DNA from: Gammaproteobacteria bacterium
GTDB taxonomy: Bacteria; Pseudomonadota; Gammaproteobacteria; JAADJB01
DNA length: 49,415 bases
Assembly: GCA_013151035.1 (NCBI GenBank)
Contig: JAADJB010000054.1
Coordinates: 1-49,415, forward strand
Direction of reading: 5' to 3'
Shown: positions 1-49,415 of the stretch, piece by piece
How positions within the stretch are numbered: position 1 is the stretch's first letter
Layout: every line of letters begins with the position of its first letter
Notes under the pieces: model-generated
The model's database searches: none
Told to the model about the DNA's origin: nothing
What the model saw: the letters and a program-made list of their open reading frames with translations, nothing else
Position numbers and translations under genes: made by a program

Positions 1-801
1 TTGGATGATGATCTATTTGAGTATTTCCGTAATGATTTAACAAGAGATCTTTTAAAGGAGTTGTTGTTAGAGAATCTTGAAGATCTATCGGTTCAGTTTC
101 ATCGCTGGTTACGCGCAATGGGTAAGGCAGAAAGGACAGCTAATAGTTATGTCAGCGCACTTAGGGGTACGATTTCAAATTGGGCTAATGAGGCTGATAT
201 ATGTAATCAGAATCTAGTTGCTATTCAATCCTATTCAAAGATACATGTTGTAGCAGAACAACTAGCAGAATATAAGGTGTTTAAGGAAAGGAATGCGGTA
301 GGTAATCAGATGTACAGTGCTGCATTGAATAGTTATAAAGATTTTTTGTCAGTTACTTGTCAAACGCAGGTGGCTGAAGATATACAAGATATTATTAGTG
401 ACTCATCAATAAATAGTACACAAAAAGCTGTATTGGTAAATACACGGGTAGGGCAAGGCAAGTTTAGAGAGAGTTTAATTAAATATTGGAAAGGCTGTGC
501 GGTAACAGGTTATGCCACAACACAGTTTCTCGTGGCTTCTCATATCAAGCCCTGGCGAAAGGCAGATGATAATGAACGATTAGATCCATATAATGGTTTA
601 TTGTTATTGCCAAATATAGATAAGGCCTTTGATCTTGGTTATATCAGCTTTACAGAGAAGGGCAAGATAAAGACCTCTGAGTTTATTGAGGCACCAGAGA
701 AGCTTGGGCTAGACGAAGGCATGGTGGTCGATTTGGCCAAACAGCACCAAGATTATTTAGCTTATCATCGTGAGTGCGTTTTTGAGAAAAGTATTAATTA
801 G
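1..801 (+). CDS. HNH endonuclease with N-terminal helical DNA-binding-like region (possibly 5' partial)
   Basis: The C-terminal half carries a clear HNH_2-type nuclease domain (about residues 155-235): CAVTG, then ASHIKPW, ERLDPYNGL and a D-AFD-G pattern. In this family these form the metal-binding His-Asn-His active site of restriction-like nucleases. Residues 25-130 are helical and recall the SAM-like N-terminal domain of tyrosine recombinases (WLRAMGKAERTANSYVSAL), which suggests DNA binding. The frame opens with TTG at base 1, so the true start may lie outside the window. No methyltransferase or partner gene is visible, so a role in restriction or defence is inference. It is followed by a stretch with a terminator. 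Confidence 0.75.
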   Translation: MDDDLFEYFRNDLTRDLLKELLLENLEDLSVQFHRWLRAMGKAERTANSYVSALRGTISNWANEADICNQNLVAIQSYSKIHVVAEQLAEYKVFKERNAVGNQMYSAALNSYKDFLSVTCQTQVAEDIQDIISDSSINSTQKAVLVNTRVGQGKFRESLIKYWKGCAVTGYATTQFLVASHIKPWRKADDNERLDPYNGLLLLPNIDKAFDLGYISFTEKGKIKTSEFIEAPEKLGLDEGMVVDLAKQHQDYLAYHRECVFEKSIN

Positions 802-1178
802 CATTTGACACAACCCCTCTCATAAACTAAATTAAAACCAAGCACCGATTTGTCTCAGATTGCAGGTGCTATATAAATGTTGCTAATAGAGAGTTGAAGG
901 AAGAATCCCTGAAACCTGCTTTAGTTAATGCTGAGCGGGTTTTTTAATGTCTGAAAACTATATCGCCGATTTGCTCGACTGATTGCGGGGTGATTAAGAA
1001 GTAGATTCCATCATTTACAGTATTTGATGCGGCTCGTAACGGGTGTGTTGATCAGTCTATCGGGGGGATGAATGATGTTGAACCCAGCTTTATCTTGACC
1101 CCCCAACCTATATATCAGACCATAGACACCATGCAAGGTTTATTATCCTTGGAAACAATAATATTAGGAGATGTTCCC
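802..1178. other. Gene-poor spacer with a terminator
   Basis: I see no convincing gene between the HNH gene and the TIGR02647 gene. The stretch holds a Rho-independent terminator (913-945). It also holds an open frame from 1068 that runs into the next gene, but its first 37 codons look non-coding and lack a ribosome binding site. Confidence 0.5.
913..945 (+). terminator. Rho-independent terminator after the HNH gene
   Basis: AACCTGCT (913-920) pairs with AGCGGGTT (934-941), allowing one G-T pair, around a 13-nt loop. A run of T follows to 945. This is the expected form of an intrinsic terminator on the + strand. Confidence 0.7.
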
Positions 1179-1412
1179 ATGTCTTATACAGAGGACAATA
1201 TAGCTGAGTTAGATCTGCTGATGCGGTTTGATTTTTCTAATCTACAGGCGGGTATCAAGATTCATAAAACGGCAGACCCTGTTGCGATAGCGGCAGCTCA
1301 TCGCTTGTTTGAAAAAGGGATTATTGATCAGGATGATGGGGGTTATCTTACCAGTCCTGGTATTCAGGCGGCGGAGCATGCTCAGGCACTTTTTACTCTG
1401 CTTAGTGCCTAG
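1179..1412 (+). CDS. TIGR02647 family protein
   Basis: A 77-residue protein with the family pattern LDLLMRFDFSN, then IKIHKTADP, LFEKGIIDQDDGGYLT and a final AAEHAQAL. The family is common in Gammaproteobacteria. Its function is unknown and the fold is probably a small winged helix. The frame is open from 1068, but ATG 1179 is preferred: TAGGAG lies 8 bases upstream and family similarity begins just after it. A GC-rich hairpin follows the stop. It looks like a single-gene unit. Confidence 0.8.
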   Translation: MSYTEDNIAELDLLMRFDFSNLQAGIKIHKTADPVAIAAAHRLFEKGIIDQDDGGYLTSPGIQAAEHAQALFTLLSA

Positions 1413-1418
1413 CAACAG

Positions 1419-1441
1419 GGGATAAACTTAAAGTTTGTCCC
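1419..1441. other. Short perfect hairpin after the TIGR02647 gene
   Basis: GGGATAAACTT pairs with AAGTTTGTCCC, with one T-G pair and almost no loop. There is no T-run, so it may stabilise the mRNA 3' end rather than terminate transcription. Confidence 0.4.
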
Positions 1442-1591
1442 AATTTACGCGCTGAATTTTGATAAAAGTCATATTAAACAAGCAATAAGCTAACTTCTTG
1501 TCCTTGGTCAATTTGTGGTGGCCTGTTATTCGTTAACCTCGTAGCTCATTTTAATTAGCGTATTAGAAATACGCGCCGGAGGTTTTGTATA

Positions 1592-2509
1592 ATGGAGCTA
1601 CAACATAAGTGCAATGCAGTACCCAGTCCTTTTAGTCTCGATGATGAGGCGTTGTATGAACGCTGGCGTGATCAAAAGCTGGAGGCTTATCCCAAGAGCC
1701 TGGGTGATCTGTTGGTTGAGATCAATGATCCCCGTACATTGACTGATAGTGAGCATGCCGCATTATTACAGTGCTGTCGTAAGACGAATATGGCGTTGTA
1801 TGTGAGTAATACGGGCACAGATCCTGATCCTGAGATTCCTCTGGCAATGGGCCGTCGCTTTGGCCTTAAGAACCTTAATAAAAACTGGTTGGCGGATGAA
1901 AGTGGTCTGACTTCATTAACGGTGAAGGATGAGGGTATCCGTCATCATTATATTCCTTTTAGTAATCGTGCGATTAACTGGCATACGGATGGCTATTACA
2001 ATACCTCTAGCAGGCAGATTTATTCCCTGAACCTGCATGTGATACAGCAGGCCGCTACCGGGGGTGAAAATGCGCTGATGGATCCTGAAATAGCCTATAT
2101 CCTGCTGCGTGAAAAAAACCCGGATTATATTCATGCCCTGATGAGCCCTAATACCATGGCTATTCCGGCACGTATTGATGAGGGGGGTACGGTGGCTCGT
2201 GCGGAAGAGTCTGGCCCAGTCTTTAGTATTATGCCATCGGGGGATCTGCACATGCGTTATACCATACGTGTTAATAATGTTATGTGGGCGGATGACAATC
2301 TGAGTCAGAGGGCGCTGTCCTATCTTGAATATATACTTAATAGTAACTCTCCTTATATCTTTCGTGGCCGTCTTGAGTCAGGTATGGGCTTGATAAGTAA
2401 TAATGTTTTACATGATCGCGCCGCCTTTACCGATGATGAGGACTATAAACGATACTATTATCGTGCGCGTTATTTTGATCGCCTGGCAGGGACAAGTTTT
2501 TCCGAATAA
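1592..2509 (+). CDS. TauD/TfdA-type Fe(II)/2-oxoglutarate dioxygenase
   Basis: A 305-residue protein with the facial triad of the family: H131 and D133 in WHTDGYY, and the distal H274 in VLHDRAAF. Arginines near 287-293 fit the 2-oxoglutarate binding position. Such enzymes oxidise a substrate while decarboxylating 2-oxoglutarate. The substrate cannot be read from the sequence, and the neighbours (no sulfonate transporter or permease) do not support a true taurine role. The ATG at 1592 has GGAGG about 12 bases upstream. A GC-rich palindrome separates it from the next operon. Confidence 0.8.
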   Translation: MELQHKCNAVPSPFSLDDEALYERWRDQKLEAYPKSLGDLLVEINDPRTLTDSEHAALLQCCRKTNMALYVSNTGTDPDPEIPLAMGRRFGLKNLNKNWLADESGLTSLTVKDEGIRHHYIPFSNRAINWHTDGYYNTSSRQIYSLNLHVIQQAATGGENALMDPEIAYILLREKNPDYIHALMSPNTMAIPARIDEGGTVARAEESGPVFSIMPSGDLHMRYTIRVNNVMWADDNLSQRALSYLEYILNSNSPYIFRGRLESGMGLISNNVLHDRAAFTDDEDYKRYYYRARYFDRLAGTSFSE

Positions 2510-2537
2510 TCAGTCGCGGAGGCTGAGCAATATTGTC

Positions 2538-2557
2538 ATCCCCGCGTATGCGGGGAT
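2538..2557. repeat. REP-like palindrome
   Basis: ATCCCCGC pairs perfectly with GCGGGGAT around a GTAT loop. It is preceded by GTC and followed by CCA. This is the form of the short GC-rich intergenic palindromes that are dispersed through many proteobacterial genomes. It sits between the dioxygenase and the phosphatase genes. Confidence 0.55.
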
Positions 2558-2622
2558 CCATCAACTTATTAATTTAGCTATTCATATCATCCTGTGGTAT
2601 TTTTATTTTCCGAGTATCCTGG

Positions 2623-3441
2623 ATGAATCAAATGAACTATGACCTTGATCTGTTAAAAGAGATTGTGATCCGTGCAGCGCGTGAGGAATTATTGCCGCAT
2701 TTTGCTGATGTACAACGTAATCTGAAGGCGGATGGTAGTTTTGTCACAGCGGTAGATCTGGCAATGCAGGCACGCATTACTGATGAGCTCAAACAACATT
2801 ATCCAAACACAGCGATGCTGGGTGAAGAGATGTCAGCGGATGAGCAGCAGGCTCTATTAGAGAACAGTGAATCACTCTGGTGTCTTGATCCTCTGGATGG
2901 CACCAGTAATTTTGCTGTCGGCATCCCTTATTATTCGGTCTCACTCGGGCTGATTGAGAAGGGCGTGCCAACCCTGGGTATCATCTATGATCCAACCCGT
3001 GATGAGTGTTTTGTGGCGGCTCGGGGGCAGGGTGCCTTTATCAATGGCCGGCCACTCCAGGTCGGGACGGTCGATCTCCCTATGTCAAAGTGTACGGCGC
3101 TGGTCGATTACAAACGGTTATCTCCAGAGCTGGCCTTTAATCTGGTGAGTCTGCGGCCTTTTTCCTCACAGCGTAGTTTCGGTTCAATAGCACTGGATTG
3201 GTGTTGGTTGGCGGCGAGTCGTGTTCATCTCTATTTACATGGTGAGCAAAGGCTGTGGGATTATGTCGCCGGCCATCTTATCTTTAGCGAGGCAGGGGGG
3301 CATTCCTCTACGCTGGCGGGTGAGCCGGTCTATGCCAGGACACTGACACCGCGTTCTTCCGTTGCGGCACTCGATAAACCGAGCTTTGATCAGTGGTATA
3401 ATTGGCTGATTGATAATGCTGGAAAGAGAAACAATAAATGA
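2623..3441 (+). CDS. Inositol monophosphatase family protein
   Basis: The family's metal-binding motifs are present in order: a GEEMS segment near residue 66, DPLDGTSNFA near 90-99, and the C-terminal WDYVAGHLIFSEAGG near 208-222. Such Mg-dependent phosphatases act on inositol phosphate, 3'-phosphoadenosine 5'-phosphate, histidinol phosphate or similar substrates, so substrate is open. Length (272) is normal. ATG 2623 and ATG 2632 are both possible; the second has GGATGA 5 bases upstream. It is the first gene of a tight + strand operon and overlaps the HIT gene by 4 bases (ATGA). Confidence 0.85.
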   Translation: MNQMNYDLDLLKEIVIRAAREELLPHFADVQRNLKADGSFVTAVDLAMQARITDELKQHYPNTAMLGEEMSADEQQALLENSESLWCLDPLDGTSNFAVGIPYYSVSLGLIEKGVPTLGIIYDPTRDECFVAARGQGAFINGRPLQVGTVDLPMSKCTALVDYKRLSPELAFNLVSLRPFSSQRSFGSIALDWCWLAASRVHLYLHGEQRLWDYVAGHLIFSEAGGHSSTLAGEPVYARTLTPRSSVAALDKPSFDQWYNWLIDNAGKRNNK

Positions 3442-3821
3442 CAGAATGTATCTTTTGTGACCCTGTTGATGAAAAAAATGTCATACAGAATGATCTTTGT
3501 TACGCGCGTTGGTCCAATTATGAGGTGAGTAAGGGGCATATGCTGGTAGTGCCCTTTCGCCATTTGGCGGGTTATTTTGAAGCAACGGATGAAGAGAAGG
3601 CGGCGATCTGGGCACTGGTAGATGAGGGTAAGGGACTAATTGATCAGTTGCATCATCCGGATGGTTATAATGTGGGGATTAATATCGGTGAGGCGGCAGG
3701 TCAAACCATTATGCACCTGCATGTTCATATTATGCCGCGCTATAAGGGTGATATGGAAGATCCGCGTGGTGGTGTGCGTGGTGTGATTCCAGAGAAGCAA
3801 AAATATCACAAGGGCAGTTAA
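3438..3821 (+). CDS. HIT family protein (histidine triad hydrolase)
   Basis: A 127-residue protein with the histidine triad H93-L-H95-V-H97 in HLHVHIMPR. It also has an N-terminal CIFC pair that could bind zinc with downstream His residues. HIT proteins hydrolyse or transfer nucleotides from nucleotide conjugates such as AMP-amidates or Ap4A-type compounds. It is translationally coupled at both ends: ATGA overlap with the phosphatase gene and TAATG overlap with the DUF302 gene. The pairing with a phosphatase fits clean-up of phosphorylated by-products, which is inference. Confidence 0.88.
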   Translation: MTECIFCDPVDEKNVIQNDLCYARWSNYEVSKGHMLVVPFRHLAGYFEATDEEKAAIWALVDEGKGLIDQLHHPDGYNVGINIGEAAGQTIMHLHVHIMPRYKGDMEDPRGGVRGVIPEKQKYHKGS

Positions 3822-4285
3822 TGATGCGACGTTATTTTTTAGTATTATCTATATTGCTAGGTTTATTTTCTCTTTCAGCACAGGCGGCTGAGGATGGCTT
3901 AATTACCAAAAAGAGCGCATATACTGTTGCTGAAACCTTGAATCGTCTGGAAAGGGCATTAAAGAAAAAAGGGATTACGGTGGCGATGCGTTGGAATCAT
4001 GCGGCAAAAGCGAATGCTGTTGATATTCCTGTTCAACCTATGGAGATCCTGATCTTCGGTAATCCAAAAATGGGCAGTCATCTATTCACCTCAAACCCGA
4101 CCGCAGGTATTGATCTGCCAATGAAGGCGCTTGCCTGGCAGGATGACAAAGGGCATGTCTATTTAAGCTACAATGATCCAGCTTATATTGCAAAACGTCA
4201 TCACATAAAGGATCGTAAAAACATCTTTAAGAAGATGTCGAAGGCATTAAACAAGCTGAGCAACATGGCAACGGGGAGGCATTGA
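3821..4285 (+). CDS. Secreted DUF302 domain protein
   Basis: Residues 1-22 form a Sec signal peptide (hydrophobic core, AQA before AED), so the protein is probably periplasmic. The rest is one DUF302 domain, with LIFGNPKMG, then NPTAGIDLPMKAL and YLSYNDPAYIAKRH, all typical of the family. The biochemical role of DUF302 is not settled; some members occur next to redox or lipid-related genes. The start overlaps the stop of the HIT gene by one base. Two adjacent ATG codons (3821, 3824) are possible. Confidence 0.82.
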   Translation: MMRRYFLVLSILLGLFSLSAQAAEDGLITKKSAYTVAETLNRLERALKKKGITVAMRWNHAAKANAVDIPVQPMEILIFGNPKMGSHLFTSNPTAGIDLPMKALAWQDDKGHVYLSYNDPAYIAKRHHIKDRKNIFKKMSKALNKLSNMATGRH

Positions 4286-4290
4286 TTCCG

Positions 4291-4569
4291 ATGAAAGCAA
4301 CAGCAGAATTACAGGTGCTTCCTGTGGGTGATGGTGTCTCTGTTCGGAAACAGATCCTTCGTGTCGTCGAGTTGCTTGAGGGCTATGATTTTATTATTGA
4401 GACACATGCCTCGGGTACTAATATTGAAGGTGAGTTAACGGATATCCTCGCTGCGGTTGAGCGGGTGCATGAAATTCTGCATGAGGAAGGTAGTATACGT
4501 TTGGTGAGTTATTTAAAAATGGAAACCCGTACGGATAAACCCCCGACCCTGGCGGGTAAGAAATTATAA
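4291..4569 (+). CDS. MTH1187-type thiamine-binding protein
   Basis: A 92-residue protein of the MTH1187/YkoF-like fold: TAELQVLPVGDGVSV at the start, then ETHASGTNIEGEL and a final SYLKMETRTD. Family members are ferredoxin-like and form oligomers that bind thiamine or related ligands. A TTG at 4282 could also open the frame, but it is only 2 bases from the GGGGAGG motif (4273-4279). ATG 4291 has correct spacing and matches the family start. No TPP riboswitch is visible. It sits 5 bases after the DUF302 stop, inside the operon. Confidence 0.8.
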   Translation: MKATAELQVLPVGDGVSVRKQILRVVELLEGYDFIIETHASGTNIEGELTDILAAVERVHEILHEEGSIRLVSYLKMETRTDKPPTLAGKKL

Positions 4570-4585
4570 TTTAAGGAGTTTTATT

Positions 4586-5065
4586 ATGCCTTCATTTGAT
4601 GTGGTATCAGAAGTGGATGAACATGAATTAACGAATGCGGTTGATCAAATCAATCGTGAGGTGACAACGCGTTTTGATTTTAAAGGCAGTGATGCTAAGG
4701 TCGAGATGAAAGACAAGGTGATGAGCTTTGATGCCAGTAGTAGTTTTCAGTTGCAGCAGATGCGTGACATTATGGCGAATAAGTTTGCCAAGCGTGGAAT
4801 TGATAATCGTTGTTTGGATCGTGGTTTGGTTGAAGAGCGTGGTATGCGTGCTTATCAAACGATTACTGTAAAACAGGGGCTTAATCAGGAAGATGCCAAA
4901 AAAGTAGTGAAGGCGATTAAGGGATCAAAGATCAAGGTGCAGGCAGCCATTCAGGGTGATCAGGTGCGAGTAACGGGTAAGAAGCGTGATGATCTGCAAG
5001 CGGTAATGACGCTGTTAAAATCGGATATTGATCTTCCCTTGCAGTTTAATAACTTTCGGGATTAG
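4586..5065 (+). CDS. yajQ: YajQ family nucleotide-binding protein
   Basis: A 159-residue protein matching YajQ throughout: MPSFDVVSEVD, then TRFDFKGSDA, VKQGLNQEDAKKVVK and the final LPLQFNNFRD. YajQ proteins have two ferredoxin-like domains. Some bind cyclic di-GMP and act as effectors that change transcription factor binding. The window also holds an EAL-CBS-GGDEF protein that could supply or remove that messenger. AAGGAG lies 8 bases before the ATG. It is in the middle of the + strand operon, 3 bases before the metallopeptidase gene. Confidence 0.95.
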   Translation: MPSFDVVSEVDEHELTNAVDQINREVTTRFDFKGSDAKVEMKDKVMSFDASSSFQLQQMRDIMANKFAKRGIDNRCLDRGLVEERGMRAYQTITVKQGLNQEDAKKVVKAIKGSKIKVQAAIQGDQVRVTGKKRDDLQAVMTLLKSDIDLPLQFNNFRD

Positions 5066-5068
5066 CAC

Positions 5069-5776
5069 ATGTCATTTGATGATATTGATATCGAAGTCAC
5101 CCGTAAAAACATCAAGAATCTCTATCTCCGTGTCTCATCACCCGATGGTCTGGTACGAATATCTGCACCCAGGCGTATGCGTCTGGATAATATTCATCGC
5201 TTTGTTGCATCAAGGCGAGATTGGATAAAGAAACAGCAGGATAAGGTTCGTTTACAAGCGCGGGAGACAACCAGGGCGTATGTGAATGATGAAATACATT
5301 ACTTTAGCGGTCAGCCTTATTCTCTAAAGCTTATTGAACATCGCGCGCGTCCCAGGGTTGAGGTTTCTGAACAAACCCTGTCTCTTTATATCCGACCGGA
5401 TACAGCAACAGAAAAACGCTGTGCGATACTGGATGCCTGGTACAGACAATATTTAACAAAAATAATTTCGGTTATTATTTCAAGATATGAAAGTGATATG
5501 GGGGTTAAGGTCTCTGTGTTCGGTGTCAGAAAAATGAAGACCCGCTGGGGCAGTTGTAATACACGAGTGCGGCGTATCTGGTTGAATCTGGAGTTGGCAA
5601 AGCGCTCAGCACAGTGTTTGGAATATGTTGTCGTGCATGAGATGGTGCATCTGTTAGAGCCATCTCATAACAAACGCTTTTATGCCTTGATGGATCGCTT
5701 CATGCCCGACTGGAAGGTTTATAAGGCAGAGCTGAAAATGCCTAATAAGTTCGAGGCAGGAATTGCCCTTATCTAA
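5069..5776 (+). CDS. YgjP-like (M48-related) metallopeptidase, C-terminus extended by a repeat
   Basis: The zinc site is HEMVH (H190, E191, H194) with a third ligand probably H200 in PSHNKRF. TRWGSC (158-163) is the family signature seen in YgjP and DUF45 proteins. These are predicted metallopeptidases of unknown substrate. The normal family end falls near MPDWKVYKAEL (222). The last nine residues are encoded inside the 132-bp palindromic element that begins at 5745, so the native C-terminus seems to have been replaced or extended by the repeat. It is the last gene of the operon, 3 bases after yajQ. Confidence 0.85.
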   Translation: MSFDDIDIEVTRKNIKNLYLRVSSPDGLVRISAPRRMRLDNIHRFVASRRDWIKKQQDKVRLQARETTRAYVNDEIHYFSGQPYSLKLIEHRARPRVEVSEQTLSLYIRPDTATEKRCAILDAWYRQYLTKIISVIISRYESDMGVKVSVFGVRKMKTRWGSCNTRVRRIWLNLELAKRSAQCLEYVVVHEMVHLLEPSHNKRFYALMDRFMPDWKVYKAELKMPNKFEAGIALI

Positions 5777-5876
5777 CAGAGACACGCCGTGAAACCATCC
5801 ATGGTGGCTCGACAGCCGCGTCCATGCGGCTGACGGTCTCTGTTAGAGAAGGGCAATACCTGCCTCTTGAGTTAAG
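5745..5876. repeat. 132-bp palindromic element, copy 1
   Basis: By eye, 127 of 132 positions match 37515-37646. The outer arms are a roughly 30-bp inverted repeat that includes AATTGCCCTT and CTAACAGAGAC. Inside are two smaller hairpins (ACCATCCATGGT, and CAGCCGC with GCGGCTG). It starts inside the metallopeptidase gene, supplies its last codons and stop, and ends one base before the stop codon of spmB on the other strand. It therefore fills the whole convergent gap and could serve as a two-way terminator. No coding capacity; it is MITE- or REP-like. Confidence 0.9.
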
Positions 5877-6395
5877 CTAAAAATACCAGTAACAAACAAT
5901 AACTGCGGCAATAAAGCCAACGGCATCAGCAATTAGTCCGGCCTGTAGTGCATAGCGGGTCTTGCGTACATTAACGGCACCAAAATAAACCGCGAGTACA
6001 TAGAGTGTGGTCTCGGTAGAGCCAAACAGGGTGGCGGCGATCTTGACGATGATCGAGTCTTCACCATAGGTCTGAATTAATTCTGCCAGTACGCCAACAG
6101 AACCACTGCCGGTCATCGGTCGGATGATCGCCATCGGCAGGGTCTCGGGCGGGATGCCAATAAAATTAAACAAGGGGGCGATGATTCCGATTATCCATTC
6201 CATCGCACCACTGGCACGAAACATGGCAATAGCAAACAGCATTGCGACCAGATAGGGGATGATACGCACGGCAGTGCTGAATCCTTCTTTGGCACCATCA
6301 ACAAATTCCTCATACACGCGTACCTTGTGTAACACGCCATGGCTGACGATAAATAAAATTAACAAGGGAATAATAAGTGTGGTGAGTTGTTGCAT
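5877..6395 (-). CDS. spmB: Spore maturation protein B-like (nucleoside recognition/Gate domain)
   Basis: A 172-residue membrane protein with the Gate-domain signature: YLVAMLFAIAMFRASGA, then PMTGSGSVGV and FGSTETTLYVLAVYFG. SpmB occurs with SpmA in many non-sporulating Gram-negatives, where its transported solute is unknown. It starts at the stop of spmA with a one-base overlap, so the two are co-translated. Its stop codon abuts the 132-bp palindromic element. Confidence 0.88.
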   Translation of the reverse strand: MQQLTTLIIPLLILFIVSHGVLHKVRVYEEFVDGAKEGFSTAVRIIPYLVAMLFAIAMFRASGAMEWIIGIIAPLFNFIGIPPETLPMAIIRPMTGSGSVGVLAELIQTYGEDSIIVKIAATLFGSTETTLYVLAVYFGAVNVRKTRYALQAGLIADAVGFIAAVIVCYWYF

Positions 6396-7270
6396 TATTT
6401 ACTGCCCCAACGGGCGTATGCCTTGGCGGTAATAATCGCTGCGGCAGTGGATGCGGTAGTGGCTAGGATGATCGGAACCATCAGTTCACTCACCTGAGTT
6501 CCCATCAGTGCAATCAGTGTAACCGGTGGGAGCAGTTGTACGCTGGAGGTGTTGAGTGCCAGAAACATACACATGCTATGGCTGGCGCGATCCTTTTTAT
6601 CATTCAGTTCCTGTAGTTGTTGCATGGCCTTGATGCCTAATGGGGTGGCGGCATTGCCTAGACCGAGGATATTGGCAGTGAGGTTGAGACTAATGCTACC
6701 GAGTGCGGGATGATCTTTGGGGATATCGGGGAATAACCAGTGCAATAGAGGTCGCACTCTTCGAACTAGAATAAGAATCAAGCCACTCTTTTCTGCGATC
6801 TGCATTAAGCCTAGCCATAGTGCCATGATACCGGCCAGACCGATGGCGAGTTTAACTGCAAAATCTGCCATATCAAATGCGGCCTGACTGATTGCCCGTA
6901 GCTTGATCCAGTGAACCTCGGGCAGGGTGAACTCAATGGTGTTATTTATTTGGTGATGGGTGATTAAGCGGGCACGTAGTTGATCTTTGTTGTTACTGGA
7001 TTGAAGTGCTGCAATATCCTGCCATTGTGCCGGTAGATCCTGGTTAACATCAATGATGATGCTGGCATAAGTCCCACCTTCTGTAATCTGTGCGGGGATT
7101 ATTTTTTGATTATAAATAATCCGAATGTCTTGCCGTGTCTCACTGGTTTGATAAGCGAGAGAATAGGTCTTGCCATTGTGGTATGGGTTTGACCACTCAT
7201 CATTAATGTCACTGGCGAGTGAAAAAATAATACTGATGATAATGAGTCCGGCCCAGATCTTGTTAAGCAT
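6395..7270 (-). CDS. spmA: Spore maturation protein A-like with extracytoplasmic N-terminal insert
   Basis: Residues about 130-291 are the SpmA Gate domain: NLTANILGLGNAATPLGIKAM followed at a distance by FLALNTSSVQLLPPT-like residues and several membrane segments. Residues 5-20 form a first membrane segment. The next roughly 100 residues are hydrophilic and probably lie outside the membrane; the Bacillus SpmA is near 196 residues and lacks such a long insert. It forms a two-gene unit with spmB. The upstream gap to the EI24 gene holds two copies of a GTAGGGTGCG repeat. Confidence 0.85.
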   Translation of the reverse strand: MLNKIWAGLIIISIIFSLASDINDEWSNPYHNGKTYSLAYQTSETRQDIRIIYNQKIIPAQITEGGTYASIIIDVNQDLPAQWQDIAALQSSNNKDQLRARLITHHQINNTIEFTLPEVHWIKLRAISQAAFDMADFAVKLAIGLAGIMALWLGLMQIAEKSGLILILVRRVRPLLHWLFPDIPKDHPALGSISLNLTANILGLGNAATPLGIKAMQQLQELNDKKDRASHSMCMFLALNTSSVQLLPPVTLIALMGTQVSELMVPIILATTASTAAAIITAKAYARWGSK

Positions 7271-7317
7271 AGGGTATATTCTGCTATTGAGTGGTGGGAT
7301 TCGTCAACAGGTTTATT

Positions 7318-7408
7318 GGTGCGCAGTGCGCACCCTACGGGAGAAATATTGGGCGTGGTGCATGCCGTATTGCGGGACATGTCTTTGGGTAGGGTGCGTA
7401 TTACGCAC
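7318..7408. repeat. Pair of inverted GTAGGGTGCG-type repeats
   Basis: GGTGCGCAGTGCGCACCCTA begins at 7318, and GTAGGGTGCGTATTACGCAC ends at 7408. They face each other and could fold into a long hairpin. The same unit recurs at 21231, 27619, 27665 and 49276. The right copy runs into the 3' end of the EI24 gene and provides its stop codon. Confidence 0.75.
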
Positions 7409-8066
7409 TATTTAATTTTTGTAACCCATGATAGACATGCACCATCCACACTACAGCAATTACTGGTACCAAAAGATTAACTACAGGTGTCAGTGTTAAC
7501 AGGGTAATCATCAGCCCACCAATATAGGCACTGATTTTATTATTGCTCAATAGATTCTGTGCCTGCGGTTTACCCAGATGATATCCGGCAGCAGTAGTAA
7601 AAAATTCACGTCCGAGAAAATAGCTGTTTAACAGGATGGATAAAATAAAACCGATGCCAAAGAAATAAAGCGGCAGGATGAGTATATTAAGAAAGATAGC
7701 CCATGCGGTAAAACGCAGGTCATGTAACAGATCGGGCCAGAGGGCGGGTTTTTCCTTGCGCATACGCTCAGGATAAAAGGCTTGTTCAGTACGGTAGATG
7801 ATGTGCTCCTGAAATAGACCGGATATCAGCACAATAAGCGTGGGCAACATAAACCAGCCAGCAATCCCTAATACACCACCCAGCAGCCACTCAAGCAGGC
7901 TATTGATCCAGCTTGTTTCAATAGCCATGTAGTTAATACCGAGTGAGGTGAAACCATAAACCAACAGGCTGATAAAGCTGATTGCCAGGGCAATATTAAA
8001 CAGGGTGATCTTAATCAAGCTGGCTCGACTAAAACTACTGAGGGTCTTGATGACGGGGAAGATCAT
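7401..8066 (-). CDS. EI24 domain (CysZ-like) membrane protein
   Basis: A 221-residue membrane protein with about six hydrophobic segments. It has the EI24/CysZ layout, including the conserved turn YRTEQAFYPERM and the YFLGREFF segment after a long helix. CysZ proteins carry sulfate in some bacteria, but for this branch the substrate is unknown. The TAA stop (7401-7403) is part of a dispersed repeat, so the original end may have differed by a few residues. It is 9 bases downstream of dctM and is the last gene of the long - strand series. Confidence 0.75.
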   Translation of the reverse strand: MIFPVIKTLSSFSRASLIKITLFNIALAISFISLLVYGFTSLGINYMAIETSWINSLLEWLLGGVLGIAGWFMLPTLIVLISGLFQEHIIYRTEQAFYPERMRKEKPALWPDLLHDLRFTAWAIFLNILILPLYFFGIGFILSILLNSYFLGREFFTTAAGYHLGKPQAQNLLSNNKISAYIGGLMITLLTLTPVVNLLVPVIAVVWMVHVYHGLQKLNSA

Positions 8067-8075
8067 GGTGCCTCT

Positions 8076-9458
8076 CTATGGATAGATCACTTTGGGTAGC
8101 CAGGTGGCAAGGATTGGCCAGAAGGATAACATTGCCAACATGCTCAACTGTATCATGATAAAGGGGATGACTCCTTTATAAATCTGCTGGGTACTAACCT
8201 CAGGAGGAATCACGCCGCGCAGATAAAACAGGGCAAAGCCAAAGGGCGGTGTGAGAAAAGAGGTTTGCAGGTTGATGGCAATCATGATGCCGAGCCAGAC
8301 CGGGTCAATGCCCATGCTGAGTAATACCGGGCCGACGATGGGTACGACAACAAAGGTGATCTCGATAAAGTCGAGCACGAAGCCGAGTAGAAACATAATC
8401 AGCATAACAATAAACATGGCGCCGAATACACCACCGGGTAGATCAGTGAGTAGATCAGCGACCAGTTCATCGCCACCAAAACCACGAAACACCAGCGAGA
8501 ATACCGAGGCACCAATCAGGATGAGGAACACCATGCTGGTCACGCGGGTGGTTGTTCGCATGATATCAGTGAGGGTATTGTAGCTGAGTTGTTTGCGTGA
8601 CAGGGCAATGAGCAGTGCGCCGATGGCACCAACTGCTGCTGCCTCGGTGGGTGTCGCCATGCCGGTGAGGATAGAGCCGAGTACGGCAAGGATTAATAAC
8701 AGGGGTGGTAGTAACGCCTGACTAATCTGTTGCCACAGGGGCGAGTCATGGGTACTAAGTTCCTGTTTATGATCCGGCATATAGTCGGGTTTGATGTAGG
8801 CAACGGCAACCAGATAAATCAGATACAGTGCGACCAGTAATAGACCGGGGATCAAGGCACCGGCAAACAAGTCACCGACAGACAGGGTCTCGGGTGAGAA
8901 GATCCCCATATCCAGTTGTGCCTGTTGATAGGCCGATGACAAGACATCACCGAGTAATACCAGAATAATAGAGGGCGGAATAATCTGACCCAGGGTACCG
9001 GAGGCGCAGATTGTCCCTGCTGCCAGACTGGGGTTATAGCCATGACGTAACATGGTGGGCATGGATAACAGCCCCATGGTCACCACGGTTGCACCAACAA
9101 TGCCGGTGCTTGCGGCTAGTAACATACCGACGATGGTGACCGAGATACCCAGCCCGCCACGCATGCGCCCAAATAGAGCCGCCATAGAATCTAACAGGTT
9201 TTCTGCAACACGAGAGCGTTCTAGTGTGACACCCATAAAGACAAATAAGGGAACAGCAATCAAGGTCTGATTGGTCATAATGCCAAACAATCGGTTGGGC
9301 ATGGCGAGCAGGAATGCCGGGTCGAATAGATCCATAGCCAGACCTAACAGCGAGAACCAGAGCGCGGTACCGGCAAGGGTCAGGGCAACGGGGTAGCCTG
9401 CCAGAAGTACCAGACAGACGCAGAGGAACATCCATAGCGGCATAAGCTCTTCGATCAT
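8076..9458 (-). CDS. dctM: TRAP transporter large permease (DctM type)
   Basis: A 460-residue integral membrane protein with about a dozen membrane segments. It has DctM family features: GYPVALTLAGTALW at the N-terminus, then ASTGIVGATVVTMGLL, GQIIPPSIILVLLGD, MATPTEAAAVGAIGALL and LTPPFGFALFYLRG. It forms the ion-coupled permease with the small subunit DctQ, with which it overlaps by 4 bases. No gene for a DctP substrate-binding protein is next to it, so the substrate (usually a carboxylate) is unknown and the binding protein must be elsewhere. Confidence 0.93.
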   Translation of the reverse strand: MIEELMPLWMFLCVCLVLLAGYPVALTLAGTALWFSLLGLAMDLFDPAFLLAMPNRLFGIMTNQTLIAVPLFVFMGVTLERSRVAENLLDSMAALFGRMRGGLGISVTIVGMLLAASTGIVGATVVTMGLLSMPTMLRHGYNPSLAAGTICASGTLGQIIPPSIILVLLGDVLSSAYQQAQLDMGIFSPETLSVGDLFAGALIPGLLLVALYLIYLVAVAYIKPDYMPDHKQELSTHDSPLWQQISQALLPPLLLILAVLGSILTGMATPTEAAAVGAIGALLIALSRKQLSYNTLTDIMRTTTRVTSMVFLILIGASVFSLVFRGFGGDELVADLLTDLPGGVFGAMFIVMLIMFLLGFVLDFIEITFVVVPIVGPVLLSMGIDPVWLGIMIAINLQTSFLTPPFGFALFYLRGVIPPEVSTQQIYKGVIPFIMIQLSMLAMLSFWPILATWLPKVIYP

Positions 9459-9988
9459 GAGTGGCGACTCTTTGCTTCGATATGGGAACGATGTTCTGTA
9501 ATGGTGACAATCGCCCGTAGGGCCTGGGCGGTGCCTTGAATAATCATCAAGACCGCCATGACCGGGATCGCCGTCTTGAGCAGAAAGACACCGGGTAGAC
9601 CACCCGCTTCACGCGAGCCTTCATATAAAGACCAGGAGTCTATGACATAACCCAGGCTACTCCATAAGATGAAGCCACAGACTGGAAATAATAAAAACAG
9701 GGTGCCGAGCAGATTGACCCAGGCCTTTTTGTGAGCAGGCCAGGGGGCATAAAACACATCAACTCGAACATGCTCATCGTGCTTCAGGGTATAGGCCGCC
9801 GCTAGTAGAAATAGACTGGCGTGTAAATAAGTAACGGATTCCTGCATCGCAATCCAGCCGATATTAAAGGCATAACGCAGGATTACGACCGTCACGGTGA
9901 CAATTACCATGGCGAGGCTAAACCAGGAAACCAGTCGTCCAGTGTATTCGGCAATTTGATCCAGCTGGCTGGCGAGATTTTTCAGCAC
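9455..9988 (-). CDS. dctQ: TRAP transporter small permease (DctQ type)
   Basis: A 177-residue protein with four membrane segments, the usual size of DctQ. The family signature region is present: RYAFNIGWIAMQESVTYLHA, and later DEHVRVDVFY. It pairs with DctM (4-base overlap) and is 5 bases downstream of thrB, an unusual partner that suggests simple operon packing rather than a shared pathway. It would need a periplasmic DctP, which is not in the window. Confidence 0.9.
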   Translation of the reverse strand: MLKNLASQLDQIAEYTGRLVSWFSLAMVIVTVTVVILRYAFNIGWIAMQESVTYLHASLFLLAAAYTLKHDEHVRVDVFYAPWPAHKKAWVNLLGTLFLLFPVCGFILWSSLGYVIDSWSLYEGSREAGGLPGVFLLKTAIPVMAVLMIIQGTAQALRAIVTITEHRSHIEAKSRHS

Positions 9989-9993
9989 AAGGG

Positions 9994-10932
9994 TTATGCT
10001 AGATTAGTGGGTTGCTGAATATGACCCAGCAGAATATTTTTATAGACCTGAGGGTCTTTGGTGTGGGTCATCTCGCCTTCGCGTGGAAAGTGATAGTCCT
10101 GTAGACGGGACAACCAGAAACGTAAGGCGGCTGCGCGCAGTAGCATCGGCCATGCTGCATTTTCTTCATTAAGGAAGGTGCGCTGTTGAGCATAGGCATG
10201 TAACATTGCCTGACTGCGTTGAGTATCTAGAGATCCATTATCCTGGGTACACCAGTCATTCACCGTTATGGCAAGGTCATATAACAGGGTGCCACTACAG
10301 GCATAGTAAAAATCAATAATGCCCGTCAGGTGATCACCTTCCCATAGGGCATTATCACGAAAAAGATCGGCATGAATGACCCCATGTGGCAGTGAGGTAA
10401 AATTATGTTGGGACTGCGCTTCTATCTCATGCTGAATCAGTTCGGCATCGGCGGTATCCAGTTTGGGTAACAGGCGTGTGCAGGTGCTTGACCACCATGC
10501 CGCGCCACGCGGGTTATCACGTTGTGGAACAAATGATTGTCCAACCGTATGCAGGTGGCCGAGTGCTGCGCCAAGAGCTGCGCATTGTTCGGTGTTGGCA
10601 TGGGTAACGCTGGCACCGCGTAGACGTTGAACCAGAGCCGCTGGTTTTCTCTTGAGTTCACGCAGATATTGGCCGGCATTATCGGCGATAGGGTGAGCAC
10701 TGGGCACACCATGCTCTGCCAGATGTGCCATCAGATCCAGAAAATAGGGCATCTCCTCGGCACTATGTTCCTCGAACAGGGTGAGGACATAGCGGTCGCT
10801 ATTGGTGCTGACAAAATAATTAGTATTCTCGATACCATCACTAATACCGGTGTATTCCACCAGTTCTCCAGCGGGATAGGTATCCAGGAATTCAATTAAT
10901 TCATCTTGGTTGATGGTGGTATAAACAGACAT
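9994..10932 (-). CDS. thrB: Homoserine kinase (APH-fold type)
   Basis: A 312-residue protein of the aminoglycoside-phosphotransferase fold, matching ThrB type II. The start is MSVYTTINQDEL, the nucleotide region has GIENTNYFV, the catalytic loop is HADLFRDN and the metal-binding motif is IIDFYYAC. It phosphorylates homoserine in threonine synthesis. In pseudomonads DUF2782 and thrB sit next to polA. Here DUF2782-thrB keep together (6-base gap), but polA is about 5.6 kb away. Confidence 0.92.
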   Translation of the reverse strand: MSVYTTINQDELIEFLDTYPAGELVEYTGISDGIENTNYFVSTNSDRYVLTLFEEHSAEEMPYFLDLMAHLAEHGVPSAHPIADNAGQYLRELKRKPAALVQRLRGASVTHANTEQCAALGAALGHLHTVGQSFVPQRDNPRGAAWWSSTCTRLLPKLDTADAELIQHEIEAQSQHNFTSLPHGVIHADLFRDNALWEGDHLTGIIDFYYACSGTLLYDLAITVNDWCTQDNGSLDTQRSQAMLHAYAQQRTFLNEENAAWPMLLRAAALRFWLSRLQDYHFPREGEMTHTKDPQVYKNILLGHIQQPTNLA

Positions 10933-10938
10933 GAGAAC

Positions 10939-11271
10939 CTACCAGCTAAAGATAATCCACTTTGGAATCATGAGCTCGGGATCCAGATCATTGCGTCTTG
11001 CATCCAGGTTACCATCACCGTTACTATCGACCAGGTAATAAGGGTAGCCCTTATTTGGTGTGATCTTGATCATGTAGATCTGACCATTAATACGGTACTC
11101 CTCGATGAGCTGTTCCTTTTTACGAATAATGGTCACCTCGGGGTTAATCGCACTAGCCTCTTCCTCTGTGAGCATGGGGGGTGGAATGGCAGGTTCCGGG
11201 CTCATAACCACATCTGCGATAAGTGGTAAGGGATTGAGGAGTAAAGCTGTGATCAGGAGTCTGTTGCGCAT
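10939..11271 (-). CDS. DUF2782 family periplasmic protein
   Basis: A 110-residue protein with a Sec signal peptide (MRNRLLITALLLNPLPLIAD). The DUF2782 core follows: EVTIIRKKEQLIEEYRINGQ, then KGYPYYLVDSNGDGN. The frame is open further upstream, but ATG 11271 is chosen because AAGG lies 8 bases before it and it begins the signal peptide. The family is found next to thrB or polA in gammaproteobacteria and has no known function. It sits 10 bases after the LOG gene and 6 bases before thrB. Confidence 0.85.
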   Translation of the reverse strand: MRNRLLITALLLNPLPLIADVVMSPEPAIPPPMLTEEEASAINPEVTIIRKKEQLIEEYRINGQIYMIKITPNKGYPYYLVDSNGDGNLDARRNDLDPELMIPKWIIFSW

Positions 11272-11281
11272 AATATAGGCC

Positions 11282-12010
11282 TTATAATTCCAGCAGGATT
11301 TCCTGCTCACGGGTCGATGGCTCGAAGTCACGTTGTTCGTAATGTTTGAAGATGGCATCCACAATCTCTTGTGGGTCATCAATAATCTGGATGAGATCCA
11401 GATCCTTGGCTGAGATCGTGCCCTCGGTTACCAGGGTATTCTTAAACCAGTTGATCAGCCCTTCCCAGAAGGGTGAATGTACTAGAATAATTGGAATACG
11501 ACGGCTTTTGTTGGTCTGAATCAGGGTCAGTATCTCGGCAAATTCATCGAGGGTACCAAAGCCACCGGGTAGTACAACATAGGCAGAGGCGTATTTTACA
11601 AACATGACCTTGCGTGAAAAGAAGTGACGGAAATTCAGCGAGACATCCTGATAAGGGTTGCTGCTCTGTTCCTTCGGGATCTGGATGTTTAGACCGATGC
11701 TGGCTGACTTGCCTTGATAGGCACCCTTGTTGGCGGCCTCCATGATGCCCGGCCCACCACCACTGACCACCGAGAAACCCGAGTTGGAGATGAGTTCGGC
11801 GATCTCCTCGGCGAGTTTGTAATAGGGGTGATCCTTCGGGGTGCGGGCGGAACCAAAGATGCTGACCGAGGGCTTGATCTGTGACAAGCGTTCAAAGCCC
11901 TCAACAAACTCCGCCATAATCTGGAATATTTTCCAGGATTCCCGTGACAGAGTGCTGTCATTGATAGGCTCCAGGGTATGCATAATGGATCTTTTGTGTT
12001 CATCAGTCAT
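11282..12010 (-). CDS. LOG family (TIGR00730) Rossmann-fold protein
   Basis: A 242-residue protein with the two LOG signatures GGGPGIMEAA and PGGFGTLDE, plus SIFGSART at the first strand. LOG proteins cleave ribose 5-phosphate from nucleoside monophosphates; plant and some bacterial members release cytokinins, while others act on AMP or related compounds. Length fits the longer bacterial type. It is in the middle of the - strand series, 41 bases after the DUF971/MoaD-like gene and 10 bases before DUF2782. Confidence 0.88.
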   Translation of the reverse strand: MTDEHKRSIMHTLEPINDSTLSRESWKIFQIMAEFVEGFERLSQIKPSVSIFGSARTPKDHPYYKLAEEIAELISNSGFSVVSGGGPGIMEAANKGAYQGKSASIGLNIQIPKEQSSNPYQDVSLNFRHFFSRKVMFVKYASAYVVLPGGFGTLDEFAEILTLIQTNKSRRIPIILVHSPFWEGLINWFKNTLVTEGTISAKDLDLIQIIDDPQEIVDAIFKHYEQRDFEPSTREQEILLEL

Positions 12011-12051
12011 AGTTCTATTGTAGAGCTTTCAGTGGGTAGGTGGTAGCGGAA

Positions 12052-12693
12052 TTATAGGGCTTCTTTCTGGCTACCTTTGGGGACGGGCACAATGGCAATC
12101 TCATCCCCATTCTCCAGGCGGGTGAATAATTCAGCAAAGTGTTTGTTGACGGTAATCTGTACCGCGTTATCGGCAAAAGGTTGTTCCCAGTCCCCACCGC
12201 GTTTGCGTAACAGGGCGAGTAGTTCACCGGCCGTCGCCTGCTCTGGTTTTAGCTCAATATCCTCTTCTTCTTTACGCGTGACCTTGATCAAAAGGCGCAT
12301 AAAATACAGTACCTTGATCTGTATCTTTGTGTCTTCATTTACACTGATAGTACGAGTCAGGCCATATTTTTCCAGTGCAGCCAGATAGGTCGCCCAGTTT
12401 ACTTCATAATTAAGCGCGAGCTCATACAGGCTACCCCAGGAAAAACCACTGGAGTCATAACCATCATCAAAGTAGATGCGCAGGGCATAGTTGCCTTGCA
12501 TCTCAATCTTCTCGATATTGACATCAACCTTATTGGCAACCGGCATCTCGTTGGTGACGACCTCGGCTGATTTGCCCTGGGTGCGTAGATATTCACAGGG
12601 TAGTTTGAAGTTTTCACCCGACTCATAGGTCAGTTCCAGTAATCGGGATTTTTGATGGAGCTTGATCTCCGTAGGCATTGCTGCTTTAGACAT
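12052..12693 (-). CDS. DUF971 / MoaD-ThiS-like fusion protein
   Basis: Residues 1-112 match DUF971, the N-terminal-like domain of gamma-butyrobetaine hydroxylase: PTEIKLHQKSRLLELTY, a Cys at 33, and a YALRIYFDDGYDSSGFSWG stretch. Residues 122-213 look like a ubiquitin-fold sulfur carrier of the MoaD/ThiS type, with IQIKVLYFMRLL, AGELLALLRKR and ENGDEIAIVPVPKGS. True carriers end in Gly-Gly, but here that position is G207-S208 followed by five residues, so normal adenylation and thiocarboxylation look impossible. It shares one base with yajD and follows a DsrE-like gene. The domain split is a by-eye reading; function unknown. Confidence 0.7.
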   Translation of the reverse strand: MSKAAMPTEIKLHQKSRLLELTYESGENFKLPCEYLRTQGKSAEVVTNEMPVANKVDVNIEKIEMQGNYALRIYFDDGYDSSGFSWGSLYELALNYEVNWATYLAALEKYGLTRTISVNEDTKIQIKVLYFMRLLIKVTRKEEEDIELKPEQATAGELLALLRKRGGDWEQPFADNAVQITVNKHFAELFTRLENGDEIAIVPVPKGSQKEAL

Positions 12694-13076
12694 TATTCAT
12701 TCTCTTTCTTGTTGAGCAGGTTGGCGAGATCTGCAAACGGATTTTGAGTGGCACCAGTGATTTTTTTCTCGCCCAGATTCCTATCCCCGGAGGCCTGATG
12801 ATCGAGCATGCGGGAGTGTTCATTGTCATGGCAATAGAGGCACAAAAGCTCCCAGTTACTACCATCCTCCGGATTGTTGGAGTGGTTATGGTCACGATGA
12901 TGCACAGTCAGTTCGCGTGCATTGGCGCGAGTGAACTCGCGCGAACAGCGACCACAGACCCAGGGATACATTCCCATCGCCTTTTCACGGTAGCCCTTGT
13001 TGCGTTCATCACGGTGCTGGTGACTATCCGCCACCATCTGATCGAGTTTGCTTGAGCTTGTCTTGTCGTTTGCCAT
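12693..13076 (-). CDS. yajD: YajD family HNH nuclease-like protein
   Basis: A 127-residue protein with two CxxC pairs (CGRC near 41 and CLYC near 78) around LTVHHRDHNHSNNPEDG and NWELLC. This is the zinc-stabilised HNH fold of YajD. E. coli YajD has the same size, and its substrate is unknown. The one-base overlap with the DUF971/MoaD-like gene and the 12-base gap after the DsrE-like gene mark these three as one operon. Confidence 0.9.
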   Translation of the reverse strand: MANDKTSSSKLDQMVADSHQHRDERNKGYREKAMGMYPWVCGRCSREFTRANARELTVHHRDHNHSNNPEDGSNWELLCLYCHDNEHSRMLDHQASGDRNLGEKKITGATQNPFADLANLLNKKENE

Positions 13077-13088
13077 AGTTACAGATTC

Positions 13089-13463
13089 TTAATAGCAGAA
13101 TACAACTACATCATCCTGCATACCCATGGTGGCATAACCGGCAGCACCCATTGGTCCGTCCAGCTCGGGGATGCAATCCTCCAGCTCAATATTGTGCATT
13201 TCCAGTGACGAGGGGCAGACATACATTTTGACATCGCATTCCTTGGCAATCTGTATCGCCTCATAGACACTAGGGCCACCCTCACGACTAAAGATCGTTT
13301 CTGCGACACCTTTTTTTAACAGGCGAGTGCCTTCCATAGTAAAGAGTATCGTGACCTCATCTGAATCCAGTGCGATAGCCGTCATTGCCTGATTAAACGG
13401 GGTTTCCAGGCGGGTTGGGGTGTCCGGGCCGCTGGTCAGCATAATTAACATCTTCTTGCCCAT
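13089..13463 (-). CDS. DsrE-like family protein
   Basis: A 124-residue protein of the DsrE/DsrF-like fold: MLIMLTSGPD at the first strand, then EVTILFTMEGTRLL, and C76-DVKMYVC83 followed by SSLEMHNI. The Cys after the third strand (C83) is at the place of the sulfur-carrying cysteine in DsrE/TusD relatives. C97 and C123 are extra. Members take part in sulfur transfer or are annotated as predicted peroxiredoxins. It is the first gene of the - strand operon; GGAGAAC lies just before its ATG. The upstream 300 bases hold two repeat hairpins. Confidence 0.8.
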   Translation of the reverse strand: MGKKMLIMLTSGPDTPTRLETPFNQAMTAIALDSDEVTILFTMEGTRLLKKGVAETIFSREGGPSVYEAIQIAKECDVKMYVCPSSLEMHNIELEDCIPELDGPMGAAGYATMGMQDDVVVFCY

Positions 13464-13540
13464 GTTGTTCTCCTGTGTGTGGTGCTTGAGTTATGGGATG
13501 GATTCTATCAAGGAATGAGGGGCAAGTCTTGTATGCATGT

Positions 13541-13608
13541 ATTCCCGCGCAAGAGCGCAGGGAATGAGAAACTAAATTGTAGGTTGGGTTAGTGAAGCGT
13601 AACCCAAC
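13541..13608. repeat. Two REP-like hairpins in the dsrE upstream region
   Basis: ATTCCC (13541-13546) pairs with GGGAAT (13560-13565), and GTTGGGTT (13583-13590) pairs with AACCCAAC (13601-13608). The second belongs to the widespread TAGGTTGGGTTA...AACCCAAC type. Between 13464 and 13740 I see no gene; these hairpins and probably the promoter of the dsrE-like operon are what it holds. Confidence 0.5.
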
Positions 13609-13740
13609 GAGATTTATTTTGGTTGCCAACAGGTTACTGAAGATATTGCTTATCCGTCTGAGTAGAGAGGTTTTTTGTTATTTTCCATAAATTTATCGAA
13701 GATGGGTGTGCGTCCTGTGGGCTTGAGGATACGGTTAATC

Positions 13741-13971
13741 TCCAGGATGCAGGCCCTACTGGGTCAGGTGTTTACTTATTCACCCGGCTCTCATACACTG
13801 TCAATCATTGCCAAGGCATCTGATAGTAGTGCCTAGATGACACCGTTTAACCTGGATATAATCAGCTTCAATGATATTGCGCCTGTACCTGTCCCGTCTG
13901 CTGTATGGTTATTTGTCTTAGGGCTATTGGGCTTATTAACATATATGCGGCGCGCACCCTCTGCGTCGTGA
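13741..13971 (+). pseudogene. Broken PEP-CTERM-type protein, C-terminal remnant
   Basis: One frame reads FTYSPGSHTLSIIAKASD, then SSA, an amber TAG (13834-13836), then TPFNLDIISFNDIAP and the sorting tail VPVPSAVWLFVLGLLG ending in MRR. The tail has the VPxPxAxWL motif, hydrophobic helix and basic end of exosortase-sorted proteins. The TAG sits where TGG (Trp) would read through. No signal peptide or intact N-terminus is seen. Its last 36 bases overlap, tail to tail, the end of the intact PEP-CTERM gene on the other strand. Confidence 0.65.
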
Positions 13972-14559
13972 TAAACCAAACAGTGTTATCAGGCCACTAC
14001 CCAATAACCAGACGGCACCCGGTACTGGCACAGTAGAAACCAGCTGCACATCATCAAGCATCATACCTAGATTATCTACCCCCTGATGGGTGAAAGTAAT
14101 GCCTGTCGATGTTGGGCTGTTCACCGTGATAATAAAGGAAAAAAGCTCGTACGGGTCAAATCCATTTTTTGAAATTTGTGTGCTAAATAAACTGCTCATG
14201 GAGACATCAACTACATCCAGGCTTGAATTACGCTGATTCCCTGAAAGTGCAAAAGAAAGTTCGTAAGTGCCTGGAGACAAGTTGAATGTCTGCTTAGTGG
14301 AAAAGGTGCCTGCCTGGTTTGATGAGCCATCCAGGTCAACACAACGTCCCGTGTTGCCAACACAGGATAGACTATAACTACCTTGATTAATAAGATCGAC
14401 TGATCCGCTGGTGATGTCCCAGTTATTGAAGGAGCTATAGTTTAAACCATAACCAGATTCACCTTCGAAGCCATCACTGAATATCACAGTTGCTGAAAAA
14501 CTGCTGGTTGAGACCATACATAGTAGTGTGCCGAATAGTCTTAAAAAATATTTGTTCAT
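13936..14559 (-). CDS. PEP-CTERM-type exported protein
   Basis: A 207-residue protein. Residues 1-23 are a signal peptide ending SSFSA. The mature part is Ser/Asn/Gly-rich and probably all beta, starting with VIFSDGFEGESGYGLN and with a CVGNTGRC disulfide candidate near 66-73. It looks like a lectin- or DUF642-like jelly roll. The tail VPVPGAVWLLGSGLITLFG plus SRRR is a PEP-CTERM/exosortase signal. The last residues (GCAPHIC) come from DNA that also encodes the end of the opposing remnant, so the exact end may be altered. GGAGAAAG lies 4 bases before ATG. No exosortase gene is in the window. Confidence 0.8.
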   Translation of the reverse strand: MNKYFLRLFGTLLCMVSTSSFSATVIFSDGFEGESGYGLNYSSFNNWDITSGSVDLINQGSYSLSCVGNTGRCVDLDGSSNQAGTFSTKQTFNLSPGTYELSFALSGNQRNSSLDVVDVSMSSLFSTQISKNGFDPYELFSFIITVNSPTSTGITFTHQGVDNLGMMLDDVQLVSTVPVPGAVWLLGSGLITLFGLSRRRGCAPHIC

Positions 14560-14793
14560 TATCTTTCTCCAAAGATTCTATCAATAGACTTTTATTGCAA
14601 ATTTTTAAATGCATTACAATGTAGAATAAGCAATTTATATGCCATGATCGTATCTTGTTGTTATTAGTAGGATTGCAAAATCCCTTGAGGTTAAGCAGGA
14701 AAGAAGTGTAAAAAAAATCGACATTGTAAGGCGATGTTTATGACTTTCCTGTCAGATCTGAGTTGTTCGGGATAAGGCTATAATTTGCACTAA

Positions 14794-15505
14794 TATCCTG
14801 TAACAGACATCATCAGCAGCGCGATAATTAAAAAAACAAGGTGTATTGAGTCCTTTCTGTCGGCCAATGAGGCACTGACCGAGATCTCCATTCCGGAAAA
14901 TATACGCCTGGAATTAAATGTCGATGGGGTTGTGTATATCGCGGGTGATATACCGGTTGCCTCCTTATCCCTGCACAGTGACACAGACATAACATTTGGT
15001 GCATTATATCCCTTGATGCACTTTATTCTGATCATACACAAATCAATACATGCCACCAGTATTTTAGGTGTTAGCACATCAGATGTTACTATCACGGCTA
15101 CAACTATTGTTCTTGAAGCCGCACAATCGATTGATCTAACGGGTGTCTCTTTTGATGACGGGTAGTATTATTATTGTAGGAGGCGAGAGTGGGGGGTGCT
15201 GTAGGAAATGGGGGTGCAGGCTCTATAACTATAGGATCTGGAGGGTCAATTGAAGTTGGTACTGTAACCCCTGTTTTGAATGTAACCCTTGGATCACCTA
15301 CCCCTTATATTATAAGCAATACTCCCATCTTGAATGGCTCCACCATTACAGTGCCACAGGACACCCCCTATATTGGGATGCTAATGATGGTTTGATGATA
15401 CAACGTCGCCTTACCGGTGCAAGTGCTGTGACCGCTGGCATACAATTACCCATTGATGTTGGTGGGGCGGGTCTCAATGGTGCGCGCGCCAATGGCTTGA
15501 GCTGA
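14794..15505 (+). pseudogene. Fragments of a large surface adhesin-like protein
   Basis: Three reading-frame pieces follow one another. One has LSANEALTEISIPENI and DIPVASLSLHSDTDITFG, then VTITATTIVLEAAQSIDL. The second is Gly/Ser-rich with GNGGAGSITIGSGGSIEVG. The third has LYWDANDGLMIQRRL and TGASAVTAGIQLP, resembling a C-terminal dockerin-like or calcium-binding segment. The style is that of filamentous haemagglutinin-like beta-helix proteins. Stops and frame changes near 15163, 15345-15395 and missing ends indicate decay. Family assignment is tentative. The 14560-14793 stretch before it shows nothing I can call except the promoter region of the PEP-CTERM gene. Confidence 0.45.
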
Positions 15506-15529
15506 TTTAATGAGCAAATAGAGTGCCGT

Positions 15530-15907
15530 TTATTTTGCGCTTGTATTGTAAGTGTAGCTGCCTGAGAATTTCCCTTTTTTATAGTCAATAAAGACTTTGT
15601 CAGGAACAAATGATTTCTTGTCCCTTGCTATGGGAAAATCTTCTGATTCGGCACCATCGTCAATATCAGAAATACGACAGGTTTTTGCATAGCGGACTAC
15701 GTTAAAACAAACCATTAACCCTGTTGTTACCGGGACTGTTTGTAGATCCACCTGTTCTCTAAACCAGATGCGCTTTAATACTAGGCAGCCAAATATTAGA
15801 TTAATTTCTGCAATGATCGGCTGACTTCGGGCAGATAAAGCCCGCTCGGCCTTTTGGCTGATCTCAATTACTATCTGTTTATCATATAAGCAAATTGAGT
15901 GGTTCAT
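15530..15907 (-). CDS. Hypothetical protein divergent from a LysR regulator
   Basis: A 125-residue protein with no signal peptide or membrane segment. I do not recognise the family. It starts MNHSICLYDKQIVIEISQKA, is mixed alpha/beta in character and has cysteines near 41, 68 and 77. A good ribosome site (GAGGAAT, 5 bases before ATG) supports it as a real gene. It is divergent from the LysR gene with a 105-base gap that carries a palindrome, so it is a likely target of that regulator. Confidence 0.55.
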   Translation of the reverse strand: MNHSICLYDKQIVIEISQKAERALSARSQPIIAEINLIFGCLVLKRIWFREQVDLQTVPVTTGLMVCFNVVRYAKTCRISDIDDGAESEDFPIARDKKSFVPDKVFIDYKKGKFSGSYTYNTSAK

Positions 15908-15986
15908 ATAAATTCCTCATGTTTGATACAAGTGGGGTTTCTTCATGCGCTAATGATATGCTATTAAGGTACAAGTCATCTATTGT

Positions 15987-16000
15987 GATATTTAAATATC
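15987..16000. promoter_or_regulatory. Perfect 14-bp palindrome, candidate LysR operator
   Basis: GATATTTAAATATC is perfectly symmetric and lies 13 bases before the LysR start, in the divergent promoter region. LysR regulators usually bind an AT-rich dyad in such a gap and control both sides. It contains the T-N11-A spacing expected of the family. Confidence 0.4.
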
Positions 16001-16012
16001 AGGTATATAAAA

Positions 16013-16897
16013 ATGAATAGCATTAACTGGGATGGGTTTCGATATTTTGTCGCAGCGGCAGAAACAGGTAGTCTTTCTGCCGCTGCGAAATCACTGGGCT
16101 CTAATCAACCAACTGTTGGTAGGCACGTTAATGCCCTGGAAGCTGCACTTGGAATTAAATTATTTCAGCGTCATGCAAAAGGGTTAACGCTGACACAGGA
16201 AGGTGCGTATATTCTGGAACAATCACTATCCATACGTTCATTGGTGGTAAAATCAAAACGAGCCGTGCAGGAAGGAGAAAAGGAAATATGCGGGACAGTC
16301 AGGGTTGCCGTTCCTGAGGGCTTATGTATGGAAGTTTTACTACCGGTACTGCCTGAGCTTTATCAGAAGTATCCTGAAATAAATATAACTCTTAATGTAT
16401 CATCGAGCACGGCTAATCTGACAAGTGGTGATGCAGATATTGCAATTCGATTATTTCGTCCCAGTGATGCCAATCTTGTCGTTAAATATATTGGCAATAT
16501 GGAGATGGGTTTATACGCATCAAGTGAATATTTGGCGACACATGGAACACCATTAAAAATCCCTGACCTTAAGCATCATCATATAATTGCATATGGCGAT
16601 GTCCTTTCTTCTTTACCTGAAAATCAGTGGTTGGCAGATCATATAACTCCATCGCGATGCATTTTACGTAGTGATAATACGATGGCACGACTAAAGGCAA
16701 CATTAATAGGTTTAGGGGTATCGATACAACCACATATATTTTCCAGGATGAACAAGGATCTTAATCCTGTAATCACAGGTGAAGTAATACCTGAACATGA
16801 AATATGGCTGGTATATCACAATGATCTTAGGCACAGTGGGCGTGTTCGTGCTGTGATTGATTTCGTGTCAAAGCAATTAGCATTAACACTAAAATAG
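16013..16897 (+). CDS. LysR family transcriptional regulator
   Basis: A 294-residue protein. Residues 1-65 form the winged helix-turn-helix: DGFRYFVAAAETGSLSAAAK, then NQPTVGRHVNALE and LFQRHAKGLTLTQEG. The effector domain follows, with VRVAVPEGL near 97 and GDADIAIRL near 145. The ligand cannot be predicted. The closest style is the group with VAVPEG, which often regulates a neighbouring gene. The divergent 125-residue gene is the obvious candidate target. Confidence 0.92.
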   Translation: MNSINWDGFRYFVAAAETGSLSAAAKSLGSNQPTVGRHVNALEAALGIKLFQRHAKGLTLTQEGAYILEQSLSIRSLVVKSKRAVQEGEKEICGTVRVAVPEGLCMEVLLPVLPELYQKYPEINITLNVSSSTANLTSGDADIAIRLFRPSDANLVVKYIGNMEMGLYASSEYLATHGTPLKIPDLKHHHIIAYGDVLSSLPENQWLADHITPSRCILRSDNTMARLKATLIGLGVSIQPHIFSRMNKDLNPVITGEVIPEHEIWLVYHNDLRHSGRVRAVIDFVSKQLALTLK

Positions 16898-16934
16898 TAA
16901 AATAGAGGCACCGACTTTTTGTTATTCTAGACTG

Positions 16935-19619
16935 ATGAAAAATAAACCCCTGATCCTGATCGATGGTTCGTCTTATCTCTACCGAGCCTTCCACGCTATG
17001 CCACCCCTAACCAATTCCCATGGTGAATCCACCGGCACGGTCTATGGTGTTATTAATATGTTGCGTAAGCTGATTACGGAGTATGAGCCGGATCAGATTG
17101 CGGTGATATTTGATGCCAGGGGTAAGACCTTTCGTGATGATCTATATCCGGAATATAAGGCCAATCGACCCTCGATGCCGGATGAGCTGGCAGAACAGAT
17201 CGAACCCATCCATGCCATTATTCGTGCTATGGGTCTGCCGATATTGCAGGTATCGGGGGTGGAGGCGGATGATGTGATTGGCACGCTGGCGCGACAGGCG
17301 AGTGCTCGCGGTATTGATACCCTGATCTCTACCGGGGATAAGGATATGGCACAGTTAGTGGATGATCATGTGCATCTGATTAATACCATGACCAATGTGA
17401 CGCTGGATCGGGCGGGTGTGGTGGAGAAGTTCGGGGTGCCACCGGAACGTATTATTGAGCTGCTGGGGCTGATGGGTGATAGCTCGGATAATATCCCCGG
17501 TGTGCCTAAAGTGGGCCCCAAGACGGCAGTGAAGTGGCTGAATCAGTATGGTGATGCCGATACCCTGGTGGCGCATGCGGACGAGATCAAGGGCAAGGTG
17601 GGTGAGAGTTTGCGCGCCCATCTGGATGATCTGGCGATGTCACGTGATCTGGCAACCATTCGTTGTGAACTGGATCTGGAGCTGGGTGTTGATGATCTGG
17701 CACCTGCTGAAGCGGATAATGAGTCATTGAAGCAGTTGTATGCACGGATGGAGTTTTCCACCTGGTTGCGGGAGATTGTGGGTAGCCTGTCGACACAGGA
17801 GCCCAAGGAACCGCTGCGTTATGATGTGGTCGATACCGAGGAACAGCTAAAGGACTGGATCGAGCGTATCAAACAGGCCCCTTATTTTGCGCTGGATACT
17901 GAGACTACCAGTCTGGATTATATGCAGGCCGAGATTGTCGGGGTCTCGCTGTCGGTAGAGCCGGGTGAGGCGGCCTATATTCCGTTGGCTCATTTGTATG
18001 AGGGGATGCCAGCGCAACTGGATCGTGATGAGGTGCTACAGGCATTGAAGCCGATCCTGGAGGATGAGCGTTATCACAAGCTTGGGCAGCATCTTAAATA
18101 TGATAAAAATGTGCTGGAAAATCATGGGATTACACTGAGAGGCATCGTGTTTGATACGATGCTGGAGTCCTATGTCGCTGATAGTGCGGCGAATCGGCAT
18201 AATCTCGATACCTTGGCACTGAAGTATCTGGGTCACAAGATGATCAGCTATACCGATGTGGCAGGTAAGGGTGCGAAACAGCTCAATTTTGCCCAGGTGC
18301 CGATTGAACAGGCGGCACCTTATGCGGCTGAGGATGCTGAGGTCGCCCTGCGGTTACATCAATATCTGTGGCCACAAATCGAACAGGAACCGGAGCTCAA
18401 GGCTATATTCAGCGAGCTGGAGCTGCCCTTATTATCGGTGTTATCACGTATTGAGCGTACAGGTGTTTTGATTGATACGCAGATGTTGGCGGCACAAAGC
18501 AAGGAGATCGCTACAAAGTTAGCAAAGATCGAGATGGAGGCCTATCGGTTGGCGGATGGTCCGTTTAATCTGGCGTCACCCAAGCAGATCCAGGAGATTC
18601 TGTATCAGCGTCAGAATCTACCCGTGCTGGCAAAGACCCCCAAGGGTGCTCCCTCTACCGCCGAATCGGTATTGCAGGAGTTGGCACTGGATTATCCGCT
18701 ACCTAAATTGATCCTTGAATATCGTGCCCTGAGCAAGCTGAAATCCACCTATATTGATAAACTGCCCCAGCAGGTTGATCCTCGTACGGGTCGGGTGCAT
18801 ACCTCTTATCATCAAGCGGTTACGGCGACCGGTCGCCTATCTTCTTCTGATCCTAATCTACAGAATATCCCGGTACGCAGTGAGGAAGGTCGGCGTATTC
18901 GACAGGCCTTTATCGCTGCAGAGGGCGCGCGTATTGTGGCGGCCGATTACTCCCAGGTGGAGTTGCGGATCATGGCGCATCTATCGGCAGATGAGGGTCT
19001 GTTGACCGCATTCGCTCAGGGCGAGGATATTCACCGTGCCACCGCGAGTGAGGTCTTTGGCTGTAGTGTTGAGGCGGTGACAAAGGAGCAGCGCAGGGCA
19101 GCCAAGGCGATTAATTTTGGCCTGATCTATGGTATGTCGGCCTTTGGTCTGGCTAAACAGCTTGATATCCAACGGGGTCAAGCGCAGGAATATATTGATC
19201 GCTATTTCCAGCGTTACCCAGGGGTTAAAGCATATATGGAGCGTACCCGTGAGCAGGCGCATGCCGATGGTTATGTCTCCACCGTATTTGGTCGTCGTCT
19301 ATATCTACCGGAGATTAATGCAAAAAACGGGATGCGTCGGCAACAGGCCGAGCGTGCTGCCATTAATGCGCCAATGCAGGGCACGGCAGCAGATATCATC
19401 AAGCGTGCCATGTTGCAGGTGGATCAGTGGGTGTCGACACAGGGCAATGAGGTCAAGTTGCTGATGCAGGTGCATGATGAATTGGTGTTTGAGATTGCTG
19501 AACCCAGGTTAGAGGAAGCGGTTGTTGCGATTCGACAGGCGATGGAGTCAGCAGCCCATTTGAGCGTACCACTGATTGTCGATATCGGGGTGGGTAAAAA
19601 CTGGGATGAGGCACATTAA
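16935..19619 (+). CDS. polA: DNA polymerase I
   Basis: An 894-residue protein with all three domains. The 5' nuclease (1-290) has LIDGSSYLYRAFHAMPPL, STGDKDMAQLV and GLMGDSSDNIPGVPKVGPKTA. The 3'-5' proofreading domain (about 300-490) keeps its catalytic start FALDTETTSLD, so it looks active. The polymerase domain has DYSQVELRIMAHLS (motif A), RRAAKAINFGLIYGMSAFGL (motif B, O helix) and QVHDELVFE (motif C). No strong Shine-Dalgarno is seen before the ATG. The neighbourhood with engB downstream on the other strand is conserved; the LysR gene upstream is not part of it. Confidence 0.97.
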   Translation: MKNKPLILIDGSSYLYRAFHAMPPLTNSHGESTGTVYGVINMLRKLITEYEPDQIAVIFDARGKTFRDDLYPEYKANRPSMPDELAEQIEPIHAIIRAMGLPILQVSGVEADDVIGTLARQASARGIDTLISTGDKDMAQLVDDHVHLINTMTNVTLDRAGVVEKFGVPPERIIELLGLMGDSSDNIPGVPKVGPKTAVKWLNQYGDADTLVAHADEIKGKVGESLRAHLDDLAMSRDLATIRCELDLELGVDDLAPAEADNESLKQLYARMEFSTWLREIVGSLSTQEPKEPLRYDVVDTEEQLKDWIERIKQAPYFALDTETTSLDYMQAEIVGVSLSVEPGEAAYIPLAHLYEGMPAQLDRDEVLQALKPILEDERYHKLGQHLKYDKNVLENHGITLRGIVFDTMLESYVADSAANRHNLDTLALKYLGHKMISYTDVAGKGAKQLNFAQVPIEQAAPYAAEDAEVALRLHQYLWPQIEQEPELKAIFSELELPLLSVLSRIERTGVLIDTQMLAAQSKEIATKLAKIEMEAYRLADGPFNLASPKQIQEILYQRQNLPVLAKTPKGAPSTAESVLQELALDYPLPKLILEYRALSKLKSTYIDKLPQQVDPRTGRVHTSYHQAVTATGRLSSSDPNLQNIPVRSEEGRRIRQAFIAAEGARIVAADYSQVELRIMAHLSADEGLLTAFAQGEDIHRATASEVFGCSVEAVTKEQRRAAKAINFGLIYGMSAFGLAKQLDIQRGQAQEYIDRYFQRYPGVKAYMERTREQAHADGYVSTVFGRRLYLPEINAKNGMRRQQAERAAINAPMQGTAADIIKRAMLQVDQWVSTQGNEVKLLMQVHDELVFEIAEPRLEEAVVAIRQAMESAAHLSVPLIVDIGVGKNWDEAH

Positions 19620-19714
19620 AAGTGCATTTAACTTATTGTTTTAAATTGAGTTATTTCTTGTTTGAAAATTATTTCAAATAAGTGATTAATTTGACTGGTA
19701 ATCCGTTAATAGTG

Positions 19715-19810
19715 GACTATTGTTAAACATAGATGATGTATCCTCCATTCCGGTTTGTAGCCGGATTACTCGCCCGATACCTGCCCCCCTATAGGTATCG
19801 GGTTTTCTTT
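19715..19810 (+). ncRNA. Candidate small RNA in the polA-engB gap
   Basis: Between polA and engB there is a possible -35 (TTGACT, 19691-19696) and a segment starting near 19715-19735. It carries TCCTCC (19741-19746), a small TCCGG/CCGGA hairpin, and then a strong terminator: CCCGATACCT (19773-19782) pairing with AGGTATCGGG (19793-19802) followed by TTTTCTTT. The loop is C-rich (GCCCCCCTAT). The site matches spf (Spot 42) in E. coli and ErsA in Pseudomonas, both between polA and engB. TCCTCC and the C-rich loop could pair with ribosome binding sites. The 5' end is uncertain. It could instead be just the polA terminator. Confidence 0.45.
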
Positions 19811-19818
19811 ATGTCACG

Positions 19819-20460
19819 TCAGAGCATGTCATCCCCGGAAGAACCGTGGTCTGTCCCCGGTTTTTCGGTCACCAACCATTGATTCAGTTGTTTTATAGCC
19901 TCATCGACACCAGTCTTCTTTAGCGATGAAAATAATTGCACGCTGGCATCGGGATGCAGGGTAGGTAGCAGACGTTTGGCGGCGAGCAGGGAGGCCTTGG
20001 CAGGGCCTTTCTTGAGTTTGTCGGACTTGGTGAGGAGGATATGCACTGCCAGACCAGCCTGATGACACCAGAGGATCATTTGTTGATCATATTCGGTTAA
20101 CGCCCTTCTGGAATCACATAATAAAATCATTCCTTTTAGTGACTTGCGGGTTTCAAGGTATTCACTCAGTGATTTCTCCCAGTTCAGTTTAACGGCTAAT
20201 GGCACCTTGGCAAAGCCATAACCGGGGAGATCAACGAGACGTATATCCTCATTAACCTGAAAGAAGTTGAGTAACTGCGTACGCCCCGGTGTCTTGCTGG
20301 TACGAGCCAGTTTGGTTTGATTGGTGATGGTATTGAGTGCGCTAGATTTGCCTGCATTAGAGCGTCCGGCAAAGGCGACCTCACCACCGATATCGGTAGG
20401 AGCCTGGCTGGGTTTTGCGGCACTGGTTAGGAAACTACTTTGGGCATAGATATTTTTCAT
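19819..20460 (-). CDS. engB: Ribosome biogenesis GTPase EngB/YsxC
   Basis: A 213-residue GTPase with G1 GRSNAGKSS, a switch region TSKTPGRTQLLNFF, G3 DLPGYGFAKV and G4 TKSDKL. It is needed for assembly of the large ribosomal subunit. The last dozen residues, after LNQWL (PGTDHGSSGDDML), are read from a short repeat (19845-19864) that is also an arm of the palindrome at 40258, so the tail appears to be added by a repeat. It converges on polA and is divergent from cytochrome c4. Confidence 0.95.
   Translation of the reverse strand: MKNIYAQSSFLTSAAKPSQAPTDIGGEVAFAGRSNAGKSSALNTITNQTKLARTSKTPGRTQLLNFFQVNEDIRLVDLPGYGFAKVPLAVKLNWEKSLSEYLETRKSLKGMILLCDSRRALTEYDQQMILWCHQAGLAVHILLTKSDKLKKGPAKASLLAAKRLLPTLHPDASVQLFSSLKKTGVDEAIKQLNQWLVTEKPGTDHGSSGDDML
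19845..19864. repeat. Single arm of the 40258-40319 palindrome
   Basis: These 20 bases (CGTGGTCTGTCCCCGGTTTT) are identical to 40300-40319, the right arm of a large palindrome. Here the unit lies inside the 3' end of engB. The motif resembles the REP sequences associated with RAYT transposases in gammaproteobacteria; no RAYT gene is in the window. Confidence 0.7.
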
Positions 20461-20600
20461 AAGCTCTATTCTCTATTATTTTACCGGAAACAACAATTCG
20501 TAGTATAATTGCCTCCTTAATTGTAGAGTGGTTTTATCGTTATTTATATTCGGTGCAACGAATCCTTGATGGCATCGATAGTTTTGGGAGTTATTGTGGT

Positions 20601-21221
20601 ATGAACAAAATAGCCTTGTCTTTGAGGGTCTTCGGGCTTGCACTTGCGTTTGCCGGTTTTTCAACAGCGGCTTCAGCAGCGGCTGATATTAGCGCGGGTC
20701 AGGCTACGGCCGGAGTTTGTGCCGGTTGTCATGGCATGGATGGAAATAGCTTTAACCCTGCATGGCCGAAACTGGCGGCGCAGCATCCGGGTTATCTGGT
20801 TAAGCAATTAGCAGATTTTAAGGCCGGTGATCGGACCAATGCGATTATGGCACCGATGGCGATGGGGCTGAGTCCACAGGATATGGAGAATGTCGCCGCT
20901 TATTTTGCAGCGCAGAAAAAATCAGCAGGTAATGCAGATGCGTCAGGTACCAGCGTGGGTGAATTGATCTATCGTAGTGGTAACCTGGACTCTGGTGTGA
21001 CGGCATGTACAGCTTGTCATGGTGCTGATGCTGCGGGTAATCCAGCCGCTGGTTTCCCTGTATTGGGTAGTCAGCATGCGGCTTATACCCAGGCTCAATT
21101 AAAGGCCTTTGCCTCGGGTGAGCGTAGTAATGATAGTGCTAAAATGATGCAGATGATTGCATCGAAGCTGACGGATGCTGAGATACAGGCCGTTGCTGCC
21201 TATATTGAAGGTCTTAAGTAG
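20601..21221 (+). CDS. Dihaem cytochrome c4
   Basis: A 206-residue protein. A signal peptide (core about residues 7-22, ending AASA-A) sends it to the periplasm. Two c-type haem sites, CAGCH and CTACH, sit in two similar domains of about 90 residues. Met ligands are likely in IMAPMAMGLSPQDM and KMMQMIASKL. Cytochrome c4 passes electrons to terminal oxidases. The frame is open from GTG 20553, but ATG 20601 is chosen because GGGAG lies 10 bases before it and it begins the signal peptide. It is divergent from engB. The strong hairpin just after the stop may end transcription. Confidence 0.92.
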   Translation: MNKIALSLRVFGLALAFAGFSTAASAAADISAGQATAGVCAGCHGMDGNSFNPAWPKLAAQHPGYLVKQLADFKAGDRTNAIMAPMAMGLSPQDMENVAAYFAAQKKSAGNADASGTSVGELIYRSGNLDSGVTACTACHGADAAGNPAAGFPVLGSQHAAYTQAQLKAFASGERSNDSAKMMQMIASKLTDAEIQAVAAYIEGLK

Positions 21222-21230
21222 CTAGTCATT

Positions 21231-21276
21231 GGTGCGCAGTGCACACCCTACCCAGGTAGGGTGTGCACTGCGCACC
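21231..21276. repeat. Perfect 22-bp inverted repeat of the GTAGGGTGCG family
   Basis: GGTGCGCAGTGCACACCCTA-CC and its exact reverse complement are separated by only CA. It lies between the ends of cytochrome c4 and the sucAB-lpd operon, where it would form a very stable stem in RNA from either side. There is no T-run. The unit is shared with the repeats at 7318, 27619 and 49276. Confidence 0.85.
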
Positions 21277-21313
21277 ATTCCATTCTGGAGCATCAAAGAT
21301 CTCTGACAAGCGA

Positions 21314-21415
21314 CTAAAACCCGGGAATGCCAATCGGACCGGGCAGGTCAGGGATGATGGAGCAGGCACTGAGCCAGAGACTTAGCAGAATGATAGATAG
21401 TTTATTGATGTTCAT
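21314..21415 (-). CDS. Small lipoprotein (33 residues)
   Basis: A short frame starting MNINKLSIILLSLWLSAC with a clear lipobox (LSAC, Cys at 18). A mature peptide of only 15 further residues follows, rich in Pro, Gly and Ile. It starts 3 bases after the lpd stop, so it would be the fourth gene of sucA-sucB-lpd, although the ribosome site (AGGCG) is weak. Similar tiny lipoproteins exist (entericidin-like, LptM-like), but I do not recognise this one. Confidence rests on the strong signal sequence. Confidence 0.55.
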   Translation of the reverse strand: MNINKLSIILLSLWLSACSIIPDLPGPIGIPGF

Positions 21416-21418
21416 ATT

Positions 21419-22843
21419 TTAACGCGCCTGATGGATGGCATGTCCCGTAACACCCAGGGCTGCTTCATGTATTGATTCAGACAGGGTGGGGTGGGCGTGA
21501 ATGGTGCGGGCGAGGTCTTCACTGCTGGCACAGAATTCTAATGCCAGGGTGGCCTCGGCGATGAGTTCTGAGGCACCGGCGCCAAAGATATGCACACCGA
21601 GTAATTGATCGGTATCACGATCAGCTAATAGTTTAACCAGCCCCTCGGGTGCATCCATCGCTCTGGCGCGACCATTGGCAGCAAAGGGAAAACTCCCTGA
21701 ACGATAAGCAACCCCGGCCTCTTTTAATTCCTCTTCTGTTTTTCCAACCGAGGATAATTCTGGATGGGTGTAGATAACCGAGGGGATGATATCAAGGTTA
21801 ACCTTTTTTCTCTTGCCACTGGCGATACTCTCGGCCACGATAACACCTTCCTCCGAGCCCTTGTGTGCCAGCATCGGGCCGCGTACGACATCACCAATGG
21901 CGTAGACATTCGGGATATTGGTTGCGCAGTATTCGTCGACATTAATAAATCCGCGTTCATCCAGTAGCAGGTTGGCCTCAGCTGCGGCAATGGTCTCTGA
22001 ATTAGGTCGGCGACCGACAGCGACGACCAGTTGATCAACGGTCAGTTGTTTGTTATCCCCGCCTTGTTCGTATTGTATCTTGACCGAGCGGGATAGGCGT
22101 TTGCTGGAGGTGACACGGGCACCGAGCTGGATATCAAGCCCCTGTTTGCGATATTCTCTTAATGCCAGCTTGGCAATCTTTTGATCGACGCTGGGCAGGA
22201 ACTGTTCCTGTGCTTCCAGAATAGTGACTTCAGATCCCAGACGTTTCCATACGCTACCGAGTTCAAGGCCGATAACACCGGCACCAATAATTCCCAGGCG
22301 TTTAGGCACTTTTTTAAAGGCGAGGGCACCACTGGAATCGACAATGTGTTGATTGTCGAGGGGGGCGGCAGCAATCTCAACCGGACGTGAGCCACTGGCA
22401 ATGATGATGTTTGTTGCCTGCAATATCCCGGCTTTCTTTTTACCATGTGCGGTAAAGGCGACCCGCAGTCCCTCCAGTAATTGTGCGCTACCCTGTAGCC
22501 ATTCGATCTTGTTGACCTGGAACAGGCTGGAGATACCATCGGTGAGTTGTTGTACAATACCGTCTTTATGGCTTTGCATGGTCTTTAGATCGAGACCCAG
22601 TTTGTTGATCTTGAGGCCATGATTGATAAATTCATGTTGTGCACGGTAGTAGAGTTCAGAGGATTCAAGTAGCGCCTTGGATGGAATGCAGCCGGCATTC
22701 AGGCAGGTGCCGCCGAGTCGAGCCTGCCCCTTTTCATTCAGCCACTGATCAATACAAGCGATTTTCAGCCCCAGTTGAGCACAACGAATAGCGGCCACAT
22801 ATCCGGCTGGCCCCGCACCAATAACAATGACATCATATTTCAT
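21419..22843 (-). CDS. lpdA: Dihydrolipoamide dehydrogenase (E3)
   Basis: A 474-residue flavoprotein. The FAD site is VIGAGPAGYVAA, the redox-active disulfide is GGTCLNAGCIPSK (Cys 47/52), the NAD site is IIGAGVIGLELGSVW, and the active-site His is in HAHPTLSE near the C-terminus. It reoxidises the lipoyl groups of the E2 component. It is the third gene of a 2-oxoglutarate dehydrogenase operon (gap to sucB 12 bases), so E3 is dedicated to or at least expressed with this complex. Confidence 0.96.
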   Translation of the reverse strand: MKYDVIVIGAGPAGYVAAIRCAQLGLKIACIDQWLNEKGQARLGGTCLNAGCIPSKALLESSELYYRAQHEFINHGLKINKLGLDLKTMQSHKDGIVQQLTDGISSLFQVNKIEWLQGSAQLLEGLRVAFTAHGKKKAGILQATNIIIASGSRPVEIAAAPLDNQHIVDSSGALAFKKVPKRLGIIGAGVIGLELGSVWKRLGSEVTILEAQEQFLPSVDQKIAKLALREYRKQGLDIQLGARVTSSKRLSRSVKIQYEQGGDNKQLTVDQLVVAVGRRPNSETIAAAEANLLLDERGFINVDEYCATNIPNVYAIGDVVRGPMLAHKGSEEGVIVAESIASGKRKKVNLDIIPSVIYTHPELSSVGKTEEELKEAGVAYRSGSFPFAANGRARAMDAPEGLVKLLADRDTDQLLGVHIFGAGASELIAEATLALEFCASSEDLARTIHAHPTLSESIHEAALGVTGHAIHQAR

Positions 22844-22855
22844 AATGCTTCATCC

Positions 22856-24043
22856 TTATATATCCAGTAATAGTCGATGAGGTTCTTCTAGTGATTGTTT
22901 GATATTTACCAGGAACTGTACCGCATCACGACCATCAATAATGCGATGATCGTAGGATAGAGCGAGATACATCATTGGACGAATCACAATCTCACCATTC
23001 TCGACCATCGCACGTTGCTGGATATTATGCATACCAAGAATAGCGCTTTGTGGTGGATTGAGTAGTGGTGTGGATAGCATAGAACCAAATACTCCGCCAT
23101 TGGTAATGGTGAAGGTGCCACCGAGGAGTTCATCCAGATTCAGCTTGCCCTCTTTTGCGCGTAGTGCAAAATTAGCAATGGCCTGTTCGATCCCGGCAAA
23201 GCCCAGTTGGTCGGCATTGCGTATGACCGGCACCACCAGTCCACGCGGGGAGGAGACGGCAATACTGACATCATAATAGTCATGGTAAAGAATATCGTTA
23301 TCTTCAACCGAGGCATTCACAATCGGGAAGCGTTTTAATGCCTCACAGACGGCCTTGACAAAAAAGGACATGACACCTAGTTTGATGCCGTGTTTTTTCT
23401 GAAAGGTCTCCTGATAGCGTTTACGCATATCCATGATAGCCTGCATATTGACCTCATTAAAGGTCGAAAGAATCGCGGCGTTATGTTGTACCTCTACCAT
23501 GCGTTCAGCAATCTTTGCCCGCAGTCGACTCATGGGTTCACGCCGTACCGCAGGTGTTGTGCCTGCTGTTGTGGCAGGAGGTGGACGACTGCTATCGGCA
23601 ATGGTGTTATTGGTTTTCTGTTGCTCGATATATTGCAGGACATCCGCCTTGAGAATACGCCCGCCTTTACCTGTGCCATTAATCATGGCGGGATCGAGAT
23701 CATGTTCAGCAACAAGATTTCGTACTGCCGGGGTTAGTACAATATCCTTCGTATCTTTACTTGCCGCTGTCGATGCGGGTTTATCCGCTGTTGTGGGTGC
23801 AGACTGCTGACTATCAATGGTGCCTAGAGGCTCTTCACTGGCTACTATCTCACCCTCTTGTTTAAGGATGTGAGTGAGCACGCCATCTGTGGTGGCAGGA
23901 ACCTCGAATACCACCTTATCGGTTTCGATGTCGACTAGTATCTCATCTCGTTTAACAAAATCACCTTCTTTTTTATGCCAAGTGGAGACTAGACCATCGG
24001 TAACGGATTCTGGTAGTACGGGAACACGAAGCTCATCGCTCAT
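22856..24043 (-). CDS. sucB: Dihydrolipoyl succinyltransferase, E2 of 2-oxoglutarate dehydrogenase
   Basis: A 395-residue protein with three parts. The lipoyl domain (1-75) carries the modified Lys in [14 protein letters not shown] peripheral-subunit-binding domain (about 105-140) has [15 protein letters not shown] and [14 protein letters not shown]. The catalytic domain (about 165-395) has the HxxxD motif in [13 protein letters not shown]. Linkers are rich in Ala, Thr and Pro. It makes succinyl-CoA with SucA and Lpd. The start overlaps the sucA stop by 4 bases. Confidence 0.96.
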
Positions 24044-26865
24044 GAGGGGACCTCCTGTATAGGACCTTTTAGTGCGGCATCAATGAGTGCCTGTTGTTGT
24101 TCAATGTGTAGACTAAACATGCCAACAGCGGGTGCCGCTGAGGCTTCTCTGCCCGCATAGCCAAGATTTTGTTTGTTATGGAGACAGAGGCGGAAACGAT
24201 GCTGGATCTGATACCAGGCACCCTGATTCTGTGGTTCTTCCTGACACCAGATAATCTCTTTTGCCTTTTTATACAGTGCCAATTCCTGTTTGAGTTGTTG
24301 CTCTGGAAATGGATACAGCTGTTCAATACGAATAATGGCGACCTGTTTGAGGCTCTGTTTTTCACGTTGTTCCAGCAGGTCGTAATAGACCTTGCCTGAG
24401 CACAGGATAATTCGTTTTACATTTTTAACATCAGCCTGATCATCGCCAATGACATTGTGAAAACCCTGTTGTGAGAGTTGTTCCAGGCTGGAGGTTGCCA
24501 GGCGGTGTCTTAACAGGCTCTTAGGTGTAATTATAATCAGTGGCTTACGATAAGGCCGGATCATCTGACGGCGTAGCAGGTGAAAGATCTGTGCCGGTGT
24601 ACTGGGTATGCAGACCTGCATATTATCCTCGGCGCAGAGTTGCAGATAGCGTTCAAGACGTGCTGAGGAGTGTTCGGCTCCCTGACCTTCATAACCATGA
24701 GGCAGCATTAATACCAGGCCCGACATGCGTCCCCACTTTAATTCGCCTGAGCTGATAAATTGATCAATAACAACCTGTGCACCATTGGCAAAGTCACCAA
24801 ATTGCGCCTCCCATATTGTTAATGAGGAGGGATCAGTGGTGGCATAACCATACTCAAAGGCAAGCACCGCTTCTTCCGAGAGTAAGGAGTCAATGACGAT
24901 AAAGCGGCCCTGCTTTTCGCTGACATGTTGTAACGGGACATAAGATTTGCCATCTACCTGATTATGTAAGACGGCATGACGATGAAAGAAGGTGCCACGT
25001 CCGCTATCCTGACCCGAGAGACGAATCTTGTAGCCATCGGCTAACAGGGAAGCGTAGGCCATGGTTTCGGCAAAACCCCAGTCACAGGCGACAGCCCCTG
25101 CTGCCATCTTGCCTCTCTCTTTAATAATATTGCTGACCCTGGGGTGCAGTTCAAACCCGGTCGGTAGTTTGAGTAGTTGTTGGGCGAGCTCGCGTAGTCT
25201 TTTTAGTGGTAGATGGGTATCAATGTCTTGATCCCAATGGCTACCTTTATATTGATCCCAGTCTACCGGGAAGGCGTGTATCGAGCCAGGTACGGAATGG
25301 GGTGATACGCCCTTTTCTTGTTCCAGTGCACTACGGTATTGTTCGCGCATGGCGTCGGTCTGTTGGGATGTAACAACACCGGCATCAATTAATTTTTTGG
25401 CATAAATTGATAATGTGGTCGCATGGGCGCGGATTTTTTTATACATCAAGGGTTGTGTTGTGGCAGGCTCATCCGCCTCATTATGACCATGACGGCGATA
25501 ACAGAGCAGGTCAATCACGACATCCTTGTTGAATTCCATACGGAAGTCCAGGGCCAGGCGGGTGACAAATAATACTGCCTCAGGATCATCACCATTAACA
25601 TGAAAAATAGGTGCCTGTACGGTCTTGGCAACATCGGTACAATAGAATGTTGAGCCGGTATCCAACGGGTTACTGGTGGTAAAACCGATCTGATTATTAA
25701 TAACGATATGTACAGTGCCACCGGTAGTAAAGCCCCTGGCCTGAGACATATTTAATGTTTCCATGACCACGCCCTGACCGGAGAAAGCGGCATCACCATG
25801 AATGGCAATGGGTAGTACCTGATTGCCATGATGATCATTGCGGCGTTGTTGTCGGGCGCGCACCGAGCCTTGTACTACCGGGGCGATGATCTCAAGGTGA
25901 GAGGGATTGAAGGCTAGTGTGACATGAACGGGGCCACCAGGTGTCTGGGTGTCGGCAGAAAAACCTTTGTGATATTTAACATCACCGGAGCCAACCAGTT
26001 TTTTCTTGCCAGGTTTGCCTTCAAATTCCTGAAACAGGGTGGAGGGTAGCTTGCCCAGAGTATTGATGAGCACATTCAGTCGACCACGATGAGCCATGCC
26101 AATAACGACTTCTTTTGCCGTTTGAGTGCCTGCCTGCAAGATGATTTCATCCAGCAGCGGGATCAAACTCTCAGCACCTTCCAGTGAGAAACGTTTTTGA
26201 CCGACATAGCGAGTATGGAGATAGCGTTCCAGTCCTTCGGCGGCGGTGAGTCGTTCCAGTATATGTTTTTGTGTCTCGGGTCGGATGGCAGGGCGGCCAT
26301 CAGGTGTCTCGATACGTTGTTGAATCCAGCGTTTTTCTATGGTGTCCGTAATGTGCATGTATTCCAGACCGAGGCTACCACAATACAGGTCTTGTAGACG
26401 TTGCAGGATCTCTGACAGTTTTTGTTGTTTGGGGCCAACCAGTGAGCCAGTATTGAATGAGGTATTGAGGTCGCGCTCGTCAAGTTGATGATATTTGAGG
26501 CTGAGGTCAGCAATAACGGGGCGTTCACGCAGGTAGAGTGGATCAATATCAGCTTGTTGGTGCCCGCGGACACGGTAGGCATTGATCAGTCGTAGAACCT
26601 GGCTTTGTTTTTCAGCAGAATCACAGGCTAGATCATTTCCCTGGGTAAATTGACAGATGCCGGTTGTGATGGGTTGATGCGCAGGCTTGAGTAATTCAAG
26701 AGTCTGTGCGGCATCACCTTGTTGCAAGTGAGAGAAGTAGTCTTGCCACTGTTTGCCAACCGAGCCTGGATCTTCCTGATAGTCCAGGTACAAGCCCTCA
26801 ATATAGTCAGCATTGACGCTAAATAACAGCGAATGTTCTTGTAGAATCCGGTGTATGTCATGCAT
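24040..26865 (-). CDS. sucA: 2-oxoglutarate dehydrogenase E1 component
   Basis: A 941-residue thiamine-diphosphate enzyme of normal length. The N-terminus begins with an E2-binding segment ([20 protein letters not shown]). Core motifs include [18 protein letters not shown], the TPP site near [13 protein letters not shown], and [16 protein letters not shown] in the transketolase-like half. It decarboxylates 2-oxoglutarate in the TCA cycle. It is first in sucA-sucB-lpd, and a full complex is encoded. The promoter must be in the 110-base gap shared with the divergent dsbA-like gene. The ribosome binding site is weak. Confidence 0.97.
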
Positions 26866-26975
26866 ATTAGAGAGTAATCCATGGTCTCAGCCTCAATTAG
26901 GCTAAGTATGTACTTTTTTTAGGTTATTATACAAGTGTTAAAAGATACGAATGAACGGATAAGGGGATAAAGCGT

Positions 26976-27623
26976 ATGCATAAAGCGGGACAACAATTGA
27001 TCATATTAATGGTGTGGTTATTTGCGCTGCCAACAATGGCGTTAGCAGACAAGGTTGAATATGACGAGGGTATTGAATACCAATTGGTTATACCGGAGCA
27101 GGCGACAGTCGATTCGAACAAGATCGAGGTGTTGGAGATATTCTGGTATGGCTGCCCACATTGCCATCGTCTTGAACCCTTGCTGGAAAAATGGATTAAA
27201 CAGCAGAAGGATGATGTTGTCTTTGTGCGCCTGCCGGCATTATTAAATCCGCAATGGGAGACTTTTGTCCGTGCCTATTATACGGCTCAGCTTTTAGGTG
27301 TGTTAGACAGGATACATCGTCCTTTATTTGATGCTATTCATATTAAGAAACAGAATCTAAATGGTGAGGCGGCTTTGGCGCGGTTCTTTGCTGAATTTGG
27401 TGTGGATAAGGATCTGTTTCATAAGACCTATAACTCTTTCGGGGTGATGACCAAGGTCAATCAGGCACGTCAGATGACACGGCGTTATGGTATCTCGGGT
27501 GTGCCAACGATGATTGTGAATGGTAAGTATAAGACCTCGGCGCGTTTGACGGGGGGGCACAGGGGGATGTTGAAGGCGGTTGATTACCTGGTTGAGATGG
27601 AACGGAAAAAGAAGACAAGGTAG
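26976..27623 (+). CDS. dsbA: DsbA-like thiol:disulfide interchange protein
   Basis: A 215-residue periplasmic protein: signal peptide 1-23 (ends MALA-D), then a thioredoxin fold with a helical insert. The active site is FWYGCPHCHRLEP, the CPHC of DsbA, and the cis-Pro loop is GVPTMIVNG. It introduces disulfides into exported proteins; c-type cytochrome export elsewhere in the window fits this, but no DsbB is present. AAGGGG lies 9 bases before the ATG. It is divergent from sucA. Two tandem repeats follow directly after the stop. Confidence 0.92.
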   Translation: MHKAGQQLIILMVWLFALPTMALADKVEYDEGIEYQLVIPEQATVDSNKIEVLEIFWYGCPHCHRLEPLLEKWIKQQKDDVVFVRLPALLNPQWETFVRAYYTAQLLGVLDRIHRPLFDAIHIKKQNLNGEAALARFFAEFGVDKDLFHKTYNSFGVMTKVNQARQMTRRYGISGVPTMIVNGKYKTSARLTGGHRGMLKAVDYLVEMERKKKTR

Positions 27624-27690
27624 GGTGCGTACTACGCACCAATAGGTTTTGCTGGGTAATGACAGGTAGGGTGCGTACTACGCACCAATT
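27619..27690. repeat. Two tandem GTAGGGTGCG-type repeats, 46-base period
   Basis: The unit GGTAGGGTGCGTACTACGCA begins at 27619 and again at 27665. Both are followed by CCAAT and a degenerate spacer that ends in GTAATGACA. The first begins inside the last codons of the dsbA-like gene. Each unit has internal dyad symmetry (TGCGTA/TACGCA). Confidence 0.8.
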
Positions 27691-27730
27691 AGATTATTCT
27701 GAGTAATGACAGCAGGACAGTGGAAAAAAT

Positions 27731-29362
27731 ATGAAGGCAGCAGAACTGTTTATACGTTGTTTGGAGAACGAGGGTGTGGAATACATCTTCGGGGTGCCGG
27801 GTGAGGAAAATCTGGATTTTATGGATGCCTTGCTGGATTCAAATATACAGTTTATTACTACTCGGCATGAACAGGGCGCGGCCTTTATGGCGGATGTCTA
27901 TGGTCGGCTGTCGGGTAAGGCGGGTGTCTGTTTATCCACGTTGGGGCCGGGTGCTACTAATCTGGTGACGGGGGTTGCGGACGCTAATCTGGATCATGCA
28001 CCGGTGGTGGCGATATCGGGTCAGGCGGATACTAATCGTCTGCATAAGGAATCGCATCAGGTGCTGGATCTGGTGCAGATGTTTCAGCCTATTACCAAAT
28101 ATGCCTCGCGTCTGCCGGTTGCTGAGATTATTCCTGAGGTGGTGCGTAAGGCATTCAAACTGGCGCAGACTGAAAAAACGGGCGCAACCTTTATTGAGTT
28201 TCCAGAGAATATTGCTAAGGCAGAGGTTGAAGGATCGCCGTTGCCGGTGAAGCATGTGGTGTGGCCGGAGCCTTCTGCTGAACAGGTACAAGATGCGGCT
28301 AAATTAATTTCATCGGCACAGAACCCGATGATCCTGGCGGGTAATGGGGTTGTGCGCGCCCGTGCCTGGCAGCAGTTGGCGGAGTTTGCCGAGCAGTTGA
28401 ATATCCCGGTAGTGAATACCTTTATGGCGAAGGGTGTGGTGCCCTTTCATCATCCCACAGCACTGGGTAGTGCGGGTCTACAGTCCAAGGACTATATCAA
28501 TATTGGTTTTGACCGTGCCGATGTGATTATTTGTATTGGTTATGATCTGGTGGAGTATCACCCTTATCTGTGGCATCCAACGCGTGATCGCCTGATTATC
28601 CATATTGATACCAGTCCGGCTGAGGTGGATGCCTGTTATCCCATCGAGGTGGGTATTGTGGGTGATATCAAGCATAGCCTGTTGCAAATTATGCAGCAGG
28701 CCACACCTCATGCTGGACATCTGATGCGACCATTACGCAAGGCGCTGATAGAGGATATGAATCAGCATAGTCAGGATGATGGTTTTCCAGTTAAGCCACA
28801 AAAGATTATTTGGGATCTGCGTACCGCGCTGGGGCTTGAGGATATTGTGATCTGTGATGTGGGCGCACACAAGATGTGGATGTCGCGTATGTTTCGTTGC
28901 GAGCACCCGAGTACCTGTATTATCTCGAATGGCTTTGCCAGCATGGGAATTGCGGTGCCCGGTGCGATTGCCGCGAAGATGGTTAACCCGGATAAAACTG
29001 TGGTGGCAGTCACGGGTGATGGTGGCTTTATGATGAACTCGCAGGAGATCGAGACCGCTATACGTTTGAATATTGCTATTGTGATCTTGATATGGAATGA
29101 CAATGGTTATGGTCTGATTGAATGGAAGCAGCAAAATCAGTTTGGTCGTCAATCCAATATCCGCTTTGGTAATCCTGATTTTGTGAAATATGCTGAGTCC
29201 TTTGGTGCGAAGGGCTATCGGGTTGAATCGGCGGCAGACCTGATGCCGATCCTGAAGCAGGCAATGGCTGATAATACGGTGAGTATCATTGATTGCCCAG
29301 TGGATTATAGTGAAAACATGAAATTAACCGAACATCTGGGCAAAATTATTTGTACCACCTGA
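27731..29362 (+). CDS. alsS: Acetolactate synthase large subunit (AlsS-like)
   Basis: A 543-residue TPP enzyme. The substrate/TPP N-terminal domain has FGVPGEENLDFMDAL and RHEQGAAFMAD (catalytic Glu). The central domain has ILAGNGVVRA, and the C-terminal TPP site is GDGGFMMNSQEIETA with the downstream NDNGYGL. The KESHQVLDLV and FQPITKYA segments are like catabolic AlsS, which makes acetolactate from pyruvate without a regulatory subunit. No ilvN, ilvC or alsD neighbour is present, so whether it serves branched-chain amino acids or acetoin is not decidable here. It ends 4 bases before the convergent toxin gene. Confidence 0.83.
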   Translation: MKAAELFIRCLENEGVEYIFGVPGEENLDFMDALLDSNIQFITTRHEQGAAFMADVYGRLSGKAGVCLSTLGPGATNLVTGVADANLDHAPVVAISGQADTNRLHKESHQVLDLVQMFQPITKYASRLPVAEIIPEVVRKAFKLAQTEKTGATFIEFPENIAKAEVEGSPLPVKHVVWPEPSAEQVQDAAKLISSAQNPMILAGNGVVRARAWQQLAEFAEQLNIPVVNTFMAKGVVPFHHPTALGSAGLQSKDYINIGFDRADVIICIGYDLVEYHPYLWHPTRDRLIIHIDTSPAEVDACYPIEVGIVGDIKHSLLQIMQQATPHAGHLMRPLRKALIEDMNQHSQDDGFPVKPQKIIWDLRTALGLEDIVICDVGAHKMWMSRMFRCEHPSTCIISNGFASMGIAVPGAIAAKMVNPDKTVVAVTGDGGFMMNSQEIETAIRLNIAIVILIWNDNGYGLIEWKQQNQFGRQSNIRFGNPDFVKYAESFGAKGYRVESAADLMPILKQAMADNTVSIIDCPVDYSENMKLTEHLGKIICTT

Positions 29363-29366
29363 TGAA

Positions 29367-29834
29367 TTATCTTATGCGGGAATCGTATTTGAATGTCGTG
29401 ATATTGGATGTCTCTATTTCTTTAAAATCTGGATGTAGTGGGTTGAGCAAATAATTATGTTCACTTTCAATCACTACGCTGGGAATTTGCAGTATTAGGG
29501 ATTCTTGATTGCTCAACCAGTCATTGCCAATGATTTGTGTTGTTGGAGTCATTGAGGGTTGTGTCCAGTCATCGGGTAGATCATCTGGATCTATAAGAAT
29601 GATGTGCTCATCATTAAACGTGACTTCTATTTTCGAAAAGCAATTCAATACTGAAATAGAATCCAGATAAACCAGGAGCTCCAGCGATGCGGTCGCAAGA
29701 TTACCGCCAAGATAGACAACGCGGTGACCCTTGGTGTTCCAGCGTCCACCATGCAAAAATGCCCCTTCGCCGGATAGCATTTCCTGGGGGCTTTTTGCAA
29801 ACTCAGGGTCGGCTACACGCCATCCAGTCGGCAT
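29367..29834 (-). CDS. RES domain toxin
   Basis: A 155-residue RES domain protein. R6 in GWRVAD, GGRWNTKGHRVVYLG (29-43), the conserved E in ASLELLVYL, and SEHNYLLNPLHPDF near the end are the expected family residues. RES toxins degrade NAD(P)+ and stop growth when unbound. The gene starts at the stop codon of its antitoxin with a one-base overlap, the usual antitoxin-first order. The key residues look complete, so activity is plausible. Confidence 0.92.
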   Translation of the reverse strand: MPTGWRVADPEFAKSPQEMLSGEGAFLHGGRWNTKGHRVVYLGGNLATASLELLVYLDSISVLNCFSKIEVTFNDEHIILIDPDDLPDDWTQPSMTPTTQIIGNDWLSNQESLILQIPSVVIESEHNYLLNPLHPDFKEIETSNITTFKYDSRIR

Positions 29835-30427
29835 TAACTAAAGACACCGTGTCGAATACGACCGATTAGGTCTTCAACCTCACGAGCACCGATTTCTGTT
29901 ATGGCGTGCTGCAATGGTGTTTCACCGCCAAAGATTTCCATGGGCTTTTTGAACCAGCTAGCGGCACGATTAGAATCTTTTTGCATCATCTCAGTGGCTT
30001 TGGTCATGAGTTCGGCATATCGATAAACGCGATCAGACTCGTTTGGCAACAACTTACCCTTATTCAGCCGGCGCCTTAATGTTGATTGAGGAATACCCAT
30101 TAGTTTGTACCCTTCGCTCATCGGGATATCATAGGCTTTTGTTACCATTTCAAATGCGGTGGCTTCAATCCCGTCTTTGATTCGGTTGATGAGAACTTCA
30201 TGAATGAAGCTGTTACGTTCAGCACGGCGTTTTAGTTTACCAATAGTTCTAATATCTTTGGTTCGAAAGATAACGCGCCCTTTTAATGTTTCTGTTATTG
30301 GGATGAGGTCGTCATTATCCTCAGCTTGTTGAAGTAATGCATGTATATCTTTTTTCTGCATGCGTGAGGGTATGGGTGTTTTCTGCTTAGTTGTCTTTGT
30401 GGTTATATGGTTTTTTTCAGTAGTCAT
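29834..30427 (-). CDS. Xre/MbcA/ParS-type antitoxin
   Basis: A 197-residue protein. The C-terminal DUF2384 region ends EVEDLIGRIRHGVFS, the segment that plugs the toxin. A helix-turn-helix lies near 110-130 (MGIPQSTLRRRLNKG). The first roughly 75 residues are basic and low-complexity, longer than in typical antitoxins (about 150 residues), and could contact DNA. It binds and silences the RES toxin and probably represses its own promoter upstream of 30427. Confidence 0.9.
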   Translation of the reverse strand: MTTEKNHITTKTTKQKTPIPSRMQKKDIHALLQQAEDNDDLIPITETLKGRVIFRTKDIRTIGKLKRRAERNSFIHEVLINRIKDGIEATAFEMVTKAYDIPMSEGYKLMGIPQSTLRRRLNKGKLLPNESDRVYRYAELMTKATEMMQKDSNRAASWFKKPMEIFGGETPLQHAITEIGAREVEDLIGRIRHGVFS

Positions 30428-30550
30428 ATGGTTATAGTAGCAGAGTCTGCAAAATCATGAAGCTTTTTTGTTTTTCAGCTAACACAAAGGTTCCTTAATG
30501 AAGAGTTCTTTAGTAAGTAGTACACACCAGACCTTGTCATATTCATGTCA

Positions 30551-30577
30551 TAAATACGAAATATACTGAGGCTATAA
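30551..30577 (+). promoter_or_regulatory. Possible FliA (sigma-28) promoter of the chemoreceptor gene
   Basis: TAAA (30551-30554), 15 bases, then GGCTATAA (30570-30577). The consensus is TAAA-N15-GCCGATAA, so the -10 matches at 6 of 8 positions and the spacing is exact. It lies 27 bases before the ATG. Chemoreceptor genes are often transcribed with the flagellar sigma factor. Confidence 0.45.
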
Positions 30578-30604
30578 ACTGGTTTCTCTATTCGGGTGAA
30601 TTTT

Positions 30605-32539
30605 ATGAAGCTCAAGGTTGTTACGCAGCTTGTTTCTCTGTTAATTATTGTCTTTACAGCACTTTCTATTATCGTTGGTTTCTGGGGTTGGCGGCAGATG
30701 GATCGCCCTTATCAGATCTACCAGGATTTCTATGATTTCAAAGGTATTATCAATACCGATGTCTATATAAAACTTGAACAATATCTTGGTTCAGGTGATG
30801 CCGGTTTATTGCAGGCGGTGGATAATACACTCAAGGTATTATCGCAACGCCAGCTGACATGGTTGTCTGATGAAGATAATGACAAGATACAGGCCGCTAT
30901 TGCAGTTGTGGGTAACAATGTATATCAGGTGCGGGAGGCAGGCAAGCTGGCTGCTAATCCAGAAGCCTTGTTATCTCAGAATGAGAGAGAGCGGGTGGGT
31001 GATGTATCCAGTTTGCTTGCTTATGTGGATCAGTCATCTGTTTCATTGCAGATAAAAGCGGCTTATCTGGGGTTGTTGACGAGGTTAGGTACCGGCTTGC
31101 AACAACTGGGTTATCTACGCCAACGTTACATACAAACCAGTGATGATGCATTGAGAGAAAACCTGGTTCTGGCGAATACAGCTTTAGCAGAATTAGCGCA
31201 ACAATTATACGCCTTGCCTGGTCTTGGCTTAATACAGGCGCCTGATGAATATGATTTTGATGCCGAGTCAGTGGATCTTGGGCAGGAGGCAATTGATAGT
31301 CTGGATTCTTTAACCCGACGTTACTTGAAAGAGTTATCCAATACACAAGGAATGCAGGTTCGGATTATGCATAGCCGTAAGTCGCTGAAGGGATCAATTG
31401 ATAATTTGGCGTTGGTGTTCGGTCAGTATGCGGGGCATATTGACCTGATAAAGGCATCAATCACTCAGCAAGTCGGGTGGTGGATATTAATCTCGGTTGG
31501 GATCATTGTTTTATTATTAGTCCTCTCATTTGTATTGCAGAAAAAAACCCTGTCTTTTTTATCACAGCTAGTGCCATTTTTTGTCAGCATGGCGCAAGGT
31601 CGCTTTGATGAACGAATTGAGTGTCAGGATAAATTTTATGAGATAGAGGCTGTCAAGCAGGCGGGTATTCATTTGCAACATTATCTTGAGGATATGATTG
31701 GGCAACTGGAGCAGGAGGCTGAACAAATTTTGCAGTCGGGTCGTAAGGTACAGGGTGTCTCCGACCAGGCATTCCATTTTGCACAGCTTCAAAATGAGAA
31801 AACAGAGGCGGTCGCTTTATCGGTTAATCAGTTATCAGAATCTTTTACCGAGGTGGCACATAATGCGGCTAATGCCTCTGATTCAGCACAAGAGGCTAAT
31901 GATGCAGTGCGTGAGGCTAATGATAAGCTGGAGCGTGCGACACAAAAAACAGATCAACTATCATCCGATATTTTATTGTTAACCGATCTTATGCGCCGTT
32001 TGGAGCAGGATAGCAGTGCCATTGAATCGGTGCTGGATGTGATTAAGGGTGTGGCCGATCAAACGAATCTGTTGGCATTGAATGCTGCTATTGAGGCAGC
32101 ACGGGCAGGTGAGCAAGGCAGAGGTTTTGCTGTTGTTGCTGATGAGGTGCGCCATCTGGCACAGCGCACCGCTCAATCAACTGAAGAGATACAAACGATT
32201 ATCCTTAATCTGGCAATTACGGCAAAAGAGGCAACCACAGCCGTTGAATTACAAAGCAATGCTGCGATTGATTGTGTTGACCATAACCAGCAGGCGCAGA
32301 CAGCTCTAAAGCCCGTAGTGACCGCAGTAGAAACAATCTCTAATTATAATATGGGAATAGCCTCTGCGACCGAGCAACAATCTGTGACGGCGGAAGAGGT
32401 AGCGAGAAGTACCGGAGAGATCCAGCAACATGCTAACGAGGTTATTCAGAATATGCGGCAGGTTCAGGATGCCAGTGATGGGCTCAATAATGTGAGCCAG
32501 GCGCTTAATCAATTAGTGAATCGATTGAAGTCGGCCTAA
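30605..32539 (+). CDS. Methyl-accepting chemotaxis protein
   Basis: A 644-residue receptor. TM1 covers about residues 8-28, then a roughly 260-residue, mostly helical periplasmic sensor, and TM2 about 291-311. A HAMP-like stretch follows, then a long cytoplasmic coiled coil with the hairpin tip [20 protein letters not shown] and [19 protein letters not shown]. The end has no NWETF-type pentapeptide, so CheR docking there is unlikely. GGGTGA lies 5 bases before ATG 30605; a GTG at 30596 is also possible. No che genes are nearby. Confidence 0.93.
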
Positions 32540-33114
32540 CAGTAACCCGTTTCATTCTTCCAGAAGGTGTGTTCCGGGTTGAGCAAGTCGGTGTGGGGCA
32601 TATAATGGCTGCCATCACATGAGAAGGTCAGTGATACAAGGCCGTTGAAGATATTGATGCTGGCGGAACGAAGATAGATAACATCATCAATGAGTCTTAA
32701 TTTGCAAAATATTTCAAGAATACTATCTATCTCTTCCGCATTTATTTTTGCCTCGTTGGGATAAGGTTGATCTGGATAGGTGTGTAACAGACTAGCTCGA
32801 GTTAACATTGCGTTATCAAGAAGCCGATATTTTAGTGGTGATTTAGTAAACCAGACCGTTGCACGCGAACTGGAAAAGTGCAGGTTCATCTGGAATGCAC
32901 CATGGTATTGTATTAACGCGCTGATATTTTTCATGACCAGATTGATTTGTTGATCCATCATGCTTTCTACTCGCTCCTGACTAAACAGGCCACCACGAAT
33001 AGCGGGATCACCCTTGAGTTGTAGCCATTGGTTAGGTTCGTCATAGATGGATGTCGGGCGTTGTTGTTGTTTGATATTGCGCCTGGCACCAGAGTTGCTG
33101 GTTAAATTATTTAT
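32536..33114 (-). CDS. Hypothetical protein, probably starting at ATA, coupled to the EAL/GGDEF gene
   Basis: The frame is open from the stop of the upstream gene down to 32536 (192 residues if it starts at 33114). The only ATG codons (32961, 32958) are 51 codons later and have no ribosome site. At 33114, an ATA codon overlaps the TAA stop of the EAL/GGDEF gene (ATAA), and AGGAG lies 8 bases before it. The 51 extra residues look coding ([20 protein letters not shown]). I do not recognise the family: no membrane segment or known motif. The protein has a likely alpha/beta body and a Cys-ending C-terminus. Coupling suggests work with c-di-GMP signalling. Confidence 0.6.
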
Positions 33115-34919
33115 GCCACTATCTCCTGTATCTTCGTATTGTGTGGACGGTGACGTTGTTCAATATATAGGGAATTCCCCTCCTGTTTTTTTGCCATGTG
33201 TTTGGCATCACTCGCGAGCTCAGCCACCTCATGATGGCTCTTGAAGTCTGAGATGTTAGGCCTTACACAGCCGATAGAAAGGCTGAGTAAGGGGAAGAAT
33301 ATGTGCTTTCCGCTTCTATCCTGTGACCAGATACCATTGTTTTCATGATCCTTTCGTTTGTAATAATGACGAACCTGCTTGTTGAATTGTTGCAGGATTA
33401 GTTCACAACGATCCTTCCAGTCAACGCTACGGAATATAATAATAAAATCATCACCACCAATGTGACCGACAAAGTCCATTTCATTATTGCTGGCATTACA
33501 CAGGATCTCAGCAAGCCCCTTGATGACCTGATCGCCCTTTTCATAACCATATTCATCATTGTAAGGTTTGAAATTATCAAGGTCACAATAAGCAATAACA
33601 AATTGTTTTTTCTGATACAGCAGCTCATCCAGTTTTTCATAGATGGGAACATTACCGGGTAGTAGCGTTAGTGGGTTGGCGTAATGGGCATTACGCACCT
33701 GTAGCTCAGTTATTATCTTGAGCAGGTCGATGACTGATCCCATTCCGCAGTAGTCACCTTTTTTAGTGATAATGAAATCCAGCGATTTATCTTGCTGCAT
33801 TTTTTCACTGACCAGTGTGCTGGCATCTTCAATCGCTAGTTGTGAATCCAGCATCAGGGGATTAGTATCAAGGAAATGGGTAATCAATTTTTTACCATGA
33901 AGATCACGCCCATAACGACTGAGCATAAGGTTGGTAAGAGTATTGCGTCGAACAAGTCCTAATGGACGATTACCATTAACAACTGGCAGTGCATCCAGTT
34001 GCGGGGTGCTATGAAATATTTGCGCAACATCCTCAATCGTAGATGAGGCATTGATAGCCGTTATACGTTGTAACAGGTCGCCAACAAGTTTTGATGATGT
34101 ATTGCTTCTATTACGGTGCTGAATGATCTCAAGACCATTCTGAAACAGGTTTGTATCTACGCTGGTTTTTGGTAGTGCTGAAGGCCTGGCAAAGTAGTAG
34201 CCCTGGCAGAACTCCAGCCCCATCTTTTTAATGATGCGATATTCTTCGGCAGTTTCTACACCTTCGCCAATCACCTGGCAATTGAGTTCGATAGCAATAT
34301 TGTGGATGGATCGAACGAATTCCTGTTTTACCTTGTCTTCATGGATATCCTGCATAAAGTGGCGGTCTATTTTTACATAATCAGGGCGTAGTTCAGACCA
34401 CATACGTAGCCCCGCATAACCTGCGCCAAGGTCATCAATAGCAATCTCAAACCCCATATTGTTATAGTGATGCAGTGCTTCACGAACCACATCGTAATTA
34501 TCTACAGGATATTGTTCGGTGAGTTCAATGACAACGCGCTCAGGTTCAAGGCCGATCTTTTTCAGGGTATTGAGAGTGCAACCCGGACGAAAATTGGGTT
34601 GAAACAGTGTTTCTGGGCTGGCATTAAGAAAAAGTTTTCCGGGAAGATTGAGGTTTTTGAATTGAAGAATTGAGACCTCGCGACATAGCAACTCCAGTTC
34701 GACCAATCGACCATAACGCACCGCTGTTTCGAATAGTGTTACCGGTGAGTGTAAAGGAGTGTTGGATGGGCCACGAATCAATGCCTCATAACCAAATATT
34801 ATCCCCGCCTTATTAGCGACAATAGGTTGAAATAATGCCGTCAACCGTTGTTCGCGAATAATACGTTCCAGGCAGTTTTCCAGAGATCCATCCATTGCTA
34901 TGTTTTTATCGTTATTCAT
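33111..34919 (-). CDS. EAL - CBS pair - GGDEF protein (c-di-GMP metabolism)
   Basis: A 602-residue cytoplasmic protein. The EAL domain (20-270) has E45-A-L, IELTEQ, IDDLGAGYAGL, KIDR and GEGVET, so phosphodiesterase residues look complete. Two CBS motifs follow (about 285-405) and may bind an adenine nucleotide. A GGDEF domain (about 425-590) has the signature GGDDF (488-492), an accepted active variant. The inhibitory RxxD site before it is absent (EMDFVGHI). Net activity is unknown. The downstream gene is coupled by an ATAA overlap. Confidence 0.93.
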   Translation of the reverse strand: MNNDKNIAMDGSLENCLERIIREQRLTALFQPIVANKAGIIFGYEALIRGPSNTPLHSPVTLFETAVRYGRLVELELLCREVSILQFKNLNLPGKLFLNASPETLFQPNFRPGCTLNTLKKIGLEPERVVIELTEQYPVDNYDVVREALHHYNNMGFEIAIDDLGAGYAGLRMWSELRPDYVKIDRHFMQDIHEDKVKQEFVRSIHNIAIELNCQVIGEGVETAEEYRIIKKMGLEFCQGYYFARPSALPKTSVDTNLFQNGLEIIQHRNRSNTSSKLVGDLLQRITAINASSTIEDVAQIFHSTPQLDALPVVNGNRPLGLVRRNTLTNLMLSRYGRDLHGKKLITHFLDTNPLMLDSQLAIEDASTLVSEKMQQDKSLDFIITKKGDYCGMGSVIDLLKIITELQVRNAHYANPLTLLPGNVPIYEKLDELLYQKKQFVIAYCDLDNFKPYNDEYGYEKGDQVIKGLAEILCNASNNEMDFVGHIGGDDFIIIFRSVDWKDRCELILQQFNKQVRHYYKRKDHENNGIWSQDRSGKHIFFPLLSLSIGCVRPNISDFKSHHEVAELASDAKHMAKKQEGNSLYIEQRHRPHNTKIQEIVA

Positions 34920-34928
34920 ATTATTGAA

Positions 34929-35495
34929 TTACTTTATGCTATGTATTTTTTTGAATTGGCTAATTAATGCAAGTGGGCGTTGCTTTTTATTGGACTTGTT
35001 CAGTACATAGACAATGGTTTTTCCATTTGGACCCGCACCGATCTGCGTGAGTCGATAGACGGCTTCACCAACCTGTTTAAATGAAATGAGATCCTGCCAT
35101 GAATTGAATACATAGATTCGTCCATCAGTCTGAACTTCGCCATAAAATGGATCAGCACCCGTTAGCTTACCGTGATACATATCCATGCTGGCAATACCGG
35201 AGGTCTTTTTCTTGTCTTCTTTAGTTAGGCCAAAGACCAGGGTCTTGCCGTGAGGGCCTGCGCCAATGAATACCTTGCGGTAGGCAGTCTCACCGACCTC
35301 GAGAAAGGTCAAATAGGTATTAGTATCATCGAATACATAGATGCGACCTTCATAATCAGCCTCATAGTAATCATTATTGTTGAGTGGTTTGGCTACGGTT
35401 TTGGTATCATTTACGCCAGTTGATACGCAAGCTGAAAGTATCAGGCCGCTGCTAATGATGGCTGCGCTCAGAAAGCGGTTAAAATGTATAGGCAT
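34929..35495 (-). CDS. Lipoprotein with two related repeats
   Basis: A 188-residue lipoprotein: signal MPIHFNRFLSAAIISSGLIL and lipobox LSAC (Cys 23). Two copies of a roughly 40-residue motif follow, at about 50-90 and 125-165. Each has GRIYVF, then FxxVGExxYR, then IGAGPxGKTxVxxL. The start is ATG 35495 because AGGAG lies 6 bases before it; upstream in-frame codons are not needed. I do not know the family. It stands 9 bases upstream of the EAL/GGDEF gene on the same strand and could be its envelope partner, which is inference. Confidence 0.75.
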   Translation of the reverse strand: MPIHFNRFLSAAIISSGLILSACVSTGVNDTKTVAKPLNNNDYYEADYEGRIYVFDDTNTYLTFLEVGETAYRKVFIGAGPHGKTLVFGLTKEDKKKTSGIASMDMYHGKLTGADPFYGEVQTDGRIYVFNSWQDLISFKQVGEAVYRLTQIGAGPNGKTIVYVLNKSNKKQRPLALISQFKKIHSIK

Positions 35496-35586
35496 GATCA
35501 TCTCCTGTTTATAATCTTTTACTATTCTCATAGTGTAGGGAGATGATGTGACAGAAAGATGAATCTCTTATGACAATCTGGTGTTT

Positions 35587-37461
35587 TTATTCTTTTTTAT
35601 TATTCTCCAGATCATCCCATCGAGTATAGGCACTATTTAACTTTTTCTCGATGGATTTTAATCTTTCTTCATCTTTGGCTATATCGTTACCATTACGCTG
35701 ATAAAATTCAGGTTGAGCCATGGCATCATGTAGTTGCTGTTGCTGTTGCTCTAGTTTATCAATCTGCTGAGGAAGTTCATCTAGTTCGCGTTGATCTTTG
35801 TAGTTGAGCTTGTTTTTTTTAACAGCAGACTTTTCTTTTTTAGTGAGGCCTTTTTTTTTCGCGGTATTTTTTTTATTTTCCTTAATGGGTGGTTGGTATG
35901 AGCCAACGTATTCGTTAATGATCCCATCGCCTTCAAACACTAGTACGCTGGTGACGACATTATCAATGAAGGTTCGGTCATGGCTAACCAGTAACAAGGT
36001 GCCTTCGTAGTTCAGTAATAATTCTTCCAGCAGTTCCAGGGTCTCAATATCCAGATCATTGGTGGGCTCATCCATAACCAGGAGATTGGATGGCTGGGTA
36101 AAGATCTTTGCCAGTAACAGGCGGTTTCTTTCTCCACCCGATAGAGCCTTGACGGGGGTGCGTATACGCTCGGGGGTAAACAGAAAATCCTGTAGATAGC
36201 TGATAATATGTTTTGACTGACCATTGATGGTGACATGGTCACTACCACCAGCGACATTATCCATAATGGATTTGTTTTCATCCAGTATATTGCGGTGCTG
36301 GTCAAAGTAGGCAATATCCAGTCGGGTGCCAATGCTTACTGTGCCCTGTTGGGGCTCAAGCTTTTCCAGTAACAAATTTAACAAGGTGGTCTTGCCGGCA
36401 CCATTGGGGCCGATAATGCCAATCTTATCACCGCGTATAATGGTGGTGCTGAGGCCTTTCACGATAGGCGTATCATCATACTGATAACTGATATTATCGG
36501 TCTCAATAACCCGCTTGCCAGATGACTCGGAACGATTCGACTGTAGTTGTACCTTGCCTGATTGCACGCGTCTAGCCTGACGTTTGTCACGCATCTCTTT
36601 TAACGCGCGTACCCGCCCTTCGTTGCGGGTACGGCGCGCCTTGATGCCCTGGCGAATCCAGACTTCCTCTTGCGCTAGCTTTTTATCAAATAAGGCATGC
36701 TCTTTTCTTTCAGAATGCAGAGCCTCTTCTTTATGACGCAGATATTGCTGATAGTCTCCGGGCCAACTGGTCATATTCCCACGATCCAGTTCAATGATGC
36801 GAGTCGATATCTTTTGCATCAGGCTACGATCATGGGTAATGAACATCAGGGCACCACGATAGCTGAGAAGGAATTCCTCTAGCCACAGGATGGCATCAAT
36901 ATCCAGGTGATTGGTCGGCTCATCAAGCAGCAATAGATCGGGCTCCTGTACCAGGGCACGGGCGAGTAATACCCGACGTTTCAGACCACCGGACAGGCTG
37001 CTGAATTCTATATCAGCGGGTAGCTCAAGGCGCGACAGGGTGGCATCAACCAGTTGGCTGACGTGCCAGCCATTATTCGCCTCCAGTTGATGTTGCACCT
37101 CGGCCAGTTGATCCAGCAGGTCATGGTTGCCCTGATCAATCTCATGGATCAGGTGGTGATATTGTTGTAAAAACTTCCCTTGTTGGTCGAGTCCAGAGGA
37201 GACCACATCATAGATGCTTCCTTTCGTCTCTGCGGGCACCTCCTGGTCAAGATAACTGATCTTGATACTCTGTTGTTTCTCGATAACACCATCTTCTGGT
37301 TTGAGAGCGCCGGTGAGTAGTTTGAGTACAGTGGATTTTCCTTCACCATTTCTGCCCAGCAGGCAGAGGCGTTCACCCTTGTCGATACTGAGGTTAATTT
37401 GGTTGAGTAATAGTGGTCCACCAAAGCTGAGTGAGACATCGCGTAGAGTAATTAAGGGCAT
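35587..37461 (-). CDS. uup: ABC-F ATPase Uup
   Basis: A 624-residue protein with two ABC domains and no membrane segment. The first has GRNGEGKST, LSGGLKRR and LLLDEPTNHLD; the second has GPNGAGKTT, LSGGERNR and DEPTNDLD. The linker between them is Arg/Lys-rich. The C-terminal coiled coil (about 550-624, with DELPQQIDKLEQQQQQL) is the Uup hallmark that binds DNA. ABC-F proteins act on ribosomes; Uup loss raises transposon excision in E. coli. The 132-bp palindrome lies just upstream. Confidence 0.93.
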   Translation of the reverse strand: MPLITLRDVSLSFGGPLLLNQINLSIDKGERLCLLGRNGEGKSTVLKLLTGALKPEDGVIEKQQSIKISYLDQEVPAETKGSIYDVVSSGLDQQGKFLQQYHHLIHEIDQGNHDLLDQLAEVQHQLEANNGWHVSQLVDATLSRLELPADIEFSSLSGGLKRRVLLARALVQEPDLLLLDEPTNHLDIDAILWLEEFLLSYRGALMFITHDRSLMQKISTRIIELDRGNMTSWPGDYQQYLRHKEEALHSERKEHALFDKKLAQEEVWIRQGIKARRTRNEGRVRALKEMRDKRQARRVQSGKVQLQSNRSESSGKRVIETDNISYQYDDTPIVKGLSTTIIRGDKIGIIGPNGAGKTTLLNLLLEKLEPQQGTVSIGTRLDIAYFDQHRNILDENKSIMDNVAGGSDHVTINGQSKHIISYLQDFLFTPERIRTPVKALSGGERNRLLLAKIFTQPSNLLVMDEPTNDLDIETLELLEELLLNYEGTLLLVSHDRTFIDNVVTSVLVFEGDGIINEYVGSYQPPIKENKKNTAKKKGLTKKEKSAVKKNKLNYKDQRELDELPQQIDKLEQQQQQLHDAMAQPEFYQRNGNDIAKDEERLKSIEKKLNSAYTRWDDLENNKKE

Positions 37462-37514
37462 AGGGTATATGATACCTGATTATCCTCTTTTTGATGTAAT
37501 AATATGATTGCTTG

Positions 37515-37646
37515 ATAAGTTCGAGGCATGAATTGCCCTTCTCTAACAGAGACACGCCGTGAAACCATCCATGGTGGCTCGACAGCCGCGTCCATGCGGC
37601 TGACGGTCTCTGTTAGAGAAGGACAATCCTTGCCTCTTGAGTTAAG
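37515..37646. repeat. 132-bp palindromic element, copy 2
   Basis: It matches 5745-5876 in the same orientation at all but five positions. The arms include AATTGCCCTT and CTAACAGAGAC with inner hairpins as in copy 1. It is intergenic here, between uup and the holin-like pseudogene. I see no coding capacity. Confidence 0.9.
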
Positions 37647-37708
37647 GGAATAGCAGTGATAAATAGCCTATAATCTAAATAGAAGTTCCTTAAAAGCAGG
37701 AGGTTGTG

Positions 37709-37860
37709 ATGAGAAGTTTGTTGAGGTGATCGCTTCCGTTTATATTGGTTATGAAGCCGGTTTTCTGGGTGGCTTAGTCGGTGCCGTATAGGGCTTTATT
37801 GATGGGGCGATAGGCGGGCTGATTATTGCTGTTATGTATAATACTGTGACCAGGAAGTAA
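37709..37860 (+). pseudogene. Truncated holin-like small membrane protein
   Basis: One frame reads KFVEVIASVYIGYEAGFLGG, then LVGAV, an amber TAG (37789-37791), then GFIDGAIGGLIIAVMYN and TVTRK. Intact relatives annotated as bacteriophage holin carry a Trp at the amber position (AVWGF), so one TGG to TAG change broke it. The usual N-terminal membrane segment is also missing: the ATG at 37709, behind AGGAGG, leads into a different frame that stops at once. The stop abuts the ATG of the DksA-like gene. Confidence 0.6.
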
Positions 37861-38205
37861 ATGATGGGTGATGATCTCGATCAATACAAATGCTTGTTAA
37901 ATCAACGAATGGAGGCACTGGACGAACTGGAGAATGAGCTACAACATACGGGGAATACGGTCGAGCTTGATCAGACCTGTATTGGACGCTTGTCTCGTAT
38001 GGATGCAATGCAGGCTCAGGCGATGGCTCAGGCTGGACAGCAGCGCTGTTTACTTGAACGACAGCAGATTCAGTCGGCACTACAGCGCCTTGCAGTGGGT
38101 GATTATGGTTATTGCCTGATATGTGATGAGGCGATCCCGTCACTGCGTTTGCAGGCAAATCCTGCTGCACCGTTATGTATTCAATGTGCCTCTGCGCATG
38201 AATAG
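37861..38205 (+). CDS. TraR/DksA-type zinc finger protein
   Basis: A 114-residue protein: an N-terminal coiled coil (about 1-80) followed by a four-Cys zinc finger, CLICDEAIPSLRLQANPAAP then LCIQC. This is the DksA/TraR layout, in which the coil reaches into the RNA polymerase secondary channel. It is shorter than DksA (about 150). The ATG directly follows the pseudogene stop. It is 3 bases before ychJ, so the two are likely co-transcribed. Confidence 0.88.
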   Translation: MMGDDLDQYKCLLNQRMEALDELENELQHTGNTVELDQTCIGRLSRMDAMQAQAMAQAGQQRCLLERQQIQSALQRLAVGDYGYCLICDEAIPSLRLQANPAAPLCIQCASAHE

Positions 38206-38208
38206 ATT

Positions 38209-38601
38209 ATGAATGATTTTGATCAGGCCGTGTGTCTCTGTGGGAGTGGTGATGAATATAAGGATTGTTGTGGTCGATTTATTCGTGGAGATAGAGTCGC
38301 CAGTACGGCTGAACAGTTGATGCGTTCCCGTTATACGGCTTATGCCATTAAAGATTATGCTTATGTGATGCGAACCTGGCTACCTTCGACCCGACCCTCA
38401 TCGCTGGATGATGATAATCAGCCACAGTGGTGTGATCTTGCGATTATTTCAGCAGAGGCGGGTCAGGTTCAGGATAGAGAGGGCTATGTAGAATTTGAGG
38501 CGCATTACAAGCTTGATGGCAGACCTGGCAAGATGCATGAGCGAAGTTATTTTGTGAAACAGGAGGGCTGCTGGTTTTATGTGCAGGGTAAGATCGGGTG
38601 A
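38209..38601 (+). CDS. ychJ: YchJ family protein (SEC-C motif, UPF0225)
   Basis: A 130-residue protein with an N-terminal zinc-binding SEC-C-like motif (CLCGSGDEYKDCC) and the YchJ core: AEQLMRSRYTAYAIKDYAYV, then the C-terminal EFEAHYKLDGR and HERSYFVKQEGCWFYVQG. The function is unknown; the fold is NTF2-like. It follows the DksA-like gene by 3 bases and converges on slyX. Confidence 0.93.
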   Translation: MNDFDQAVCLCGSGDEYKDCCGRFIRGDRVASTAEQLMRSRYTAYAIKDYAYVMRTWLPSTRPSSLDDDNQPQWCDLAIISAEAGQVQDREGYVEFEAHYKLDGRPGKMHERSYFVKQEGCWFYVQGKIG

Positions 38602-38610
38602 AAGTGCCCG

Positions 38611-38826
38611 TTAATAATGAGGCGGTGTCTCATATTGTGATTCTGCTCCATCGGCAGGATTTATTGCCCTTAATTGTTGGCTGAGACGTTTAATAACCTC
38701 TTCTTGTAACCGTAACATGCGTTCTTGCCCCAGATTAGCATGAGTAAGTTCATCCATGCTGGCCTCCATATGTGCAATACGGATCTCCAGATCTTCCATG
38801 CGTTGTTCGAGATTGTCTGTGTTCAT
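38611..38826 (-). CDS. slyX: SlyX family protein
   Basis: A 71-residue coiled-coil protein (LEQRMEDLEIRIAHMEASM, then LQEEVIKRLSQQLRAI) with the family's C-terminal PPHY. Its role is not known. It converges on ychJ with a 9-base gap. Confidence 0.92.
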   Translation of the reverse strand: MNTDNLEQRMEDLEIRIAHMEASMDELTHANLGQERMLRLQEEVIKRLSQQLRAINPADGAESQYETPPHY

Positions 38827-38956
38827 ATAGCTTATGTTACTTCATTATTGGTTTTATACACAGTATAAGCGTGCTTCTCTATGTGTAATTCTGGGCTAAT
38901 CGTTTTATACTACCCCTGTTGAGAAAGTTAAATTATAAATAAAGGATGGTGTTCGG

Positions 38957-39694
38957 ATGGGTAAGCAAGTGATATTTTACAATGAGGTTGTAGCAGTCTC
39001 TTCAGAAACGCACAGTGATTGGTCTGTTGAGGTTGAGGGTGATTATAGTTATGCCAAAGAGGCTAATGCGGTTCCGTTAACTGCCGTTGAATTCAGACAG
39101 GCAGCCTTTGAGTACGGCATCGTCTTTGTTGAAGATGATAATGGCGTTATGCCAGCGGTTGTGCTGGGTGTCAATGATAATGAAAGTTTCTATGTCAATC
39201 AGGATGGAAGCTGGGATGCCAACTATATCCCCGCCTTTGTTCGTCGCTATCCTTTTGTTTTTTCGAGAAGTGAAGATGGCGCGACAAATACTCTGTGTAT
39301 TGATGAATCCTTTGCCGGTTTTAATCAGGATGGGAAGGGTGCTGCACTGTTTGATAAAGAGGGTAAACCAACGACCTACACGACAAATGTGCTGGAGTTT
39401 CATAAGGATTTCCAGTTACACGATAGCCTGACCCGTGCTTATTGTAATAAACTTAAGGAACTGGAGTTGCTGGAGCCCATGCAGGTTAATTTTAGCCTTC
39501 GTTCCGGTACTAAGCGTCAATTGGGCGGGTTTATGGTGGTAAATCGTGAAAAATTAATGAACCTGCCTGCTGATACCCTGGCTGGGATGGCAAAGACAGA
39601 AGAGCTGGAGATGACTTACCTGCATCTGCATTCATTAATGAATCTGCATAAGTTGGGTGAACGTTTATCTGATGAGGAAGAAGCAGCCGCTTAA
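38957..39694 (+). CDS. SapC family protein
   Basis: A 245-residue protein matching SapC (PF07277): AVPLTAVEFRQAAFEYGIVF, then PAFVRRYPFVF, CIDESFAGF and GGFMVVNREKLMNLP with a final LHSLMNLHKL. In Campylobacter the name refers to S-layer protein transport, but family members in proteobacteria are diverse and unproven. No signal peptide. AAAGGATGG lies upstream of ATG 38957. It seems to be a single-gene unit closed by a terminator. Confidence 0.85.
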   Translation: MGKQVIFYNEVVAVSSETHSDWSVEVEGDYSYAKEANAVPLTAVEFRQAAFEYGIVFVEDDNGVMPAVVLGVNDNESFYVNQDGSWDANYIPAFVRRYPFVFSRSEDGATNTLCIDESFAGFNQDGKGAALFDKEGKPTTYTTNVLEFHKDFQLHDSLTRAYCNKLKELELLEPMQVNFSLRSGTKRQLGGFMVVNREKLMNLPADTLAGMAKTEELEMTYLHLHSLMNLHKLGERLSDEEEAAA

Positions 39695-39722
39695 AAGAAC
39701 CGTTTGTAGCAAGAACCATAGA

Positions 39723-39751
39723 AAAGCAGTCTGTTCAGGCTGCTTTTTTAT
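39723..39751 (+). terminator. Rho-independent terminator of the SapC gene
   Basis: AAAGCAG pairs with CTGCTTT around a 9-10 base loop, followed by TTTTTA. It begins about 30 bases after the stop of the SapC gene. Confidence 0.75.
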
Positions 39752-39768
39752 TTGAGACTTGTTTTATC

Positions 39769-39845
39769 TGGCGCGCCCGACAGGAGTCGAACCTGTGACC
39801 TTCGCCTTCGGAGGGCGACACTCTATCCAGCTGAGCTACGGGCGC
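39769..39845 (-). tRNA. tRNA-Arg (CCG)
   Basis: On the - strand the acceptor is GCGCCCG with CGGGCGC. D, anticodon and T arms all form (T arm ACAGG-TTCGACT-CCTGT). The anticodon stem TCGCC/GGCGA encloses the loop CTCCGAA, giving anticodon CCG for the Arg codon CGG. The CCA end is encoded (39771-39769). Confidence 0.95.
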
Positions 39846-39894
39846 AAGGGCTGTAAGGATACATGGATCGTTAGTAGAGGGCTAGAGGTATAGA

Positions 39895-40182
39895 TCAGGT
39901 ATATTCATCAATATAGCTGCCGGCACTGCTGACTTCGCTATATGAACTGGTTCTTCTTGGATCGGTGTAGACAACATTATCGCCACTATCAAATGCCTGT
40001 TGCGAGGCATCACTTTGTTCTGATGGATTGTTTTCATCGTCACGAACGGCCTGTTGTGCTGCTGCATCTGCCTTACTGACCGGTTCGGGAGGACGGCGTG
40101 TTTCAGCTTGCGGCTGTACCTCGGGTGGCTTGGCCGGTTCCTGGGGGTTCGGCATGATGGCGGGTGTGGTTGCAACGATCAT
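39895..40182 (-). CDS. Small Pro/Ala-rich hypothetical protein
   Basis: A 95-residue protein without signal peptide. Residues 7-35 are Pro-rich (NPQEPAKPPEVQPQ), 36-70 are polar and probably disordered, and the end is Ser/Tyr-rich (DPRRTSSYSEVSSAGSY). I do not recognise a domain. GGAAA lies about 6 bases before the ATG. It is upstream of tRNA-Arg on the same strand. Real but unassigned; similar short disordered proteins occur in other gammaproteobacteria. Confidence 0.5.
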   Translation of the reverse strand: MIVATTPAIMPNPQEPAKPPEVQPQAETRRPPEPVSKADAAAQQAVRDDENNPSEQSDASQQAFDSGDNVVYTDPRRTSSYSEVSSAGSYIDEYT

Positions 40183-40257
40183 TCAGGTTTCCATAGATAA
40201 GTTAACGATTACATTAGGTGTTTACGGCAGGTTTGCGCTAAATTGTAGCAGGTAATT

Positions 40258-40319
40258 AAAACCGGGGACAGAGACCACGATTAATTGCGCGCAATTAATC
40301 GTGGTCTGTCCCCGGTTTT
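40258..40319. repeat. 62-bp near-perfect palindrome (REP-like)
   Basis: The left arm starts AAAACCGGGGACAG and, after two extra bases (AG), continues ACCACGATTAATTGCGC. The right arm is the exact reverse complement without those two bases. It lies between the small hypothetical gene and rep. The right arm's last 20 bases recur at 19845-19864. Confidence 0.9.
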
Positions 40320-40326
40320 CTCGGTT

Positions 40327-42339
40327 TTATCCGTCCAGCATGTTGCGTAGATTCGAGAGGTAGGCCTTGCCACGTTCTTGTTGTTGTTCGGGTGTTTTTT
40401 CTGAGGTTTTGCCTTCCCATTCGAGATCATCAGCGGGTAGCTCTTCCAGGAAACGGCTGGGTTCACATTCCTGCCACTCACCAGCGCGTTTACGTTTTTT
40501 GGCATAGCTAATGGTCAGGTTTTTTTGTGCACGGGTAATGCCGACGTAGGCGAGGCGGCGTTCTTCTTCAATGCCTTCTTCCTCTTGACTGTTCCTGTGC
40601 GGTAGCAAGTCTTCTTCAAAGCCACTGAGAAAGACATGGGGGAACTCCAGACCCTTGGCGGCATGCAGGGTCATCAGGTGGACACAGTTCTCATTCTTTT
40701 CATCGTCCTTATTTCTATCCAGGATATCCATCAGGCTGAGTCGATTAATCAGGTCGGTCAGGCTTTTGTCGGTATCTCCTTGTTTGGCAGCCTTTTTTAG
40801 CCATGCCAGCAGATCCTCAACATTCTTCCAACGACGTTCGGCATCATCCGGGTCTTTGCTACGCTCTGTAATCCAGCTCTCGTAGTTGATTTCTTTGACC
40901 AGTTCTTTAATCAGGCTGACCGGTTCTTTTTCCTGAGCGCGTAGGCTCAGTTCATGAACCCAGTCAGAAAAGCTCTGCACACGTAGGCAGGCACGCGTAC
41001 TCAGGTGTTGCTTGAGCTCAGGATGTTGGGCGGCATTGAGCAGACTCAAACCCTGCTCACCGGCAAAAATCGCCAACTTTTCCAGTGTGCTCATGCCAAT
41101 CTCACGCCTTGGGGTATTGACCGCGCGCAGGAAGGCGCGGTCATCATGGTCGTTGACCAATAGCCGCAGGTAGGCGACCAGATCCTTGACCTCGGCATAT
41201 TCGAAGAAGGACATGCCGCCACTGAGGTGATAGGCAATACTGTGTTCACGCAGCACCCGCTCAAAGGGACGCGATTGATGATTGCCACGGTACAATATGG
41301 CGTAGTCGCCATCTTTGCTGTTGTGGGCAAAACGGTGGTGCAGGATCTCGGAGACGATACGCTCGGCCTCGTGGTCGCCATCCTTGCAGGCCAGGATCTT
41401 TAGCGGGTCACCATAACCCAGTTCAGACCACAGGCGCTTTTCGAACAGGTGCTTATTGTTTGATATCAATTGGTTGGCACATTTCAGGATGCGTCCACTG
41501 GAACGGTAGTTCTGCTCCAGTTTGATCACCTTGAGACGCGGAAAGTCCTCACCCAGGCGATTCAGGTTTTCGGGCTGGGCGCCGCGCCAGGTATAGATGG
41601 ATTGATCGTCATCACCCACCGCAGTAAATAGTCCTAACTTTCCCACCAGTTGGCGTACCAGTTCATATTGCGCGCTATTGGTATCCTGATATTCATCCAC
41701 CAGCAGGTAGCGGATCTGTAGCTGCCAGCGTTCACGCACCTCATCATTGTCCTGCAACAGGTACACCGGTTGGGAGATCAGGTCATCCAGATCAAAGGCA
41801 TTATAGGCGTGCAGGGCACGTTGATATTCTATATAGAGATGTGCTGCTACGGTTTGTTGGTTATCTTCCGCCTTAAATAGCGCGCCTTGGGGTGTAATCA
41901 GGTCATTCTTCCAGTTTGATATCTGCCAGCGTACCGGATCGGCCTCGATATTCAGTTTTTGTGATCGAATCAACTCATTGAGTAGCTGGGTGCAGTCCTG
42001 ATAATCGAAGATGGAAAAGCCTTTACGGTATCCCAGGTGTTTGTGCTCACGCTTGAGGATGGTGAGTCCCAGGGTATGAAAGGTGGATATCCTGAGACCG
42101 CGCGAGGCCTTGCTATCGAGCAGGTTGGATACCCTTTCACGCATCTCCCGCGCCGTCTTGTTGGTAAAGGTAACGGCACTGATATGTTTGGGGCTAATGC
42201 CCTGTTGCTGAATCAGGTGGGCAATCTTATAGGTGATGACACGGGTCTTGCCACTGCCAGCACCGGCAAGTACCAGTAAAGGGCCATCAACATGATGGAC
42301 GGCATCACGCTGGCGAGGATTGAGGCTAGAAATGGACAC
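40327..42339 (-). CDS. rep: ATP-dependent DNA helicase Rep
   Basis: A 670-residue superfamily 1A helicase, close to the 673 of E. coli Rep. Walker A is LAGAGSGKTRVIT, motif II is VDEYQDTN, motif III is AVGDDDQSIYTWRGA, and later VHLMTLHAAKGLEF and RRLAYVGITRAQ. Rep clears proteins ahead of the replication fork. The start MSISSLNPRQRDAV fits Rep rather than UvrD. The C-terminus (LSNLRNMLDG) is complete. Confidence 0.95.
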   Translation of the reverse strand: MSISSLNPRQRDAVHHVDGPLLVLAGAGSGKTRVITYKIAHLIQQQGISPKHISAVTFTNKTAREMRERVSNLLDSKASRGLRISTFHTLGLTILKREHKHLGYRKGFSIFDYQDCTQLLNELIRSQKLNIEADPVRWQISNWKNDLITPQGALFKAEDNQQTVAAHLYIEYQRALHAYNAFDLDDLISQPVYLLQDNDEVRERWQLQIRYLLVDEYQDTNSAQYELVRQLVGKLGLFTAVGDDDQSIYTWRGAQPENLNRLGEDFPRLKVIKLEQNYRSSGRILKCANQLISNNKHLFEKRLWSELGYGDPLKILACKDGDHEAERIVSEILHHRFAHNSKDGDYAILYRGNHQSRPFERVLREHSIAYHLSGGMSFFEYAEVKDLVAYLRLLVNDHDDRAFLRAVNTPRREIGMSTLEKLAIFAGEQGLSLLNAAQHPELKQHLSTRACLRVQSFSDWVHELSLRAQEKEPVSLIKELVKEINYESWITERSKDPDDAERRWKNVEDLLAWLKKAAKQGDTDKSLTDLINRLSLMDILDRNKDDEKNENCVHLMTLHAAKGLEFPHVFLSGFEEDLLPHRNSQEEEGIEEERRLAYVGITRAQKNLTISYAKKRKRAGEWQECEPSRFLEELPADDLEWEGKTSEKTPEQQQERGKAYLSNLRNMLDG

Positions 42340-42524
42340 AGATATTCTTTTTGATCAGGCTTCAGGAAGAGGAGATTGTACTCGTTCGGATGGATGTGTG
42401 TATGAAAATATGTTGCCTTGACACCCTGTAATAATGAACTAATCTTATATTCAAGAGATAAATTGATTTATTGTTTATCTTTCTTCAAGACAAGATGTCG
42501 GTAAAACCGGCAGAGGAGTCGATC

Positions 42525-42767
42525 ATGAGTAAGGATATCAACATTGTAGACATTATCGTCCATCTCCATCCAGAGAATTCCTGTGATGACACAGATAAGA
42601 TTGAGCAGGAACTGCGTGATCGTGATGGTGTGGTTTCCGTGCATTTTAATGCAGAGGCACATCCCCATGCCGTTGTTGTAGCGTACAACCCGGATGCTGT
42701 TACCTCACAACAGTTACTTGCCGGGATCAGACAATGTGACAAGGCAGCAATGATGGCAGGTCTGTAG
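42525..42767 (+). CDS. HMA-like small protein
   Basis: An 80-residue protein with a ferredoxin-like pattern: INIVDIIVHLHPENS, then IEQELRDRDGVVSVHFN and HAVVVAYNPDAVT. This resembles heavy-metal-associated domains, but the MxCxxC metal site is absent (only single cysteines near 19 and 70), so metal binding is doubtful. The start is ATG 42525 with GAGGAG 6 bases upstream. A broken cytochrome gene follows on the same strand, and the two may once have formed a unit. Confidence 0.6.
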   Translation: MSKDINIVDIIVHLHPENSCDDTDKIEQELRDRDGVVSVHFNAEAHPHAVVVAYNPDAVTSQQLLAGIRQCDKAAMMAGL

Positions 42768-42835
42768 CTTTTGCAAGGGAGGGTTGATTGTGATGGCGGG
42801 GCTGGAGGTTTTTTATCCGGCCCTTGTGCTGTGAT

Positions 42836-43272
42836 ATGTTAAAAAAGCATAAAATCACATGGCTGATCATCGCTGTTGCAGCCATTGGGTTTTTGGCTTG
42901 GCGCATGATCAGGTCGATGAATATCTTTGTCGTCTCGGAGGCGTTTGAGATGCCGGTTGATACCACCGAGATACCGGCATTGTTGAATACCTTGAGTGCC
43001 AAAGAATGTGCGGCATGCCATCAGGAATTTTATGATGAGTGGTCGACTACCATGCATAGTCAGGCATGGACAGATCCTTGGCCCCTACGGTGATACCCAG
43101 GCAACCACGTAACTATTCTTTTGAATATTCTAGCAAGGGTAAGGTTAGACCGACAGCCGTTGAAGTGACTGTGCGTTATCATCTGATGGATATAAGGCGC
43201 CACGAACGCATCAAGCACAAGAACGTGGTGCCTATATCCTATGAGGTTTATCGTGAGCGTGTGGCTATTTAG
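42836..43272 (+). pseudogene. Internally deleted multihaem cytochrome c-like gene
   Basis: The first part encodes a membrane anchor (about residues 8-25) and the first haem motif in LSAKECAACHQEFYDEWSTT and MHSQAW, then stops at 43091-43093. From about 43066 another frame gives a C-terminal part, RNYSFEYSSKG and VEVTVRYHLMDI with PISYEVYRERVAI. Related cytochromes carry several more haem sites between these two parts. A deletion with frameshift near 43075-43095 explains this. The stop overlaps the end of the opposing PEP-CTERM gene. Confidence 0.65.
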
Positions 43273-43964
43273 CTTTTATCCTTACGACGCGCGACAGCAA
43301 CCAGACCTAAAAGACCTGAACCAAACAACCAGGCTGCTGCAGGAATGGGCACTACGGATGCGTTAATGGTGTCAATCCTGAAACTATCGGTATCACCATC
43401 GGCCCAAATCAATATCTGTGTGCCGGCTACGTTGTTAAATGTATATTCATCAAACTGTCCGGGTACACCGGTGGCCAGTGGTGAAATATCATTGGCATTG
43501 AAGTCTGTAAGGATATTGACCCCATCGACTGTCAGATTAAAATCATCGCCAGCTGATGATGTGAAGGAGTCAAAATTGATGTAATTCAGACTGATGACCT
43601 GATCAAATGTAAATAACAAGCCTTCATCAAGATCAGTGCTACTATTGCCTCCATCCATATTAGTTCCATCGCTAGGGTCGCTAACGACACCTAAATTACC
43701 CGATGTTGAGCTGCTGACGTAGATACCATTACTACCTGTTAATGCGGTTGAAAGAACCACATCACCATTGGTATCAAGAGTAATCGTGTATGCTTGTACA
43801 TTAACGTTTATGCCACCTGATGTCATACTGACACTATCGTTGATACTGCCACCAGTGACACCCAGATTGGTATAATTAAAGTTAAAGACCGCAGCAGAAG
43901 CGGTATTTATTACCAATACGGGTAATAGACTTATCAGGCTTTTCATTATCGTTTTTTTATTCAT
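43269..43964 (-). CDS. PEP-CTERM-type exported protein
   Basis: A 231-residue protein: signal peptide (about 1-24, ending TASA), then a Gly/Ser/Asn/Asp-rich all-beta body (FNFNYTNLGVTGGSINDSV, later NYINFDSFTSSAGDDFNL). The C-terminal sorting signal is VPIPAAAWLFGSGLLGLV with an ARRK end. An exosortase elsewhere would cleave the tail. GAGGAAG lies 7 bases before the ATG. It shares the tail type, but not the body, with the protein at 13936-14559. Confidence 0.82.
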   Translation of the reverse strand: MNKKTIMKSLISLLPVLVINTASAAVFNFNYTNLGVTGGSINDSVSMTSGGINVNVQAYTITLDTNGDVVLSTALTGSNGIYVSSSTSGNLGVVSDPSDGTNMDGGNSSTDLDEGLLFTFDQVISLNYINFDSFTSSAGDDFNLTVDGVNILTDFNANDISPLATGVPGQFDEYTFNNVAGTQILIWADGDTDSFRIDTINASVVPIPAAAWLFGSGLLGLVAVARRKDKS

Positions 43965-44260
43965 TTTAATCTTCCTCGTTATGTTAAATAACCTTCAAAC
44001 TACAGTGTTTTGTTGCAATATCCATTCCAAATTTATTAATTCTTTAATATTCATTTAGTTATGTGATGATGGGTTAGGTTATGTAATGACTGGTTTGATA
44101 AGAGTGTAATATATTCTGACATCATTGCCCTGGTTAGCTCACCGCAGTTTTTTTATAAATACTATAAAATACAGTGTGTTGTTAGTGGGTTTTGGCATAG
44201 TTAGCGAGGCGCTGGTAAGTGTAAGATATTTTGACAGGTCTGTGGGTGGTATCCATGGCT
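43965..44260. other. Spacer between PEP-CTERM and comM genes
   Basis: AT-rich. I see no gene, hairpin or repeat that I can support. It holds the upstream region of the PEP-CTERM gene and the 3' side of comM. Confidence 0.4.
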
Positions 44261-45745
44261 CTACAGACATCGATATTGTACTGCCTCAGCCAGGTGATGT
44301 TGTTGTATCTGTGGCTCTTGTTGTAGGTCGGCAATGGTTCTGGCGACCTTGAGGATACGGTGGTGGCTGCGGGTGGAGAGGTGGAATTGTTCCAGCATCT
44401 GTTGCAGGAATTGTCGGTTTTTAGTTGATAGCGAGCAATAGCTATCGAGGTGTTGGTGAGACAATTGTGCATTGATGCATTGCCCTCGCGCCTGTTGCAG
44501 ATCACGCGCCTGAATGACCCGTTGCAGGATCTCACTGCTGGGTGTTTCGTGGTGTTCCTCTAGTTGAGAGAAATGGATTCTAGGTAGATGGATTTGCAGG
44601 TCGATGCGATCTAATAGTGGGCCGGAGATCTTGTGACGATAGCGTTGAACCTGTTCACTGCTGCAATTACAGTCTTTATCGGGATCACCCAGATAACCGC
44701 AGGGACAGGGGTTCATCGCGGCAATGAGTTGAAATCGGGCAGGGAAGCGTACTTGTTGGGCGGCACGGGAGATGGTGATGGCGCCGGACTCAATGGGTTC
44801 ACGTAATACCTCCAGTGTTTTGCGGCTGAATTCGGGAAGTTCGTCCAGAAACAGGATGCCGTGGTGGGCGAGGGAGACCTCGCCAGGTCTTGGGTGGGAG
44901 CCGCCGCCAGCAATGGCAATGGATGATGCGGTGTGATGGGGGCTACGAAAGGGACGTTGTTTCCAGTTTTCGTGTTTGAATGGGGTGTGGCTCAAGCTAA
45001 TGATGCTAGCGCTCTCCAGTGCTTCATTATCACTGAGCGGTGGCAGTATGCCCGGCAGGCAATTGGCGAGCAGGGTCTTACCGGTACCCGGAGGCCCTTG
45101 CATCAACATACTGTGACCACCCGCTGCGGCTATCTCCAGTGCGCGTTTGGCGGCATGATGTCCACGCACATGAGCAAGATCGGGGTATTTGGGGGTATTA
45201 ATCAGAATGTTGCCTTGGTAGTCGGGGAGTCGTTGGCTGTGATTCAGGTGGGCGGTGACATCCAATAGATGGCCAGCGGCATGAATTCGGGTTTGTTGGG
45301 ACAGACTCGCCTCGTGGGCATTTTCCAGTGGTAATATCAGGGTGTGTTGGCTGGCACTGGCGTGTATGGCGATGGGTAAGATGGATTTAATCGGGCGTAA
45401 CAGACCTGATAGTGCTAATTCTCCAATGAATTCATATTGTTCCATCTCTTTGTCGGGGATCTGTCGGGACGCGGCGAGGATGCCGAGGGCAATGGCAAGG
45501 TCAAAGCGGGTGCCTTCCTTGGGAAGATCGGCAGGAGCCAGGTTGATGGTGATGCGTTTTTGTGGAAACTCAAAGTGGCTGTTAATAATGGCAGTGCGTA
45601 CCCGATCCTTGCTTTCGCGTACGGCAGTCTCGGCCAGTCCTACGATGGTCATACCGGGCAGACCGTTGCCTAAGTGTACCTCGATGATAACGACGGGTGC
45701 ATCAATGCCAAGACTGGCGCGGCTGTATAGGGTTGCGAGTGACAT
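44261..45745 (-). CDS. comM: ComM/YifB family Mg-chelatase-like ATPase
   Basis: A 494-residue protein. An N-terminal Lon-protease-like domain (1-165; ASLGIDAPVVIIEVHLGNGL) precedes an AAA+ domain with Walker A GPPGTGKTLLA and ILFLDELPEFSR as Walker B. CPCGYLGDPDKDCNCS supplies a zinc-binding Cys cluster, and a C-terminal helical domain ends LAEAVQYRCL. ComM promotes branch migration during natural transformation. Other competence genes are not here. It lies beside ubiK, as in other gammaproteobacteria. Confidence 0.95.
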   Translation of the reverse strand: MSLATLYSRASLGIDAPVVIIEVHLGNGLPGMTIVGLAETAVRESKDRVRTAIINSHFEFPQKRITINLAPADLPKEGTRFDLAIALGILAASRQIPDKEMEQYEFIGELALSGLLRPIKSILPIAIHASASQHTLILPLENAHEASLSQQTRIHAAGHLLDVTAHLNHSQRLPDYQGNILINTPKYPDLAHVRGHHAAKRALEIAAAGGHSMLMQGPPGTGKTLLANCLPGILPPLSDNEALESASIISLSHTPFKHENWKQRPFRSPHHTASSIAIAGGGSHPRPGEVSLAHHGILFLDELPEFSRKTLEVLREPIESGAITISRAAQQVRFPARFQLIAAMNPCPCGYLGDPDKDCNCSSEQVQRYRHKISGPLLDRIDLQIHLPRIHFSQLEEHHETPSSEILQRVIQARDLQQARGQCINAQLSHQHLDSYCSLSTKNRQFLQQMLEQFHLSTRSHHRILKVARTIADLQQEPQIQQHHLAEAVQYRCL

Positions 45746-45792
45746 GGATTCCTTTCCTTATTTTCACCCATTCCATTGGGTGTGTTACGTAG

Positions 45793-45818
45793 GTCGGGTT
45801 TACCCAAGGGAGCCCGAC
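45793..45818. repeat. REP-like hairpin
   Basis: GTCGGG pairs with CCCGAC around a 14-base loop that can itself pair (CCC/GGG). It is preceded by GTAG and followed by AAT. It is in the gap between comM and ubiK and is similar in style to the GTTGGGTT hairpin at 13583. Confidence 0.4.
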
Positions 45819-45823
45819 AATAT

Positions 45824-46072
45824 TTATTTGATAATTTGTGCCTCAAGCTCTGTTACACGGCGCTCCATTTCCTTGAGTTTCTTGCGGGTTTTTTCCAGCA
45901 CCAGGCGCTGCACCTCAAATTCCTCATGGGTGACCAGGTCAAGTTTACTCAGGCTGGCTTGCAGGGCGGCATGCAGGTTCTTGTCCAGATCCTGTTGCAG
46001 TTCGCGGATACCCGAGGGCACATTGGCGGATACCTTGCGGGCGAGTTCATCAAATATCTTTGGATCAATCAT
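45824..46072 (-). CDS. ubiK: Ubiquinone biosynthesis accessory factor UbiK
   Basis: An 82-residue BMFP/YqiC protein: MIDPKIFDELARKVSANVP and LQQDLDKNLHAALQASLSK, then a long C-terminal coiled coil (LVLEKTRKKLKEMERRVTEL). UbiK helps UbiJ in the ubiquinone assembly complex. ATG 46072 is chosen over 46090 because AGGA lies 8 bases before it and the family starts with MID. It is divergent from torF, with the nitrogen-regulatory region between. Confidence 0.92.
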   Translation of the reverse strand: MIDPKIFDELARKVSANVPSGIRELQQDLDKNLHAALQASLSKLDLVTHEEFEVQRLVLEKTRKKLKEMERRVTELEAQIIK

Positions 46073-46129
46073 AGGGTAGATCCTACGCATTCATCGCCGG
46101 TGCGTCTAGTACCCGCTTTCTGTGTGGCC

Positions 46130-46186
46130 GCACTCTTTTAGTGCGATGTACCGCCATGATGGGGCTGGTTAGCGATGTATTAGTGC
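46130..46186 (+). promoter_or_regulatory. Two NtrC-like binding sites
   Basis: GCACTCTTTTAGTGC (46130-46144) is a perfect GCACT-N5-AGTGC dyad, the NtrC form. GCGATGTATTAGTGC (46172-46186) is a second, weaker site. They are 42 bases apart, four helical turns, and lie about 70-125 bases upstream of the sigma-54 promoter, a normal enhancer position. Confidence 0.65.
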
Positions 46187-46251
46187 AGTAAGCCTATTGT
46201 GTAGGCTGTGTGTTACTTGCTAATTCATTGTTTATGTTGTATTTTATCAGA

Positions 46252-46268
46252 TTGGCACAAGCCTTGCT
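46252..46268 (+). promoter_or_regulatory. Sigma-54 promoter of torF-glnK-amtB
   Basis: TTGGCAC, 5 bases, then TTGCT. The -24 GG (46254-46255) and -12 GC (46266-46267) have the exact required spacing, and the match to TGGCACG-N4-TTGCW is nearly complete. It lies about 70 bases before the torF ATG. Confidence 0.8.
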
Positions 46269-46340
46269 AAAGTTTTAGGTATCCATTTATAAAAAATGGA
46301 ACTATTTTTGGTTTTTTTAAATAAATACAGGAAACAAGAG

Positions 46341-47027
46341 ATGAATAAATTTACAAAAAGTATAGTTGCCGGCGCATTAGTTATGGGCTCTTCAGCAGCT
46401 ATGGCGGAGATTACAGCAAACGTGGCATTAACAACCAACTATGTCTTTCGTGGTTTAACCCAGACGGTTAATGATGGCGCTATTCAAGGTGGATTTGATT
46501 ACACCCACGAATCCGGTTTTTATGCCGGTACCTGGGCATCTAATGTTAATTATGGCATGGCAGACTCAATCTCCCTGGAAGTAGATACCTACTTTGGTTT
46601 TGGTGGTGATCTGGGTAATGGTGCCTCTTACGATCTGGGCTTTATTCGTTATAACTACGATGGTGATTCCAGTGTAAATATCAACGAAGTTTATGTCGGT
46701 GTCGGTTATGACTTTTCCGAGACCATTAGTGGTTCTGCCAGCTATGCCTATAGCTCAGACTATGGTTCAGGTCTGGATGCATCCTATTTATCTGCTGGTG
46801 TAGATGTTGTTTTACCTGAAGGCTTTGGTGCCAGCTTTACACTTTCCAGAGCGGATGGTGATACTTACGGCGCCAATGATTACCTTGATTTCAAACTGGG
46901 TCTGACCAAGTCTTTTGAAGGTCTTGATTTTGAAGTTAATTACACCGATACCGATCTGAGTGCAACGCAAGCAGTTAATAATGACAATAGTGGTCGTTTC
47001 ATGCTGACTGTTTCCAAGAGCCTTTAA
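46341..47027 (+). CDS. TorF family putative porin
   Basis: A 228-residue outer-membrane protein (TIGR02001). The signal peptide is 1-22 (SSAAMA-E). It then has NVALTTNYVFRGLTQTVND and repeated beta strands with aromatic ends, and it ends in a strand with terminal hydrophobic residues (FMLTVSKSL). The start is ATG 46341 with AGGAAAC about 8 bases upstream. It precedes glnK-amtB, a common arrangement, and is controlled by the sigma-54 promoter, so it may let ammonium or small nitrogen compounds cross the outer membrane (inference). Confidence 0.88.
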   Translation: MNKFTKSIVAGALVMGSSAAMAEITANVALTTNYVFRGLTQTVNDGAIQGGFDYTHESGFYAGTWASNVNYGMADSISLEVDTYFGFGGDLGNGASYDLGFIRYNYDGDSSVNINEVYVGVGYDFSETISGSASYAYSSDYGSGLDASYLSAGVDVVLPEGFGASFTLSRADGDTYGANDYLDFKLGLTKSFEGLDFEVNYTDTDLSATQAVNNDNSGRFMLTVSKSL

Positions 47028-47041
47028 GGTTTATAACCAAT

Positions 47042-47428
<387 letters not shown>

Positions 47429-47442
47429 GAGAGGGTAAGATA

Positions 47443-48696
47443 ATGGAAGGATTAAGTGAAGTAAGTTATGCGCTCGATACGTTTTATTTTCTGGTAATGG
47501 GTGCGTTGGTGATGTGGATGGCCGCAGGCTTTTCCATGTTGGAGGCAGGTCTGGTTCGAGCCAAGAATACGGCTGAGATCCTGACCAAGAATATCGCCTT
47601 GTATGCGATTGCCAGCATTATGTATATGCTGATTGGTTATAGCACAATGTATCCGGGTGATGCCGCTATTAGTGCTCTGTGGCCAGGTCTAGGTGGTGTT
47701 CTGGGTCTTGCAGATAACAGTGCTGCATCCGTTACATCGGGTGCTGATGGTGCACCTTATTACTCGGTATTATCCGATTTCTTCTTTCAGGTTGTTTTTG
47801 TTGCGACAGCGATGTCTATCGTATCCGGTGCCATTGCTGAGCGTATGAAGCTGTGGTCATTCCTGGTATTTGCTGTGGTGATGACGGGTTTCATCTATCC
47901 AGTACAGGGTTATTGGAAATGGGGCGGTGGCTTCCTGGATCAACTGGGATTCCTGGATTTTGCAGGTTCTGGTGTGGTTCATCTTTGTGGTGCCGCTGCG
48001 GCTCTGGCGGGTGTTTTGCTGCTAGGTGCTCGTAAGGGTAAATACAGTGAAAATGGTGAGGTTCATCCTATTCCGGGTGCCAATCTACCCATGGCAACTT
48101 TAGGTACCTTTATCCTGTGGTTGGGCTGGTTTGGTTTCAATGGTGGTTCTCAGTTACAGATAACAGGCGTAGAAAATGCCAATGCGGTGGCTCTGATCTT
48201 TGTTAATACCAATGCGGCTGCTGCCGGTGGTGTGGTTGCTGCCATGCTGGCTGCGCGTATGTTGTTTGGTAAGACGGATCTGACCATGGCATTGAATGGT
48301 GCGCTGGCAGGTCTGGTTGCTATTACGGCTGAACCCTTAACGCCAACGCCTTTACTGGCTACCATGATTGGTGCGATTGGTGGTGTTCTGGTGGTGTTCT
48401 CAATCGTGAGCATGGATAAGTTCCGTATTGATGATCCTGTCGGTGCAATCTCGGTGCATGGTGTCGTGGGTATGTGGGGTCTGATAGCGGTTGTGTTATC
48501 AAACCCTGATGCGACGCTGGTTGCTCAGTTAACTGGTTTGGCGACTATCTTTGTCTGGACCTTTGTCATGAGCCTGATTGTTTGGGGCGTGATCAAGGCG
48601 GTCATGGGTATCCGTGTTAGTGAAGAAGAGGAATATGATGGTGTGGATCTGGCCGAATGTGGTCTGGAAGCCTATCCTGAGTTTACCAATAAGTAG
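47443..48696 (+). CDS. amtB: Ammonium transporter AmtB
   Basis: A 417-residue protein with about 11 membrane segments and no signal peptide extension. The twin-His pore is formed by H in GVVHLCGAAAALAG and in SVHGVVGMWG. It also has FSMLEAGLVRAKNTAEI and GWFGFNGGSQL. The cytosolic tail ends EEYDGVDLAECGLEAYPEF. It conducts ammonium and is regulated by GlnK. A terminator follows. Confidence 0.96.
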   Translation: MEGLSEVSYALDTFYFLVMGALVMWMAAGFSMLEAGLVRAKNTAEILTKNIALYAIASIMYMLIGYSTMYPGDAAISALWPGLGGVLGLADNSAASVTSGADGAPYYSVLSDFFFQVVFVATAMSIVSGAIAERMKLWSFLVFAVVMTGFIYPVQGYWKWGGGFLDQLGFLDFAGSGVVHLCGAAAALAGVLLLGARKGKYSENGEVHPIPGANLPMATLGTFILWLGWFGFNGGSQLQITGVENANAVALIFVNTNAAAAGGVVAAMLAARMLFGKTDLTMALNGALAGLVAITAEPLTPTPLLATMIGAIGGVLVVFSIVSMDKFRIDDPVGAISVHGVVGMWGLIAVVLSNPDATLVAQLTGLATIFVWTFVMSLIVWGVIKAVMGIRVSEEEEYDGVDLAECGLEAYPEFTNK

Positions 48697-48721
48697 TTAT
48701 ATCTCTGCCATGGATGGTCAG

Positions 48722-48745
48722 CGGGCGCCTTGTGCGCCCGTTTTT
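48722..48745 (+). terminator. Rho-independent terminator of amtB
   Basis: CGGGCGC pairs with GCGCCCG around CTTGT, followed by TTTTT. It lies about 25 bases after the stop codon. Confidence 0.85.
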
Positions 48746-48813
48746 ATTGACAACAAGGAATAATAACTGATAGAATTAGTCAGGTATTATTTGAAATTAG
48801 ATAGGTGATGGAA

Positions 48814-49149
48814 ATGGAAGTTGAAGTAAATGGTAAAACCATTGAATTAAGCGAAGCCGGTTGGTTATTAAACCTGGATGAGTGGAATGAAGATCTTGCG
48901 GTTGAGGTTGCAAAGAACGAGAATGTGCCTGAGATGACGGATGAGCACTGGGATATCGTGAATACAGCCCGCGAGTTATTTGTTGAAAATGGCGTTGTCT
49001 CTGAGCCACGTGCCTTTAGCAAGATTATGAAGGGTAAATTTGGCAAGGATCGTAGTAGTCAGAAATATATCTATTCCCTGTTTCCTACGGGCCTGATCAA
49101 GTGTGCTAACAAGATTGCCGGTTTACCGCGTCCGAAGGGGTGTAGTTAA
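48814..49149 (+). CDS. TusE/DsrC family sulfur relay-like protein
   Basis: A 111-residue protein of DsrC/TusE type: MEVEVNGKTIELSEAGWLLN, then EDLAVEVAKNENV, EHWDIVNTAREL and YLYRLFP-like KYIYSLFPTG. The tail ends LPRPKGCS, so the penultimate Cys that carries sulfur is present. DsrC has a second Cys in ACK, 10 residues before it. Here that place is Asn, and a Cys appears two positions earlier (KCANKIAGLP). It is therefore not a canonical DsrC and lies nearer TusE. ATG 48814 is chosen for its AGGTG at 6 bases. A terminator follows. Confidence 0.88.
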   Translation: MEVEVNGKTIELSEAGWLLNLDEWNEDLAVEVAKNENVPEMTDEHWDIVNTARELFVENGVVSEPRAFSKIMKGKFGKDRSSQKYIYSLFPTGLIKCANKIAGLPRPKGCS

Positions 49150-49181
49150 GCCTTCGCTTTACGCATACTGTGTTACATTGA

Positions 49182-49208
49182 AGGGGCGACTTTGGTCGCT
49201 CCTTTTTT
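49182..49208 (+). terminator. Rho-independent terminator of the TusE/DsrC-like gene
   Basis: AGGGGCGAC pairs with GTCGCTCCT, with one G-T pair, around TTTG, followed by TTTTTT. Confidence 0.85.
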
Positions 49209-49275
49209 TGTTTTTGTAATAATAGTCTCTGTTTGGTTCGAGCCATCCCTGGCTCTTGAGTGAATGAGTTTTGTT

Positions 49276-49331
49276 GGTGCGCAATGCGCACCCTACCGGG
49301 TGAAATTTATTGGGTGTTGATTGGGGTAGGG
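49276..49331. repeat. GTAGGGTGCG-type repeat at the right edge
   Basis: GGTGCGCAATGCGCACCCTA (from 49276) is followed by a spacer like that at 7338 (GGTGAAAT, TTATTGGG) and by GGGTAGGGTG to 49331. This is the same inverted pair as at 7318-7408, but the right unit is cut short. The remaining 84 bases to the window end show no gene I can support. Confidence 0.7.
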
Positions 49332-49415
49332 TGATGAGATGGTCTCCTCCCCCTTTAATACGGCGTCGTAATGCGCCATGATGGAAGTTCAACATACCAT
49401 CAACATAAAGAAACG

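Follow-up and report, generated by a model that had tools for sequence, protein, structure and literature searches.

At positions 12052-13463 of the window (the whole 49,415-nucleotide stretch of DNA that was analyzed, contig C54 of a 2.4-Mb, 98% complete gammaproteobacterial assembly), three genes are packed head to tail on the minus strand, and the last of them encodes a protein in which a DUF971 domain is joined to a MoaD-like domain without a terminal Gly-Gly. What might such a protein do, if it lacks the end by which MoaD carries sulfur, and do its neighbors help to explain it? An earlier note on this DNA had proposed that the three genes form an undescribed sulfur- or cofactor-handling module and that the carrier-like domain is either a scaffold or a carrier in need of trimming. 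We find that the fusion is a real, undescribed protein family. It is probably an uncharacterized docking protein of the Dsr/Apr route rather than a sulfur carrier.

The three-gene cluster is a local arrangement

The cluster begins with a DsrE-family gene (13089-13463; 124 aa; PF02635, 1.2e-10), continues with a YajD-type HNH gene (12693-13076; 127 aa; 2.1e-50 to the NCBIfam equivalog NF008448), and ends with the fusion (12052-12693; 213 aa; an open reading frame matching both PF06155 and PF02597). Twelve bases separate the DsrE-like gene from that for YajD, and one base is common to the YajD stop codon and the fusion start codon (TAATG); the tight packing that the earlier note described is therefore real. 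The cysteine that it singled out in the DsrE-like protein, Cys83, is invariant in 30/30 aligned homologs.

Packing on one strand, the one-base overlap, and the invariant Cys83 would all suit a module in which the DsrE-like protein, YajD, and the fusion handle sulfur or a cofactor together. However, a survey of gene neighborhoods of the fusion across genomes did not turn up the trio again. No DsrE, YajD, LOG-type, or other neighbor from the window was seen within about 1.5 to 5 kb of the 40-odd other fusion genes examined. Conversely, neither YajD nor the fusion adjoins the DsrE-like gene at the 29 other such loci examined, and no second instance of DsrE paired with YajD was found. Among the genomes examined, only this one has YajD as the upstream neighbor of the fusion. 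Since the trio was not found elsewhere, we regard the operon as local and reject it as a conserved module; the survey has already largely refuted this proposal, which we now consider very improbable. DsrE and YajD would then be chance neighbors of the fusion in this genome.

Inspection of the window by eye also picked out a pair that looks like a RES-domain toxin with an Xre/ParS-type antitoxin (29367-30427), as well as two secreted proteins (13936-14559 and 43269-43964) with PEP-CTERM-like C-terminal sorting signals, VPVPGAVWLLGSG and VPIPAAAWLFGSG.

Both halves of the fusion match solved structures

The N-terminal half, approximately residues 7 to 112 (12358..12675, minus strand), is a DUF971 (GBBH-like_N) domain; PF06155 matches residues 10 to 90 at 2.7e-20, above its curated cutoff and over profile positions 1 to 85 of 85. 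It is followed by a variable linker, approximately residues 113 to 123 (12325..12357, minus strand), which is gapped in the alignment and without clear constraint by dN/dS, and then by the MoaD-like beta-grasp domain without Gly-Gly, approximately residues 124 to 203 (12085..12324, minus strand). The Pfam ThiS family matches residues 142 to 207 at 1.6e-8, above its curated cutoff, while the moaD profile TIGR01682 gives 1.2e-7 and 32.4 bits, below its curated cutoff of 66.15. PF06155 and PF02597 are both present in all 31 aligned fusion members.

An AlphaFold2 model of the full protein, built from the alignment of these 31 members, has a mean pLDDT of 86, with low confidence at residues 210 to 213. 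When the model was compared with the PDB, its N-terminal half matched the DUF971 structures 2l6p, 2l6n, and 3luu and also the N-terminal domain of gamma-butyrobetaine hydroxylase. For the C-terminal half, the matches were to MoaD, with TM-scores on the target of 0.80 for 1fm0_D, 0.83 for 1jwb_D (from the MoeB-MoaD complex), and 0.86 for 6jbz, and also to SAMP1 and Urm1. The profile search of the fusion agrees with these structural matches. The resemblance of residues 115 to 213 to beta-grasp carriers, as suspected in the earlier note, is thus confirmed, with profiles, fold, and tree (see below) identifying residues 124 to 207 as a true MoaD-type domain.

At 1592-2509, the window also encodes a protein that by eye resembles TauD/gamma-butyrobetaine-hydroxylase-type dioxygenases, enzymes that have a DUF971-related domain at their N terminus.

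The host genome has its own standalone versions of these domains. Its canonical MoaD (G000:C24) ends in FFPPVTGG and is encoded beside moaE and moaC, its ThiS ends in GGG and is encoded next to a thiG-like gene, and its standalone DUF971 gene lies between hslU and ubiE (the names moaE, moaC, thiG, hslU, and ubiE were assigned by inspecting the translations by eye).

Gly-Gly is absent throughout the family

The fusion encoded in the window ends in VPVPKGSQKEAL, without Gly-Gly. Its divergent tail, VPKGSQKEAL (residues 204 to 213; 12055..12084, minus strand), has G207-S208 at the place of the MoaD Gly-Gly, followed by five residues (QKEAL), exactly as first read. To see the family as a whole, we gathered 48 distinct fusion proteins, all from gammaproteobacteria, by searching two sets of genomes from the class (185 and 369) as well as 84,980 species; four closer sequences were used for the last scan, a 10-sequence C-terminal alignment being too diverse. 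All 48 lack Gly-Gly both at the very end and within the rest of the tail, the single flagged GG (L120) lying in an internal loop before DE. Absence is therefore a property of the family (48/48) and not a matter of chance, and a local mutation of Gly-Gly is rejected. Among the standalone MoaD and ThiS proteins of the same genomes, a Gly-Gly end was found in 26 of 26 readable proteins, 23 of them picked automatically and three (L145, L156, and L159) read from the output, with five unresolved loci left out.

The C-terminal Gly-Gly is needed for MoaD thiocarboxylate chemistry (PMC12355090), and therefore the fusion domain, judged by its sequence, can hardly be a sulfur carrier. The impression that standard thiocarboxylate chemistry looks impossible here is supported by the family-wide loss, and we imagine that the fusion would escape adenylation and thiocarboxylation altogether.

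What remains at the C terminus varies in both length and sequence from lineage to lineage, with tails such as PKAK, P.SKDI, and PNSPNPPPPPK, among others. Trimmed carriers are known in general, and a sulfur carrier that is trimmed, or that uses some other C-terminal chemistry, would be in keeping with the true MoaD fold and the conserved GDE..P end. However, trimming would expose no Gly-Gly in any of the 48 tails, and the tails themselves differ between lineages. A trimmed carrier is therefore rejected, and a carrier of either sort has very little chance of being correct. The scaffold is the likelier of the two readings offered in the earlier note.

A MoaD paralog that is maintained by selection

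In a tree with the MoaD and ThiS proteins of the same genomes, the MoaD-like domains of the fusions form one clade (bootstrap 98, SH-aLRT 91), sister to MoaD and split from ThiS with support of 100/100. The DUF971 halves are effectively one clade among standalone DUF971 proteins (support 89), the sole apparent exception, L065, being a broken copy of the fusion. The simplest history would be that the two domains fused once and that Gly-Gly was lost afterward.

Residue columns were compared in E. coli MoaD numbering. Relative to MoaD, the fusions have gained A54T (48/48), Q57K/R (48/48), and L59F (47/48), and in the family signature TVN[KR]xF the Thr and the Lys/Arg are invariant (48/48) and the Phe is nearly so (47/48). 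The signature in the window reads TVNKHFAE (residues 181 to 188; 12130..12153, minus strand). Column counts also mark a conserved GDE, common to the fusion and canonical MoaD (residues 196 to 198; 12100..12108, minus strand). Of the MoaD positions, F7, D70, and E71 are retained in all 48 fusions and P76 in 46 of them; the F75 position has become Val or Ile in 43 of 48.

Values of dN/dS are unreliable for distant pairs (saturation); in seven close pairs, dN/dS is 0 to 0.19 for the MoaD-like domain and similar for the DUF971 half. Given its low dN/dS and new invariant residues, the domain is maintained under purifying selection, with a new conserved site replacing the catalytic tail. Loss of that tail is what one would expect of a domain decaying without function. 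Neutral decay is nonetheless rejected, already refuted by the dN/dS values and the gained invariant residues; the confidently predicted fold and a spread over 14 families also speak against it, leaving it next to no probability.

In the MoaD-MoaE and MoaD-MoeB structures, F7, L59, and F75 make up the face by which MoaD docks to MoaE and MoeB. These anchors stay hydrophobic in the fusions (F7 in 48/48, Phe for L59 in 47/48, Val/Ile for F75 in 43/48), and one can envision a decoy that binds MoeB and/or MoaE, competes with MoaD for want of Gly-Gly, and thereby holds down the synthesis of molybdenum cofactor, DUF971 being its sensor or effector. ThiS/MoaD-family proteins are indeed present in 22/22 carriers of the fusion, and in G062 and G299, which are related to each other, the gene immediately upstream, read in the same direction as the fusion, encodes a MoeB/ThiF-family E1 (L121 and L123). 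However, this adjacency occurs in one family only, the F75 position is weakened, and restriction of the fusion to Dsr/Apr genomes (see below) would go unexplained, because molybdenum cofactor is also made outside the Dsr/Apr bacteria. Such a decoy seems to us unlikely, if still worth considering.

The fusion is confined to genomes with dsrA

Named carriers of the fusion are Sedimenticola, "Candidatus Thiodiazotropha," Thiolapillus, Chromatiaceae, and lucinid clam symbionts, joined by many further gammaproteobacterial assemblies. In the 185-genome sample, the fusion was found in 10 genomes, each from a different family. Every one of them has dsrA above the cutoff, compared to 60/185 genomes overall (hypergeometric p 7e-6), and 12/12 further carriers from the larger sample have it as well, for a total of 22/22; aprA is present in 21 of these 22, compared to a background of 53/185 (p 1.9e-6 for the ten), both tests treating genomes as independent, which kinship violates, a problem that ten carriers from ten families reduce but do not remove. 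The fusion is thus confined to genomes with dsrA, nearly always accompanied by aprA. Many Dsr/Apr genomes do without the fusion, however, and it is therefore accessory; several families (among them f2, f43, f65, f94, f117, f137, and f141) hold members both with and without it. A phylum-level sample of 397 genomes, drawn evenly and including many genomes of the same class, yielded no further carriers.

The link to sulfur drawn in the earlier note therefore stands by way of genome content (dsrA and aprA) and of aprBA and sat neighbors in some lineages, but not by way of DsrE and YajD.

The window itself ends with a DsrC-family protein (48805-49149; Pfam DsrC, 3.1e-34), which fits a Dsr-type sulfur oxidizer.

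Neighbors of the fusion differ between lineages

No neighbor of the fusion is universal across the lineages examined, and most fusion loci have no dsr or apr gene close by. In some lineages the fusion does adjoin aprBA, as in G136 (L003), L032, L033, and L035 (beside aprB). In G249, which falls elsewhere in the tree, it is flanked by sat (ATP sulfurylase) and aprBA and is read from the opposite strand (L110), so that the fusion is found beside aprBA in at least two separate arrangements. HppA is encoded upstream of the fusion in the G136-type group, and an HdrA/QmoA-like gene lies about 6 kb from it in G125. Directly downstream of the fusion at L036:5265-5591 and at about 14 other loci (L037 to L048, L052, L065, and L104) is a gene for a 110-aa protein that contains a CNC motif and matches no Pfam family, possibly a lineage-specific partner of the fusion in lucinid-symbiont-type genomes. 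Further lineage-specific neighbors are a GreA/B-type factor, a YheT-like hydrolase, aspS, and yebC. Among the loci examined, moaA, moaC, or moaE was seen beside the fusion neither by eye nor as a shared neighbor cluster.

AprB and DsrAB are Fe-S proteins, and aprBA adjoins the fusion in several lineages; in G042, the fusion is oriented divergently to a gene for an A-type Fe-S assembly protein. These observations would be consistent with an Fe-S maturation factor whose MoaD-like domain brings in a client (AprB or DsrAB, for instance) and whose DUF971 works as it does in HCF101-type scaffolds. Most of what is known of DUF971 comes from the Fe-S scaffold HCF101, to which it is fused at the C terminus; its role there is unknown, and a CxCxxC motif has been noted (PMC7980591). 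That motif, thought to bind metal, is found in none of the aligned fusion members at the HCF101-type site, which in the window reads YLRTQGKSAEV, and the only cysteine of the fusion (C33) is not invariant. Since the Fe-S neighbor is also limited to one lineage, we consider a role in Fe-S maturation quite unlikely.

Discussion

The explanation that we favor, and to which we would give an even chance, is that the fusion is an accessory protein of the Dsr/Apr route, with its C-terminal MoaD paralog turned into a non-covalent docking domain and DUF971 serving as a second module. We imagine that the C-terminal half lost Gly-Gly once and took on protein docking in its place, whereas the N-terminal half, which would have arisen by duplication of the standalone DUF971 whose gene adjoins ubiE and hslVU, may be a second interaction module or a cofactor-handling one. 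Docking is suggested by the retention of fold and hydrophobic core, by the new invariant signature, and by the fused second domain; the partner would be bound through the retained MoaD face together with the new TVN[KR]xFAE signature. The strict link to Dsr/Apr and the adjacency to aprBA and sat in two arrangements point to a place in sulfur oxidation, most plausibly in its sulfite/APS branch. The partner there might be AprBA, its electron partners, or the maturation of their Fe-S or molybdenum cofactors. A more specific proposal, that MoaD has become a subunit dedicated to non-covalent docking, which would serve to mature, couple, or regulate APS reductase or the sulfite branch, is put forward tentatively.

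How does the fusion compare to known systems? Like MoaD, to which it is a sister clade, it has the beta-grasp fold (1fm0_D) and keeps F7, N56, and the GDE..P end. Unlike MoaD, it lacks Gly-Gly in every member, has gained TVN[KR]xF, and always places the domain behind DUF971; it also has no moa linkage, with only moeB nearby, in two genomes. Its N-terminal half is a close paralog of standalone DUF971/GBBH-like_N proteins (2l6p, 2l6n, and 3luu), but those stop near residue 120 and have a much wider distribution. HCF101, which is linked to Fe-S assembly, likewise carries DUF971 in a multidomain protein (PMC7980591), but the fusion has no P-loop NTPase, no FSCA domain, and no CxCxxC in DUF971. A systematic survey of prokaryotic ubiquitin-like domains describes other ThiS/MoaD fusions, including one to sulfite reductase, and makes no mention of DUF971 as a ThiS/MoaD partner (PMC1779556). 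Those sulfur metabolism fusions, together with RnfH, TmoB, and TGS, provide a precedent for ThiS/MoaD-type domains entering sulfur metabolism and other roles (PMC1779556, PMC1949818). No mention of a DUF971-MoaD protein was found in the open literature. Some of the ThiS/MoaD fusions or of the RnfH, TmoB, and TGS families presumably also lack Gly-Gly.

The fusion provides a clean bacterial case of a MoaD-family carrier fold kept under selection after loss of the tail that defines its chemistry, in genomes whose standalone MoaD and ThiS still have theirs intact. Its confinement to Dsr/Apr genomes, many of them from animal symbionts or from vent or sediment lineages, makes it a candidate for a missing accessory protein of a globally important pathway.
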